Assembly (NCBI RefSeq): GCF_000378965.1
Contig: NZ_KB900536.1
Location: forward strand, 1,309,583-1,373,582
DNA length: 64,000 nucleotides
Source: Thioalkalivibrio thiocyanodenitrificans ARhD 1
GTDB lineage: Bacteria > Pseudomonadota > Gammaproteobacteria > Ectothiorhodospirales > Ectothiorhodospiraceae
Reading direction: 5' to 3'
Shown: one piece after another, positions 1-64,000 of the stretch
Layout: every line of letters begins with the position of its first letter
Position numbering within the stretch: the stretch's first letter is position 1
The notes under the pieces: model-generated
Databases searched by the model: none
The model's input: only the letters and a program-made list of their open reading frames with translations
What the model was told of the DNA's origin: nothing
Program-made: the position numbers and the translations under genes

Positions 1-50
1 CATAACGGGTGCTCGGGCTAACCTCTCGAAAACAATACGAAGCATAATCC

Positions 51-1478
51 GTGAATTATCATTCGTTCTTCAAAAGGGACTACAAGTCTCGCCTCGGCAG
101 GGCGCCGGACCGGGGTTCGCCCCACTGGCCGCTGAGGGGGCTGGCGCTGGCCGCCGGCGTCGTGCTGCTCGGGGTGGTCCTGGCAAAAAATCAGGAGCAT
201 GGCGCGAACGCTCCCACGCAGCCGGTCGAGATCGCCCTGCCGGCCAGTGAAGCTCCGCATGATACCGAAAAGCAGGCCGCAGGCACACGCGTCCAGATGG
301 CGCTCGCCTTGCCGGTCCCGGTCCGGGAGATCGATGCGCCCGCCCCGGCCATCGACGTGGAAGAGGCGCTGCAAGCCGAAGCGGCGGAGTGGGACGAGGT
401 GGAAGTGCGCCGGGGCGATACGCTGTCGTCCATCTTCAGCCGGCTTGAGGTTCACAGCCAGCTCAATCCGATTCTGTCCCTGGGTGATGACGTGGCCATG
501 CTGCGGTCCATCCATCCCGGTGAAAGGATCCGAGCGCTCAAGGACGACGGCCGGCTCAAGGAACTGGTCTATGAGCCGAATCGGACATTGCGTCTTCACG
601 TGACCCGCGGCGAGGAAGGCTATGAGGCCCATGTGGTTGAGCGGGAGATGGAGATCCGGGTCACCCAGGGCATGGGCAAGATACGGAGTTCCCTTTTCCA
701 GGCGGGCCTGGACGCGGGCATGTCGGACAACCTGATCATGTCCATGGCCAACATCTTCGGCTGGGACATCGACTTTGCGCTGGACCTGCGCGAGGGCGAC
801 CATTTCACGGTCATCTACCAGCAGCTCTACCAGGACGGGGAATACGTGCGCGACGGCGCGATCCTGGCGGCCGAATTCATCAATCGCGGCAGTTCCTTTC
901 AGGCCCTGCGCTACACCACTCCTGAAGGCGACACCGATTACTATTCCCCGGACGGGCGGAGCATGCGCAAGGCCTTCCTGCGCACGCCGGTGGAGTTCGC
1001 GCGCATCAGCTCCCGCTTCGGCACGCGCCGTCACCCGATATTGCACACCATGCGCCAGCATCGCGGCGTGGACTACGCGGCGCCCACCGGCACGCCCATC
1101 CGCGCATCCGGCGACGGCCGAATCGTGCATCGGGGCACCCGGGGCGGCTACGGCAAGACCATCATCATCCAGCACGGCCAGCAATACCGCACCCTGTATG
1201 CCCACATGAACGGCTACGCCCGGAATACCGGGGTGGGCAACCGCGTACGCCAGGGGCAGGTGATCGGCTATATCGGCATGACCGGCATGGCCACGGGTCC
1301 GCACCTGCACTACGAATTCCTGGTCAATGGCGTCCATCGCGATCCGCTCACCGTCAAACTGCCGGATGCGGATCCCCTGCCGGAGAAGTATCTGGCCGAC
1401 TTCAAGGCCAAGACCGCGCCGCTGCTGTCCCAGATGGACATGTACCGCCGCCTGACCCTGGCCCAGGTCGAGCAATGA
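51..1478 (+). CDS. M23-family peptidoglycan DD-metallopeptidase, MepM-like
   Basis: Predicted periplasmic murein hydrolase, anchored in the inner membrane, that cuts peptide cross-links so new peptidoglycan can be inserted. One hydrophobic segment (about residues 30-46) follows a basic N-terminus. A LysM/OapA-like stretch (RRGDTLSSIF, about 120-165) comes next. The C-terminal M23 domain shows the zinc-ligand motifs HRGVD (H about 337, D about 341) and GPHLHYEF (about 416-423). The start is a GTG preceded in frame by TAA, so the gene cannot extend further upstream; the ribosome site is weak. The stop overlaps the anmK start by 4 bp, which fits a wall-recycling operon. The 475-aa length is normal for MepM/YebA relatives. 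Confidence 0.9.
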   Translation: MNYHSFFKRDYKSRLGRAPDRGSPHWPLRGLALAAGVVLLGVVLAKNQEHGANAPTQPVEIALPASEAPHDTEKQAAGTRVQMALALPVPVREIDAPAPAIDVEEALQAEAAEWDEVEVRRGDTLSSIFSRLEVHSQLNPILSLGDDVAMLRSIHPGERIRALKDDGRLKELVYEPNRTLRLHVTRGEEGYEAHVVEREMEIRVTQGMGKIRSSLFQAGLDAGMSDNLIMSMANIFGWDIDFALDLREGDHFTVIYQQLYQDGEYVRDGAILAAEFINRGSSFQALRYTTPEGDTDYYSPDGRSMRKAFLRTPVEFARISSRFGTRRHPILHTMRQHRGVDYAAPTGTPIRASGDGRIVHRGTRGGYGKTIIIQHGQQYRTLYAHMNGYARNTGVGNRVRQGQVIGYIGMTGMATGPHLHYEFLVNGVHRDPLTVKLPDADPLPEKYLADFKAKTAPLLSQMDMYRRLTLAQVEQ

Positions 1479-2632
1479 CCCCACCGGGTGACGCCCCGTT
1501 CGTGGGGCTCATCTCCGGCACCAGCATGGATGCCGTGGATGCAGTGGCGGTGGACCTTGGCGAGCGTCGCCGCCCCAGCCTCCTGGCCAGCCTGAGCCAT
1601 CCCATCCCCGAAGCGCTTCGTGCCGGGCTGCGCCATCTGGCCGACCCGCAGGCCGCCGCCACGGTTGACGAACTGGGCACCATGGACGTGCAGGTGGGAG
1701 AGCTGTTTGCGGAGGCGGCACTCCATGTGATCTCGGTAGCCGGGCTTGAGCCCGCCGCGATCGTTGCCATCGGCAGCCATGGCCAGACGGTGCGCCACCG
1801 GCCGGACTCGACCCCCCCCTTCACCCTGCAGATCGGCGATCCCCAGCACATCGCTCAGCGCACCGGCATCACCACGGTTGCGGAGTTCCGGCGACGCGAC
1901 ATGGCTGCCGGCGGACAGGGTGCACCCCTGGTACCTGCATTCCACCGCGCCGTGTTCGCTGCACCGGAGGAGGACCGCGCGGTGATCAACATCGGCGGAA
2001 TCGCCAACCTGACGCATCTGCCGGCCCGGGGCACGATCACCGGGTTCGACACCGGCCCGGGCAACACCCTGATGGACCACTGGATACGCCGGCACCGACA
2101 CCTGCCCTACGACAACCAGGGTGACTGGGCCCGCCAGGGCAAGGTCTCGAAGGCCCTGCTGGACGCACTGATGGCGGACGCCTATCTGCGACAGCCGCCG
2201 CCCAAGAGCACGGGTCCGGAACACTTCAGCCCCGCCTGGCTGGATGCGATCCTTTCCGGTGTAAAGGAACACCTCGCTCCGCACGACGTGCAGCGCACCC
2301 TTCTGGAATTTACGGCGCAGAGCATCACTGCGGCGCTGGCGTCCCACGCCAGCCCCGGTGCCCGCGCCCTGGTATGCGGCGGCGGTGCGCGAAACCGCTT
2401 GCTGATGGAGCGCCTGACGGCGCTGATGGCCGGACGCCGGGTCTCGGATACAGGGGATTTCGGTGTCGAGCCGGACTGGGTGGAGGCCGCGGCGTTCGCG
2501 TGGCTCGCCCGGGAGACGCTGGCGGGGAGGCCGGGGAATGTACCGGAGGTTACGGGCGCCCGTGAGGCGGTTGTCCTGGGGGGAATCTATCCGGGGAGAT
2601 GCCAGGTGCAGGATACGGGATACAAGAAATGA
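1475..2632 (+). CDS. anmK: Anhydro-N-acetylmuramic acid kinase
   Basis: Cytoplasmic sugar kinase of the hexokinase/actin-like fold. It opens the 1,6-anhydro ring of recycled anhydro-MurNAc and phosphorylates it to MurNAc-6-phosphate. The N-terminal phosphate-binding signature GLISGTSMDAVDAV (residues 11-24), the later NIGGIANLT and FDTGPGN motifs and the 385-aa length all match AnmK. The ATG overlaps the stop of the upstream M23 peptidase gene (ATGA), so the two are translationally coupled and both serve cell-wall turnover. A hairpin terminator begins at the stop codon. Confidence 0.95.
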   Translation: MTPPGDAPFVGLISGTSMDAVDAVAVDLGERRRPSLLASLSHPIPEALRAGLRHLADPQAAATVDELGTMDVQVGELFAEAALHVISVAGLEPAAIVAIGSHGQTVRHRPDSTPPFTLQIGDPQHIAQRTGITTVAEFRRRDMAAGGQGAPLVPAFHRAVFAAPEEDRAVINIGGIANLTHLPARGTITGFDTGPGNTLMDHWIRRHRHLPYDNQGDWARQGKVSKALLDALMADAYLRQPPPKSTGPEHFSPAWLDAILSGVKEHLAPHDVQRTLLEFTAQSITAALASHASPGARALVCGGGARNRLLMERLTALMAGRRVSDTGDFGVEPDWVEAAAFAWLARETLAGRPGNVPEVTGAREAVVLGGIYPGRCQVQDTGYKK

Positions 2633-2658
2633 AAAAGGGGGCTTTCGCCCCCTCTTTC
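2632..2658. terminator. Bidirectional intrinsic terminator between anmK and erpA
   Basis: A perfect GGGGGC/GCCCCC stem (2637-2642 with 2647-2652) with a TTTC loop is flanked by AAAAA on the left and TCTTT on the right. It can end transcription of anmK on the plus strand and of erpA on the minus strand. These two genes converge here. Confidence 0.85.
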
Positions 2659-2691
2659 GTCCCGCATCTTGTCACTGGCATCTGCGCCTGC

Positions 2692-3054
2692 TTACGCAGA
2701 GAACGACGAGCCGCAGCCGCAGGTGGTGGTGGCATTGGGGTTGCGGATCACAAACTGGGCGCCTTCCAGGCCCTCGGTGTAATCGATCTCGGCGCCCACC
2801 AGGTACTGGAAACTCATGGGATCGATCAGCAGGGTCACGCCACCGTTCTCCACCACGGTATCACCATCGTTGATGCTCTCGTCGAAGGTAAAACCGTACT
2901 GGAAGCCGGAACAGCCACCGCCGCTGACGAACACCCGCAGCTTCAGGGCACTGTTGTTTTCCTCCTCGATCAGAGTCTTGACCTTGGAGGCCGCCGAATC
3001 CGTGAAGATCAGCGGGCTGGGCATGGTTTCGTTTGCGGTTTCAGTTGCACTCAT
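2692..3054 (-). CDS. erpA: Iron-sulfur cluster insertion protein ErpA
   Basis: A-type Fe-S carrier that delivers clusters to apo-proteins such as IspG/IspH. The HesB/IscA-fold protein carries the three conserved cysteines in GGGCSGF and the C-terminal TTCGCGSSF. The start at 3054 is chosen because GGAGAG lies 7 nt upstream; an ATG two codons earlier (3060) is too close to that site. The C-terminus (CGCGSSFSA) is typical of gammaproteobacterial ErpA. It converges with anmK across a shared terminator. Confidence 0.95.
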
Positions 3055-3124
3055 GGGCATACTCTCCGAACGCGGTTCTGTTCGATGTCTGATGACCTAA
3101 ATTAGCATTTGTTGACCGAGACAG

Positions 3125-3586
3125 TCAAGAATTCGCCCGGGACACATCGGGATCGTCGGGGCCCGGTTCACCCGGCTCAGACGCCTTATCCGCGGACCGG
3201 ATGTACTCCAGACGCGGCTTCTCGTTGGAGCGTTTGATTAGGCTCCCGTTCACCTCGGCACCCATGGCCATCTCGATCAGGTGGTAGTAGACACTGCCTG
3301 TGATTCGCGCCTTGGAAGCAAGTTCCATCCGATCCGACGCATGCACGTCGCCCTCAACCGTACCGTTGATGACCACCCGGGGCACATTCACCTCGCCCTC
3401 GATCCGGCCGGTTTCATTGAGGATGAGGATCGAGGAACGCTCGGCGTCGTCCGCATAGACATCGCCGCGAATCGTCCCTTCCACGTGCAGACCGCCCGAG
3501 AAACGCACATTGCCCTCCACGGCGGTGTACTGTCCCACCAGCGTATCCACCTGTGCGGACCCGGATTTTCTTCGTCTTCTCAACAA
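3125..3586 (-). CDS. Bactofilin (polymer-forming cytoskeletal protein)
   Basis: Small beta-helical protein that self-assembles into filaments and often positions wall-synthesis or wall-hydrolysis enzymes. The core (about residues 15-115) has the bactofilin repeat pattern with regularly spaced glycines and hydrophobics (GNVRFSGGLHVEGTIRG, NETGRIEGEV, GTVEGDV, KARITGSVYY). A charged, disordered C-tail follows. The start is a TTG with GGGGTG about 5 nt upstream; an adjacent second TTG is also possible. It lies 15 bp downstream of the DUF6776-like gene, so the two are probably co-transcribed. Confidence 0.88.
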   Translation of the reverse strand: MLRRRRKSGSAQVDTLVGQYTAVEGNVRFSGGLHVEGTIRGDVYADDAERSSILILNETGRIEGEVNVPRVVINGTVEGDVHASDRMELASKARITGSVYYHLIEMAMGAEVNGSLIKRSNEKPRLEYIRSADKASEPGEPGPDDPDVSRANS

Positions 3587-3601
3587 GATACACCCCCCGT
3601 T

Positions 3602-4327
3602 TTACCTATTGAGCGCGGTATCCCACGCATAATCCTGCTCGACCTGGCGGGGAGAATCCCCCTCCGTGCGCACGACCACCCGCACGGAACGCGGCGTCAC
3701 GCCCGCCGGTACCCGTATGCGGCCCTCCAGGTTCTGGAAATACCGGAACCCGAATCCCTGACTGCCCTGGAGCCCCTCTCCCAGATCGGCGCCCCGCAAC
3801 TCCACCCGGGACGCACCCTGACGGCCCACCAGAGCCAGTTCCAGCGTGCCTTCCACAGTACCGCTGCCGCGGATCTGTGTGAGGACCACCCGATAGACAT
3901 ACTCCCCGTCCCACCCGACGGGCTCAAGGTCGAGACTGTAAATATGCAGACCCGATTCCATGTCCTCCGGCGATACGATGCTGCGGTAGAAGGTGAGTTC
4001 CTCCTGCATGGCCCGGTACCGCGTCTCCATGTCGCCCACGGACTCCCGTACCCGCCGGGCCGTCTCCTCGGCGATCAGCTGATCCCGTTCCAGCCGGGCA
4101 TTGCGCTGCAGCAACTCACGGTGGCTTCGTTCCAGGGCCGAGAGACGCCGCTGGAGATCCCGGGCTTCATCACGGGCCGTGGACCCTCCATCGCTGCCCA
4201 TGGTGTAACCCGCCTGGTAAAGTGCCCAGCCCCCGGCGGCCAGCAGCGGCACCAGCACGAGCCAGAGCAGGATCCGCCGGAAGGGACGGTGATAGTGAAC
4301 CCGATATGCCCCGGACCGGCCTCTCAT
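3602..4327 (-). CDS. DUF6776-like inner-membrane protein
   Basis: Function unknown. The protein has one N-terminal membrane segment (LLWLVLVPLLAAGGWALY, about 19-36). A charged coiled coil follows (about 50-115, rich in R, E, Q and L), and then a beta-rich periplasmic domain. Families of this design sit beside bactofilin and argC in many gammaproteobacteria. The stop precedes the bactofilin start by 15 bp, and the start lies 4 bp downstream of the argC stop, so argC, this gene and the bactofilin look like one operon. A link to cell-shape control is an inference from that neighbour. Confidence 0.75.
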   Translation of the reverse strand: MRGRSGAYRVHYHRPFRRILLWLVLVPLLAAGGWALYQAGYTMGSDGGSTARDEARDLQRRLSALERSHRELLQRNARLERDQLIAEETARRVRESVGDMETRYRAMQEELTFYRSIVSPEDMESGLHIYSLDLEPVGWDGEYVYRVVLTQIRGSGTVEGTLELALVGRQGASRVELRGADLGEGLQGSQGFGFRYFQNLEGRIRVPAGVTPRSVRVVVRTEGDSPRQVEQDYAWDTALNR

Positions 4328-4331
4328 CGCG

Positions 4332-5363
4332 TCAGGGCAGTACGGCGATACCGTCCAGGCCCGTCGTCTCCGCCAGCCCGAACATGAGGTTCAGGTTCTG
4401 AATGGCCTGGCCCGAGGCACCCTTGACCAGATTATCGATCACGGAGAGCACGACCACGGTATCACCGTCCCCGGGCCGGTGGACCGCCACACGGCAACGG
4501 TTGGTGCCGCGCACGCTCCGGGTTTCCGGGTGACTGCCTGCCGGCATCACATCCACGAAGGGTTCATCCCGGTAGCGTTGCTCATAGACCGCCTGAAGGT
4601 CCGCCCCGGAATCGGACAGGGTGGCATAGAGCGTGGCATGGATACCCCGGATCATGGGGACCAGATGGGGCACGAAGGTCAGGCGAGGCGCCGCACCCGC
4701 CACCTCGGCGAGCGCCTGGAGAATCTCCGGCAGGTGGCGGTGACCGGCCACCCCGTAGGCCTTGAAGCTCTCGCTCGCCTCGCACAGCAACGTGCCGACC
4801 TGGGCCTTGCGTCCGGCACCGCTGACCCCGGACTTGGCATCCGCCACCAGCCGCCCGGCGTCCACCAGCCCCCCCTCGAGAAGCGGGACGAAGCCCAGGA
4901 TGACCGCAGTCGGATAACAACCCGGCACGGCGATCAGACGGGCGTCGGGAATGTGCGCCCGGTTGATCTCCGGCAACCCGTAGACGGCCAGATCCAGCAA
5001 TTCCGGGGCACCATGGGACTGGCCGTACCAGTGTGCCCAAAGATCCGGATCCCGGAGGCGGAAGTCGGCGGACAGATCGATGACCCGGGTCCCCCGGGAG
5101 AGCAGTTCCCCGGCCAATCCGTGGGCCACCCCGTGAGGCGTGGCGAAAAACACCACGTCGCACTCGCTCAGGCGGCCCGCATTCGGCTCGGTAAAGGCGA
5201 GCGATGTGTGCCCCCTCAGATTCGGAAACAGGGTGTCCAGGGCCTCGCCCGCGTTGCCCCGGGAAGTGACCACCACCGGTTCCACCTCCGGATGGGTGAA
5301 CAACAGGCGCAGCAGTTCCACGCCCGTGTAGCCCGTCGCACCTACGATACCTGCCCTGATCAC
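4332..5363 (-). CDS. argC: N-acetyl-gamma-glutamyl-phosphate reductase
   Basis: NADPH-dependent third step of arginine biosynthesis (N-acetylglutamyl phosphate to its semialdehyde). The N-terminal Rossmann motif [17 protein letters not shown] and the active-site motif VPGCYPTA with its catalytic cysteine are present, as are the late HLVPMIRGI residues. Its 343 aa is standard. The start is GTG at 5363 with GGAG 8 nt upstream. It leads an operon with the DUF6776-like and bactofilin genes. argG of the same pathway is at 54976-56190. Confidence 0.95.
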
Positions 5364-5590
5364 TTCAATGTCTCCGCCAGCTGTTCCGGATATGCATCAA
5401 TGATGCAGGCTGTGGAATATACCCCGATTGCACGGCCTCGCGAAATCCACCCGCCCCTGCCGGAGGCCGCAACTCGCCGTTCACGGAACGTGTGCCCCTT
5501 GATCCTGCAACGAACTTTCCTTAACGGCGCCCGCTCCAACGGGTATGATTCCCCGCTGATCGTCAGCCCGGCCCAGGAAACCTGGAAGCA

Positions 5591-6088
5591 ATGAAGACCC
5601 GCGACATCCTTGCAATCGCCATCGTGGCGGCCCTGATCGGCGGGGGGCTGTATCTTTGGCTTGCCCCGGAGGGTATGCGCACCGCGCCTGAGGTCAGCCT
5701 CGGCACACTGGACGGGGACACGGTCTCCATCCACGGTCTGCGCGGTCAGCCGATTCTGCTCACGTTCTGGGCCACCACCTGCGTGAGCTGCATACGCGAA
5801 ATGCCGCACCTGGTGGAGTTGTACGAGCGCTACAACGCGCGGGGACTCGAGGTCATCGGCGTGGCCATGTCCTACGACCGCCCGGACCACGTGATGGAGG
5901 TGGCCCGCGCCCGCGCCCTGCCATACACCATTGCTCTGGATACGGAAGACAAGGCCGCCCGGGCCTTCGGCAATATCCGTCTGACCCCCACCTCGTTCCT
6001 CATCTCGCCGGACGGTCGCATTGTCTACCAGAAGCTGGGGGACATCGACTGGGCCGCGGTGGAACGCAATCTCGAGCGCTGGCTCTGA
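5591..6088 (+). CDS. TlpA-like membrane-anchored thioredoxin
   Basis: Predicted periplasmic thiol-disulfide oxidoreductase. An N-terminal anchor (ILAIAIVAALIGGGLYLWLA, about 5-24) is followed by a TlpA/ResA fold with the redox motif TCVSC (a CxxC about 65-68) and the cis-proline region RLTPTSFLISPDG. Such proteins support cytochrome c maturation or reduce specific periplasmic cysteines. The partner is not evident here. The next gene, hemJ, follows after 25 bp and may be co-transcribed, which suggests a link to haem-related functions. Confidence 0.85.
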   Translation: MKTRDILAIAIVAALIGGGLYLWLAPEGMRTAPEVSLGTLDGDTVSIHGLRGQPILLTFWATTCVSCIREMPHLVELYERYNARGLEVIGVAMSYDRPDHVMEVARARALPYTIALDTEDKAARAFGNIRLTPTSFLISPDGRIVYQKLGDIDWAAVERNLERWL

Positions 6089-6113
6089 GATCGGCCGGCA
6101 TGAGTACCCGACC

Positions 6114-6617
6114 ATGACCGCTTACCTATGGGCCAAGTCCCTGCATGTGATCTTCATGGTGACGTGGTTCGCCGGCCTGTTCTATCTGCCGCGCCTGTTC
6201 GTCTATCACGCCGAAACCCCGGACGCCGCCGGAAACGAGCGCTTCAAGGTCATGGAGCGCAAGCTCTTCTGGGGCATCATGACCCCCGGCGCCGTGATCA
6301 CCACCCTGTTCGGGCTGTGGCTGATCGCCATGAACCCCCAGGCCTACCTCGCCGGCTGGATGCACCTGAAGCTCCTTCTGGTGCTCCTGCTGATTGCCTA
6401 TCACGTCTGGTGCGGCCTGCTGGTGCGCGACTTCAGGCTGGACGCCAACCGCCACACCCACCAGTGGTACCGGTGGTTCAACGAGATTCCCGTGTTCATG
6501 CTGGTGGGTATTGTCGTGCTGGTGATCGGCAAGCAGGTCATCCCCGGACTGATCGCCATGGGGGTGGTGCTGGGAATATTCGCGGTGTTCGCGCTGATGC
6601 AGCGGCTCAAGTCGTAG
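6114..6617 (+). CDS. hemJ: Protoporphyrinogen IX oxidase HemJ
   Basis: Inner-membrane enzyme that oxidises protoporphyrinogen IX to protoporphyrin IX in haem synthesis. The 167-aa protein has four hydrophobic segments and the HemJ signatures: the N-terminal KSLHVIFMVTWFAGLFYLPR with its conserved histidine, HLKLLLVLLLIAYH, and W..FNEIP. The open frame continues further upstream, but MTAYLWAKS at 6114 is the family's usual start. The TAG stop lies inside a palindromic repeat. hemL of the same pathway is at 18817-20103. Confidence 0.9.
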   Translation: MTAYLWAKSLHVIFMVTWFAGLFYLPRLFVYHAETPDAAGNERFKVMERKLFWGIMTPGAVITTLFGLWLIAMNPQAYLAGWMHLKLLLVLLLIAYHVWCGLLVRDFRLDANRHTHQWYRWFNEIPVFMLVGIVVLVIGKQVIPGLIAMGVVLGIFAVFALMQRLKS

Positions 6618-6689
6618 GAGCGGCGACCCCGCCGCGAACAGCGGTGCCTCTCCCCACAACGGCGTTCGGCCCGGGGTCGGGCCTCCTAC
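6614..6689. repeat. GTAGGAG...CTCCTAC palindromic (REP/BIME-like) element
   Basis: Single copy of the element found in tandem at 63557-64000. Outer arms GTAGGAG/CTCCTAC enclose GGCGACCCCGCCGCG and GGCCCGGGGTCGGGCC palindromes. It fills the gap between the convergent hemJ and ptsP genes and may act as a transcription or mRNA end. Confidence 0.75.
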
Positions 6690-6692
6690 AGG

Positions 6693-8963
6693 TCAGGTTT
6701 TGCCTGCCCGCACCAGGCCGCCCAGTCCGGCCTGCACCAGCGCATTGTTGAGCAGGGCACGGATCGCCTCCGGCTCCTCCATCTCCATGCACTGGGCCAG
6801 CAGTTCCCGGGCCCGCTCCCGGGAGAAGCTTCGGATCACCCATTTCACCCGCGCCAGAGAGGCCACGTTCACGCTGAGTGAGTCGATGCCCATGCCGATG
6901 AGCAGAATGGCGGCTGCCGGATCGGCGGCCATCTCCCCGCAGATGCTCACCGGCTTGCCAGCCTTGCGGGCGCCGTCAGTCACCTGCTGCAAGGCACGCA
7001 GCACCGACGGATGCAGGGCGATGTAGAGTTCCGCCACCCGGGCATTGTTGCGGTCCACCGCCAGCAGATACTGGATCAGGTCGTTGGTGCCCACGGAGAG
7101 AAAATCCACCCGCCGGGCCAGGGCCTCGGCCAGATACACGGCCGAGGGGACTTCAACCATGACGCCCACCCGGGGAAGGGGGATGACGTAATGTTCGTCC
7201 AGCAACTCCTCCCGGGCACGCTGCAGCAGACGCTGGGCGGCCTTGAGTTCGCCCAGGGAACTGATCATCGGGAACAGGATATTGAGATTGTTCATACCCT
7301 GGCTGGCACGCAGCATGGCGCGCAGCTGCGTGAGGAAGATCTCCGGGTGATCCAAAGTGATTCGGATGCCGCGCCAACCCAGGAAAGGGTTGTCCTCCTT
7401 GACCGGAAAGTACGGCAGGGCCTTGTCACCGCCGACATCCAGGGTGCGCAGCGTCACGGGTCGCGGGTCGAAAGAGGCCAGGATCTGGCGGTAGATGCCG
7501 ATCTGCTCCTCCTCGCTGGGGAATCGGTCGCGCACCATGAACGGCACTTCGGTGCGATACAGTCCGATACCGTCGGCGCCGGACTGCTTGGAGGGGTTGA
7601 TATCCGCCAGCAGACCGCTGTTGGCATAGACCGGGATGATGATCCCGTCCTGGGTCGTGGCCGGTTCCAGGGCCAGGTTGCGCAGGCCCTCGGTGAGTTC
7701 GCGCTCCTCATCCACCAGGCGCTGGAACTCCTCGCGCAGTTCCCGGCTCGGCTGGATGAAGATCTGGCCGCGGTAGCCATCGACCACAACCTCGCGGCCC
7801 TCCAGCCGGCCCACCGGCAGGTCTGACACGCCCATCACCGCCGGGATACCCATGGCCCGAGCCAGAATCGCCACGTGGGAGGAGCCCGTGCCGCGCGCCG
7901 AGACCAGGCCCGCCAGTCGCTCCACGGGCACCTCGGCCAACTGCGTGGCGGTCAGATCCTCGCCGATCAGGATGGTCCGCTCGGGGAACTCGTCGGGCGT
8001 GCGGTGGCTGGATTCGAGATGGGTGAGGATGCGCCGGCCGATATCGCGCAGATCCGAGGCCCGCTCCCGCAGGTACGGATCATCCATCTCCTCGAAGGTA
8101 CGGGAATTCTCCCGGATGGTGTCGCGCAGCGCGGCGGGCCCCCAGCTGCCCTCCTGGATGCGCTCCACGGTACGCGTGAGGAGGCTGTCACTGTTGAGCA
8201 TCATCACGTAGGCATCGAACAGCAGGCGCTCCTCTGCCGGCAGCACCCCCGCCATGCGCTCCTTGATCTCCCCCATCTCCTCCTGAACCCGGCTCACCGC
8301 CGCCTTGAAGGCCTTGATTTCCGCCTCCGCCGAGACCACCGGTTCCCGATCCGGCACGGCTTCCAGATCCGCCGCCATGTAGGCCACCACTGCCATGCCA
8401 AGCGCCACGCCGGATGCGCCGGGGATGCCGGTGATCTGCAGATTGGACTGGCGCTGGCGCCCGCGTCCGTGACCCACCTCGCCGGTGAGCTCCGCGTGGC
8501 TGATGGCGCCGGACAACTGTGCGGCGAGGGTGATGAGAAAGGCCACATGCTGGTCATCGAAACGCCGCCGCTCGCCCTGCTGCACCACCAGCACACCCAG
8601 TAGCCGCCGGTGATGGATGATGGGCACGCCCAGAAAGGCGTGGTAGCGCTCCTCGCCGGTCTCCGGGAAGTAGCGAAACAGGGGATGGTCCGTAGCGTTG
8701 TCCAGGTTGACCGGTTCGGCCCGCTCGGCCACCAGACCCACCAGACCCTCACCCAGGCCCAGGCGCACATGGCCCACGGAATCGGGATTGAGGCCCTCCG
8801 AGGCCATGAGGAGCAGGTGCTGCCGGTCGGGCAGCATCAGGTAGACGGAACACACATCGATGGACATCGCCTGCTTGACCCGCTGGACGATGATATCCAG
8901 TGCCTGGGTCAGATCCTCGGCGGCGCTGACTTCCTGAACGATGCGTCTGAGTATGTCAAGCAT
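6693..8963 (-). CDS. ptsP: PTS-Ntr enzyme I (phosphoenolpyruvate-protein phosphotransferase PtsP)
   Basis: First phosphotransferase of the nitrogen-related PTS. It autophosphorylates on histidine with PEP and passes the phosphate to NPr. An N-terminal GAF sensor domain (about residues 1-160) precedes the enzyme I module. The phospho-histidine is in GTGSSHVAILARAMGIPAV (H about 362), and the C-terminal PEP-binding barrel contains GIGLYRTEVPFM and SVGTNDLIQYLLAVDR. The 756-aa length fits PtsP, not PtsI. No ptsN or ptsO gene is in the window. rppH lies just upstream on the same strand, the common rppH-ptsP arrangement. Confidence 0.95.
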   Translation of the reverse strand: MLDILRRIVQEVSAAEDLTQALDIIVQRVKQAMSIDVCSVYLMLPDRQHLLLMASEGLNPDSVGHVRLGLGEGLVGLVAERAEPVNLDNATDHPLFRYFPETGEERYHAFLGVPIIHHRRLLGVLVVQQGERRRFDDQHVAFLITLAAQLSGAISHAELTGEVGHGRGRQRQSNLQITGIPGASGVALGMAVVAYMAADLEAVPDREPVVSAEAEIKAFKAAVSRVQEEMGEIKERMAGVLPAEERLLFDAYVMMLNSDSLLTRTVERIQEGSWGPAALRDTIRENSRTFEEMDDPYLRERASDLRDIGRRILTHLESSHRTPDEFPERTILIGEDLTATQLAEVPVERLAGLVSARGTGSSHVAILARAMGIPAVMGVSDLPVGRLEGREVVVDGYRGQIFIQPSRELREEFQRLVDEERELTEGLRNLALEPATTQDGIIIPVYANSGLLADINPSKQSGADGIGLYRTEVPFMVRDRFPSEEEQIGIYRQILASFDPRPVTLRTLDVGGDKALPYFPVKEDNPFLGWRGIRITLDHPEIFLTQLRAMLRASQGMNNLNILFPMISSLGELKAAQRLLQRAREELLDEHYVIPLPRVGVMVEVPSAVYLAEALARRVDFLSVGTNDLIQYLLAVDRNNARVAELYIALHPSVLRALQQVTDGARKAGKPVSICGEMAADPAAAILLIGMGIDSLSVNVASLARVKWVIRSFSRERARELLAQCMEMEEPEAIRALLNNALVQAGLGGLVRAGKT

Positions 8964-9050
8964 GAGGACCCGCCCGCCCGGACCGGCCCGGAGACACTAT
9001 GGATGCGGGCTCCCCCCGGCAGGGAACCCGCAATGCTGCAAGCGGTTCGG

Positions 9051-9578
9051 TCAAACGCCCTCCCCCCGGCGGGAATCGTTCCAGCGTTGCCGGCCCGGGA
9101 CACCCTCCGGAAACAGCAGAGGGGCCAGTTCGTGCAGGGCCCTGCGGTATACATGACGCTTGAAAAACACCACCTCGCGCATGGGGCGCCAGTAATCGAC
9201 CCAGCGCCACGAGTCAAACTCCGGCGTCGGCACCGCATCGAGCCGCACGCAGGTCTCGTCGCCGACCAGACGCAGCATGAACCATATCTGCTTCTGGCCA
9301 ATGCAGACCGGATTGGAACGGCGTCGGATCAGGTGCTTGGGAAGGCGATAACGCAACCAATCCTGGGTGCTGCCGATGACCTCCACGTGCTCCCGCTGCA
9401 GGCCGGTTTCCTCGGCCAACTCGCGATACATGGCATCCAGCGGCCGTTCATCGCAACGGATACCTCCCTGCGGGAACTGCCAGGCCTGCTGGCCGATACG
9501 CTTCCCCCAGAAAAGGCGTCTGTCCCGATTGCTCAGGATGATGCCCACATTCGGTCTATATCCATCACAATCAATCAC
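9051..9578 (-). CDS. rppH: RNA pyrophosphohydrolase
   Basis: Nudix hydrolase that removes pyrophosphate from 5'-triphosphate mRNA ends and so triggers RNase E decay. The N-terminal sequence [17 protein letters not shown] and the Nudix box ([20 protein letters not shown], about 38-57) are diagnostic. Its 175 aa is normal. It lies 87 bp upstream of ptsP on the same strand, the conserved gammaproteobacterial order. Confidence 0.95.
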
Positions 9579-9719
9579 TTACAAAAGCCACCCATGACCC
9601 CCGGTATGTTTTGCATTGTTCCACAACCCCGCAGCGCGGGCAAATCTCCCGACCTCACCCGGCAGGCACGATCCGATACAATGCCCCGCGTCCCCGATAC
9701 ACAGACACAGGAGACCCCG

Positions 9720-10379
9720 GTGACACTGGCCATCTTCGACCTGGACAACACCCTCATCGCCGGCGACAGCGACTACGAATGGGGCCGCTTTCTGACAGAC
9801 ATCGGTGTCGTGGACGCCGATACCTACCAGGCCACCAACCGGGTGTTCTACGAGCAGTACAAGGCCGGCACGCTGGATATCCATGAATTCTGCCGCTTTG
9901 CCTTCAGGCCCCTGGCCGAACATGACGTCGAGACCCTCCATGGCTGGCGGAACCGGTTCCTGACCGAGCGCATCGAGCCTCTGATCCTGCCGGCGGCCGA
10001 AGCGCTCCTGGCAAGGCACCGCCAGGCCGGCGACACGCTGCTCATCATCACTGCCACGAACCTGTTCATTACCGAGCCCATCGCCGAACGCCTGGGGGTG
10101 AACGACCTCCTGGCCACGGAACCCGCCTTCCGGGACGGGCGCTATACGGGGGAACTTCAGGGGGTGCCCTGCTTCCAGGGAGGCAAGGTGACGCGGCTCG
10201 AGGCCTGGCTCCGGGAGCACGGGGAGAACCTGGATGGCAGCTGGTTCTACAGCGACTCCCACAACGACATCCCTTTGCTGGAGCGTGTGGACAACCCGGT
10301 CGCGGTGGACCCCGACGAGGCCCTGGCCGACCACGCGGCGGCGCGGGACTGGCCCATTATCTCGCTGCGCGAGAAGTAG
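9720..10379 (+). CDS. HAD-IB family hydrolase (SerB-like phosphatase)
   Basis: Haloacid-dehalogenase phosphatase of subfamily IB. Motif I is FDLDNTLIAGDSDYEW (nucleophile Asp about residue 7), motif II is IITATN, and motif IV is FYSDSHNDIPLLE. The substrate cannot be told from sequence; relatives include phosphoserine and other small-molecule phosphatases. The start is GTG at 9720 with AGGAG 7 nt upstream; an in-frame ATG at 9681 lacks such a site. The last codons (WPIISLREK) are duplicated as non-coding sequence about 230 bp downstream, around a repeat cassette. Confidence 0.85.
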   Translation: MTLAIFDLDNTLIAGDSDYEWGRFLTDIGVVDADTYQATNRVFYEQYKAGTLDIHEFCRFAFRPLAEHDVETLHGWRNRFLTERIEPLILPAAEALLARHRQAGDTLLIITATNLFITEPIAERLGVNDLLATEPAFRDGRYTGELQGVPCFQGGKVTRLEAWLREHGENLDGSWFYSDSHNDIPLLERVDNPVAVDPDEALADHAAARDWPIISLREK

Positions 10380-10659
10380 CAAGTAGCAAGTAGCAAGTGG
10401 CAAGTGGCAAGTGGCAAGTGGCAAGTCCCGTAGGATGGGTCAAGCGAAGCGGACCCATGCTGAACGGACGGTGACGAGTAGCATGGGACGAGCCCCTGTC
10501 ACTTGTCACTCGCTACAGACCCTCTCACTCCTGACGCCGCCGTCCGCATGGGTACGCTTCGCTTTGCCCATCCTACGGTCTGGCCCATTATCTCACGGCG
10601 CGAGAAGTGGCAAGTGGCAAGGATAAGGCATCCTCACCACTTGCCACTTGCCACTGTTC
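10378..10659. repeat. Heptad-repeat palindromic cassette
   Basis: No gene is seen here. A left arm of seven-base units (AAGTAGC/AAGTGGC, 10375-10425) and a right arm of GCCACTT-type units (10636-10655) surround a copy of the dispersed GTAGGATGGGTCAAGCG element (10431-10460) and its inverted relative (10547-10577). The 3' end of the HAD gene (10349-10380) recurs at 10580-10611 with a few mismatches, so the cassette is bounded by a direct repeat of about 32 bp. Confidence 0.75.
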
Positions 10660-11490
10660 CTACGCCCTGCGGGCGTAGAAGTTCACACCCTGAATGAACA
10701 GATCCTTCGCCACCTTGGCCTCAGCGGAGGTATCGCGGAAGCAGTCGAAACGCTGCACCACCCGTCCGTCCACCAGGCCCGCCTCAGAGGCCAGAGTTGC
10801 GATCTCGCTCTCCACCATGGCGCCGGCCACGCAGGCGGCCCACAGGTCCGGATTCTCCCGGGCGTCCAGGGTCAGTTCACGCTGCACCACCACGTCGGCC
10901 AGGAACAGCCGTCCGCCCGGCCGCAGCACCCTGGCGATCTCGCGAAACACGCGGGTCTTGTCCGGCGCGAGATTGACGACACCGTTGGAGATCACCAGGT
11001 CCACGCTCCCGTCGTCCACCGGCAGGCTCTCCATGTAACCGGCACGGATCTGCACACGGCCGGAAAGCCCGGCCAGTTCCGCAGAGGCCTGCGCACAGGC
11101 ACGCATCGCCGGGGTCATGTCGACGCCGATGGCGCGCCCCCTGGGGCCCACCTGGCGTGCCGCGAGCAGCAGATCCATACCGGCACCGCAGGCGTGATCA
11201 AGCACCGTCTCCCCCGGGCAGGGACCGGCATGTTCCCGGCGCATCCCCGGCACGGCGGCAATCACCTTACCGATCTGCAGCGGGTTGCCCACGCCCGCGA
11301 AACGCGCGGTGCAGGATTCAGGCAGTTCCGCCAGTTCCGCCGGGTCATAGCCCAGGTACTCGCTGGCATACCGGGCTCCGCGGTGAAAGTGAAAGTCGCC
11401 GCGAGGATCACGGGCCACGCGATCGTAGGTACGAAGCACTTCCTCGCGCAGATGTTCAACGTCGAAATGGATGGGGCTTGTGGCAGCCAT
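10660..11490 (-). CDS. ArsM-like SAM-dependent methyltransferase
   Basis: Class I methyltransferase resembling arsenite methyltransferases and UbiE. The pre-domain phrase SCTARFAGVGNPL is characteristic of the ArsM-like group. The SAM site is VLDHACGAGMDLLLAAR (about 95-111), with GVDMTP and VISNGVVNL downstream. The arsenic-binding cysteine set of true ArsM is not clearly complete, so the substrate is unproven. The next gene upstream on the same strand is an MddA-like thiol methyltransferase, so both may handle volatile methylated As or S compounds; that link is an inference. Confidence 0.75.
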   Translation of the reverse strand: MAATSPIHFDVEHLREEVLRTYDRVARDPRGDFHFHRGARYASEYLGYDPAELAELPESCTARFAGVGNPLQIGKVIAAVPGMRREHAGPCPGETVLDHACGAGMDLLLAARQVGPRGRAIGVDMTPAMRACAQASAELAGLSGRVQIRAGYMESLPVDDGSVDLVISNGVVNLAPDKTRVFREIARVLRPGGRLFLADVVVQRELTLDARENPDLWAACVAGAMVESEIATLASEAGLVDGRVVQRFDCFRDTSAEAKVAKDLFIQGVNFYARRA

Positions 11491-11570
11491 GGTTGCAGTC
11501 CTCTTTCAAGTGAGAAGTACGAATCGGGAAGTAGGAATGGGGGCCGGCCGGGGGCCGGCCCCGTACGTCG

Positions 11571-12335
11571 TCAGGCCGTCTCGACGGCCGGATCCTGCGG
11601 CTTGCGCCGCCCGCGGATGCGCGGGATCAGCATGGGCACCCGGCGCCGGTAACCGGCGTACTCCGGATGCGCGTCCATCAGGTCACGCTCCTCCAGTTGA
11701 ATGGCGATCAGGATGTAGGCGGTGGTCATGACCGCGAACACCAGATGCGCCGCCGTCATGACGGGCGTGGCCCAGAAGGCGAACAGCCAGCCCACATAAA
11801 GGGGATGACGCACCATCCGATAGAGCGCCGGGGTCTTGAAGGTCAGCGGGGTGTAAGGACGGCCGACCAGGTACAGCCACACCTGGCGCAGACCGAACAG
11901 ATCGAAGTGGTTGATCAGGAACGTGGCGAGCAGCACCAGCAGCCACCCGAAGGCATAGGCGCCGTACAGCAGCCCCTGGCCGACCGGGTTATCCACCTGC
12001 CAGATCACGCCGCCCATGGGCTCCCAGTTCAGGAACAGCACGATCAGTGCAATGCTCGAGATCAGCACGTAGGTGCTGCGTTCCGCCGCCTTCGGAATGT
12101 AGCGGGTGATCCAGCGCTTGAAGGCCGGCCGCGCCATGACGCTGTGCTGCACGGCGAACAGGCCCAGCAGGGACAGGTTCACCACCAATGCGATCCACAA
12201 CGGCACGGTTGGCGTTCCGTCGATGGTGCGCGGCACGACCAGATCGCCCACGAAGCCGATCGCGTACAGGAAGGTGGCAAAAAAGATGGCATAACAGGTC
12301 ACCCCGTAGCCGAATACGAGAATGCGCTTAAGCAT
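11571..12335 (-). CDS. MddA-like methanethiol S-methyltransferase (NnrU/isoprenylcysteine methyltransferase superfamily)
   Basis: Integral membrane methyltransferase with about six hydrophobic segments. The C-terminal signature YRMVRHPLYVGWL plus EERDLMDAHPEYAGYRRRVP is typical of MddA, which makes dimethyl sulfide from methanethiol. The start at 12335 (MLKRIL) has GGAGG 8 nt upstream; an ATG six codons earlier lacks this. It is probably co-transcribed with the ArsM-like gene 80 bp downstream. The spacer between them (11508-11540) shows seven-base AAGT.. units. Confidence 0.8.
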   Translation of the reverse strand: MLKRILVFGYGVTCYAIFFATFLYAIGFVGDLVVPRTIDGTPTVPLWIALVVNLSLLGLFAVQHSVMARPAFKRWITRYIPKAAERSTYVLISSIALIVLFLNWEPMGGVIWQVDNPVGQGLLYGAYAFGWLLVLLATFLINHFDLFGLRQVWLYLVGRPYTPLTFKTPALYRMVRHPLYVGWLFAFWATPVMTAAHLVFAVMTTAYILIAIQLEERDLMDAHPEYAGYRRRVPMLIPRIRGRRKPQDPAVETA

Positions 12336-12761
12336 GATTGAATCCTCCATCACCTGGTTTTCCGGAACCGCGGGGAATCCACGCTCCGTTGATGGAGAGT
12401 CTGGGCCACGGGTGTATCGGCCCTGTTGCGGAAGTGTCGGAGGATTGTTGCCGGAATGTCGTTTGCTGTGAGGAGACAGGAGGAAAGTGCCAACCGGTAG
12501 GATGGGTCAAGCGCAGCGGACCCATGCGGAAGAGGCCGTGACAGGAGACAGAAGATCGTGACGAGTGACCTGTCAGCCCGTCACTTGTCACTCGTCACCG
12601 TGCGCTCAGCATGGGTCCGCTTCGCTTGACCCATCCTACTGCCACTGGCCACTCGTGACCGTGCGCTCAGCATGGGTCCGCTTCGCTTGACCCATCCTAC
12701 GGTCACTGATGGTGACGACGGGTGAAGGCAAGGGGCGCCCCTTCTATTCGCTCGTCACTGG
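12336..12761. repeat. Intergenic region with dispersed palindromes and heptad repeats
   Basis: No gene is supported. The dispersed GTAGGATGGGTCAAGCG..GGACCCATGC element occurs at about 12499-12528 and in inverse at about 12609-12638 and 12672-12701. TGTCACT/CGTCACT seven-base units occur at 12585-12600 and 12745-12766. The elements separate the divergent promoter of the MddA-like gene from the 3' end of the hybrid kinase gene. Confidence 0.7.
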
Positions 12762-15602
12762 TCACTGACCTCCCTGGGCATCGCCCAGCACATCCCGCAA
12801 CACCCGCCACAGCACATGGATATCCACGGGCTTGTGCACCAGAGCGCGGATGCCGGCCCCTTCGAGCGTATGCCGGGGCAGATCCTCGCTGTAGCCGGTG
12901 TAGAGCACCACGGGCAGGTCGGGACGATGGTCCCGTGCCCAGGCCGCCACCTCGAGCCCCGACAGGCCCGGCATGGCACGATCGAGCAGTGCGGCATCGA
13001 AGGCTTCGCCTGCCTCCAGCATCTCGCGCGCCTCGACCCCGTCATGGGCCCGCGCCACCGTGAGCCCCCAGCCGCGCAGCAGCTCCTCCACGAATGCCCC
13101 GGCGGTGTCGTCATCGTCGGCCAGCAGCATCCTGCCCCGCAGGCGGGGAGGTGTACGGCCGGCCATCGGCGCAGCATCCGCCATTGCCACACTGCCCGCC
13201 CGCGTCTCCGGTGCCAGCGCGGGCAGCAGGACCCTGAACTCGGCCCCTCTCCCCGGCGCTGTGATCAGTTCCACGTGACCACCGTGCTCGTGCACGATCC
13301 CGTGGACCGTGGCAAGCCCCATGCCGCTGCCCTGCCCCACGCCCTTGGTGGTGTAGAAAGGGTCGAAGATCCGATCCAGATGTGCGGGTGCCACACCGGG
13401 ACCCTCGTCACCCACGGACAGTTCCACGAAATCCCCCGAGACAGGCTCCCGGCATGACGCGCACACGCCTTGCGCAGCGTCGCGACCGCGTAACCGCACA
13501 CGGATTGCGCCGTGCCCCTGCATGGCGTCCCGGGCGTTGATGCACAGGTTCATGAGCACCTGTTCCACCTGAACGGGGTCCACCCGCACCGGCGGTACGT
13601 CGTCAGCCAGTTGCGTGTTGAGGGACACCGTGGCGGGCAGAGTGGAGCGCAGCAGTTTCACGGCTTCCCTGACCAGGGGGTTCGGATCCAGGGGACGCGG
13701 ATCACCCCGTTGGCCACGGCTGAACGTCAGCATCTGCTGGATCAGGTCGCGGGCGCGCAGCGCAGACTCCGAGGCCCGTTCGAGATACTGGACCAGACGG
13801 TCATCACCGGCGCACGCGGCACGCTCCTGGGCCAGGACAACGTATCCCATGACGCCCGTAAGAATGTTGTTGAAATCGTGGGCGATACCGCCGGTCAGAT
13901 GGCCGATGGCCTCCATCTTCTGTGCCTGACGGAGCTGCGCCTCCAGTTGTGCCCTTCCCTCCTCCGCCAGGCGCCGCTCGGTAATATCGCGCAGGTAGCC
14001 GATGAACAGATCGCCTTCGGCGGAACGCACCACGTCGATGGCCAGTTCCGCGGGAAATTCCGTGCCGTCCGCACGTTGGGCCGTGATCTCCACGCGTCGC
14101 CCCAGGTAAGGCCCCTCGCCGGTTTCGCGAAAGCGCATCAGGCCCGCTTGATGTTCCGCACGGAATCTTTGCGGGATGATCAGTTCGGCAAGCACCTGCC
14201 CCATCACGTCGTCGCGGCGCAGCCCGAAGCACTGCTCCGCGGCCGGATTGAACTCGGTGATGCGGCCCTCGACGTCCATGCCGATGATGCAGTCCAGGGA
14301 GGCCTCCACCGTCGCCCGCAGCCGGTCCTCGCTGCGTCTGAGGGCCACCTCTCGCTCCTTGCGTTGGGTGATCTCGCGGGTGATGGCCACAATGCGGTCC
14401 ACGCCACCCAGGTGGATGCGCTTGAGCCAGACCTCATCCCAGTGCAGCGAACCATCGCGATTGCGCCGGTGCCATTCGAAGCACATCGGCTCCCCCTGCC
14501 GCGCCCGGTCCATCAGGCGTGCCGCCTCCACGCCCGTGTAGGGCGGGACACCGGAACTGAGTTGATCCACGCTGATCCGGAGCATCTCCCCGCGGCTGTA
14601 GCCCAGCGCCTCACACGCCTTTGGGTTGACGTCGACGATGGCACCGGTATCCATGTCGTGGACATAGATGGCATCCTCGCTGGCTTCGATGATGGCCCGG
14701 TAGCTGGATTCGGAGGCGCGGCGCGCCTCCTCTGCCGCGATACGCTCCAGTTCCGCCCCTGCCCGCACGGAGAAGATGCGCAGGATGGATTCCGTGAACG
14801 CCGCATCCGGCAGGGGCCCCCGGTGGAGCACGGCGACGAGCCCGGTGGGATCCCCCGAGGAATCGAACAACGGATAGCCCGCGTAGCTCTCCAGCCCGAA
14901 CTCCCCCAGCAGGCCGTCCCCCGGGAAGCGTGTCTGCAGGTCGTCCGGGATGTATTGGAAGCTGCGCCCCACCACGTGGGCGCAGGGCGTACCCTCGAGC
15001 GGGTATTCCAGGGGGCCCACCTGCTCACCTTCCAGGCAGGCCGCGAGCGCCTGGATGCGCACCGGTTCACCCGGCAGGCGCTTGCCCACCAGGGCCATGT
15101 CCACGCCCAGGGTCTCGGTCAGCGAACAGGCGATCTCGGCGAGCACGTCGCCGCTGCCGGCAGCGGACACGTCCAGGGCCACCTTGCGCAGGGCCTCTTC
15201 GATGCGCTTGCGGGCCGTGATCTCGGTGGACATGCCGCAGACGGCATAGACCCGGCCGTCGGCATCACGCATGGGGAACTTCAGGGAGATGAAACTGTGC
15301 GCCCCGTCGGGAAGCTCGTAGGTCTCCTCGAACTCCACCGGCTCGCCGCTCGCCAGCACACGCAGGTCGTTCTCCCGGAAATCGGCCGCCATGGCCTCGG
15401 GCACCACTTCGGATTCCAGGCGCCCGAGGACGTCCGAGGCAGGCCGGCCGACGATCTGCAGGAACCGGCGGTTGACCAGCAGATAGCGGCCCTCGCGGTC
15501 CTTGACGAAGATCACCGCCGTGCTGTTATCCAGGATCTCCTGGAACGGCGTTCCCTGTTCAATCAGGGAACGGAACCCGGCATGGGGATCGGAGACGGCC
15601 AT
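12762..15602 (-). CDS. Multi-PAS/GAF hybrid sensor histidine kinase with C-terminal receiver
   Basis: Soluble multidomain kinase of 946 aa without evident membrane segments. In order it has a PAS domain (about 20-130), a GAF domain (about 150-300), two further PAS domains (about 300-540), a HisKA domain with H-box HLTGGIAHDFNNILTGVMGY (His about 572), an HATPase_c domain (INARDAMQ; DEGPGVAP; GSGMGLATVHGIV) and a C-terminal receiver (phosphoacceptor in ALLDRAMPGLSG, about 873). The design fits cytoplasmic redox or ligand sensing with an internal phosphorelay. An OmpR-type regulator gene lies 103 bp upstream on the same strand and is the likely partner. Confidence 0.88.
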   Translation of the reverse strand: MAVSDPHAGFRSLIEQGTPFQEILDNSTAVIFVKDREGRYLLVNRRFLQIVGRPASDVLGRLESEVVPEAMAADFRENDLRVLASGEPVEFEETYELPDGAHSFISLKFPMRDADGRVYAVCGMSTEITARKRIEEALRKVALDVSAAGSGDVLAEIACSLTETLGVDMALVGKRLPGEPVRIQALAACLEGEQVGPLEYPLEGTPCAHVVGRSFQYIPDDLQTRFPGDGLLGEFGLESYAGYPLFDSSGDPTGLVAVLHRGPLPDAAFTESILRIFSVRAGAELERIAAEEARRASESSYRAIIEASEDAIYVHDMDTGAIVDVNPKACEALGYSRGEMLRISVDQLSSGVPPYTGVEAARLMDRARQGEPMCFEWHRRNRDGSLHWDEVWLKRIHLGGVDRIVAITREITQRKEREVALRRSEDRLRATVEASLDCIIGMDVEGRITEFNPAAEQCFGLRRDDVMGQVLAELIIPQRFRAEHQAGLMRFRETGEGPYLGRRVEITAQRADGTEFPAELAIDVVRSAEGDLFIGYLRDITERRLAEEGRAQLEAQLRQAQKMEAIGHLTGGIAHDFNNILTGVMGYVVLAQERAACAGDDRLVQYLERASESALRARDLIQQMLTFSRGQRGDPRPLDPNPLVREAVKLLRSTLPATVSLNTQLADDVPPVRVDPVQVEQVLMNLCINARDAMQGHGAIRVRLRGRDAAQGVCASCREPVSGDFVELSVGDEGPGVAPAHLDRIFDPFYTTKGVGQGSGMGLATVHGIVHEHGGHVELITAPGRGAEFRVLLPALAPETRAGSVAMADAAPMAGRTPPRLRGRMLLADDDDTAGAFVEELLRGWGLTVARAHDGVEAREMLEAGEAFDAALLDRAMPGLSGLEVAAWARDHRPDLPVVLYTGYSEDLPRHTLEGAGIRALVHKPVDIHVLWRVLRDVLGDAQGGQ

Positions 15603-15705
15603 GCGCTCATCCTGTTCGGTTCGGTATGCCCATGGCCGGAGTCTATCAGCGGCTTCGCGGCCCGCACGCCGGGGCTACAATTGCGCAACATTTGAAACAG
15701 GCGGT

Positions 15706-16446
15706 TTACGCGGGTGGCCCGGCCGGTTCCGGTACGAACATGTAACCCACACCGCGCACCGTGCGCAGCACCCGCGGATGCTCCGGGTCCTGCTCCAGCT
15801 TGCGCCGCAGACGGGTCATATGGATGTCGATGCTGCGGTCGGCAGGATCCCATTCCCGGTTGCGGGTCAGTTGCATCAGCTGGTCGCGTGACAGCGGCCG
15901 GTTGGGACGCCCGGCGAACACGCTCAGCAGATCGAACTCCATGGCGGTCAGCGGAAGCTCGGCGCCTTCGGCGTCGAGCAGTTGGCGGGTGTCAAGGTCC
16001 AGCCGGCAGCGGCCCATGACCACGCGTCGCGTGGACCCGGCGCCCGGCGAAACCGCGGACGACACCACCCCGCGCTGATAGCGCCGCACCACGCTCTTCA
16101 GCCGCGCGCGCAATTCCCGGGGATCAAAGGGTTTGGTGATGTAGTCGTCGGCGCCCACTTCCAGGCCGACGACCCGGTCCACGGTCTCACCGGCCCCCGA
16201 CACCATGATGATGCCCAGATCGAACTGCTCACGCAGGTAACGGGCCAGGGACAGGCCGTCCTCCCCCGGCAGCCCCACGTCCAGCAGCACCACCTGGGGC
16301 CGCTGTTCCAGCATGAAGCGCCGCAAGGCGGTACCGCTGTCGGCCTCGAACACCGCATATCCGTGCGCCGACAGATAGTCGTTCAGCAGGGCGCGCACGT
16401 GGGGATCGTCGTCCACGACGAGGACGGTCACCGTGTCTTCGGACAC
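15706..16446 (-). CDS. OmpR/PhoB-family response regulator
   Basis: Two-domain DNA-binding regulator. The receiver starts at VLVVDDDPHVRALL, with phosphoacceptor Asp in VVLLDVGLPGEDG (about 56) and switch residues MVSGAG and KPFDP. The C-terminal winged helix ends with HMTRLRRKLEQDP and RTVRGVGYMF. The GTG start at 16446 is chosen because the receiver begins eight residues later; the open frame upstream has no family similarity. It probably acts with the hybrid kinase downstream. Confidence 0.88.
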   Translation of the reverse strand: MSEDTVTVLVVDDDPHVRALLNDYLSAHGYAVFEADSGTALRRFMLEQRPQVVLLDVGLPGEDGLSLARYLREQFDLGIIMVSGAGETVDRVVGLEVGADDYITKPFDPRELRARLKSVVRRYQRGVVSSAVSPGAGSTRRVVMGRCRLDLDTRQLLDAEGAELPLTAMEFDLLSVFAGRPNRPLSRDQLMQLTRNREWDPADRSIDIHMTRLRRKLEQDPEHPRVLRTVRGVGYMFVPEPAGPPA

Positions 16447-16567
16447 CTCGAATACCTGCCTGGGGTCTGGGGAATATGCTGAAATATAGCAAGGAAATCC
16501 GCGGCAGGTCCCGATCAGCCAGGCGGACCGGAAGGTCCGGGTTCTTCCCGGCAGCCCGCCGCCGCGG

Positions 16568-17032
16568 TCAGGCAAGCGCCCGGGCGATCTCCAGCACACG
16601 GCGCCCCGCCGGCGTATCCGCCACGCCGGCCGCTTCGAGTGCCGCGGCATAGCCTTGAAAGAACACCGGCAGGACGGCCAGAAGCTGCCGCTTGCGCAGG
16701 CGGCCGACACCCCGGAGGGACCACATGGGACGCAGATCGTTGTTGTCCAGGGCGTCGCAGACCCTTACTCCCCACCCGGCGGTGGTGGTGTCCCACACGT
16801 GATGACGCACCACCAGGCGATAGACATGCTCCGCGTTCATATCGGCCATGCCGACCCCGGGGCCCAGGTATTCGATCTGCAATGCCCCGGCCAGCCGCGT
16901 CATTTCCATATCCAGGGCTTCCAGGGCCTCGTCCAGTTCCCGGGTGACGGATACACCGGGGTCGCGGACCAGCCGGGCGAGGGTCTCCAGGGGATCACGG
17001 CGCAGTCGCTCGGGCTGCGCCCCTGCACTCAC
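16568..17032 (-). CDS. Uncharacterised protein coupled to rubredoxin
   Basis: 154-aa soluble protein that I do not recognise. It is mainly helical, with [20 protein letters not shown] and a basic C-terminal part ([20 protein letters not shown]). No metal site or enzymatic motif is evident. The GTG start (VSAGAQPE) overlaps the rubredoxin stop by a few bases, so translation is coupled and a role in a rubredoxin-linked redox process is possible. Confidence 0.6.
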
Positions 17033-17193
17033 AGTTCCACCATCTCGAAGTCGTCCTTGCTGGCACCGCATTCCGGGCAGGTCCAGTCATCGGGCACATC
17101 GTGCCATCGGGTCCCCGGCGGAATGCCCTCGTCGGGCCAGCCCTTGGATTCGTCGTAGATGAACCCGCAGATGACACATTGATAAGTCTTCAC
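17029..17193 (-). CDS. Rubredoxin
   Basis: 54-aa electron carrier with a single Fe(Cys)4 centre. Both knuckles are present: [12 protein letters not shown] and [13 protein letters not shown], with the GWPDEGI..GT core between them. The start is a GTG at 17193, giving the standard [11 protein letters not shown]-terminus. It is divergent from thiD and overlaps the downstream unknown gene. Confidence 0.93.
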
Positions 17194-17278
17194 GGAAACG
17201 CTTCTCCCTGTTGACTGGCGGCAGAGGATCAGTGCGGCCGATGATACACTTGAACAATAGCAGGACCCGGAGCTTAGC

Positions 17279-18097
17279 ATGAACCAGAACGACGCTGTCC
17301 CGGTGGTCATGACGCTGGCCGGCAACGACCCTACCGGCGGAGCGGGCATCCAGGCGGACATCGAATCCATCATCAGCATGGGCTGCCACGCGGCGCCGGT
17401 GATCACCGCGCTGACGGTTCAGGATACCGGACAGGTGATCGGTTTCGCCCCCGTGGAAGCAGAGCTGATCATCCAGCAGGCGCGCGCTGTGCTGGAAGAC
17501 ATGCCGGTGGCGGCGGTGAAGATCGGCATGGTGGGCTCCATCGAGGCAGTTCAGGCCATCCACACCATTCTCGTGGACTACCCGGACCTGCCCGTGGTGC
17601 TGGATCCGGTGCTGGCCTCGGGAGGCGGCGCGGAACTGGCCGACGAGGAAGTGATCGGCGGCATGCGCAGCCTGCTGCTTCCCCTGACCACGGTACTCAC
17701 CCCCAACAGCCTGGAAGCCCGCCGTCTCGCACCGGAATCCGACAACCTGGACGCCTGCGGCATGTCACTGCTGGATCAGGGCGCGGAGTTCGTGCTGCTC
17801 ACCGGCACCCACGAGAACACGCCCCAGGTACGGAACGTGCTCTACGGCAATCACCGCAAGCTCGAAACCTTTTCCTGGCCCCGCCTGGAGGGCAGCTATC
17901 ACGGATCCGGCTGCACCCTCGCCTCCGCCATCTCGGGCCTGATGGCACAGGGCACCGAACCGCTCTCGGCCATTCACGAGGCCCAGGAATTTACGTGGCA
18001 GGCACTCAACCACGGCTACCGTATCGGCATGGGCCAGCGCCAGCCCAATCGCCTGTTCTGGGCGAGTCCCCGAGAGGGCAATGACCACTCGAACTGA
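17279..18097 (+). CDS. thiD: Hydroxymethylpyrimidine/phosphomethylpyrimidine kinase
   Basis: Ribokinase-fold enzyme that phosphorylates HMP and HMP-P in thiamine synthesis. Motifs include [17 protein letters not shown] near the N-terminus, [17 protein letters not shown] and the anion-hole motif [14 protein letters not shown] with the catalytic region near residue 215. Its 272 aa is normal. It overlaps thiE by 17 bp, so the two enzymes that supply and join the pyrimidine half are coupled. Confidence 0.93.
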
Positions 18098-18716
18098 TCC
18101 GCTGCACGGCCTGTATGTCGTCACTCCCGACCATCATCCGGAACCCGGGTGGCTGGAGAGCAGGGTGGATGCGGCGCTGCGCGGCGGAGCCCGTCTGATC
18201 CAGTACCGGGACAAATCCGGCGACAGGCGGCGCCGGGAGCGGGAAGCCGGCGCGTTGCGTGCATTGTGCACAAGGCATGGTGCCTGGCTGATCGTCAACG
18301 ACGACGTGGAACTGGCACTTGCCGCGGGCGCCCATGGTGTGCATCTGGGCCAGGACGACATGCCGCTCAACGAGGCCCGCCGCCAGCTCGGGGACCGGGC
18401 CATCATCGGCATCACGTGCCACGACCGCCTGGATCTGGCCATCGCCGCGCAACTGGACGGCGCCGATTACGTGGCATTCGGCGCCATCTACCCCTCCCCC
18501 ACGAAGTCCGCCGCCGTACGGGCTCCGCTTGCGCTCATCGCCCAGGCGCATGAAACCCTGGACATCCCGATATGCGCCATCGGCGGCATCGACGCAGACA
18601 ACGCCCGGGCCGTGATCCGTGCCGGAGCGGATATGGTCGCGGTGATCAGCGGGGTGTTCGCCCGGCCGGATCCTGAGGCCGAGGCAAGGAGGCTTGCGGC
18701 CGCTTTCGGAACTTAG
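18081..18716 (+). CDS. thiE: Thiamine-phosphate synthase
   Basis: TIM-barrel enzyme that joins HMP-PP and the thiazole phosphate to give thiamine phosphate. Diagnostic residues include [43 protein letters not shown] and [10 protein letters not shown]. The start overlaps the end of thiD, with GAGAGGG just upstream. hemL follows after 100 bp, a common gammaproteobacterial order. Confidence 0.95.
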
Positions 18717-18816
18717 AGGCCAAAGGCAGGATCCGCCCCTGGTTTTCACTTGTATCTTGTATCTTGTATCTTTGTCTCTGGTATCCGATCTCAAAACCTT
18801 CACAGAAGCTTCCCCA

Positions 18817-20103
<1,287 letters not shown>

Positions 20104-20115
20104 AGGCAAAGCCTT

Positions 20116-20201
20116 GACGCAAAGACGCGAAGACGCAAAGGGTTCGCAAAGAAGACTTTTGATTTGACTTCTGAACCTTTGCGTCTTCGCGTCTTTGCGT
20201 C
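20116..20201. repeat. 26-bp perfect inverted repeat after hemL
   Basis: Arms 20116-20141 and 20176-20201 are exact reverse complements built on the GACGCAAAGACGCGAAGACG pattern, with a 34-bp AT-richer loop. A transcript would fold into a long hairpin, which may end hemL transcription. It is one of several heptad-style inverted repeats at gene ends in this window. Confidence 0.85.
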
Positions 20202-20255
20202 GCGGTTTTGCAGTTTCCAACAACACGTCGTCCATCACTACAACGGGAGCAACGC

Positions 20256-21041
20256 GTGGAAGCATGGCTGGCCTACCTGGCGCTGGGGGCGGTGGCGGGC
20301 GTAATGGCCGGCCTGCTGGGCGTGGGGGGTGGACTGCTCATCGTACCGGTGCTGGTGTGGCTGTTTATCCGTCAGGGCGTGGATCCGGCGGCGATCACCC
20401 ACCTGGCCATCGGCACGTCTCTGGCCACCATCGTGCCCACGGCCATCGCCTCTGCCCGGGCACATCACCAGCACGGCGCGGTGCGCTGGGATCTTGTCAC
20501 CCGTCTGGCACCGGGTGTGATGCTGGGCGCCCTGGCCGGCGCCACCCTGGCGGAGATCCTGAGCTCGGACGCCCTGCGCCGGGTGTTCGGTGCCTTCGAA
20601 ATCGTCCTGGCCGTCTACATGCTGATGAACATCCGCCCGGCGCCGCACCGGCCCCTGCCAGGCACCGCGGCACTCACCGGCGGCGGCGGCGTCATCGGCC
20701 TCGTCTCCGCACTCCTGGGCATCGGCGGAGGCTCGCTCACCGTGCCCTATCTGGTGTGGTTCAACGTGGCGGTGCGTCACGCCATCGGCACCGCGGCCGC
20801 CGTCGGTCTGCCCATCGCCCTGGCCGGGGCCGGGGGCTTCATGATCCACGGCTGGCAAACTCAGGGCCTGCCGGCCTGGACCGCCGGCTACATCCACGGA
20901 CCTGCCCTGGCAGGCATCGCGCTGGCCAGTTTCCTCACCGCCCCCATCGGCGCCCGGCTCACGCACACGCTGCCGGTACCGCTGGTGCGCAGGCTGTTCG
21001 CGCTGCTGCTGATGGTGCTGGGAATCAGGATGCTGGTTTGA
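20256..21041 (+). CDS. TauE/SafE-family membrane transporter
   Basis: Probable sulfite or organosulfonate exporter of 261 aa with about eight hydrophobic segments. The two family repeats begin GAVAGVMAGLLGVGGGLLIV and GLVSALLGIGGGSLTV, each with the GxGGG signature. The GTG start at 20256 has GGGAG 6 nt upstream. The exact substrate cannot be read from sequence. The gene stands alone between repeat elements. Confidence 0.88.
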   Translation: MEAWLAYLALGAVAGVMAGLLGVGGGLLIVPVLVWLFIRQGVDPAAITHLAIGTSLATIVPTAIASARAHHQHGAVRWDLVTRLAPGVMLGALAGATLAEILSSDALRRVFGAFEIVLAVYMLMNIRPAPHRPLPGTAALTGGGGVIGLVSALLGIGGGSLTVPYLVWFNVAVRHAIGTAAAVGLPIALAGAGGFMIHGWQTQGLPAWTAGYIHGPALAGIALASFLTAPIGARLTHTLPVPLVRRLFALLLMVLGIRMLV

Positions 21042-21055
21042 AGGCGAACTCATAG

Positions 21056-21198
21056 GTCAAGGTTCAAGGTTCAAAGTTCAAGGTTCAAAGGGGAAGGCGC
21101 TGACCCTCCCACTGCGACAAGTCGAAGCCACCGTCTCGCCTTTGAACTTTGAACTTTGAACTTTGAACTCGTGAACCTTGAACTTTGAACCTTGAACT
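21056..21198. repeat. Heptad inverted repeat (CAAGGTT/CAAAGTT units)
   Basis: The left arm (21056-21090) carries seven-base CAAGGTT/CAAAGTT units. The right arm (21137-21198) carries their complements AACCTTG/AACTTTG. The element fills the space between the convergent TauE-family and AEC-family transporter genes. No ORF is supported. Confidence 0.8.
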
Positions 21199-21202
21199 CG
21201 CC

Positions 21203-22120
21203 TCACCCCACCCACCCGTACCACAGCGGCAAAGTCACCAGCGACAGCGCCGTGGTGACGGTCACCGCCGCGGCATAGACCGAGGTGTCCAGCCGGTAGC
21301 GGTCGCAGAACACCAGACCCAGCACCATGCTGGGCATGGCCGCCTCGAGCACGGTGGCCACCCGCATGTCCCCTTCCAGGCCCAGGGTGTGGGACAGGCC
21401 CAGGGCCCAGAGGGGCATGGCGAACAACTGGACGACCACCACCGGCAGCAGCATCGCCGCATAACCCACGCGCCAGGATCGGAACGACAGGGCCAAGCCC
21501 AGGGAGAAGAGCATCAGGGGCGTGACGCCGTTGGCGAGCATGGAGAACAGGGTCTCGAACCAGGGCGTGAGCGGCACCTCGGCCAGATTGAGGCCGATGC
21601 CCGCCAGCGCGGCCCAGACGGCCGGCACGCGCGACAGCGTGGCCAGCGGATGGACCGGCAGGTCACCGGGCTCACCGTAATGGCGCGCCACCAGCAGGCC
21701 CACCGTCATCAGCAGCGGCAGACAGCCGAACAGGTCGTACTGGATGGCCACGGATCGGCCCAGATCGCCGAACAGGCTCTCCAGCACCGGCAGGCCCAGG
21801 TAGACCGCGTTGGGAAACGAGGCCGTGAGGATCATGGCCCCGGTGACTGCGCGATCCTGCCCGCATGCGCGACAGATCGTCCAGATGAGCGAGATCGACA
21901 CCAGGATTGCGCTGGCGGCCACCGCCGCGATGCGCAGCGAATCCAGCCCCAGCGGCGCCCGCCACATGACCATGAGCACCAGCGCCGGCAGCAACAGGTG
22001 ATAGACCACGTTGGTGAGCACCCGCCGGGTGGCGTCGGCATCCAGCCCGGCCGGTTGCACCAGGCGCCAGATCACGCCGCATACGATAAGCGCCGCCATC
22101 TGGCTGGTCACGAACAGCAT
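21203..22120 (-). CDS. AEC-family (auxin efflux carrier) transporter
   Basis: Ten-segment membrane permease of 305 aa typical of the AEC family, whose bacterial members move small carboxylates or unknown solutes. Hydrophobic segments run along the whole length, with the conserved NAVYLGLPVLESLFG region and the C-terminal EAAMPSMVLGLVFCDRYRLD. No substrate gene is adjacent. 184 bp upstream of the start, to the end of the thioredoxin gene, holds no evident gene. Confidence 0.82.
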   Translation of the reverse strand: MLFVTSQMAALIVCGVIWRLVQPAGLDADATRRVLTNVVYHLLLPALVLMVMWRAPLGLDSLRIAAVAASAILVSISLIWTICRACGQDRAVTGAMILTASFPNAVYLGLPVLESLFGDLGRSVAIQYDLFGCLPLLMTVGLLVARHYGEPGDLPVHPLATLSRVPAVWAALAGIGLNLAEVPLTPWFETLFSMLANGVTPLMLFSLGLALSFRSWRVGYAAMLLPVVVVQLFAMPLWALGLSHTLGLEGDMRVATVLEAAMPSMVLGLVFCDRYRLDTSVYAAAVTVTTALSLVTLPLWYGWVG

Positions 22121-22304
22121 GGTTCAGGCCCCGTCGTCGAGAGTACCGCGGCCACCGACTTTCGACCGGGAAGGCCCCGAAAGCAAGGTCAGGAGCCCGA
22201 CCGCACAGGTCGCCAGGGTATGCGCCAGGAGCACAAAGGGAATCTTCAGAGAAAGAACCCCGCGCTCTTCGCGGTCGGCTTTCCGGGTGTGGCGCCCGCT
22301 ACGA

Positions 22305-22688
22305 TCAGCCCTGGCCTTCGCGCTTCTGTGCCTGCTGCTGCCTGATCTCCTCGTGCACCTTGGCCATGTCGAGTTCCCGCACCTTGCCGATCAGGTCCTC
22401 GAGCTGGGAGGCCGACAACATGCCGGGCTGGGCGAAGATGACCACCTGTTCCCGGAAGACCATGAGCGTGGGAATGGACCGGATCTGGAAATGACCGGCC
22501 AGGGCCTGTTCCTCTTCCGTGTTGATCTTGGCGAATACCACGTCGGGGTGATTCTCGGAAGCCGCCTCGAAGATCGGGGCGAAGGCGCGGCAGGGCGCGC
22601 ACCAGGGCGCCCAGAAATCCACGATGACGATGTCGTTGCCGGTGATGGTGGACTCGAAGTCCGCCTGGGTCAGTTCAATAACGGCCAT
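22305..22688 (-). CDS. Thioredoxin-family protein with C-terminal helical tail
   Basis: Cytosolic thioredoxin fold with active site WAPWCAPCRAF (CxxC about 32-35) and cis-proline region IRSIPTLMVF. A charged tail (about 105-127, HEEIRQQQAQKREGQ) extends past the usual 108 aa. It probably reduces protein disulfides; a stand-alone gene with no clear partner. Confidence 0.88.
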   Translation of the reverse strand: MAVIELTQADFESTITGNDIVIVDFWAPWCAPCRAFAPIFEAASENHPDVVFAKINTEEEQALAGHFQIRSIPTLMVFREQVVIFAQPGMLSASQLEDLIGKVRELDMAKVHEEIRQQQAQKREGQG

Positions 22689-22806
22689 GAATTTTTCCGG
22701 TGGGGATGAATGTGGGCGTCAGCCGGGTCAGACACCCGTCTGAGCGAACATGATACCTTACCAGCCCACCACCTTGCCCTGTCAAACCTCGGAACCAGGC
22801 AGCGCG

Positions 22807-23382
22807 TCACGCCAGGTTGAGCATGGCGTCCCGCAGAATGAACAACCGTGACAGCGGGTCGTCGCTTTCCAGCATGCGCTGCTTGGCCTCGAGATTGACG
22901 GGCAGCAGTTCACCCAGGCGCGCGCCCACCCAGGCCGCGTTGCCGGCATCCCGGGGAAGATCGGCGTAGGGCGGGCCCAGTTCGGAAAGCAGTCGATCCA
23001 GCAGGGTGACCAGATCCAGGAACTCCTCGGGGATCGCCGCCGCGGACGGCTCCGGCAGATACTCCACCTCGGCCATGAGCAACCGGTCGGGCTGTACCCA
23101 GGTGCGCAGAATGCGAAAGCGCTCCTCGCCCCGGGCGGTAATCCCCAGCAATCCGTCGGCGCGGCCCTCCCAGTCGGCGATCACTGCGCGCGTACCCACC
23201 GGATGGACCTCGGCCGCGGGGCCCACTTCGCCCCCCTCGCGAATGGCACACACCCCGAAGCCGGTGTCCGTGCGCAGACAGTTGCGCACCATGTCGATGT
23301 AGCGCGTCTCGAAGATGCGAAGCGGCAGAACACCACCGGGGAACAGCACCGTGTTCAGCGGAAACAGCGGGAGCGTGCTCAC
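22807..23382 (-). CDS. LON peptidase substrate-binding domain protein
   Basis: 191-aa protein with only the N-terminal Lon substrate-binding domain (LPLFPLNTVLFPGGVLPLRI at the start, later GARLGELLPVN) and no ATPase or protease part. Such YcbX-side proteins are widespread and poorly understood. The start overlaps the ubiX stop by 4 bp (ATGA), so the two are translationally coupled. Confidence 0.88.
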   Translation of the reverse strand: MSTLPLFPLNTVLFPGGVLPLRIFETRYIDMVRNCLRTDTGFGVCAIREGGEVGPAAEVHPVGTRAVIADWEGRADGLLGITARGEERFRILRTWVQPDRLLMAEVEYLPEPSAAAIPEEFLDLVTLLDRLLSELGPPYADLPRDAGNAAWVGARLGELLPVNLEAKQRMLESDDPLSRLFILRDAMLNLA

Positions 23383-24017
23383 TCGCGCGTATCCTCCGCC
23401 CCGCCCCAGCGCCGGATCAGATCATTGGGCACCTGCAGATGATCCAGTACGCGGGACACCATGAAATCCACCAGATCGTCCACGCTTTGCGGCTTGTGAT
23501 AGAAGGCCGGGTTGGCGGGCATGACCACCGCGCCCATGCGGGAAAGCCTGAGCATATTCTCCAGATGGATCTCGGTGAACGGCGTCTCGCGCACCACCAT
23601 GATCAGGGGACGGCGCTCCTTGAGCACCACATCCGCCGCACGTTCCATCAGGCTGCGGCTGGCCCCGGAAGCCACCGCGGAGAGGGTCGCGGTGGTGCAG
23701 GGGCAGATCACCATGGCATCGGGTGGCGAGGAGCCACTGGCCAGGGGCGCCGTCCACTGTTCCCGGTCATAGACCCGCAGACGGCCCTCCGGGACCTCGT
23801 AACGCCCGGTGAAATAGCGCTCGATCTCCGCCACCCGGCCCGGCAGTGAGAGTTCGGTCTCCATGCCGATCACCACCTGCGCCGGGCGCGAGAGCATCAG
23901 CGACACGCGCACGTCCGCTTTCAGGAGACATTCCAGCAGGCGCAGGCCGTACTGGGCCCCGGAGGCGCCGGTCATGGCCAGGGCAACGGATTGTGGGGGA
24001 CTCGCTTTCGGAGGCAT
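23379..24017 (-). CDS. ubiX: Flavin prenyltransferase UbiX
   Basis: Makes prenylated FMN, the cofactor of UbiD-type decarboxylases, from FMN and dimethylallyl phosphate. The protein has LAMTGASGAQYGLRLLECLL, ICPCTTATLSAVASGAS, the VVRETPFTEIHLENMLRL block and MPANPAFYHKP. The start at 24017 (MPPKASPPQ) has GGAGG just upstream; the long upstream open frame overlaps the next gene and is not coding. No ubiD gene is in the window. Confidence 0.93.
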   Translation of the reverse strand: MPPKASPPQSVALAMTGASGAQYGLRLLECLLKADVRVSLMLSRPAQVVIGMETELSLPGRVAEIERYFTGRYEVPEGRLRVYDREQWTAPLASGSSPPDAMVICPCTTATLSAVASGASRSLMERAADVVLKERRPLIMVVRETPFTEIHLENMLRLSRMGAVVMPANPAFYHKPQSVDDLVDFMVSRVLDHLQVPNDLIRRWGGAEDTRE

Positions 24018-24058
24018 GAAGGTTCCCTGGTTCACGGGCCGCGAAAGGCCCGCCGCTC

Positions 24059-24550
24059 TCAAAGATAGGCAATCAGGCGCCCGCTGACCAGCACGCCCAG
24101 CCAGCCGAGCATCGACACAGCCGCCACCGCCCTGGCGCGCCGTGGCGCCGGCGCCAGACGGTTCCAGCGGTACAGATGCCGCAGGCACCATCCGTGGAAC
24201 AGCAGCGCGTTCGCGCCGGCCAGCAGCACCAGCCCCATCTTGACCCAGAACACCGTCTGCATGCCGATGCTCGCGGCCTGGGTGGCCAGCAGCATGACGC
24301 CGGTGACCACCGCCAGGCCCATGCCCAGCCACGCGGCGGGCAGCAGCAGGCGGCCCGCGTCATCCACCGCCAGGTCGCGCTGGCGGCCCAGGACCCGCGC
24401 GTCGAACAACAGCACGGAGATCAACACCAGGGCAAAGCCCAGGATGTGCACAACCTCCACGGCGGGGTAGAGCCACAGGGATTGACGCATCAACTGGCCG
24501 AGACCGCTTTCCTCCAGCCGGATGAGTACCTCGGGCGCGTGTGCCTCCAT
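24059..24550 (-). CDS. DUF2214/CopD-like membrane protein
   Basis: About four membrane segments in 163 aa. A conserved early stretch LWLYPAVEVVHILGFALVLI contains a histidine that could bind haem or metal, as does LLFHGWCLRHLY later. The gene overlaps the upstream DUF6152-like gene (TGATG), so they form a coupled pair. The family has no firm function. Confidence 0.7.
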   Translation of the reverse strand: MEAHAPEVLIRLEESGLGQLMRQSLWLYPAVEVVHILGFALVLISVLLFDARVLGRQRDLAVDDAGRLLLPAAWLGMGLAVVTGVMLLATQAASIGMQTVFWVKMGLVLLAGANALLFHGWCLRHLYRWNRLAPAPRRARAVAAVSMLGWLGVLVSGRLIAYL

Positions 24551-24903
24551 CAACGCAGCTCGATGGTGTCGTCACCCACGATGACGCGTTCCACGCGAAT
24601 CTCCTCCTCATCCTGTCGATGGGGATGTCCCACGACGGTCACCTGCGTGCCCTCCGTGACCCGCTCCGGGGAAAGGCCGCGGTTGCGCGTGCGCGTGGGC
24701 GGCGCCAGCACCACGCGCCACTGCTTGTCGCCAGTATCCAGCACAAGCTCGGCATGAGGCCATTCGAAGACCGCCGAGACCACCGCGCCGGTCAGAGTCA
24801 ATTCCCGGTCGCCGTCGTAGCTGCTCCAGCCATGATGGGCCAGTGCCTGGGAGGCTCCCAACAAACCCAGGACCACCAGAAGTCGAAATGCATGCCGTGT
24901 CAT
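24550..24903 (-). CDS. DUF6152-like secreted protein
   Basis: 117-aa exported protein of unknown function. A cleavable signal peptide (RLLVVLGLLGASQALA, cut before HHGWSSYD) is followed by an OB-like beta domain (LTLTGAVVSAVFEWPHAELVL). The start at 24903 has a strong GGAGGTGAT site. The HHGW motif at the mature N-terminus could bind metal. The coupled membrane protein downstream suggests a shared envelope function. Confidence 0.7.
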   Translation of the reverse strand: MTRHAFRLLVVLGLLGASQALAHHGWSSYDGDRELTLTGAVVSAVFEWPHAELVLDTGDKQWRVVLAPPTRTRNRGLSPERVTEGTQVTVVGHPHRQDEEEIRVERVIVGDDTIELR

Positions 24904-25119
24904 CAGATCACCTCCCGTCCACGCTCCCGCGGCTTCCGGCGCCACGCCATCCGACCGCAGCGACGACCGACCGATTCTGCGCCGGGACCACCGCCAACAT
25001 GGGAAATGTAACACGCAGGCATCTTATGGCTGAACGTCAACCGCCCGCGCGGGCATGTCGGCGCACACGTCGGTGGGTAGCACGAGGCGGCCATGGGTGC
25101 GGGAACCCATACCCGTGTC

Positions 25120-25677
25120 TTACGCCAGGCACGATCGACGCATTACCTCGCAGAACGGGCTCAGCAACGCCGGATCGTAGCAGCGGGCGTCATTCTCCAT
25201 GAGCCGCAGGGCTTCATCGGGGGACACGCTCTGATGGTACGGCCTGTCCATCGTCATCGCATCGAAGGAATCCAGGATGCGCACGATCCTGGCAAACAGG
25301 GGAATGGCTTCCCCCTTGAGGCCCTCGGGATACCCCGATCCATCAAAGTTCTCGTGATGAAAGCACACGATCTCGGTGATGCGGGGATCCAGATCCAGCG
25401 GCGCCAGCAGATCACGGCCAAGCCGGGGGTGCTCCATGACCAGGGAAAACTCTACGGCGGTCAGCCGGGCGGGCTTGTTCAGGATGTGGTCGCTCAGGGA
25501 CAACTTGCCGACATCATGCACCCGCGCGCCGAAGCACAGCAGGTCCGTCTCCCTGGACGAATACCCCAGGTGCTGTGCCAGGAGCGCGGCACTCTCTCCC
25601 AGATTATCGTGGTGTTCCGCCAAGGCGGGATCACGGCCTTCCACCATGCCCGCCACAAACTGAATGATCTTCTTCAT
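25120..25677 (-). CDS. HD-GYP-type phosphohydrolase domain protein
   Basis: 185-aa stand-alone HD-GYP domain, a fold that hydrolyses cyclic di-GMP. The HD pair is in ARVHDVGKLSLSDHIL. The later motif HHENFDGSGYPEGLKGEAIP contains the GYP triad. A sensor domain is missing, so control must come from expression or a partner. The start at 25677 (MKKIIQF) has a GGA site 8 nt upstream; an ATG four codons earlier is crowded against its site. Confidence 0.85.
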   Translation of the reverse strand: MKKIIQFVAGMVEGRDPALAEHHDNLGESAALLAQHLGYSSRETDLLCFGARVHDVGKLSLSDHILNKPARLTAVEFSLVMEHPRLGRDLLAPLDLDPRITEIVCFHHENFDGSGYPEGLKGEAIPLFARIVRILDSFDAMTMDRPYHQSVSPDEALRLMENDARCYDPALLSPFCEVMRRSCLA

Positions 25678-25817
25678 AGCCAATTCCATTCCCTTTTTGT
25701 TGTTTTATAGGGAATAGTGCCATATTTCGGACGGCCAAAACGATGTCCGGTGCGGCTGCGGCGATCGGTGGTCTCCCGGGACCAATCGGCTGCCACCGCC
25801 CGGAAGGACCAGTGCAC

Positions 25818-25945
25818 CCGTAGGAGCCCGGTCCTCCGGGCGATCGGGGTTCAGCTTCGGCAGGATCGCCCAGGGGACTGGGCTCCTACGGGGCGGGGCG
25901 TCCGGTAGGAGCCCGGTCCTCCGGGCGAAAGGGTTCAGCCCGGGC
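25818..25945. repeat. Two GTAGGAGCCCGGTCCTCCGGGCGA repeats (REP-like)
   Basis: Copies start at about 25820 and 25905. Each has a CCCGG..CCGGG palindrome and is followed by GGGTTCAG-like sequence. Between them lies a partial inverse copy (CCCAGGGGACTGGGCTCCTAC). A third copy lies at about 28994 and a relative at about 61563. Confidence 0.75.
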
Positions 25946-25951
25946 AGGTGG

Positions 25952-26491
25952 TCATCGGCTGATGAGGGTCCGGTAGTTGGAAACCTGTTCACTCAATCGG
26001 TTGACGGCCTCACCATGCTCATCGGCCCGGATCTTGATCTCCATGCCCACGGCCTGGCCCATGGCTTGTCCACCGTGTGTTGCGGCCGCCGCACACATGG
26101 ACGACACAACGGCTTCCGGCCAGGCCAGCGCAGGATTGTACGTAATCCCTTCCGCAACGCAGGCACCCAGCGCCCCGACAGCGGTTGTTCGACATCCGAG
26201 CAGGACGCCATAGTTCTGGGTCGTGCCGTCACCGGAACAAACACAACTGGCGCTGACGGGTATGGACCCTCCGGGGCAAACCGCTTCCGCGATCCCGATA
26301 TCGAATTCAGCCCCGTCCACCGGAAAGATCGCCAACTGCGTGATGGACTGGTCGGTTTTCTGTTTCAGGTGCTGGAAGTTCTGGTTCACATCCGCCGCCC
26401 GTGCCGGCTGGCCGGACTGGAAGATATGCGGGACTTCAGCGTACGCGGCCCCCGCCAGACAGAGCAGTGTGATAAACATCAATTTCCTCAT
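25952..26491 (-). CDS. Secreted protein of unknown function, cysteine-containing
   Basis: 179-aa exported protein with signal peptide MRKLMFITLLCLAGAAYA. The mature part starts EVPHIFQSGQPARAADVNQNF, a phrase seen in phage-tail or filament-like exported proteins but not diagnostic. Seven or so cysteines (AVCPGG, SASCVCSG, GCRTT, GACVAEG, SSMCAAA) suggest disulfides. GGAGGAA precedes the start at 26491. It lies 17 bp downstream of a small lipoprotein gene. Confidence 0.7.
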   Translation of the reverse strand: MRKLMFITLLCLAGAAYAEVPHIFQSGQPARAADVNQNFQHLKQKTDQSITQLAIFPVDGAEFDIGIAEAVCPGGSIPVSASCVCSGDGTTQNYGVLLGCRTTAVGALGACVAEGITYNPALAWPEAVVSSMCAAAATHGGQAMGQAVGMEIKIRADEHGEAVNRLSEQVSNYRTLISR

Positions 26492-26508
26492 GATTGCATT
26501 CCTCCGAT

Positions 26509-26664
26509 TCAGTGCCAATTGTGCTGATCCCACGCCCCCTGATCCCATACCAGGGATTCGGCACCGGGGTCGGGGGGCATCGGGTCAGAGCCGCCGCTGC
26601 CGCCGCCGCCGCATGCGACGAAAAGCAGCGCGATCGACAGCAACAGGAAACATCGGACTTTCAT
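26509..26664 (-). CDS. Small glycine-rich lipoprotein
   Basis: 51-aa lipoprotein with signal CFLLLSIALLFVACGGGGSG; the lipobox is FVAC/G. The mature part is only about 32 residues and ends in aromatic/acidic WDQGAWDQHNWH. GGAGGAG lies 9 nt before the ATG at 26664. It forms a unit with the downstream cysteine-containing exported protein. Its upstream region is built from the decayed HIRAN-gene copy. Confidence 0.7.
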   Translation of the reverse strand: MKVRCFLLLSIALLFVACGGGGSGGSDPMPPDPGAESLVWDQGAWDQHNWH

Positions 26665-26680
26665 GATGGTCGCTCCTCCA

Positions 26681-26850
26681 TTCAGGCGTTCGCCCTCGCG
26701 GCACCGGAAGCCCTCCACGGGGAGATCGCTGGACGATGATTGCCCGGGACGCGGCCCTGGCGAAGACGGGCACGCCAGTACACGCAAGACCCTGCCGAGC
26801 CTTGCGGGCGAACTTGCGCTGGATGCCGGTGATCGGTTCAGGTGCCACGT
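26681..26850 (-). pseudogene. Decayed 5' part of a HIRAN-domain gene
   Basis: Translation in two frames gives fragments matching the intact HIRAN protein at 47155-47568: GVPVF..AASRAIIVQRSP (against GVPVI..AAPWEILVQRSP) and then, in another frame, GFRCREGERL (against GFQFHEGERL). The copy has lost its frame and its C-terminal half, which is replaced by the lipoprotein gene. The non-coding sequence upstream also matches the right-hand copy to 26979. Confidence 0.75.
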
Positions 26851-26938
26851 GTTCCCTCCCTGGGCAGTTGTCGTTCAAGCGGCGCCCGTGGGGACCTGTG
26901 GGAACACATCAGCCTGCCGGGTGGTTCGCCGCTTTCCA

Positions 26939-26979
26939 GGCAGGTTGTAACACCCCCGGTGGCTCAGAGATTGAGCCTG
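26939..26979 (-). promoter_or_regulatory. Conserved 41-bp element upstream of the HIRAN remnant
   Basis: Matches 47667-47707 at 40 of 41 positions, far better than the flanking coding sequence. It contains the perfect inverted repeat GGCTCA-GAGAT-TGAGCC and a GGTTGTA(A/C)CACCCCC tract. It lies about 90 bp upstream of the HIRAN start in both copies and could be an operator, a promoter or a recombination site. Confidence 0.6.
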
Positions 26980-27015
26980 CACGAAACGGAGATGTGAATC
27001 GGGGGGAGATAGTGA

Positions 27016-27162
27016 TGGGAAACGGGTATCCTTGTTACGCGCTGGATTCGGGAGGTATCCGAACCGCTGTCCTATGCCACGCCCGGCCGCATCCTCAAGG
27101 TCCGGGTCATGTCGGATGATCTGGATGAGGAGATCCGTCTGCCGGTGCAGACATACGCCTGA
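27016..27162 (+). pseudogene. Possible C-terminal gene fragment
   Basis: An open frame without a start codon, after an in-frame TGA, encodes about 48 residues with protein-like composition ending GRILKVRVMSDDLDEEIRLP and VQTYA before a stop. I do not recognise it. It may be the remnant of a gene truncated when the island formed. The rest of 26980-27197 shows nothing. Confidence 0.25.
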
Positions 27163-27197
27163 GAGCGCCCCTGATGGGCCGAGCCACTGCGTCTCAT

Positions 27198-27632
27198 CTA
27201 CTTCCAGTCCAGCAGCGGAAGCCCGGCACCGATTCGAAAGTCCATGTGTCGGCTTTCCCTGATAACACCTGCCTCCACAAGAAAGGTGCGCTCTTCCTCA
27301 TACCAAGGGTTGTATCCATCCCGAAAATCGATCAATTCGCCGGCATGGGCCCTGATCGTGCCCGTATACCAAGCGGCATGAATGGGATCATCGCAGGTCA
27401 TTCGACACATGCCCTCGAGACCCAGCAGATAGAGCAGTGAATCCCGTATCTCCCAGGTGCCGAGATATCTCCGCCAGCACGCGGTAGTAAATACGGCGCC
27501 GGGTGCACCTTGGCTGCGTGCGAGGTCCCAATCAATACGTTCGATCCAGGGATGATTCTCGGGGATCACGAGCTCGTCCATGCGCATGGTTCTGCCCGCA
27601 ATGATAAGCGTCTCACGGTGCTGGATCGTCAT
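27198..27632 (-). CDS. Unknown 144-aa protein of the M41-protease cassette
   Basis: Soluble protein not recognised. It is rich in aromatic and acidic residues. Notable stretches are WEIRDSLLYLLGLEGMCR, IHAAWYTGTIRAHAGELIDF and GYNPWYEEERTFLVEAGVI. No catalytic motif or membrane segment is evident. It starts 20 bp after the stop of the M41-like protease gene on the same strand, as last gene of a probable four-gene operon. A partner, substrate or immunity role is possible but unproven. Confidence 0.65.
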   Translation of the reverse strand: MTIQHRETLIIAGRTMRMDELVIPENHPWIERIDWDLARSQGAPGAVFTTACWRRYLGTWEIRDSLLYLLGLEGMCRMTCDDPIHAAWYTGTIRAHAGELIDFRDGYNPWYEEERTFLVEAGVIRESRHMDFRIGAGLPLLDWK

Positions 27633-27652
27633 GACGAACCCTCACATCAGGC

Positions 27653-28306
27653 CTATGCACAAAGATCGGGGAATAGTGAAAGCTGGTTCCGACCCTTTCC
27701 CGCTCCTGCCAAGAGTGAAACAACCTCGCTTCCGGACATGATCGGGGTGCGGGTCAGGGCTTCGGCCAGGATCGTGACGTAATGCCATACATTCGGTGAC
27801 ATGAGGTAGTCACTCACATCATCAACCAGGGACTGATAGTGGATCGCGTTATGAGATAAGGCCGCCTCCATATAGGTCAGGAGCGCCGCCACCTTGTCGA
27901 GATCAGCAGAGCCCCCGGCCTCAAAGAGATCCCGTGCGCGCGAGTACTCCTGATCGGCGATCGGCCCGGCCAGAAGAATCCGGATGGTATCCAGCAAACG
28001 ACGAATCACATGCGGATCCTTGCGTTCTCCCTGAGCCGAGAGCCAGACAGGAGGCCCGGACCGTTCCTCACGCGTATTGCCGGAACGTGGTGAAGTCACC
28101 GCCACTTCCTTCAATCGCCGTCCAACCAGGAGTGTCATGACGGCGTGACCGGACTCATGGAACGCTACTTGCTCGACGGAGCGCCTGTCCTCCCACCCAA
28201 TCGAGGCCAGCCATCGGGTCTCGGATCGCGCACGGAAATCTTGCGCTACCCCGCGGTAAGTCATTCTCCCGCCCGCCGAATATCTGGATTGACGTCCACA
28301 GATCAT
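27653..28306 (-). CDS. Stand-alone M41-type zinc metalloprotease
   Basis: Resembles the peptidase domain of FtsH without its AAA+ or membrane parts. The zinc site is FHESGHAVMTLLVGRRLKEV (HExxH, H50/E51/H54 from this start). The M41-type third ligand region is EAGGSADLDKVAALL. 217 aa fits the bare domain. The ATG at 28306 overlaps the stop of the 63-aa gene (ATGA), which supports that start; an internal Met at residue 15 is possible. Without an unfoldase it probably cleaves a specific, perhaps regulatory, target such as the RHH protein encoded two genes upstream. That is an inference. Confidence 0.75.
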   Translation of the reverse strand: MICGRQSRYSAGGRMTYRGVAQDFRARSETRWLASIGWEDRRSVEQVAFHESGHAVMTLLVGRRLKEVAVTSPRSGNTREERSGPPVWLSAQGERKDPHVIRRLLDTIRILLAGPIADQEYSRARDLFEAGGSADLDKVAALLTYMEAALSHNAIHYQSLVDDVSDYLMSPNVWHYVTILAEALTRTPIMSGSEVVSLLAGAGKGRNQLSLFPDLCA

Positions 28307-28494
28307 CCCTCAGTCCGCGACATCCCACGGCCAGGGCGTTTACCTGGTCTGGATCTTCCCCAGACTTGCGTAATAGCAGGTAAACCTCCGGCGGCAGCTC
28401 CGCCCGAAGCTGCCTGGTCAGTCAGCCGATCCATGTCAGTCGGAATCGGATATCTGTTGACCCCTCGGCTCCGACCGCCATATGACCCATCCAT
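28303..28494 (-). CDS. Small 63-aa protein coupled to the M41 protease
   Basis: Short basic protein beginning MDGSYGGRSRGVNRYPIP, with a glycine/alanine-rich middle and a basic RPGKRPGRG tail. It is not recognised. GGAAGGGG lies 8 nt upstream of the start at 28494 and its stop overlaps the protease start, so it is likely translated. It sits between the RHH gene and the protease gene. Confidence 0.5.
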   Translation of the reverse strand: MDGSYGGRSRGVNRYPIPTDMDRLTDQAASGGAAAGGLPAITQVWGRSRPGKRPGRGMSRTEG

Positions 28495-28522
28495 CGCACC
28501 GCCCCTTCCACTGCCTGCATGC

Positions 28523-28762
28523 TCAGTCGTCCGAGCCGCCTTCTCCCCTGCGCATCGCCAGCCTGGCCATGCGGAGTTCACCGTAAAGATGCCTCATCAA
28601 TGCCTCCCTGACGTACTCGCTCAAGGTCATCCCGTGAACAACCGCCAATGCGGTGAGCTGCTCCTTGACTTCCTCGGGCACGGACGTCTTGACCTCATGC
28701 GTACATTTGCCGAGCGGATTCGAGTTTCCTCCACGTGAGAAGCGGATATCCGGATCATCCAT
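28523..28762 (-). CDS. Ribbon-helix-helix-type small DNA-binding protein
   Basis: 79-aa protein with an RHH-like core: a short strand (THEVKTSVPEEV) followed by two helices (VKEQLTALAVVHGMTLSEYV and REALMRHLYGEL). The start at 28762 has GGAAGG 7 nt upstream. The frame is open further, to 28993 (MSRDYRADIHGTYVMIEAT), so an extra 77-residue N-terminal part cannot be excluded. As first gene of the M41 cassette it is the likely autoregulator, analogous in design to repressor/protease pairs. Confidence 0.65.
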   Translation of the reverse strand: MDDPDIRFSRGGNSNPLGKCTHEVKTSVPEEVKEQLTALAVVHGMTLSEYVREALMRHLYGELRMARLAMRRGEGGSDD

Positions 28763-29326
28763 ATCTTGCCTTCCATTGTGACTGCCCATCGACCCTTGGG
28801 CAGATTGCTTTCCTATCACCCGTCCGACCTTAGCCAAGGCAAGCCAGAAAGCCGAGGGCGAGAATAGGGCCTGAAAACGTCGTATCGACGACAACCATAC
28901 CATCAGTAACCCAGAGAGAATCTCCTCGACGTCCCCGGTGGCTTCGATCATCACATAGGTTCCATGGATATCCGCGCGATAATCTCGGCTCATGTAGGAG
29001 CCCGGTCCTCCGGGCGATCCTGCCCAAAACCAAACCCCGGTCGTCCGGGCGAACCGATTATTGTCGACGCACGCTTTCCATTCGAGACGTTCAAGAATCA
29101 GAGAACCTCCTGGGCAGCTTCGCATCCTCTGTGCCCTCAATATGCTTTCGCCGGCACTAAGCCTTCCACAAGGTCTTGCCTTCATCCGCGAGCCGGTGCA
29201 TACGCAACGGCGACGCCATGATGTTGCCAATGCAGGTCAGGCCGTCCAGATGGTCCAAGGGCAGCGGGAGTCATGATGTAGAGGGTATTGGGTAGCGTAT
29301 ACATGGCAAGGCGCATACCAAGGGGT
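28763..29326. other. Gene-poor stretch between the RHH gene and the old end of the CRISPR array
   Basis: Contains one GTAGGAGCCCGGTCCTCCGGG repeat at about 28994-29017. A possible N-terminal extension of the RHH gene covers 28763-28993. 29040-29326 has no ORF, RNA gene or degenerate repeat that I can support. It is the trailer side of the array. Confidence 0.6.
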
Positions 29327-32300
29327 GCTTCAATGAGGCCGTGGCGTTCTGCCACGGAACACACCAAGCCCAACTAATCCGGCACCCCTACGGACACGCT
29401 TCAATGAGGCCGTGGCGTTCTGCCACGGAACACCGGGCCGGTGGCCGGTGACCTGCATGGGGTCGACGCGGCTTCAATGAGGCCGTGGCGTTCTGCCACG
29501 GAACACTGTAAATCCTTGCTCCATCTCGGCTCTGACGATCATGCTTCAATGAGGCCGTGGCGTTCTGCCACGGAACACGGTGGAGGTGGCATTTATGGAA
29601 GTCTCCGGCCGCCGGGCTTCAATGAGGCCGTGGCGTTCTGCCACGGAACACGCTGCCGGACGCCGGCCCGCGGGATGCCCTTGCCCTCGCTTCAATGAGG
29701 CCGTGGCGTTCTGCCACGGAACACGCCTGCAGCTATCAGATCGCATCTGGCGCCTGGACCGGCTTCAATGAGGCCGTGGCGTTCTGCCACGGAACACCGG
29801 ACAGGCTTCCGCCTGGGTCGTTCAGCCGTGTCGGGCTTCAATGAGGCCGTGGCGTTCTGCCACGGAACACCCGGAAGCCTGGCCCGCGCCATCAAGGGCT
29901 TCTGCCACGCTTCAATGAGGCCGTGGCGTTCTGCCACGGAACACAAACTCGCCCAGTACGGGCTGCATGTGACACAGCCGGCTTCAATGAGGCCGTGGCG
30001 TTCTGCCACGGAACACTGGGCTGGGGGCACGAAGATAAATATTTCAGCCGGCCCGGCTTCAATGAGGCCGTGGCGTTCTGCCACGGAACACAAATCGTGT
30101 TCACTGACTGGACCCGGAACTACATCTTGCTTCAATGAGGCCGTGGCGTTCTGCCACGGAACACCTGCTGTCCCGGTATTCCACCGACAAGACCATCGCG
30201 CTTCAATGAGGCCGTGGCGTTCTGCCACGGAACACGATGACTTACTACAACCCCACGGCCGAGGATCTCGCGCTTCAATGAGGCCGTGGCGTTCTGCCAC
30301 GGAACACGTTCAAGTCACTCAACCACATGCACGTGGACTTCTTTGCTTCAATGAGGCCGTGGCGTTCTGCCACGGAACACGACGTTGGTGTTCGCATCGT
30401 CGGGCTCCTCCACCGCGACGCTTCAATGAGGCCGTGGCGTTCTGCCACGGAACACCGGGCGCTTGCAGTGGGGGCATTTCGGTGGCCCGGAGGCTTCAAT
30501 GAGGCCGTGGCGTTCTGCCACGGAACACACCACCAGATCCCGACGCGACGTAGTTGCTGTGCGTGGCTTCAATGAGGCCGTGGCGTTCTGCCACGGAACA
30601 CCTTGGGCTTGGGCCTCTGATCTGCTTCTACGCCACGGCTTCAATGAGGCCGTGGCGTTCTGCCACGGAAGACCCCGCCGGAGGAACCGATGCCGAAGCC
30701 TGATGATCCGCTTCAATGAGGCCGTGGCGTTCTGCCACGGAAGACACGTTTCGCCTGATTAAAGCACCGGTCTGGCGCCGCGTGCTTCAATGAGGCCGTG
30801 GCGTTCTGCCACGGAAGACCACCCCGCACCATGCGGGCATGAGCCGATTCCGCCCCGCTTCAATGAGGCCGTGGCGTTCTGCCACGGAAGACGAGCCGGT
30901 AGACCGGCCGTGGGTCCGCGGCCCGCAGCTTCAATGAGGCCGTGGCGTTCTGCCACGGAAGACGTCATCCTCCCGCTGCGCCTCTGCTATCCGTGTTACG
31001 CTTCAATGAGGCCGTGGCGTTCTGCCACGGAAGACGCTACCACGACGCCGAATCCGCCCGCGCCCACTCCCTGCTTCAATGAGGCCGTGGCGTTCTGCCA
31101 CGGAAGACGTCGTCCAGGTAGGGCAGCACCGCGCGCCGGTTGTAGAGCTTCAATGAGGCCGTGGCGTTCTGCCACGGAAGACGGGGATGCGCACCGTGCG
31201 CCGGGCCGGCGCGGCCGTGCTTCAATGAGGCCGTGGCGTTCTGCCACGGAAGACACCACGCAGCCACCTCAATGGCGTCCACGTCGCCGCTTCAATGAGG
31301 CCGTGGCGTTCTGCCACGGAAGACGCCGTAGCCGTCTGCGCAGTTGCCGTGATAGATGCGCTTCAATGAGGCCGTGGCGTTCTGCCACGGAAGACCCAGA
31401 CCCACCGGGGCATGGGCGCCAGCCTGCCGGCGCTTCAATGAGGCCGTGGCGTTCTGCCACGGAAGACGAAGCAACGAGAGCCAGGAGGACCAAGGCATGA
31501 ACGGCTTCAATGAGGCCGTGGCGTTCTGCCACGGAAGACGTGGAGTGGACGGAATACGGCCTCGAGGCCGTGCGGCTTCAATGAGGCCGTGGCGTTCTGC
31601 CACGGAAGACGCGCTGTCGGTGCGCAGGATGAGGCCGATGTCGTCGCTTCAATGAGGCCGTGGCGTTCTGCCACGGAAGACGTGGAGATCCGGTAGATGA
31701 ATGCCTTGACCAGCAGGCTTCAATGAGGCCGTGGCGTTCTGCCACGGAAGACGCGGGTCGAGTGGGTTTTTCATCCTTTGACGGTCTGGCTTCAATGAGG
31801 CCGTGGCGTTCTGCCACGGAAGACGGTACGTCATCGTGGGGATTTGGTTGTTGTTGAGCGCGCTTCAATGAGGCCGTGGCGTTCTGCCACGGAAGACATG
31901 GTATCCGGCTGACGCCCGACAACGCGGTTGATCTCGCTTCAATGAGGCCGTGGCGTTCTGCCACGGAAGACAAGGGCGGCGCGCGCGCTGGAGTAGTTGG
32001 TCTTGGAGCTTCAATGAGGCCGTGGCGTTCTGCCACGGAAGACCACACCGCGGACTCCATCCGCGAGGGTCTGCGCGCGCTTCAATGAGGCCGTGGCGTT
32101 CTGCCACGGAAGACTCCGCGGTCGATGGGCTGGATCTGTCGGGGGGCACGGTGCTTCAATGAGGCCGTGGCGTTCTGCCACGGAAGACAGCATGATCCGG
32201 GGTCTTTCAATTGGCTAAGATCGGAACGCTTCAATGAGGCCGTGGCGTTCTGCCACGGAAGACTATTCGGGCGGACTGATCCGTCGTCGCCAACGGAAGG

Positions 32301-35300
32301 CTTCAATGAGGCCGTGGCGTTCTGCCACGGAAGACGCGAGGTGGTCCAGAGGCCGGTGACCGTCTGGAGCGGGCTTCAATGAGGCCGTGGCGTTCTGCCA
32401 CGGAAGACGATGCCCTGCTCAGTCACATAGTCGCCACCGCCGGCGGCTTCAATGAGGCCGTGGCGTTCTGCCACGGAAGACGAGTAAGCAAGCCGCCTAC
32501 CGCGCCACAGACGGCACGCTTCAATGAGGCCGTGGCGTTCTGCCACGGAAGACCTCGAAGCGCTGGCCGGTTTCCGGGTCCATCACTTCGCTTCAATGAG
32601 GCCGTGGCGTTCTGCCACGGAAGACGTGTCAAGATGCGTGCGTGCCGCATTCAGTCGCCCATAAGCTTCAATGAGGCCGTGGCGTTCTGCCACGGAAGAC
32701 CTGATGGCTTCGGCAAGCTGTTCGCGAAACTCGTCGTTGCTTCAATGAGGCCGTGGCGTTCTGCCACGGAAGACCACTGCCATTACTGCGATTCCCCGCA
32801 CTTGGCCGGCGCTTCAATGAGGCCGTGGCGTTCTGCCACGGAAGACGTAGGCCCCCCCGACCCACGTCGTCGTCGGCATGGCCAGGCTTCAATGAGGCCG
32901 TGGCGTTCTGCCACGGAAGACGTCTCGACCGGAGAGGAGTCGATCACCTGCTACATGCTTCAATGAGGCCGTGGCGTTCTGCCACGGAAGACAGCGCACC
33001 CGCACGGGCCTGGGGGCTGCCCCGGAAGGCTTCAATGAGGCCGTGGCGTTCTGCCACGGAAGACGGAGGGTGACGTAAGTCATTGAAAAATGGCGCGCCC
33101 GGCTTCAATGAGGCCGTGGCGTTCTGCCACGGAAGACGCCGTGGTGTTCCGCGCCCGCTTCTCCATCCCCAGTGCTTCAATGAGGCCGTGGCGTTCTGCC
33201 ACGGAAGACCAGACGCTCGGAACGGAATGGGGCAGGGACCTCGTGCTTCAATGAGGCCGTGGCGTTCTGCCACGGAAGACACGCAGCGCGTACTATCATA
33301 TGACCACGGTCGGGGAGCTTCAATGAGGCCGTGGCGTTCTGCCACGGAAGACCCGCGGCTGTCGGCGTGATGCTGATCATCGAGGGGATCAAGCTTCAAT
33401 GAGGCCGTGGCGTTCTGCCACGGAAGACCGCGCTCGTCGGTGGGTACCAGGAGAGCTGCGTAAAGCTTCAATGAGGCCGTGGCGTTCTGCCACGGAAGAC
33501 CGCGCTCGTCGGTGGGTACCAGGAGAGCTGCGTAAAGCTTCAATGAGGCCGTGGCGTTCTGCCACGGAAGACGTCAGCGCCCGGGGCCTGGACAAGATAC
33601 TCCAGACCCTGCTTCAATGAGGCCGTGGCGTTCTGCCACGGAAGACGCGTGTCCCAGGGTTTCATCGGGTGTTTCCTCCTACGTGCTTCAATGAGGCCGT
33701 GGCGTTCTGCCACGGAAGACAATAATCATCAGAACCACCTCCCAATAGCAACCAGCCGCTTCAATGAGGCCGTGGCGTTCTGCCACGGAAGACCCGCCTG
33801 TGGCCTCGGGGAATGCCTCTGCCTCGTAGAGCTTCAATGAGGCCGTGGCGTTCTGCCACGGAAGACGCACCGACACATCACGCCGGTTTCCGGGTCGGTC
33901 CAGGCTTCAATGAGGCCGTGGCGTTCTGCCACGGAAGACGCCACGGACGGCGCCAGACAGGAGGATACAGATATGGCTTCAATGAGGCCGTGGTGTTCTG
34001 CCACGGAAGACCCGATGAAGTCGTGGCGCGAGCTGAACTGTTCCATGTGCTTCAATGAGGCCGTGGCGTTCTGCCACGGAAGACTCGGTTGTCAGCGCCG
34101 ACCATGTGGGTGCAGTCGAACGCTTCAATGAGGCCGTGGCGTTCTGCCACGGAAGACAGGTGCTGAACGGCGCGGGGCTGGTACGGGCGGGGGCTGCTTC
34201 AATGAGGCCGTGGCGTTCTGCCACGGAAGACGGCGCCCAACGGGGAGTCCGACAACTCTGTGCGCGTGCTTCAATGAGGCCGTGGCGTTCTGCCACGGAA
34301 GACAAGTCGGCCAGACGCCGAGCGATCTCGTGGCGATCACGGCTTCAATGAGGCCGTGGCGTTCTGCCACGGAAGACCCTATATCCTTGCTGCCGACTAT
34401 GTCGCCGACCCCGCTTCAATGAGGCCGTGGCGTTCTGCCACGGAAGACTCTCTGGTGGACGCAGGCTGGCGAGCGCCACAACACGCTTCAATGAGGCCGT
34501 GGCGTTCTGCCACGGAAGACGCGGACTCCGTCGGACTGGTTGGGCAGCTCAACGTCGCTTCAATGAGGCCGTGGCGTTCTGCCACGGAAGACACCGATCG
34601 TGGACGGAGATTGATCTGGAGCATGCCGCGCTTCAATGAGGCCGTGGCGTTCTGCCACGGAAGACCATGAACCCCAGCGATTGGGGTGAGATCGAGCGGC
34701 TGCTTCAATGAGGCCGTGGCGTTCTGCCACGGAAGACACAGACCACCCAACAGGGCACCACCGATCCCGCCCAGCTTCAATGAGGCCGTGGCGTTCTGCC
34801 ACGGAAGACGGTATCTCAAGGATCGAGGTTTTGACGACAAGGAAGTGCTTCAATGAGGCCGTGGCGTTCTGCCACGGAAGACCCAGAGGCTTGGCGGGTC
34901 CCCTTTCTCCAGGGGGCAAGCTTCAATGAGGCCGTGGCGTTCTGCCACGGAAGACGAGACAATCGGGGATGTCACTGGTTCCGCATATCACGCTTCAATG
35001 AGGCCGTGGCGTTCTGCCACGGAAGACGTTTCAGATCGACCTCGATCCCGATGGCGAGAAAGGCTTCAATGAGGCCGTGGCGTTCTGCCACGGAAGACGA
35101 CGGCGCCGGACGATTACGAGCATATCTGGGGCGGGCTTCAATGAGGCCGTGGCGTTCTGCCACGGAAGACCCTCGCTGTACCACTTGACCACGCCGTCGG
35201 GGCCGAAGCTTCAATGAGGCCGTGGCGTTCTGCCACGGAAGACCCTTGTGATCTGCGATGCGCGCCTTGACCGCGGCCTCGCTTCAATGAGGCCGTGGCG

Positions 35301-35827
35301 TTCTGCCACGGAAGACACCGACAGTCGCGCCCCTTTTCCCGCCGATCATGCCACGCTTCAATGAGGCCGTGGCGTTCTGCCACGGAAGACGCCGCGTTCG
35401 ATCACGAGATCAGCGGTCGGGCGCCGACGCTTCAATGAGGCCGTGGCGTTCTGCCACGGAAGACCTCGCAGTGCGCGCGCTCGTATTCGAGTTCCGGGGT
35501 GCTTCAATGAGGCCGTGGCGTTCTGCCACGGAAGACCGCGGATCTCGCCTGGCGGGACTGGCCGCGGGACAGGGCTTCAATGAGGCCGTGGCGTTCTGCC
35601 ACGGAAGACGACCTGATTCGGCGGCGCATCAATGCGGCCAGGGAGGCGCTTCAATGAGGCCGTGGCGTTCTGCCACGGAAGACTCATTAACATTTTCCAA
35701 TAATCAAGAAGTTGCCGTAGCTTCAATGAGGCCGTGGCGTTCTGCCACGGAAGACGACACGAGAGCAGGCGCAGCGGCAGGCGGATGTGCTGCTTCAATG
35801 AGGCCGTGGCGTTCTGCCACGGAAGAC
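29327..35827 (-). CRISPR. Type I-G CRISPR array, 90 repeats and 89 spacers
   Basis: 36-bp repeats, spacers of 34-39 bp, period 71-75. On the transcribed (minus) strand the repeat starts GTCTTCCGTGGC, contains the perfect stem CCGTGGC-AGAAC-GCCACGG and ends CCTCATTGAAGC, giving an ATTGAAGC handle. Repeats 1-18 from the left (29327-30601) end GGAACAC on the plus strand; repeats 19-90 end GGAAGAC. One repeat (33976-34011) has C to T at 33994. One 36-bp spacer is duplicated in tandem (33429-33464, 33501-33536). The cas2-proximal end (35827) is leader-proximal, so the left end is oldest. I counted the repeats by hand from their start positions. Confidence 0.98.
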
Positions 35828-36059
35828 AGCCCTCGCAGAGGTGCAAACGAAACGGGGCCCAGAGGGGCGATTTTCGAGCACTCCCGACTTCCACACGAAT
35901 CCATACATCGTCGGGCTCCTGCAAGGACCGGACAACCAGCATTTTAGTCCGAGTTTTCAAAGAGCTGAAGCGCTTCGAGCGCTGCCCGGGGTTACTCGAA
36001 CCACAGCAGCACTCGAATGGCTTCGGCGCGCGCCACCATGACTCACGCCATCCACAAGC
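35828..36059 (-). promoter_or_regulatory. CRISPR leader
   Basis: 232 bp between the end of cas2 and the newest repeat, without a supportable ORF. The transcribed strand holds an AT-richer block CTCTTTGAAAACTCGGAC followed by TAAAATG, which could include promoter or integration-site signals. Its position, next to cas2 and before the canonical repeats, makes it the leader; the exact promoter is not clear. Confidence 0.75.
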
Positions 36060-36350
36060 CTAGATGATGACAGGCTCTCTGGGAACCGGTGCGAAATCCT
36101 TTCCCAGGCTGACCACTCGGGGCGCAACCTTGTCCGCCAACCCCACGTCAAGGATCACGATGTGATCCTGCTCATGGTGGATGATTCCGTCCAGAAGAGC
36201 GATCAGTTCTGCATGGCGCTGCCGGCTCATGCGGCACTGGAAGACCGATAGCTGAACCCATTCACCGTAACCGCGCATCAAACGGAACACCCGGCGCCAA
36301 CGCTTCTGGTCGCTGATGTCGTAGGTGACGATATAGAGGTGTTCGTCCAT
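36060..36350 (-). CDS. cas2: CRISPR-associated endoribonuclease/integration factor Cas2
   Basis: 96-aa ferredoxin-fold protein that forms the core of the Cas1-Cas2 spacer integrase. It starts MDEHLYIVTYDISDQKRWRR, with the conserved YDI Asp, then VFRLMRGYGEWVQLSVFQCR. The start at 36350 has GGTGA 6 nt upstream; a GTG at 36359 overlapping the cas4/1 stop is the alternative. It is the last gene before the leader and is coupled to cas4/1. Confidence 0.95.
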   Translation of the reverse strand: MDEHLYIVTYDISDQKRWRRVFRLMRGYGEWVQLSVFQCRMSRQRHAELIALLDGIIHHEQDHIVILDVGLADKVAPRVVSLGKDFAPVPREPVII

Positions 36351-36355
36351 GGACG

Positions 36356-38068
36356 TCACCGGGTCGTGAAGTTCGGGTAGTCCGGCAGCTCGCCGAGAAG
36401 GTAGCGGGCGAGCAACCTCCCTTGCACTTCCAGAAGACGGCGATAACTGACACGGTACCCGAACAACGGGTGCGTGATCTCGTGGCTCATGCGCCGCTCG
36501 AAGGTTGCAATGAAACGCTTGCGTCCATCGTTGGTGAGGGAGACGCTGCCAGCGACGCTCTGGAAATCCGATGGGCGCACTTCACCGTTGTTGATCGCCT
36601 GAATGACACAGGAGTCCGCGATCAAGGGCCTGAACGGTTCCATCATGTCCAGTGCCAGGGCAGGACGCCCATAACGCGGCTGGTGATAGAAGCCGCGATA
36701 CGGATCGAGGCCTACAGCGGAAAGCGACGCCGTCCAGGCGCGTGTCAACAGGGCATAAGCATAGGACAGCAGCGCATTGACCGGATCCGTGGGCGGGCGC
36801 CGGTTGCGTGTGGTGAAATCGAAGGACAACCCGGGGTCCGCGTCGTTGGGCTTCAGGAGTTGAGAGAAGGCCCCGAAATATCGCGATGCTGCCGCCCCCT
36901 CGATACCAAGCAACTCGGAAATGCCGGATACACGACGCGCCTTGCGAAGATCCACCTGAAGTCCGTCCATCAGATCCACGGGCTTCTCCTCCCCCTTCCA
37001 GTTGCGGCGCAGCAACGTTCGGCAGTTCTGAATCTTTGCCTCCACCAGCCCCTTGGCGATGTGCAGGCACTGGTGTTCCTCGAAACTTGCCTTGTACTGG
37101 GCGGAGCGGATCTCCACATTCTTGTGGCCGGTGCCCACCGTATGCCCCATGAACCAACCGCCGTAGGAATGCCAACTGACGGGAATCTCCCGCTGCATCA
37201 ATTCCTGAAGGCACGGGGTAGTGATGTACACGTTGCCCATGACAATGACCTGGGATACGTCGAGCAACCGCACCGACTGCACCTTCTCGTCGTCCACCGT
37301 GACTTCCAGTGTCTCGCCCCGTTTGGCCAGCTTGGCCCCACGGGCCTGGATGTAAAGCGGCAGGGCCTCGTCCCTGGCCACGGCCAGGGGGCGGGGCGGT
37401 GTCTGCTCGTGGCGAATATAGTTGACCTCGTCGGGCAGACAGATGCCCACCAACGAGCAGCGCGGGCATTTCGGGCTGTCCTCCAGGGGGGTCGGGATCT
37501 GTCCGCCCGCGGCGACGAAGCGCAGACCGTTGATGGCGTTGAGCGTCAGCCCGCGCAACTCCTCGTCGAAGGGCACACGCACACGCTCACGGGATTCGGC
37601 AAAGTACAACTCACCTTCCTCGCAGGTGTAACCATGCTCCTCCAGGATCATGCCCTGCACGCAGAGTTGCACGCGTTCCGGCTCGTAGGCCCCCTTGGCC
37701 ACATGAGGACGCTTGCCCCGCTTGTAATCCACCGGCGTGACGCGGTCGCCTTCGCCTTCCAACAGATCCATCCGGGCGATCAGGCCCAGACGGTTGGACG
37801 ACAACGTGATTGAACGGGCGTGGTAGCGCTCACCCTCCTCCGCCACGGCAGCCGGAGGAAGGTCCCCGGCACGCTTGTCCACCCTGCGGTGCCGATAGCG
37901 CCCCTCCACGGTATCGGCCGACTCGGACCACTCCCCCTGCACCCATTCCAGATACGCCAGACGCGGACAGTACTGGTATTCATTGACCATGCGCGCCGGC
38001 AGCATGGGCATGTCCCCCGACAACTCCGGGAACGGAAGCGGCAGATCGGGCTGCTGCTGATCCTCCAT
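36356..38068 (-). CDS. cas4-cas1: Cas4-Cas1 fusion (spacer acquisition)
   Basis: 570-aa fusion characteristic of type I-G/I-U. The Cas4 half (about 1-215) has YCPRLAYLEW, the RecB-nuclease motif TPVDYKRGKRP and the Fe-S cysteines of CPRCSLVGIC. The Cas1 half (about 230-570) has the catalytic glutamate in LLGIEGAAASRYF and the metal-binding block GFYHQPRYGRPALALDMMEP. Cas4 trims prespacers and sets the PAM end; Cas1 integrates them. The start at 38068 (MEDQQQ) has GGAGG 9 nt upstream; Met codons at 38098/38095 have none. Divergent from an RHH/MazF pair over 79 bp, so it needs its own promoter. Confidence 0.95.
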   Translation of the reverse strand: MEDQQQPDLPLPFPELSGDMPMLPARMVNEYQYCPRLAYLEWVQGEWSESADTVEGRYRHRRVDKRAGDLPPAAVAEEGERYHARSITLSSNRLGLIARMDLLEGEGDRVTPVDYKRGKRPHVAKGAYEPERVQLCVQGMILEEHGYTCEEGELYFAESRERVRVPFDEELRGLTLNAINGLRFVAAGGQIPTPLEDSPKCPRCSLVGICLPDEVNYIRHEQTPPRPLAVARDEALPLYIQARGAKLAKRGETLEVTVDDEKVQSVRLLDVSQVIVMGNVYITTPCLQELMQREIPVSWHSYGGWFMGHTVGTGHKNVEIRSAQYKASFEEHQCLHIAKGLVEAKIQNCRTLLRRNWKGEEKPVDLMDGLQVDLRKARRVSGISELLGIEGAAASRYFGAFSQLLKPNDADPGLSFDFTTRNRRPPTDPVNALLSYAYALLTRAWTASLSAVGLDPYRGFYHQPRYGRPALALDMMEPFRPLIADSCVIQAINNGEVRPSDFQSVAGSVSLTNDGRKRFIATFERRMSHEITHPLFGYRVSYRRLLEVQGRLLARYLLGELPDYPNFTTR

Positions 38069-38111
38069 AGCGGCTGGCCTCCCAGTTGCGAGCATCACAA
38101 GAACAAACTAC

Positions 38112-38135
38112 ATTATGTAATACATTTGGTAATAC
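38112..38135. promoter_or_regulatory. Tandem 12-bp operator-like repeats between cas4/1 and the antitoxin gene
   Basis: Two direct repeats, ATTATGTAATAC (38112-38123) and ATTTGGTAATAC (38124-38135), lie 12 bp before the antitoxin ATG in AT-rich DNA. Spacing of about one helical turn fits cooperative RHH-protein binding. The site is also within 45 bp of the cas4/1 start, so it may affect both directions. Confidence 0.6.
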
Positions 38136-38147
38136 GAGATAAAGCAC

Positions 38148-38465
38148 ATGCCTGCAATCAGTCTCCGCCTCCCGGAAGAGATCGAGGCACGCCTCGCCGA
38201 GGAGGCCCGTATCGAAGGTCGGCCCCGCTCCGAAGTGGTGCGCGAGGCGATCGCCGAGTACATCACCCGCCGGGAACGGGAGCGGTTCATGGCGGACATG
38301 GTGGCCGCTGCCAATGCCCTCGCCGGAGATCCCGATGCCCTCGAAGAAATGCGAACCCTGGCGGAGGACTCCATCGAAGCAAGCAACGAGGCGCTGGACA
38401 TCGCCGAGGAACGCAAGCCCGGCGAACCCTGGCCCGAGGAAACCGGCGATAAGTGGTGGCGCTGA
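38148..38465 (+). CDS. RHH-type antitoxin (CopG/Arc fold)
   Basis: 105-aa antitoxin. The N-terminal RHH domain (MPAISLRLPEEIEARLAEEA, then GRPRSEVVREAIAEYITRRE) should bind DNA. The acidic C-terminal part (about 60-105) would wrap and inhibit the toxin. The stop overlaps the toxin start (TGATG). The pair is oriented against the flanking cas genes. Confidence 0.88.
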   Translation: MPAISLRLPEEIEARLAEEARIEGRPRSEVVREAIAEYITRRERERFMADMVAAANALAGDPDALEEMRTLAEDSIEASNEALDIAEERKPGEPWPEETGDKWWR

Positions 38466-38806
38466 TGCGCCGCGGCGAGGTCTGGATCGCCAACCTCAAC
38501 CCCAACAAGGGGGCAGAGATCGGCAAGGCCCGCCCCGTGATCATCCTGCAGGACAATGCGCTCCTCGACAGCCGGTTGCGCACCGTCGTGATCGTTCCGC
38601 TGACCACCCAGTTCCGTCCGGCATCGGCCCCCATACGCATCGCAATCAACGCCCGCGACCGCCTGCGCAAGGACTGCTATGCCATGACCGAACATCCGAG
38701 GACCATCGACCGCAGCCGCTTCAGTGAAGGGCCCTTGACCACACTCACAGCGGATGAGTTGGCCGGCGTCGAAAAGAGCCTCAAGGCGGTTATGGGGATG
38801 TGGTAG
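38465..38806 (+). CDS. MazF/PemK-family endoribonuclease toxin
   Basis: 113-aa toxin with the MazF start MRRGEVWIANLNPNKGAEIG, KARPVIILQD and the later VVIVPLTTQF. MazF toxins cut mRNA at short motifs and stop growth when the antitoxin is lost. The start at 38465 overlaps the antitoxin stop. The stop (38806) abuts the stop of a helix-hairpin-helix remnant on the other strand. Confidence 0.92.
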   Translation: MRRGEVWIANLNPNKGAEIGKARPVIILQDNALLDSRLRTVVIVPLTTQFRPASAPIRIAINARDRLRKDCYAMTEHPRTIDRSRFSEGPLTTLTADELAGVEKSLKAVMGMW

Positions 38807-39016
38807 TCAGACGACACAGCCCCGATCCGCGTTCACCACATAAGGGCTCGCGCGCTCCTCCACGGTCCAGCGGATACAACGGGCGGTGCGCGGCCCGATA
38901 CCATCCACCTCCTTCAACTCCGCGTCACCTGCCCGGATGACGGCCTCGACGGAACCGAACCGATCGAGCAACCGTGCCGCGCGCTCTGCCCCGACCCGGG
39001 GCAGGTAATGATGATT
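38807..39016 (-). pseudogene. Helix-hairpin-helix C-terminal remnant
   Basis: A 69-codon frame without a start codon, opened right after an in-frame TGA. It encodes HYLPRVGAERAARLLDRFGS, then VEAVIRAGDAELKEVDGIGP and RTARCIRWTVEE. This is a clear tandem HhH motif as at the C-terminus of XPF/ERCC4- or DisA-like DNA-binding proteins. The rest of the parent gene is missing. It lies 17 bp downstream of csb2 and ends 1 bp from the mazF stop, marking a scar in the cas operon. Confidence 0.6.
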
Positions 39017-39033
39017 TCATGCCATGTTGGCGT

Positions 39034-40539
39034 TCATACAGCGCGATCCGTCACGGTGGAACAAGGCACGAAAACGCCCAGCCCGAAGTGGCAGGCGAAG
39101 CCGAGGGCCAGCGGGCCTTGCACCGGTTCTGGAAACGTCAGGCGCCAGAAGCTGCCGAGGCGATCGGGTTGCGTGAGCCCACGGCGGCTGCGGAAGCGCC
39201 GGAAATGTATGGGGCGACGTTTCCGGTTCTTTCCCACCCCAACCTCGTTAAACGGTTCCAGAATTATCGGCTCGGGCAAGTCGCGTTCGCGGCATTCGCG
39301 TTTGATCTGCGCCGGGATATCCAAACGCTTCTTTACATGCCAGGGATGGAGATACGGTGTGATGGATTCCCAAACCTCGCTGGGTTGTGTCAGGACGCTC
39401 GCGATTTCAGGGCGACCGATGCTTTCAATCACGAGGCGCCACTCGCCGCCGTCGCGGCTCCAGAGTTTTCTGACGCCTTCGACGATCCGCTGCGCTTCAG
39501 GCCGCATGCCGTCGGGAACATGCAGCAGTACGCGATCGATGTGGCCGTCGCGGTTGCTGTCCCAGGGAAGGTAAAACGCATGGCGATGGCGATTGCCTTC
39601 GGGCATGTCGTGACCGGAGAAAATGGCGGGCACCTTGTCTTCACCGCATGCGCGCTTGGCCTGACTCATGACGGCCATGCGCATCAGTTCGCCGATGCGT
39701 AACGCGTCCTCCACTTTAGGCAGGGGCTTGCCAACCAAGATGAAGCTTGCGCTGGTGGCGTCGGGAACCTCGATATGGGGCGTGGCGTAACGTGGCCGCA
39801 GCGCATCGATGGGGCGCAGGTAGCTCGTTTTACGCGCTGCGGGCGGCTGGTTCCAGCCCTGCTTGCGCAGGTCGGCCGTGTCCAGGCTGAGCGCGTCAAG
39901 CAATTTGTCAGGAAGCGTCCCGGCCAGCTTCTTCGCCGACCTTTTGTCGGCAAGAAACCCCTGGCGCTGCGACTGGTATTCGGCCGGCGGCAAGGGGGCA
40001 TAGAGGGTGACCATCTCGCCCTTGAGTTCGCCGGTCTCGGTATCCAGCTCCGGTGTGCCCGGTGTGCAGTTAATCACCGGCGCTTCGGTGAGGCGCTTGG
40101 CCTCCACCCAGGACTCGGCACGCCCGAGGTAGCCCATGACGGACAATAGCTCATCGAGTAGCTCACGCTGGTCGTCGGGTAGTTCGACATTCGGCCAAAC
40201 CACGGTCAGCGGCTCATCGCGGTTGACGGCCGTGAAGGCATCGAAGACCAGCGACGTCTTACCGGCGGCAAACTGCGGCATGTAATGGCGGGTATGGCTG
40301 TGGCTTGCCGCGGGCAGGGCGTATTCCGGCAATTCCTGCGCCAGCGATTCAATCAGGCCCAGCAGCGTGGATTCGCCATGCTTTCCGCTGTGCTTGACCT
40401 TGTGATGCCAAGTGGCGATCAGCCCGCGCAGGATGCGCCACGGTTCCGGCGGCCAAGCCACGGCGCCTTCGTTGACATGCCGGTCCCAGGGCGTGGCGTG
40501 GTAGCGCCCGGCGGGAAAGGTGAAGGATAGTGCAAGCAT
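39034..40539 (-). CDS. csb2: Type I-G Cascade subunit Csb2 (GSU0054; Cas5-Cas6 fusion)
   Basis: 501-aa RAMP-type protein diagnostic of type I-G/I-U. The N-terminal Cas5-like part starts MLALSFTFPAGRYHATPWDR with VAWPPEPWRILRGLIATW. The C-terminal part ends with the RAMP-like GPLALGFACHFGLGVFVP. In this subtype Csb2 supplies the 5'-handle-binding Cas5 role and the pre-crRNA-cleaving Cas6 role. The start is the first ATG, 36 bp after csb1. Confidence 0.93.
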   Translation of the reverse strand: MLALSFTFPAGRYHATPWDRHVNEGAVAWPPEPWRILRGLIATWHHKVKHSGKHGESTLLGLIESLAQELPEYALPAASHSHTRHYMPQFAAGKTSLVFDAFTAVNRDEPLTVVWPNVELPDDQRELLDELLSVMGYLGRAESWVEAKRLTEAPVINCTPGTPELDTETGELKGEMVTLYAPLPPAEYQSQRQGFLADKRSAKKLAGTLPDKLLDALSLDTADLRKQGWNQPPAARKTSYLRPIDALRPRYATPHIEVPDATSASFILVGKPLPKVEDALRIGELMRMAVMSQAKRACGEDKVPAIFSGHDMPEGNRHRHAFYLPWDSNRDGHIDRVLLHVPDGMRPEAQRIVEGVRKLWSRDGGEWRLVIESIGRPEIASVLTQPSEVWESITPYLHPWHVKKRLDIPAQIKRECRERDLPEPIILEPFNEVGVGKNRKRRPIHFRRFRSRRGLTQPDRLGSFWRLTFPEPVQGPLALGFACHFGLGVFVPCSTVTDRAV

Positions 40540-40575
40540 GGTTCAATCCTCGCCGTCTTCGTTCTCGTTGCTTCC

Positions 40576-44096
<3,521 letters not shown>

Positions 44097-44104
<8 letters not shown>

Positions 44105-44603
44105 CGGGGTTCTCCTGCAGCCACTGGAGGTGCTGGATGTCGTCAAGGTCGCGAGGGCGGCCGGCCGCCTGTTTCATGCGGATAAGTGTGGGGATGGACA
44201 CGAATCGAACATTGATGCCCGGCAGCAGTTCGCCTCGCATGGCGATGTCATACTCATGTGCGAAGTCGAACGGTTCGTACACGAACACGTCCACCGAAGT
44301 ACCGGGGAAGGCATCGCTCTGGAAATTTAGCACTTGCATGCCTTTGTCTTCTCGCCAGCGTTGGCGTTGCTCGGGCTGCGCGAAGGCCTCCGCATCGATC
44401 GGTACGGTCGGTCGATAGCCGGTCCCGGCCAGGGCGTTGAAAGCCTGGCGGATATTGCCGGCATCAAGCGCGATCACCAGGTCGATATCCATGGTGAGGC
44501 GGATGTAACCGTGCGCGTTGACGGCGAGTCCGCCGGCCACGAGGTAGCGTACTCGCGCGGCATCCAACGCCTTGGCGACCGCATCGAAGGCGGCAAGCTT
44601 CAT
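44097..44603 (-). CDS. Nucleotidyltransferase embedded in the cas operon
   Basis: 168-aa protein of the polymerase-beta-like nucleotidyltransferase fold (DUF6036/AbiEii-like). It shows YLVAGGLAVNAHGYIRLTMD with GG at 24-25 and the DxD metal pair MDIDLVIALD (D39, D41). A likely third acid is in TSVDVFVYEPFDF (about D105). All three residues needed for NMP transfer appear present. The start at 44603 overlaps the cas3 stop (ATGA) and the end overlaps csx17, so the gene is locked between two core cas genes. No HEPN partner gene is adjacent. It is not a known type I-G component; the role is unknown. Confidence 0.85.
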
Positions 44604-46972
44604 GGTTTCTGCTCCTCGGCCGAGGCGCGCCAGTCGGCCAGCCGCACCAAAGTTTCCAGCCAAGCCAGCCGGAAGGGGCCGTGGTGGTCCAACAGTTTCA
44701 GGGTGCGCTCGGTCCACGATGGTCCCTGTTCGCCCTCGCCGATCTCCATCAACGTCAGTTTGAGCGTGGTCTCGCGGCTGTGCTCGCCGTCGAAATCGAG
44801 TGCGGGTAGGGTATCGCCTTCCCAGACACCGCGGGCGAAGCGCTTGACGCCATCGGCCGCTTCCTCTGTGGGCATGGCACGCAGGCTCATGCGTACCTTG
44901 CCGTGGTGAGCAGCGATCAGATAGGCGACGAGGTCGGCACGCTCATCGCCGTCCTGTTGATCGAGCCAGGCGAGCATGGAGGCTAGCTCGTGACGAAAGT
45001 ACGGACGTTTATGGCGCATCGGTCCTGGACAGTCAGATTTAGCCAGCAGTTCATCGTCGATGGTTCCCTTGCAGCGATACATAGACTTTTGGAATATCGC
45101 GTGTGCCTTACCCAAATCGTGCCAACGACCGGCTATGACGACCACTTCTGTGTGCGCCGTCTCGTTCACCTTCGCGCACAGTTCGGCGGCATGCCGAGCG
45201 ACATGACCGAGGTGCTCGGGTAGCGCTACGGGCTTGGGTTGTTGCGAGCGCCAATCCTCGCTCATGGCGTCGTGTGGCGAGCGTGTTTCAACCGATATTA
45301 CAGGGACTGGCGGCTTCTTGAGCGCGCCGTCGAAGCCGATCGCCTCGTCGTAACCCCCGTCGGCGGCGCGGAGCAACAACACCATGCCGGGGCGCGGATC
45401 GCGGGCCAGCTTGGTCCAGTGCTCGTCGAGCGCGTCCCAGCGCCAAAGCATGGTGTCCTTGCGTTTAGTGAACTCCATCGCCTGTCCAATAGATACCGGG
45501 CACAGCTCTCGGCGATCCGCCCTTCCCTGGATGTCCGGGGTATTGGGATCGTCTTTGAAGTCGCGCCAGAACACTTGCACGCCGGGCGTACCGGTGTCGC
45601 GGATGTAGTCGGACACGTCCACGTCGAAACCGGACAGGTCGGGGTCGGTATTGAATAGATCCAGCAGATCCTTACGACGCGGCACAGAGGTCAGTGGACG
45701 GGTTTCCTCAACGGCCGGCAAGTCCTGCGGACTGGCGCTGGCCAAACCATTCAATTTGCCACGTGCAGTCGCCAGTGCCTCATGTGTGTAGGGCAGTACA
45801 TCGGCCTCATCCTCGATATCCAGCCACAGGATGCGTGCACCGTCCTGATTGTTCTCGCCATAACGATTGCAGCGTCCGAAGCGTTGCACCATGGAAGCCC
45901 AGGGCGCCAGTTCTGTCACCAGGGTCTTCGAAGAAATGTCCACGCCGGCTTCGATGGCCTGGGTGGCAACGATAATGCGGTCGGCGCCATTCTCATCGTG
46001 CAGACGACGCGCCTGCTCAGTGCGCTCAGCGGCACGGAAACGGGCATGGATCAGCAGATCAGCCTTGTCCGGACGGCTGTCGCACAACAACCGGAATAGT
46101 TGCTGCGCCCGTTCGACACGATTCAGGATGACCAGCGTCTGCGCCCTTGTGTCGTGGGCTTCCAGCACCAGATTGCAGAGATTTTCAAGATAGGTTTGCA
46201 GCCCCGCCTTGTTGCCGGCATCTTTCGACAGCGAAACCGGTGCTTTAGCAATCGATTTCACCGCGCGCAGCCGGTCACCAGCCTGCCTCCGGTCTTCATT
46301 ACCGATCGCGCGCGTGGTGAGCGAATCCATGTGGCGATGAAGGTCCACCGTGTCCAGCCAGTCGCGATTCAGAGTAGCGGATACCCAGAGCGTGCGACTG
46401 TTCTTGGCGAGCGGGAAATCACGGCGAAATGCTTCCAGTTGTGCCGACGTGGCCAGCCCCGCACCCATCAACTGCACTTCGTCGAACACCCAGCATGCAT
46501 CGTTGTGCAGCAGCGCGAAGTGGATCGGCCATTGATAGCGGCTCATGCCGTAGCCTCGCATCAGGGCGCGCGAAAGCAGCATGTCCTGTGTGCCGACGAG
46601 AATGGCGTCATCTTCGGGATAGCTTGTCCATTCTGCCTTGCGGATATCCTCTTCGCCTCCCATCAGGACGTTGACGCTGACCTTGCCTTCACCCGGCCTG
46701 CCGGAGAGATCGAGCGCCTTCAGCCAGCCTTCGATATTGGCGACCGTCTGCTCTACCAGCACGCGCATCGGCAGGCACCAGATCAGGCGGCGGGGAGTTG
46801 CCTCGTCACGCAGTTCGCGGCGTTTATAAAGCCAGGCCAGCGTGACGGCGGCGGTCTTGCCCAACCCGGTGGGCACATTGAGGGTGTCGGGCCACGAGGC
46901 CTCGGCGAGCCTGGCCTGATATGGGAAGGGCTCGAAGCCGGCTGCCTTGCTGAAAAATTCACTGTAATCCAT
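44600..46972 (-). CDS. cas3: Cas3 helicase-nuclease (type I-G architecture)
   Basis: 790-aa protein with the helicase first and the HD nuclease last, as usual in type I-G. Helicase motifs: Walker A NVPTGLGKTA (about 32-41), the DEAH-box variant DEVQLMG (about 162), SATLNRDW, and motif VI VQRFGRCNRYGE. The HD domain carries RHAAELC, GRWHDLGKAHAIFQ (about 616-629), RHELASMLAW and AAHHGKVR. It unwinds and degrades DNA marked by the effector. The start at 46972 (MDYSEFFSKAAGF) has AGGA 7 nt upstream; the open frame beyond it runs through a repeat-like leader. First gene of the cas operon. Confidence 0.95.
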   Translation of the reverse strand: MDYSEFFSKAAGFEPFPYQARLAEASWPDTLNVPTGLGKTAAVTLAWLYKRRELRDEATPRRLIWCLPMRVLVEQTVANIEGWLKALDLSGRPGEGKVSVNVLMGGEEDIRKAEWTSYPEDDAILVGTQDMLLSRALMRGYGMSRYQWPIHFALLHNDACWVFDEVQLMGAGLATSAQLEAFRRDFPLAKNSRTLWVSATLNRDWLDTVDLHRHMDSLTTRAIGNEDRRQAGDRLRAVKSIAKAPVSLSKDAGNKAGLQTYLENLCNLVLEAHDTRAQTLVILNRVERAQQLFRLLCDSRPDKADLLIHARFRAAERTEQARRLHDENGADRIIVATQAIEAGVDISSKTLVTELAPWASMVQRFGRCNRYGENNQDGARILWLDIEDEADVLPYTHEALATARGKLNGLASASPQDLPAVEETRPLTSVPRRKDLLDLFNTDPDLSGFDVDVSDYIRDTGTPGVQVFWRDFKDDPNTPDIQGRADRRELCPVSIGQAMEFTKRKDTMLWRWDALDEHWTKLARDPRPGMVLLLRAADGGYDEAIGFDGALKKPPVPVISVETRSPHDAMSEDWRSQQPKPVALPEHLGHVARHAAELCAKVNETAHTEVVVIAGRWHDLGKAHAIFQKSMYRCKGTIDDELLAKSDCPGPMRHKRPYFRHELASMLAWLDQQDGDERADLVAYLIAAHHGKVRMSLRAMPTEEAADGVKRFARGVWEGDTLPALDFDGEHSRETTLKLTLMEIGEGEQGPSWTERTLKLLDHHGPFRLAWLETLVRLADWRASAEEQKP

Positions 46973-46984
46973 GGCCGAGTCCTG

Positions 46985-47066
46985 ATTGCAATGAGGCCGG
47001 GGATAGATCCCGGACAAAATACAACTATTTCAATGAATTAATAAACGACTCACATGCTTCAATGGG
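46985..47066 (-). promoter_or_regulatory. Degenerate CRISPR-repeat-like unit upstream of cas3
   Basis: On the minus strand, CCATTGAAGC (47057-47066) matches the 3' end of the array repeat. After about 40 nt comes GTC, a CCGGG-7 nt-CCCGG stem and CGGCCTCATTG (46990-47016), which matches the repeat in its first three bases, its stem position and 11 consecutive 3' bases. The layout is partial repeat - pseudo-spacer - degenerate repeat. A possible promoter lies in the pseudo-spacer (TTATTA at 47040-47045, 17 bp, TATTTT at 47017-47022). The cas3 ribosome site follows 5 bp later. It may encode a crRNA-like regulatory RNA or a Cas6-cleavable leader. Confidence 0.6.
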
Positions 47067-47154
47067 GACTCGCCAACGTCTCGGGCCCAGCCAGATCATG
47101 TGAAGCAGTTGCGTTCCCGAGGACTTTGCCCACGCCATCGGGCGCGGGACTGAT

Positions 47155-47568
47155 TCACGGACTCACCTCCAGATACACGTCCAACCCCACACGCTCCCAC
47201 GGCCAAGGCCCTTCACCCAGATGCGCGATGCGCCCCGTGAGCCGCTCTCCCCGATCCATCATCTGACTGACCGCCGCGTTCTCCCGGCGCGGCAGATAGC
47301 CGAGCTTCTCTCCCCGCCAGTCCACCCGTACGGCACTCGGGTCGAAGCGATTGCCGGGCTCGCGCACGAGCTTGACGGGCTGGCCCGGGCGCAGTCGCGG
47401 CCACAGGCGTTCGCCTTCGTGGAACTGGAACCCGGCGAGCGGGGAGCGCTGAACGAGGATTTCCCAGGGTGCGGCCTTGCCGATCACCGGGACGCCCGCT
47501 CCCGCAAGACCCAGCAGGGCCTTGAGGAAGCATCGGCGCGACGCCACGGTTGTCGGTTCAGATGTCAC
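47155..47568 (-). CDS. HIRAN-domain protein with Tat-type signal
   Basis: 137-aa protein. The N-terminus has a twin-arginine motif SRRCFLKALLGLAGAG, predicting folded export or membrane anchoring. A HIRAN domain follows (PGQPVKLVREPGNRFDPSAV, then EKLGYLPRRENAAV). HIRAN is otherwise known mainly in DNA-repair helicases and binds 3' DNA ends; an exported version is unusual. The GTG start has GGGAGG 6 nt upstream. A decayed copy of its 5' half lies 20.7 kb away at 26681-26850. It sits between cas3 and a WYL regulator. Confidence 0.78.
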   Translation of the reverse strand: MTSEPTTVASRRCFLKALLGLAGAGVPVIGKAAPWEILVQRSPLAGFQFHEGERLWPRLRPGQPVKLVREPGNRFDPSAVRVDWRGEKLGYLPRRENAAVSQMMDRGERLTGRIAHLGEGPWPWERVGLDVYLEVSP

Positions 47569-47666
47569 GTGTTCCCTCCCTGGGTCAGGTGTTGTTGAAG
47601 CGGCGCCCACGGGGCGCCCTATGGGGGTGTGGGGCAACGGCCTGCCGGGCTCTCTCCCGTTGTCTC

Positions 47667-47707
47667 GGCAGGTTGTACCACCCCCGGTGGCTCAGAGATT
47701 GAGCCTG
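47667..47707 (-). promoter_or_regulatory. Conserved 41-bp element upstream of the HIRAN gene
   Basis: Differs from 26939-26979 at one position. It contains the inverted repeat GGCTCA-GAGAT-TGAGCC and lies between the HIRAN gene and the WYL regulator gene, about 100 bp before the HIRAN start. It may be the promoter/operator of this gene, possibly bound by the neighbouring WYL protein, or a recombination site. Confidence 0.6.
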
Positions 47708-47744
47708 TGCCCCGTCGGGCCCCTTGCATCGCGGCGGGGGCGCC

Positions 47745-48716
47745 TCATGGCGCGTTTCCGTAACGCATGACGGCCTGGCGCAGGCGCCCCGCCACTTCGG
47801 CACGCAATGACTCGGGGGCCACCACCTCCACCTCGGGTCCGTACTTGAGGATGTCCATCATCAGTTCCCTGGGGTCGGAGTACGGCACCTGGAGTTCGTA
47901 GGTCTCGCCGTCCCAGCGGCCGATCTGGTCGGGGTGCCAGGTCTCGTCGGCCACCCAGCGGGCCCGCTCGGGGGTGAAGCGCAGCACGGCCCAGTGGCGG
48001 GCGCTGCCCGTGAAGATACCGAAGCTGGCGCCCAGGTAGCGGTCCAGTTCGGCGGGATCGATGTGGCGCAGCGTGCCCTGCCCCGGCGTGGCCTCTCGGA
48101 TGCGGTCCAGGGAGAAGGTGCGCAGCGCCCCGGCCTGCCCGCACCAGGCGATCAGGTACCAGTTGTCCCGGTAGTGCAGCAGGCGGTAGGGGTGAACGGC
48201 TCTTCGGGTGGGCTCGTCACGTTCCCGGCCGTGGTAATGGATGCCGAGCGGCAGGCCCTCCAGGACGGCCGCCGACACCTGGCCGAACAGCCGGTCATCC
48301 ACCCGGCGGGGTGCCATGGGCTGGAGACGGACCCGCTGGCTGACGGTCTCGGCCGGGTGGCCGCCCTCCTCCAGCAGCTTGCGGATACGCGCCTTGAGGG
48401 GTCCGAGGCTGGGGCCCAGCAGGCCCGGCTGGACGGCCTCCAGCAACTGTTCGGAGGCCAGCAGGGCATACAGCTCGGAGGCATTGAACCACAGGCCCGG
48501 GAGCTCGAATTCGGGGGCGTCGGGATCGTATCGGTAGCCGTTGAGGTCGCGGTCGTAGGGCAGCGGCGCACCCATGAAGTCGCGCATGTAGGCGATGTCG
48601 CGGATCACGGTGGCCCGGGATGCGCCCAGGTCCTCCATCAGGCCCGCCAGCGGCACGGGCCTTCGGCTACCCTTGAGCAGTCCGTGAATCCGGTAGATGC
48701 GCTCCGCGCGGTTCAT
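47745..48716 (-). CDS. WYL-domain transcriptional regulator
   Basis: 323-aa regulator. An N-terminal winged helix (MNRAERIYRIHGLLKGSRRP, helix DLGASRATVIRDIAYMRD) is followed by a WYL domain (AVHPYRLLHYRDNWYLIAWC) and a WCX-type C-terminal dimer domain. WYL proteins sense nucleic-acid-like ligands and often sit beside CRISPR and other defence genes. This one is two genes upstream of cas3 on the same strand and is a candidate island regulator. Confidence 0.9.
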   Translation of the reverse strand: MNRAERIYRIHGLLKGSRRPVPLAGLMEDLGASRATVIRDIAYMRDFMGAPLPYDRDLNGYRYDPDAPEFELPGLWFNASELYALLASEQLLEAVQPGLLGPSLGPLKARIRKLLEEGGHPAETVSQRVRLQPMAPRRVDDRLFGQVSAAVLEGLPLGIHYHGRERDEPTRRAVHPYRLLHYRDNWYLIAWCGQAGALRTFSLDRIREATPGQGTLRHIDPAELDRYLGASFGIFTGSARHWAVLRFTPERARWVADETWHPDQIGRWDGETYELQVPYSDPRELMMDILKYGPEVEVVAPESLRAEVAGRLRQAVMRYGNAP

Positions 48717-48892
48717 GCGTCCTGCCTCCCCATCGACCACCTTTCTGCAGGGCGGTCGTGACCACAATGACTGTGAGGATAACACCGGGATTGGGGAAGG
48801 GCATCCCCGGGGATCGGTGCACCGGGGGAAGAACGAAGGCCGGGTGAAGAAAGTGGCCGGATTGAACCCCGGGCGCGGGGCGCGACCCTGAC

Positions 48893-50251
48893 TCAGTCGC
48901 CCAGGGCCGCCAGCAGACGTTCGTGCAACCCCCCGAAACCGCCGTTGCTCATGATCAGTACATGGTCGCCGGGCCGGGTTTGTGCCAGCAGCGCGGTCAG
49001 CAGGTGATCCGTATCGGGGCAGGCGATTCCATGATCCAGGACGCCCAGCACCTCCGCGCTGTCCCAGCCCAGGTTGTCGGGGGCATGCAGGAACACCCGG
49101 TCGGCGGCCTGCAGCGCGCCCGCCAGGCGGTCCCGATGCACACCCATGCGCATGGTGTTGGAACGCGGGTCCAGCACCGCGAGAATGCGCGCGCTGCCCA
49201 CGCGGGCACGAAGGGCCTCGAGGGTGGCGGCTATGGCCGTGGGGTGATGGGCGAAATCGTCGTAGACGCGGATGCCGCCCCGCTCGCCAAGCAGCTGCAT
49301 GCGGCGCTTGACGTTGTGGAATTCGGTCAGGGCACGAATGCCGACGTCCACCGGCACGCCCGCGTGGCGCGCCGCCGCCAGCGCCGCCAGGGCATTGGCC
49401 GCGTTGTGCCGTCCGATCAGGTCCCAGACCACCTCGCCCAGGGGCTCGCCCCCCAGGCGCACCTGGAAACGGCCGGCGTCGGGTTCCACGAGCGCTGCCT
49501 GCCAGTCGGCCGCGCCCGTGACCGAAAAACCCTCCCGCGGTGTCCAGCAGCCCAGGCCCAGCATGCGCTCCAGATTGTCGTCGTCGGCGTTGTGGATGAT
49601 GAGCCCTTCCCCGGGGACGGTGCGCACGAAATGGTGGAACTGCCGCTCGATGGCGGCCAGGTCAGGGAAGATGTCCGCGTGGTCGTATTCGAGATTGTTC
49701 AGCACGGCGGTACGGGGCCGGTAGTGGACGAACTTGGAGCGCTTGTCGAAGAAGGCGGTGTCGTACTCATCCGCCTCCACCACGAAGAACGGGCCGCCGC
49801 CGAGGCGCGCGGAGACACCGAAATTCTCGGGCACGCCGCCGATCAGGAAACCGGGCTCCAGCCCCGCGTAATCCAGGATCCAGGCGAGCATGCTGGCAGT
49901 GGTGGTCTTGCCATGGGTGCCGGCCACCGCCAGGACCCAGCGGCCGCGCAGCACGTGCTCGGCCAGCCACTGGGGTCCGGACGTGTAGGCAAGGCCGCGG
50001 TTGAGCACATGCTCCACCACCGGATTGCCCCGGCTCATCACGTTGCCGATGACCACCTCGTCGGGCCCGGGGTCCAGATGTGCCGGGTCGTAGCCCTGGT
50101 GGACGCGGATGCCCTGCTCGGCCAGCAGCGTGCTCATGGGCGGATAGACGTTCTCATCGCAACCGGTGACCCGGTAGCCGGCGGCGCGCGCCAGCAACGC
50201 GATGCCGCCCATGAAGGTGCCGCAGATGCCGAGGATGTGAATGTGTGTCAT
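48893..50251 (-). CDS. mpl: UDP-N-acetylmuramate:L-alanyl-gamma-D-glutamyl-meso-DAP ligase
   Basis: Mur-ligase enzyme that re-attaches recycled murein tripeptide to UDP-MurNAc. It starts MTHIHILGICGTFMGGIALL. The ATP-binding loop AVAGTHGKTTTASMLAW, the VVEADEYDTAFFDKRSKF block and YDDFAHHPTAIAATLEALR all match Mpl. 452 aa. It complements anmK and the M23 peptidase as murein recycling functions. The upstream membrane-protein gene overlaps its start (ATGA). Confidence 0.95.
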   Translation of the reverse strand: MTHIHILGICGTFMGGIALLARAAGYRVTGCDENVYPPMSTLLAEQGIRVHQGYDPAHLDPGPDEVVIGNVMSRGNPVVEHVLNRGLAYTSGPQWLAEHVLRGRWVLAVAGTHGKTTTASMLAWILDYAGLEPGFLIGGVPENFGVSARLGGGPFFVVEADEYDTAFFDKRSKFVHYRPRTAVLNNLEYDHADIFPDLAAIERQFHHFVRTVPGEGLIIHNADDDNLERMLGLGCWTPREGFSVTGAADWQAALVEPDAGRFQVRLGGEPLGEVVWDLIGRHNAANALAALAAARHAGVPVDVGIRALTEFHNVKRRMQLLGERGGIRVYDDFAHHPTAIAATLEALRARVGSARILAVLDPRSNTMRMGVHRDRLAGALQAADRVFLHAPDNLGWDSAEVLGVLDHGIACPDTDHLLTALLAQTRPGDHVLIMSNGGFGGLHERLLAALGD

Positions 50252-50775
50252 GACAGCAGACCCGCGCCCAGAACCAGTTCGACGATGGCGGTGGAAAGCA
50301 CCAGGTAGATCATGGCCAGCACCACTCCGAAACTCAGGCGATGCAGCGACAGCGCATGCCTCAGCACGTTGCCGTAGGCGGCCAGCAACCAGCCCAGCAC
50401 CAGCAGGTAGGCGAGCCCCGCCAGCGCCGGGGTTTCGCCGGAAGGCGGGGCGCCCCGGGCCACCGCATGCACCAGGGGCAGAACCACGATCCCCAGCACG
50501 GCACTGATCCCCACCAGACCCGTATAGGTCTGCAGGAAGCGCTCCGGGTGGCCGCGCACGTGGAGGGCGAGATGCACCGCCACCCCGAGCACGGCCAGCT
50601 CCGCCAGCGTCTGCATCACGGCATTGCCGGGCGGATAGAAGGACAGGCCCACCAGGGTGCCGACCACGCCGTAGAGCGCCGCCACCATGAACAGCAGCGC
50701 CCGGGAGGCCGGCAGGTCCTGGGGCCCGATCTGCAGCAGGGTGAGTTGCAGGAAGGGTCGAATGGTGGCGTACAT
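50248..50775 (-). CDS. Integral membrane protein of unknown family
   Basis: 175-aa protein with five or so hydrophobic segments (ALLFMVAALYGVVGTLVGLS; LAELAVLGVAVHLALHV; VGISAVLGIVVLPLVHAV; LAYLLVLGWLLAAYGNVL; VVLAMIYLVLSTAIVELVL). It resembles Yip1-type bacterial membrane proteins in pattern only. The start at 50775 (MYATIRPFLQL) is chosen for its hydrophobic layout. It is translationally coupled to mpl. Confidence 0.65.
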   Translation of the reverse strand: MYATIRPFLQLTLLQIGPQDLPASRALLFMVAALYGVVGTLVGLSFYPPGNAVMQTLAELAVLGVAVHLALHVRGHPERFLQTYTGLVGISAVLGIVVLPLVHAVARGAPPSGETPALAGLAYLLVLGWLLAAYGNVLRHALSLHRLSFGVVLAMIYLVLSTAIVELVLGAGLLS

Positions 50776-50888
50776 GAACGGGATTCCGTGAACCGGTCCG
50801 GAATTGCGGCCGGGCGTCCGGCCGCGATGGTTTGCGGCCCGAGGGATTCGTGCAAGCATATCATGAAGCCTGCTGCCCAGAGCCCCGC

Positions 50889-52067
50889 ATGCGCCGCCCG
50901 TCACTGCTCAGGAAATACCGCCCGCCCTTCCCGGAACGGGGTCCGCACCAATACCGCCTGCTTATGGACGGCGAGACCTTCCTCCCCGCGATGCTGGAGG
51001 CGATCGACGGGGCCCGGCTCTACCTGATGCTGGAGCTTTATCTGGTCGAGGACGGGCAGTGCGCGGGGCGTTTCGTGAACGCGCTGAGCGGCGCGGCCGC
51101 GCGCGGTGTGGACGTATACATCCTGCTGGACGGCTACGCCGGCCGCGGTCTGTCATCGGCGCACCGCCGGCAACTGGCGGATGCCGGTGCGCGGCTGGCA
51201 TTTCACAACCCGCTCGAGTTGCGCCGCTGGCGCCTGGCCCTCTGGCGGGATCACCGCAAGCTCCTGCTGGTGGACGGCGAGACCGCCTACGTGGGCGGCA
51301 TGGGCATTACCGATGATTTCGACCCGCAGGTACGGGGGGACGCGGCGTGGCATGACTGCATGCTGGCCGTGGAAGGTCCCTGCGTGGCCGACTGGCAGCA
51401 GCTTTTCGCATCGGAGTGGCGGCGCTGGGCCGGCCATTGCGAACCGCTGCCGCCCACGCCCGCGCCCGGCGATAGCGGCATGACGGACGGACAGGTGGCG
51501 GGGGCGCTGCGCCACGGCGGAAGGACGGTCATGAGTTCGGTACTCGCCGCCATCGTCCGTTCCCGCCGGCGGGTGTGGATCGCCACGGGCTATTTCGTCC
51601 CCACCCGGCGCCTTCGGCGCGCGCTCGTGCGTGCCGCCCGGCAGGGGGTGGACGTCAGCCTGCTGCTGCCCGGCCCCGCCACCGATCACCCCGCCGTCTG
51701 GCATGCCGGCCGGCGATTCTACGGGCGCCTGCTGCGCGCCGGGGTCCGCATCCACGAGTATGCACCGCGTTTCATGCACGCCAAGATGGTGCTGTGCGAC
51801 GACTGGGCCAGCGTCGGCTCCAGCAACCTGGACCACTGGACCCTGCGCTGGAACATGGAGGCCAATCAAAACGTGATGCGCGCGGACTTCGCGGCCGAAC
51901 TGGCCCGGGTGTTCGAGGCGGATTTCGCCCAAAGCACCCTCTGGACCCGGGAGCAGTGGAGCGCGCGCGGACGATGGCAACGGTTCAAGGAATGGCTGTT
52001 CGGCACCCTGGACGACTGGCTGGTGCAGATCAGTTACCGCTACAGGCTCAGGATGAAGGACGAATGA
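50889..52067 (+). CDS. Cardiolipin synthase-like phospholipase D protein
   Basis: 392-aa PLD-superfamily enzyme with two HKD motifs, WRDHRKLLLVDGETAYVGGM and RFMHAKMVLCDDWASVGSSN, and no N-terminal membrane segments. This matches ClsB-type synthases that join two phospholipids or phosphatidylethanolamine with phosphatidylglycerol. The start at 50889 (MRRPSLLRKYRPPFP) follows the weak upstream frame. mlaA, for outer-membrane lipid asymmetry, is the convergent neighbour. Confidence 0.85.
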   Translation: MRRPSLLRKYRPPFPERGPHQYRLLMDGETFLPAMLEAIDGARLYLMLELYLVEDGQCAGRFVNALSGAAARGVDVYILLDGYAGRGLSSAHRRQLADAGARLAFHNPLELRRWRLALWRDHRKLLLVDGETAYVGGMGITDDFDPQVRGDAAWHDCMLAVEGPCVADWQQLFASEWRRWAGHCEPLPPTPAPGDSGMTDGQVAGALRHGGRTVMSSVLAAIVRSRRRVWIATGYFVPTRRLRRALVRAARQGVDVSLLLPGPATDHPAVWHAGRRFYGRLLRAGVRIHEYAPRFMHAKMVLCDDWASVGSSNLDHWTLRWNMEANQNVMRADFAAELARVFEADFAQSTLWTREQWSARGRWQRFKEWLFGTLDDWLVQISYRYRLRMKDE

Positions 52068-52174
52068 AGTGGGAAGTGTGAATTGGGAAGGGCGAATAAA
52101 ACCACCCTCTCCCTCGCTTGCGGGGGAGGATCAGGGAGGGGCCTTCCCACTTCCCAATTCACACTTCCCACTTC
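52066..52174. repeat. Heptad inverted repeat between the PLD gene and mlaA
   Basis: Left arm 52066-52091 consists of seven-base units GTGGGAA, GTGTGAA, TTGGGAA starting inside the PLD stop codon. The right arm (52142-52174) contains the exact reverse complement over 24 bp. It could serve as terminator for both convergent genes. Confidence 0.8.
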
Positions 52175-52183
52175 AAAAGCGCC

Positions 52184-52972
52184 TCACTGCCGCTCCTCTT
52201 CCCGGCGTTCCTCCGCCTCCATCGCCTCCATTTCCTCCAGCTCATCGAACAGATCGGCGCCCCAGTCCCGGCCCGGGACTTCGCCGTCGTGGATCAGGTA
52301 CTCCCGGCGATCCAGGTAGAAATTGCGCAGGGCGATGTATCGGTCGGGGGCGATGTCCTCAAGAACGCGTTCGGTACTGAGGAATCCGGCACGGGTGTCC
52401 ACGATCGACACACCGGCCGCGATATTCCGGCGCCCCCGGTTGTTGTGGTAGTAGAGCGGATTGGTTCGCGCGTCCACGTAACGGGTGGGGGTGTCGCGTA
52501 CCGTGCTCGGCCCCAGGAACGGGAGCACCACGTAGGGGCCCGGGGGCACGCCCCAGTAGCCCAGGGTCTGGCCGAAATCCTGGTTGCTCTTGGGGAGGTC
52601 CATGTGAGTCGCCACGTCGATGGCACCCAACAGCCCGAAGGTGGTGTTGAACGCCAGGCGGCCGAAATCGTTGGCCGCGGCATCGAACTTGAACTGCAGC
52701 AGATTGTTGAACAGGTTGGTGACGTCACCCAGGTTGGCGAAGAAGTTGCCCACGCTGTTGCGCACGGGTCTCGGGGTCACGCGTACGTAACCCACCGCCA
52801 GCGGACGGATCACCGCCTTGTCGGCCGCCTCGTTGAACTCGAAGACAGCCCGGTTGAAACCCTCCCACGGATCACGCGGATCCCCGGGCTCCTGGGTCGT
52901 GGCACAGCCCGGGAGAACGCCCATCACGACCAGCACGAGCGTGACGGCTGCAGAGGATCTGAAGAAGTTCAT
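52184..52972 (-). CDS. mlaA: Outer-membrane lipid asymmetry lipoprotein MlaA (VacJ)
   Basis: 262-aa lipoprotein with lipobox VLPGC/ATT. The family domain starts DPWEGFNRAVFEFNEAADKA and continues PVRNSVGNFFANLGDVTNLF, FGQTLGYWGVPPGPYVVLPF and YVDARTNPLYY. It removes misplaced phospholipids from the outer leaflet with the MlaFEDBC system, whose genes are not here. The acidic tail (EEMEAMEAEERREEER) is longer than usual. Confidence 0.93.
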   Translation of the reverse strand: MNFFRSSAAVTLVLVVMGVLPGCATTQEPGDPRDPWEGFNRAVFEFNEAADKAVIRPLAVGYVRVTPRPVRNSVGNFFANLGDVTNLFNNLLQFKFDAAANDFGRLAFNTTFGLLGAIDVATHMDLPKSNQDFGQTLGYWGVPPGPYVVLPFLGPSTVRDTPTRYVDARTNPLYYHNNRGRRNIAAGVSIVDTRAGFLSTERVLEDIAPDRYIALRNFYLDRREYLIHDGEVPGRDWGADLFDELEEMEAMEAEERREEERQ

Positions 52973-53013
52973 GGAAGGACATTTCCTTGTGGCCGGTTTG
53001 CGGAAGGGCCGGT

Positions 53014-54942
53014 CTATTGTGAATGGATCTGCGTACGGTTACGACCCCCCTGCTTGGCGGCGTAACAGGCATCGTCCGCCGCCTTGAGCACCGCCTCCAG
53101 GCCGCCACTGTGACGATCGACGGCCACCAGCCCGATGCTGAGGCCGATGCGGAATTCACGGCCTCCGTCCCGGTAGACATAGGCGCGCACGGCCTCCTGA
53201 AGCTTGTCCGCCAACTCGACTCCGTCCTGCAGACTGCAGTTCAGGGCGAGAACGCCGAACTCGTCGCCGCCCAGACGCGCCACCGTGTCGGTCGAGCGCA
53301 CCTGGCCTTCCAGGATATCGGCGATCTCCTTGAGCACGTGGTCTCCGGCCATGTGGCCCAGACTGTCGTTGATGGCCTTGAACCAGTCCAGATCCATGTA
53401 CATCAGTATGTGGGTCTGACCGCCACGGGCGCTGCCCTCAACCGCCCGGGACAGGCGCGCCTCGAACTCCCGGCGATTGACGAGCCCCGTGAGGGAATCA
53501 TGGGCCGCCTGATACCTGAGCTGGCGCGTCAGCGTGCGCAGCTCGGTGACATCGTGAATCACCAGGGCGCAGCCGGACACCCGGGATTTGCCGGCACGGA
53601 TGCTGGACGTGGTGACCTTGACGGCGTACTCCTTGCCGCCCGGGGCGATCAGCAGTCCCTCCACCGTACGGGGTCTCACCTCGCGCATGGACGCACTGTG
53701 ACGCGCCAGATTGACCAGCTCGCGCCGATCCGACTCCCGAACCAGTTGAAAGACCTGCCGGTAGTCCCGGCCGACGACGTCCTTCAACCGGCATCTCCCC
53801 ATCTGCTCAGCCACCGGATTCATGTACTCGATCAGGCCCCGGGTATCCGTGGTCACCACGGCGTCGCCGATGGACTGCAGGGTATTGGAGAGGCTCGAAC
53901 GCGATACCGCCAGCCGCGCGTTGAGCCGGAGCACGAACGTCAGGAAGGCGAGCAGGAGCAACAGGACCATGGCGCCGAACCAGGGTCCGTAGACCGACAT
54001 CACCTGCCGCAGGGTCAGGTCCCCGTCGCTTTCGTACATGCCCACCTGGAGTTCCCGCATCAGGGCGTGGACCGGCTCGTAATCCAGGGGAATGGTCCAG
54101 CCCATGAGGCCGGCCGCATCGGCGGCAGGGTGTTCGACCGGCAGTTCCAGGAGCGCCAGAAGGACCTGCCTGGCAAGACGCTCATCCACGTGATGATGGA
54201 CGGCAAGCGGCCATTCCGGGTAGAGCCGTGTGCTGTGAAGAAACGGGAAACCCGCGGTCTCGCGGGCACCCACCACGCGAAACTCACCGGGCTCGACGAG
54301 ACCTTCCGCGATCCACTGCTCCAGCAGTTCCGTGCGGAACGTACCCGCGTCCGCATCGCCGCTGCGTACCGCCTCCAGGATCAGGTGCACGGGAAATCCG
54401 GTGAACGAAAGGTGCTCGAGATCCTGCCATGGGTCGATTCCCTGGGTGCGCAGTTCGCGCCAGGCCATCCACCAGCCGCCGAAGGCCTCCGGATGAACGG
54501 CGGCAAGACGCCTGCCGCGCAGGTCCTCCAGGGTGACGAGATCATCGCGATCGGCGCGGGTGATGATCACCGCGCCGAACCGGGTCGAGGGGCCGGTGGG
54601 CCTGCGGGTGACCATGGTGGCGATACGGGTGATCCCGTAGCGCTGATTGAGCGCCACGTAGGACCCTGGCGTCGTGATGACGAACTCCACCGCGCCGCGG
54701 GCGGCGGCCTGGTCGATGGTGTCGTGGGTCAGCGGCAGGATCCGAAAACGGGTCCGCGGTATCCGCTCGCCCAGGTAGTCGGCCGTGGGCGCCCACATGC
54801 GCTCGGTCTCCTCGAAACCCCGGAAGGCCAGCACGCCGATGCTCACCTCGCGGACACCTTCGCCGGCGTCGGCAGGCACCGGCGGCACGAGCCCGGCAAG
54901 GACGATTACGGCCATGACGCCGGCGTGCAGCAGCGCCCTCAA
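53014..54942 (-). CDS. PhnD-like sensor diguanylate cyclase (periplasmic binding - PAS - GGDEF)
   Basis: 642-aa membrane sensor. A signal/anchor (VMAVIVLAGLVPPVPADAG) leads into a periplasmic PhnD/phosphite-type binding domain (about 30-300; SIGVLAFRGFEETERMWAPT). A membrane segment (MVLLLLLAFLTFVLRL, about 318-333) follows, then a PAS domain and a GGDEF domain with intact RLGGDEFGVLALN. The product should be cyclic di-GMP. Its ligand could be a phosphonate- or phosphite-like oxyanion; that is inferred only from the domain type. Confidence 0.88.
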   Translation of the reverse strand: MRALLHAGVMAVIVLAGLVPPVPADAGEGVREVSIGVLAFRGFEETERMWAPTADYLGERIPRTRFRILPLTHDTIDQAAARGAVEFVITTPGSYVALNQRYGITRIATMVTRRPTGPSTRFGAVIITRADRDDLVTLEDLRGRRLAAVHPEAFGGWWMAWRELRTQGIDPWQDLEHLSFTGFPVHLILEAVRSGDADAGTFRTELLEQWIAEGLVEPGEFRVVGARETAGFPFLHSTRLYPEWPLAVHHHVDERLARQVLLALLELPVEHPAADAAGLMGWTIPLDYEPVHALMRELQVGMYESDGDLTLRQVMSVYGPWFGAMVLLLLLAFLTFVLRLNARLAVSRSSLSNTLQSIGDAVVTTDTRGLIEYMNPVAEQMGRCRLKDVVGRDYRQVFQLVRESDRRELVNLARHSASMREVRPRTVEGLLIAPGGKEYAVKVTTSSIRAGKSRVSGCALVIHDVTELRTLTRQLRYQAAHDSLTGLVNRREFEARLSRAVEGSARGGQTHILMYMDLDWFKAINDSLGHMAGDHVLKEIADILEGQVRSTDTVARLGGDEFGVLALNCSLQDGVELADKLQEAVRAYVYRDGGREFRIGLSIGLVAVDRHSGGLEAVLKAADDACYAAKQGGRNRTQIHSQ

Positions 54943-54975
54943 GCGATGGCCCTCCGGATGTCCATGCCGCCGGGG

Positions 54976-56190
<1,215 letters not shown>

Positions 56191-56374
56191 GGGGAGACCT
56201 TCAGGGAATGTTGGGGACAAGGGGCGAAATTATACGGAAACGGGCGCCGCAGATTAAGGATGCGCCGTGGCCGGGCGGATGGGGGGCACGGGAGCGTTCT
56301 ATTGCCCGGCAGGATGGACAGGCAAAAAGCACTTTAGAATCATGCGAATCCTGTCATTGCTGCCCAAGATTCCT

Positions 56375-59014
56375 TTAGTCCCCGGTGTGGCCCGATGATC
56401 CATTCAGGGTCTCGATCGGGCGGGGACGATCCAGCACATAGCCCTGGGCGAAGTCGATGCCCAGCGTCTTCAGCTGCTCGATCAGGGCATCTGACTCGGT
56501 GCATTCCGCCACCGTGCTGATGGACATGGCACCGGCAACGAGATGGATCGCCTCGGCCACGGTGCGGTTGACAGTGTCGTCGGTCAGGGACCGGATGAGC
56601 GCGCCGTCCAGCTTCACGAAGTCCACCGGCAGGGACCTGAGATTCGAGAACGCCAGCGCCCCCCTGGCGAACTGATCCAGGGCGACCCGGCATCCGAGTT
56701 GCTTGAACTGCGCAATCTGTTCACCGGCCATCCTGATGTTCGCCATGGCGGCCGATTCGGGAACCTCCAGGCAGATCATCCCGCCCGGTACCCCATGGCG
56801 GGCGAGCAGATCCTGCAGGTACCCGGGCAGCAGCTCGTCGAAAAAGGATATGGCCGAGAGGTTCACGGAGAACAGGGGCGCTTCTGCCGCCGTTTCCCCG
56901 CGCGCGGCGATCGTGGCGATCACCTCGCGCAGCACCCAGCGATCGATGGTGGGCATGAGATTGCACCGCTCGGCCACCGGAACGAACGTCGCCGCCTCAA
57001 GAAGCCCTTCTTCCGGATCCTCCAGGCGCAGGAGGATCTCGTAGTGGTGTCTCGCATGCTCTGCCTCGACCAGGGGCACAACGCTCTGGTAATAAAGACG
57101 AAAGCGCCCCTCGTCCAGGGCGCGGGTGAGGCGCGACATCCAACGCATCTCGTCGTGATGCCTGGTCAAGCCGGTGTCCTCGGCATCAAACAGTTCCACG
57201 CGATTGCGCCCCCGCTCCTTGGCCAGATAGCAGGCGGCGTCCGCGGCGTTCAGGGCCGCATCTGCGCTCTCCATGGCCGCGGTGAGGGGAACGACGCCGA
57301 TGCTGGCCCCCACCGAGAAACTCTGCCCCTTCCACAGGAACTGATAATCGCTGACCGCATCGCGCAACTCCAGGGCGATGCGAACGGCCTGCTCCGACGG
57401 ACAGTGCTCGAGCAGCACGCCGAACTCATCGCCGCCCAGACGTCCCAGGGTGTCGCGCTGGCGCATGTGCCCCTGCAGCAGCCTGCTCAGCCGGCGCAGC
57501 AGCTCGTCGCCCGCGGCGTGGCCGCAGGTGTCGTTCACCACCTTGAACCAGTCCAGGTCCATGTAGCACAGGGCATGCTCTCCGCCGCCTGCGTTCACCC
57601 CGCGCAGACTCTGACCAAGGCGGCGTTCGAACTCCTGGCGGTTGACCAGACCGGTCAATGCGTCGTGGGTGGCCTGCCAGGTGAGCTTCTTCGCCATCTC
57701 GTGGTGTTCCGTGACGTCGCGGAACACCAGCACGGCCCCACTGATGCACTCGCCCTCGCGCAAGGGGTAGGACGAGACATCCGTCGTGAACGTGGTGCCA
57801 TCCTTGCGCACGAGCGGCTCGATCATCCCGCGCCGGATCACGCCGGAACGCACGGCGGCATCGATGGGACATTGCGAACCCTCGCAGGCCTCGGCTGCCG
57901 GACTGCCCGGCTCCCCGCAGATGCGCAGCGGCCGGCCGATCAGTTCTTCTTCGGCGTAGCCAAACAACTCGAGCGCCGCTCCGTTGACGAATGTGCAATT
58001 CCCATCCATGTCCACACCCAGGATGCCGTCGCCGGCGGATTCCAGCAGCAGGCGGAAACGCGCCTCACTGGCACGCAGGGCCAGCTCGACCTCCCTGCGC
58101 TCACCGATCTCGTCGACCAGATTGGCATTGGCGGACCTGAGCAGTTCCGTCTGCTTCTCGAGATCCCCGGTGCGCCTGGCCACCAGTTCCTCCAGGCGTT
58201 GGTGGTGGTAACGCAGCTCTTCTTCCGTGCGCTTCTTCTCGGTGATGTCGATCAGCACCCCCTGCAGGAACAGCGACTTGCCGTTTCCATCCTGGACGAT
58301 GCGCGCCTCGTCCAGCATCCAGCGCGTCTGCCCTTCGCGGGTCACGATGCGGTATTCGCAGCGCAGCGGGATGCCCTGTTCGTAGCTTGCGGCGTATGCC
58401 TCATGCACCGTGCTCCGGTCCTCGGGGTGGATCAGCTTGAGCAACCCCTCGGTGTCTTCCAGCCATTCCTCGGGCGAGTAGCCCAGGCGTCTGACCTGCG
58501 GACTGATGTAGAGCAGCCGCCCCGGCACATCCAGGGCGGCGATGTAGGTGATCGCCGGGATCTGCTCCACCAGGGTGCGGAACTTGGCCTCGGCCGCGCG
58601 CTTCTCGGTACGCAGGCGCTGCTCGCGCAGCACTCTCTCGATGACGGCGGGCAGCAGTTCCAGGTACTGACGCTCGCTGTCCTTGACCAGATAGTCATGG
58701 GCGCCGCCTCGCATGGCCTCCACCGCCACGCCCACGTTGTCGGTCCCGGTGAGCATCATCACCGGCACGGGCGGCTCGCCGGCCTCGCGCCCGAGTTCGG
58801 CGAGAAACTCCAGACCGCTCATGTCCGGCAGGTGGTAGTCCAGCAGGATCAGGTCCGGAGTCTGTCGCAGCGCGAGCTGCAACCCCTGGCGGGCGGTCTC
58901 GGCTTCGATGAGTTTGAAGTCGTAGTCGGGATGGTTCACCAGCGCCCGCCGGCAGGCCAGGCGATCGACTTGGTCATCCTCCACCAGCAGGATATGTACG
59001 GGGGCTCTGTTCAT
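56375..59014 (-). CDS. REC-PAS-PAS-GGDEF-EAL response regulator
   Basis: 879-aa cyclic di-GMP protein. Receiver (HILLVEDDQVDRLACRRALV; Asp in ILLDYHLPDMSG), two PAS domains (about 150-270 and 320-440), GGDEF with intact RLGGDEFGVLL, and C-terminal EAL domain. The EAL signature reads YEILLRLEDP in place of EAL/EVL, and the later conserved FVKLDGALIRSL is present. So the cyclase site looks intact; phosphodiesterase activity is plausible but less sure. It ends a three-gene unit behind a histidine kinase and a single-domain receiver, probably its phosphate donors. Confidence 0.9.
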   Translation of the reverse strand: MNRAPVHILLVEDDQVDRLACRRALVNHPDYDFKLIEAETARQGLQLALRQTPDLILLDYHLPDMSGLEFLAELGREAGEPPVPVMMLTGTDNVGVAVEAMRGGAHDYLVKDSERQYLELLPAVIERVLREQRLRTEKRAAEAKFRTLVEQIPAITYIAALDVPGRLLYISPQVRRLGYSPEEWLEDTEGLLKLIHPEDRSTVHEAYAASYEQGIPLRCEYRIVTREGQTRWMLDEARIVQDGNGKSLFLQGVLIDITEKKRTEEELRYHHQRLEELVARRTGDLEKQTELLRSANANLVDEIGERREVELALRASEARFRLLLESAGDGILGVDMDGNCTFVNGAALELFGYAEEELIGRPLRICGEPGSPAAEACEGSQCPIDAAVRSGVIRRGMIEPLVRKDGTTFTTDVSSYPLREGECISGAVLVFRDVTEHHEMAKKLTWQATHDALTGLVNRQEFERRLGQSLRGVNAGGGEHALCYMDLDWFKVVNDTCGHAAGDELLRRLSRLLQGHMRQRDTLGRLGGDEFGVLLEHCPSEQAVRIALELRDAVSDYQFLWKGQSFSVGASIGVVPLTAAMESADAALNAADAACYLAKERGRNRVELFDAEDTGLTRHHDEMRWMSRLTRALDEGRFRLYYQSVVPLVEAEHARHHYEILLRLEDPEEGLLEAATFVPVAERCNLMPTIDRWVLREVIATIAARGETAAEAPLFSVNLSAISFFDELLPGYLQDLLARHGVPGGMICLEVPESAAMANIRMAGEQIAQFKQLGCRVALDQFARGALAFSNLRSLPVDFVKLDGALIRSLTDDTVNRTVAEAIHLVAGAMSISTVAECTESDALIEQLKTLGIDFAQGYVLDRPRPIETLNGSSGHTGD

Positions 59015-59017
59015 GAC

Positions 59018-59437
59018 TCACTCCGGCAGCTCGCTGATGGTCCAGTAGGCATCGATGGTGCGCATCATGTCGACGAACTGGCCGTAGTCCACCGGCTTTC
59101 GCATGTACCCGGCGACCCCGAGATCAAAGCTCTCGACCTTGTCACGCTGCTCCTCGGAGGTGGTCAGTACCACCACCGGGATACGCCTGAGGTGCATGCC
59201 GTCGCCCTTGATCTCGCGCAGGAACTCGATGCCGCCCATGACGGGCATGTTGAGATCGAGCAGGATCAGGCACGGCCGGGTCGAGGCGGGATCCTTCAGC
59301 CAGGCCAGCGCCTGCTCGCCGTTCTCCATATGCTCGACGGGATTGGCCACGTGCAGCTCCCTGAGCGCCCGTGTCACGGTCATGGCGTCGATGCGGTCGT
59401 CCTCGACCAGCAGGATTGGCCTGGCATTGCTCTTCAT
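59018..59437 (-). CDS. Single-domain response regulator (Rcp1-like)
   Basis: 139-aa stand-alone receiver starting MKSNARPILLVEDDRIDAMT; phosphoacceptor Asp in CLILLDLNMPVMGGIEFL; switch Thr and Lys in VLTTS and YMRKPVDY. It resembles Rcp1-type regulators that work with phytochrome-like kinases. The start overlaps the kinase stop (ATGA) and its stop lies 3 bp before the REC-GGDEF-EAL gene, so all three are co-translated. Confidence 0.92.
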   Translation of the reverse strand: MKSNARPILLVEDDRIDAMTVTRALRELHVANPVEHMENGEQALAWLKDPASTRPCLILLDLNMPVMGGIEFLREIKGDGMHLRRIPVVVLTTSEEQRDKVESFDLGVAGYMRKPVDYGQFVDMMRTIDAYWTISELPE

Positions 59438-61179
59438 GGGTGCTGCGCTCCTGCGCGATCGGGCGGTCCGGACTTGGACAGGGTGAAGAAGAATGTGGCG
59501 CCCTCGCCCGGTGTGGACTCAACCCACACCCGACCGCCGTGCAGTTCGACGATCTTCCTGACCAGAGCGAGACCCACGCCGGTACTCTCCTTGCGGTCAC
59601 GCGGCGTGAGCACCTGGAAAAGCTGGAAGATGCGCTCCTGATGACGGGGCTCGATGCCCGGGCCGTTGTCGGTCACACTGAACCGCCAGTGGTCCCCGTC
59701 GTCCGCACAGGCGACACGGATGCTGCCCTCCGGTTTGTCCAGATGCTTGAGCGCGTTGCCGATCAGATTCTGAAAGACCTGCTGGAGGCGTACGCGCTCT
59801 CCGATCACGCTAGGCAGCGGCCCCTCCACCGTGACCTGCACACCGGCGGGCGGCGCAAGCAGGTGTACCACCTCGGCGGCGAGGGCGTCGAGATCCACAT
59901 CTGTGCGCATCTCATGGACGCGCCCCACCCGCGAGTATTCGAGGATGCCGTCAATCAGCGCATCCATGCGCGTGACACGGCTCTTCATCAGGTCAAGATA
60001 CTCCCGCCCCTGGTCATCGAGCCTTTCCGCGTAGTCGCTGGCGAGCCAGTCGGCCAGCGAACCCACGCCACGCAGCGGCGCCTTGAGATCGTGCGAGACC
60101 ACGTAAGCGAAGTTCCTGAGTTCCTCGTTGGCGTCGTGCAGTTCGCCGATCAGCCGGGCCTGGCGTTGCTCGGCGCGCTTGCGCTCCGTGAGGTCGTGGA
60201 GGATCCCGGTGAACAGACGCCGCGCGCCGAGTCTCACCTCGCTGACGGCAAGGCTGATCGGGATGGTGCTGCCATCCTTGCGCAGGGCGGTCACCTCGCG
60301 CCCGCTACCGATGATGCGGGCTTCGCCCGTATCCAGGTAACGCCTCAGATAGCCGTCGTGCCGGCTGCACTCCGGCTCCGGCATGAGCCGCGAGACATTG
60401 CCGCCGATCACCTCTGCCGCCGGATAGCCGAACAGCCGCTCGGCGGCCCGGTTGAAGCTCTCGATGCGGCCCTGCGTGTCGATGGTGACGATGCCGTCAG
60501 CGGCGGTATCCACGACCGCGCGCAGCCGCTCCTCGCTGTCGCGCCTTTCACTGCTCTCGCGGCGGATCTGCAGGTGCAGGGCCGTCAGGCTGGCAGCCAC
60601 CAGTACGAGCAGCAGGCCGAGCATGGTGAGCGTACTGTGCGCACCTGCCTGTGCCGCCTGCTGGCGCTGCTGCAGGCGAGCGCTCAGCTCGCCCTGCATG
60701 AACACCACGTGTTCGCTGACTCTGTGCATCTCCTCGCGCCCCGGACTTGCGGCGAGCTGGCGCTGCCCCGCCTGAAAGCCGCGGGTCCGGCGCACCTCCA
60801 GCACGTGGTCCAGCAGGGCCATCCGGACGTCGATGCGCCGCTCCAGCTCGTCCAGGTGAGCGCTCAGGTCGGCATCATCGCCCAGCAGTTCCCTCAACCC
60901 TGTCACCTGCGCATGCATCCGGGCCATGGCCTCATGGCGCAGCTCGAGGTACTCGGGGAGCCCCAGCAACAGGTAGATGCGCTGATGACTTTCCGCCTGG
61001 TTCATCAGGGAGTAGACCGCTTCCAGGGTCGTCAGGGCCTTCTGGGAACGGGCCACGGCATCGCTGGTGTCAATGAAACCGACCGTGGTGCGGTACAGGC
61101 CGGCACCCACCACCGCCAATACCGCGACGGAGAGCGCAAACCCGGCAAGCACTTTGGATTCGATCTGCCACTGCCTCAT
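59434..61179 (-). CDS. CHASE3-like/PAS sensor histidine kinase
   Basis: 581-aa membrane kinase. The N-terminal segment (VLAGFALSVAVLAVVGAGLY) and a second (LTMLGLLLVLVAASLTALHL, about 187-206) flank a helical periplasmic CHASE3-like domain. A PAS domain follows, then HisKA (FAYVVSHDLKAPLRGVGSLA) and HATPase_c (NLIGNALKHLDKPEG; VTDNGPGIEPRHQERIFQLF; STGVGLALVRKIVELHGG). It most likely phosphorylates the coupled single receiver and the cyclic di-GMP enzyme downstream. Confidence 0.9.
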   Translation of the reverse strand: MRQWQIESKVLAGFALSVAVLAVVGAGLYRTTVGFIDTSDAVARSQKALTTLEAVYSLMNQAESHQRIYLLLGLPEYLELRHEAMARMHAQVTGLRELLGDDADLSAHLDELERRIDVRMALLDHVLEVRRTRGFQAGQRQLAASPGREEMHRVSEHVVFMQGELSARLQQRQQAAQAGAHSTLTMLGLLLVLVAASLTALHLQIRRESSERRDSEERLRAVVDTAADGIVTIDTQGRIESFNRAAERLFGYPAAEVIGGNVSRLMPEPECSRHDGYLRRYLDTGEARIIGSGREVTALRKDGSTIPISLAVSEVRLGARRLFTGILHDLTERKRAEQRQARLIGELHDANEELRNFAYVVSHDLKAPLRGVGSLADWLASDYAERLDDQGREYLDLMKSRVTRMDALIDGILEYSRVGRVHEMRTDVDLDALAAEVVHLLAPPAGVQVTVEGPLPSVIGERVRLQQVFQNLIGNALKHLDKPEGSIRVACADDGDHWRFSVTDNGPGIEPRHQERIFQLFQVLTPRDRKESTGVGLALVRKIVELHGGRVWVESTPGEGATFFFTLSKSGPPDRAGAQHP

Positions 61180-61726
61180 CAGACACCGTGTTCCGTTTCA
61201 GGCCCGGAGACGCATGGCACCGCGCCGCCCACCGGACACACCCCGTGCACACGCGGCGCGACGCCGCCTGGCCGAGGCGGAAGATGGGGCGACAGAAAAG
61301 GAGTGAACGGGCGATACGGGCCATCACCGGAGCGACGGTTCGCCGGGGGTCCCCGCCGGAATCGAGCGATCAGACGTACCCGTCTCTGGCCCCTCGCCGG
61401 GGCCTCGCGGGCGTGGCATTGCGTCATGCTTGAGTCCTGAGCTTCTAATAGCCGGATGAGCCCTCTCAAAGGCAGTATTGCAGGGCGAGCGCCCCCCGGC
61501 AACCTGCGCGCACCGGACCGATCGCCCGCGGGAGCGGGCTCCTACAAGGGAGCGCATCCTCCGCCGTGGGGGCCCGGTCCTCCGGGCGATGGGCCACGTG
61601 CGCTGATCGCCCGCGGGAGCGGGCTCCTACAGGGGGGCGCATCGCCGACCGTGGGGGGGCGGTCTTCCGGGCGATGGTCGACGTGCGCTGATCGCACTCG
61701 GCGCCATCAAACCGCGGCCAGCAAGG
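61180..61726. repeat. Gene-free region with an 85-bp tandem duplication
   Basis: 61180-61519 has no supportable gene. 61520-61604 and 61605-61689 are two imperfect copies of an 85-bp unit. Each starts GATCGCCCGCGGGAGCGGG, carries GGGCTCCTAC, then GGGGCCCGGTCCTCCGGGCG, a relative of the dispersed 25-26 kb repeat, and ends ACGTGCGCT. A third start (GATCGC) follows at 61690. It separates lpdA from the signalling operon. Confidence 0.7.
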
Positions 61727-63499
61727 CTACTTACGCCTGGGCGCAATGATGTCCGTGACGCTGCCGTGGGCCACCTCGGCGGCAAAGCACAGGGTCTCGG
61801 AGAGCGTCGGATGCGGGTGGACCGTCAGGCCGATGTCTTCCATGTCCGCGCCCATCTCCAAGGCAAGCACCGCCTCGGCGATCAGCTCACCGGCGTTGGG
61901 GCCGACGATGCCGGCACCGATGACACGGCCGTGCTCGTCGAACAGCAGCTTGGTCAGCCCGCTTTCGCCGCCCACGCTGATGGCCCGGCCGCTGGCGGCC
62001 CAGGGGAACACGCCCTTGGTGTACTCGATGCCCTGGTCCTTCGCCTCGGTCTCGGTGAGCCCCATCCAGGCCACTTCCGGATGCGTGTAGGCCACCGACG
62101 GGATGGCCCGGGCGTCGAAGTGGGACTTCTCCCCCGCGGCCACCTCGGCCGCCACCTTGCCCTCGTGGGCGGCCTTGTGGGCCAGCATGGGCTGGCCGAC
62201 GATGTCGCCGATGGCGAAGATGTGCGACACGTTGGTGCGCAGTTGTTTGTCCACCTTGATGAAGCCGCGCTCGTCCACCTCCACGCCGGCGGCCCCGGCG
62301 TTGATATTCCCGCCGTTCGCGCTGCGGCCCACGGCCACCAGCACGCGATCGAAGGTATCCGTCTCCGGAGCCTTGCCGCCCTCGAAACTCACCTTGATGC
62401 CCGACTTTGTCGCCTCGGCCTTCGCAACCTTGGTGCCCGTGTAGATGGCCTCGTAGCGGCCCTTGATGCGCTTCTCCAACGGCTTGACCAGGTCCCGGTC
62501 GGCGCCCGGCATGAGATCGTCGAGGAGTTCACACACGGTCACCTTCGACCCCAGCGCATCGTAGACGCAGGCCATCTCCAGGCCGATGATGCCCCCGCCC
62601 ACCACCAGCAGGCGCTTGGGCACATCCTTGAGCATCAGCGCGTCGGTGGAATCCATGATGCGTTCGTCGTCCCAGGGGAACCCCGGCAGCTTCACCGCCT
62701 GTGAACCGGCCGCGATGATGGCCTGCTCGAAGCCGATCACCTGTTTGCCGCCCTCGCCTTCGACCTCGAGGCTGTTGGGCGAACTGAATTTCCCGACACC
62801 CTGCACGACGCGCACCTTGCGCTTCTTCGCCAGCTGCTTGAGACCGCCGGTGAGCTTGCCCACCACGCCGTCCTTGAAGGCGGCCAGTTTCGGCAGGTCG
62901 ATCTTCGGCTTGCCGAAGTCGATGCCGTGCCCGGCGAAGGCCTCGGCCTCCTCGATCACCTGTCCCGCGTGCAGCAGTGCCTTGGAGGGGATGCAGCCCA
63001 CGTTGAGGCATACGCCACCGATCTCCGGGTAGCGCTCCACCATGATCACGTCGAGGCCGAGATCGGCGGCCCGGAAGGCCGCCGTGTAGCCGCCGGGTCC
63101 GGAGCCGAGCACCAGCAGCTGGCAGCTCATGTCCGTGTCGGCGGGCGCGGCCGCAGGCGTCGGGGCGGCTTTCTTCTTCTCCGCGGCCGGGGCGGCCTCT
63201 GACTTCCCGGCGGGTGTCTCCTGGCTGCTTTCGTCCTTCCCTTCGCCCTTGCCACCCTCATCCGCATCCATGTCCAGAATCGGATCGCCTTCGGACACCT
63301 TGTCGCCCTTCTTGACCTTGAGCGCCTTGACGGTGCCACCCCGGGGCGCAGGGATGTCGATGCTGGCCTTGTCGGATTCCAGGGTGATGAGCGGGTCCTC
63401 CGGTTTGACCGTGTCACCCGCCTTCACCAGGACGTCGATGATCTCCACGTCCTTGAAGTCACCGATGTCCGGTACCTTGATCTCAACCACCTTGCCCAT
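61727..63499 (-). CDS. lpdA: Dihydrolipoyl dehydrogenase with N-terminal lipoyl domain
   Basis: E3 of the pyruvate (or 2-oxo acid) dehydrogenase complex, 590 aa. An N-terminal lipoyl domain (about 1-80; lysine in LITLESDKASIDIP) and a Pro/Ala/Lys linker precede the FAD enzyme (LLVLGSGPGGYTAAFRAADL, redox disulfide GVCLNVGCIPSKAL, NAD site VVGGGIIGLEMACVYDAL, C-terminal VHPHPTLSETL with catalytic His/Glu). The start at 63499 (MGKVVEIKVP) has GGAG 6 nt upstream. E1 and E2 genes are expected to the right, outside the window. Confidence 0.95.
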   Translation of the reverse strand: MGKVVEIKVPDIGDFKDVEIIDVLVKAGDTVKPEDPLITLESDKASIDIPAPRGGTVKALKVKKGDKVSEGDPILDMDADEGGKGEGKDESSQETPAGKSEAAPAAEKKKAAPTPAAAPADTDMSCQLLVLGSGPGGYTAAFRAADLGLDVIMVERYPEIGGVCLNVGCIPSKALLHAGQVIEEAEAFAGHGIDFGKPKIDLPKLAAFKDGVVGKLTGGLKQLAKKRKVRVVQGVGKFSSPNSLEVEGEGGKQVIGFEQAIIAAGSQAVKLPGFPWDDERIMDSTDALMLKDVPKRLLVVGGGIIGLEMACVYDALGSKVTVCELLDDLMPGADRDLVKPLEKRIKGRYEAIYTGTKVAKAEATKSGIKVSFEGGKAPETDTFDRVLVAVGRSANGGNINAGAAGVEVDERGFIKVDKQLRTNVSHIFAIGDIVGQPMLAHKAAHEGKVAAEVAAGEKSHFDARAIPSVAYTHPEVAWMGLTETEAKDQGIEYTKGVFPWAASGRAISVGGESGLTKLLFDEHGRVIGAGIVGPNAGELIAEAVLALEMGADMEDIGLTVHPHPTLSETLCFAAEVAHGSVTDIIAPRRK

Positions 63500-63556
63500 G
63501 GAAAACTCCAATTGTTCGTTTGATGTGCCCCGGCCCTTGGGCCGTCGACATATCCC

Positions 63557-64000
63557 GTAGGAGCGGCGACCCCGCCGCGAACGCCCATGCCGCGGGGCGC
63601 CGCCTCCTTTCGGCCCGGGGTCGGGCCTCCTACATCCGCCATCCCAGGCACCGTAGGAGCAGCGACCCCGCCGCGAACGCCCATGCCGCGGGGCGCCGCC
63701 TCCTTTCGGCCCGAGGTCGGGCCTCCTACATCCGCCATCCCCGGCACCGTAGGAGCGGCGACCCAGCCGCGAACCGTCCTTGCCTGGGGCGCCGCCTCCT
63801 TTCGGCCCGGGGTCGGGCCTCCTACATCCGCCATCCCAGGCACCGCAGGAGCGGCGACCCCGCCGCGAACGCCCATGCCGCGAAGCGCCGCCTCCTTTCG
63901 GCCCGAGGTCGGGCCTCCTACATCCGCCATCCCCGGCACCGTAGGAGCGGCGACCCCGCCGCGAACGCCCATGCCGCGGGGCGCCGCCTCCTTTCGGCCT
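63557..64000. repeat. Tandem array of 96-bp palindromic units
   Basis: Five units begin at 63557, 63653, 63749, 63845 and 63941, with a constant 96-bp period; the last runs off the window. Each has outer arms GTAGGAG/CTCCTAC and inner GGCGACCCCGCCGCGAAC and CGGCCCGGGGTCGGGCC. The single copy at 6614-6689 belongs to the same family. Because 96 is a multiple of three, a long repetitive frame runs through it, but its translation is low-complexity and not supported as a gene. Confidence 0.9.

Follow-up and report, generated by a model that had tools for sequence, protein, structure and literature searches.

A crRNA-like unit upstream of cas3 in a type I-G CRISPR-Cas locus, probably an orphaned or decaying member of a CreR-like family

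Does a type I-G cas operon carry, in front of its first gene, a guide that acts on the operon itself? To our knowledge, type I-G is the least understood of the type I subtypes, and nothing on its regulation was found in the literature searched. The question is raised by a 64,000-nucleotide stretch of Thioalkalivibrio thiocyanodenitrificans ARhD 1 (here called the window), which holds on its minus strand a complete type I-G CRISPR-Cas locus, comprising cas3g, cas8g/csx17, csb1, csb2, a cas4-cas1 fusion, cas2 and an array, as assigned with NCBIfam (Table 1). The array repeat is GTCTTCCGTGGCAGAACGCCACGGCCTCATTGAAGC, and the spacers are 34-40 nt long. The most likely start of cas3 is the ATG at 46972. 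Searches for cas3 gave no match in viral contigs or phage records and one distant match in plasmid records. An initial annotation had noticed repeat-like bases outside the array, directly before cas3, and proposed a crRNA-like mini-array that could steer the effector to a cas promoter. RNAs of this kind, known as CreR, let Cascade or Cas12a repress cas promoters and are reported for types I-B, I-E and V-A (PMC12737573, PMC13131331).

Table 1 Features of the window discussed in the text
Feature	Coordinates	Strand	Basis or remark
WYL-domain regulator gene	47745..48785	-	PF13280, PF25583
Palindrome GGCTCA-N5-TGAGCC adjoining ACCGGGGGTGGTACA (minus strand)	47689..47705	.	Recurs upstream of cas3 in several relatives
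HIRAN-domain gene	47155..47637	-	PF08797, E 2.5e-17; separates the unit from any promoter further upstream
psiR1 core CCCCATTGAAGC	47056..47067	-	Final 8 nt (47063-47056) are the crRNA 5′ handle; the L029 unit has the same 12-mer
Pseudo-spacer, 35 nt, ATGTGAGTCGTTTATTAATTCATTGAAATAGTTGT	47021..47055	-	Array register
psiR2, 36-nt repeat-like unit: 5-bp stem (47013-47009 / 47001-46997), then CCTCATTGCAAT	46985..47020	-	Folding, repeat comparison
AGGA, likely ribosome-binding site of cas3	46980..46983	-	
cas3 (type I-G Cas3g)	44600..46972	-	NCBIfam TIGR02621, E 3e-249
cas8g (csx17)	41621..44146	-	TIGR04113
cas7g (csb1)	40576..41661	-	TIGR02570
csb2 (Cas5-Cas6 fusion)	39034..40539	-	TIGR02165; expected processing enzyme
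cas4-cas1 fusion (38098-36356) and cas2 (36359-36060)	36060..38098	-	NF049935, TIGR01573
Main CRISPR array	29327..35827	-	90 repeat copies read on the minus strand

Anatomy of the unit before cas3

Read on the minus strand, positions 47067-47056 are CCCC-ATTGAAGC, followed after 40 nt by GTCCGGGATCTATCCCCGGCCTCATTGCAAT (47015-46985), just before cas3. ATTGAAGC is exactly the 8-nt 5′ handle expected for a type I-G crRNA, and within the second piece the 11 bases CGGCCTCATTG (46999-46989) are those of the array repeat. The repeat-like bases are thus as first described, with the 11 repeat bases, the handle and a hairpin all present on the minus strand. The intervening gap of about 40 nt had been read as spacer-sized. 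The core-to-core distance of 71 nt does equal the array period, giving a repeat-spacer-repeat layout beside the cas genes, but the repeat register divides the unit into an AT-rich pseudo-spacer of 35 nt and a second repeat of 36 nt, so that the spacer is not 40 nt long. The two repeat-like parts are called psiR1 and psiR2 below.

On folding, the stem of psiR2 (CCGGG/CCCGG) is correctly placed and 5 bp long, against 7-8 bp, and psiR1 has no stem adjoining CCCCATTG. Because Csb2 cuts 4 nt 3′ of the hairpin, yielding an 8-nt handle (PMC9638904), the CCTC|ATTG of psiR2 is the expected cut site, after 46993. A search of 46900-47800 against Rfam returned no match. Between 47076 and 46976 on the minus strand, CGAGTCCCCATTG and CAATCAGGACTCG could pair at 11/13 positions, and the resulting fold would place the psiR1 side on the ribosome site of cas3.

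Could a promoter rich in A and T together with a hairpin resemble a repeat pair by accident? The AT-rich pseudo-spacer would suit such an origin, and GC-rich genomes do yield short repeat-like pieces at random; this 3.75-Mb genome has 90 copies of the 11-mer in the array, one in the unit and two elsewhere. A first-order Markov model of the 182-nt intergenic stretch was used to simulate 200,000 sequences. Of these, 759 contained the 8-mer and 25 the 11-mer, but the 8-mer together with CCTCATTG at the array period appeared in none (0/200,000). A pattern search for the handle, 46-62 nt and CGGCCTCATTGC across 350 genomes of the class gave four matches, namely the window, the related loci L029 and L034, and the end of one ordinary array, against zero for the reversed pattern used as control; the non-array matches were cas-leader units only. 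Chance resemblance can hardly be entertained on these figures.

Guide and target in related type I-G loci

The upstream regions of cas3 were gathered from type I-G loci that protein searches had located, some of the collected stretches being short (about 110 nt in L041, for example), and 31 loci made up the tree set. Four loci, the window, L022, L029 and L034, carry the unit upstream of cas3, a crRNA-like layout outside the array and beside the cas genes. L022 comes from the same taxonomic family as the window (cas3 57% identical), and L029 and L034 from other families of the class; these three have complete type I-G genes and arrays of their own. The core-to-core distance is 71 nt in the window, 72 in L022, 69 in L029 and 73 in L034, and the psiR2 core begins 24 nt (window), 28 nt (L022) or 25 nt (L029) before the cas3 ATG. 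A short ORF separates the unit from cas3 in L034; by eye, this reverse-strand ORF resembles the 5′ end of csb1/cas7 from another type I-G lineage. The CCTCATTGC form of psiR2 is common to the window, L029 and L034 and differs from the window array. The unit recurs upstream of cas3 in three relatives, but is absent from most of the collected cas3 upstream regions, including that of the nearest relative, L001. The four carriers fall in separate parts of the cas3 tree rather than in a single clade, which forces at least two gains or losses.

Comparison of the pseudo-spacers with cas and promoter sequences was informative in the relatives. The first 15 pseudo-spacer nucleotides of L022, L029 and L034 match one upstream site on the same strand, directly after TTT and 81, 69 and 82 nt, respectively, before the spacer start. 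All three share one pattern, with five matches, a mismatch, five matches, a mismatch and three matches, the mismatches being at positions 6 and 12. At these two positions, type I effectors flip the base out. A mismatch at both is not significant on its own, being expected in about 18% by chance with three cases only; the significant part of the match is the 13/13 identity outside positions 6 and 12, found in all three loci. Among 20,000 shuffled upstream regions per locus (60,000 in total) none reached 13, and the best score among the 139 ordinary array spacers of the same loci was 11. When each unit was scanned at every offset, a match of at least 11 was seen solely at the offset directly after the 8-nt handle. 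For type I-G interference the reported PAM is TTN, as cited in PMC9638904. In each locus the match decays after about 15 nt, so the guide did not arise by simple duplication and is not an ordinary acquired spacer.

In L022, L029 and L034, an AT-rich, promoter-like region precedes psiR1, the pseudo-spacer and psiR2, which are all on the sense strand and are followed by the first cas gene; from its place we infer that the target site is the cas promoter region. A consensus promoter scan of the relatives' sense strand found no strong promoter, the hexamers being weak; in L029 and L034, pairs resembling -35/-10 elements lie over the target or after it. An internal CATTGAA lies about 20 nt after the handle in the pseudo-spacers of the window (47035-47027) and L034; considered as a second handle, it was rejected, with no target after it.

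These matches also bear on whether the unit might be a remnant from the end of a defunct CRISPR array that never had a regulatory role. Final repeats can resemble psiR2, and one ordinary array ends in CCTCATTGCAC, yet four loci share the position and strand before cas3 and three of them have promoter matches. We consider this origin very unlikely.

The window copy and its upstream region

Handle, period, distance to cas3 and psiR2 motif are all preserved in the window copy, but it lacks the first hairpin and a target. At no offset of the unit was there a window target scoring at least 12/13 beside TTN. The best TTN-linked score in the 400 nt upstream was 5/13, no better than shuffles, and genome matches allowing two mismatches numbered 17 (the unit itself included) against 20 in the reversed control, which is background. 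Neither the window nor the genome thus offers a 15-nt target for this guide. A phage origin of the pseudo-spacer was also rejected: 38 IMG/VR contigs fit a relaxed 15-nt pattern, about the number estimated for chance, and none has an exact 20-mer.

The element probably belongs to a type I-G family of cas-leader mini-CRISPRs acting in the manner of CreR, of which the window copy would be an orphaned or decaying member. The role assigned to the window copy rests on its sequence kinship with the units of L022, L029 and L034, and decay or orphaning is the most likely account of its present state. An exact handle and 11-mer would be unexpected in an element long dead, and Csb2 may still cut its psiR2.

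The intact handle and psiR2 core could alternatively belong to a working CreR whose target falls outside the 15-nt rule, through a shorter seed, a PAM other than TTN or another promoter. A candidate would be the 6-nt seed match (ATC|ATGTGA) found about 40 nt upstream of psiR1 on the other strand, but its PAM is not TTN, the match extends over 6 nt only, and it lies on the wrong strand compared with the three relatives. With upstream scores at shuffle level and genome matches not above the reversed control, a working guide in the window appears unlikely.

The initial annotation had also suggested a Cas6-type cleavage site in the cas mRNA leader for autoregulation. On this reading, Csb2 would bind or cut the psiR2 hairpin and so control cas3 translation or the stability of the mRNA, with no guide involved. 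The stem and the CCTCATTG cut-site motif, 24 nt before the ATG, would fit this, as would the CGAGTCC on the psiR1 side, which can pair with GGACTCG over the cas3 ribosome site. The window stem is just 5 bp, however, and the three relatives hold a guide and a matched target that pure cleavage would not need. As a complete explanation this is quite unlikely; as a component it is possible, and it is compatible with a CreR role, because guide release requires Csb2 cuts.

How a CreR-like unit might have lost its target is suggested by the region upstream. A palindrome, GGCTCA-N5-TGAGCC, sits between the WYL and HIRAN genes, and the palindrome with the adjoining promoter-like bases is probably the operator and promoter of the HIRAN-cas operon, because the same palindrome also stands directly before cas3 in L023, L024, L009 and L040, among others. 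On the simplest account, the old cas promoter was exchanged and the CreR target went with it, and the unit stayed behind in the window: a WYL-controlled promoter and the HIRAN gene would have come in upstream, leaving the CreR orphaned or decaying. The palindrome, often followed by ACCGGGGGTGGTA, occurs upstream of cas3 or linked genes in type I-G loci (window 47689-47705 and 26961-26977; L002 3290, L009 4278, L016 1842, L023 1437, L024 3978, L028 1379 and L040 643), and is likely the operator of neighbouring WYL regulators. By eye, a HIRAN-like coding sequence also precedes cas3 in L032 and L039.

Proposed mechanism and relation to known systems

The unit follows its target on the sense strand and is near the start codon, which probably places it within the cas mRNA leader. 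Csb2 would then cut the leader RNA at both repeats, freeing the guide and leaving a shortened cas3 mRNA, and the freed guide would load into Cas7/Csb2/Cas8g. The guide-loaded complex would bind the promoter, where a short match would allow repression without cutting by Cas3. Plentiful free effector would lower cas expression, and occupation of the effector by crRNAs or anti-CRISPRs would raise it. That type I-G has a leader-encoded CreR, cut by Csb2 from the very cas transcript that it represses, at one guide per mRNA, with some lineages switched to WYL control and their CreR decaying, is a model to which we give even chances. The proposal that a mini-array guides the effector to the cas promoter is strongly supported for the family by L022, L029 and L034; the window copy itself lacks the target and the first hairpin.

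The type II-A long-form tracrRNA described by Workman et al. in 2021 reportedly autoregulates in a similar way, a partly matching guide letting the effector repress the promoter of its own cas genes. The autorepression by partial match would be the same, but that system uses Cas9 and a tracrRNA and has no repeat-flanked spacer. Shmakov et al. (2023) are said to have surveyed crRNA-like elements and mini-arrays, including stand-alone repeats with guides for cas promoters, and the likeness to the present units lies in those two properties. We found no report of CreR in type I-G in the literature searched, which did not include the Shmakov et al. 2023 survey, and the statement is one of not found rather than absent. 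The units of L022, L029 and L034 resemble known CreR in being mini-CRISPRs near cas genes with partial complementarity between guide and promoter, a native PAM and degenerate repeats. They differ in position: each sits in the sense leader, past its own target and immediately ahead of the first cas gene, and thus may be cut from the cas transcript; the window copy differs further in its lack of a target.

From the three natural guide-target pairs, in which a TTT PAM adjoins 15-nt matches broken only at positions 6 and 12, one can predict the PAM, the seed register and the six-base kink of the type I-G R-loop; the pairs are also ready-made tests of autorepression. A lineage whose guide outlived its target would show how such regulators get replaced.

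CreA of the type I-B CreTA system (PMC9458426) shares the psiR1-psiS-psiR2 anatomy and a partial promoter match beside a PAM. In CreTA repeats psiR1 degenerates more than psiR2 (PMC9458426), and by folding the same trend holds for the type I-G units. Unlike CreA, these units would target the cas promoter region and involve no toxin. The idea that the unit guards a toxin fails in the window, where a CreTA-type toxin target was sought for the guide and rejected: no match was found anywhere in the window, a CopG/PemK pair included. This pair, a CopG-like antitoxin and a PemK/MazF-like toxin (38148-38806, plus strand), is inserted between csb2 and cas4-cas1 on the opposite strand. An AbiEii-like nucleotidyltransferase gene (44097-44717) overlaps the cas3-cas8 junction, and is also there in L001, L002, L005 and L025.
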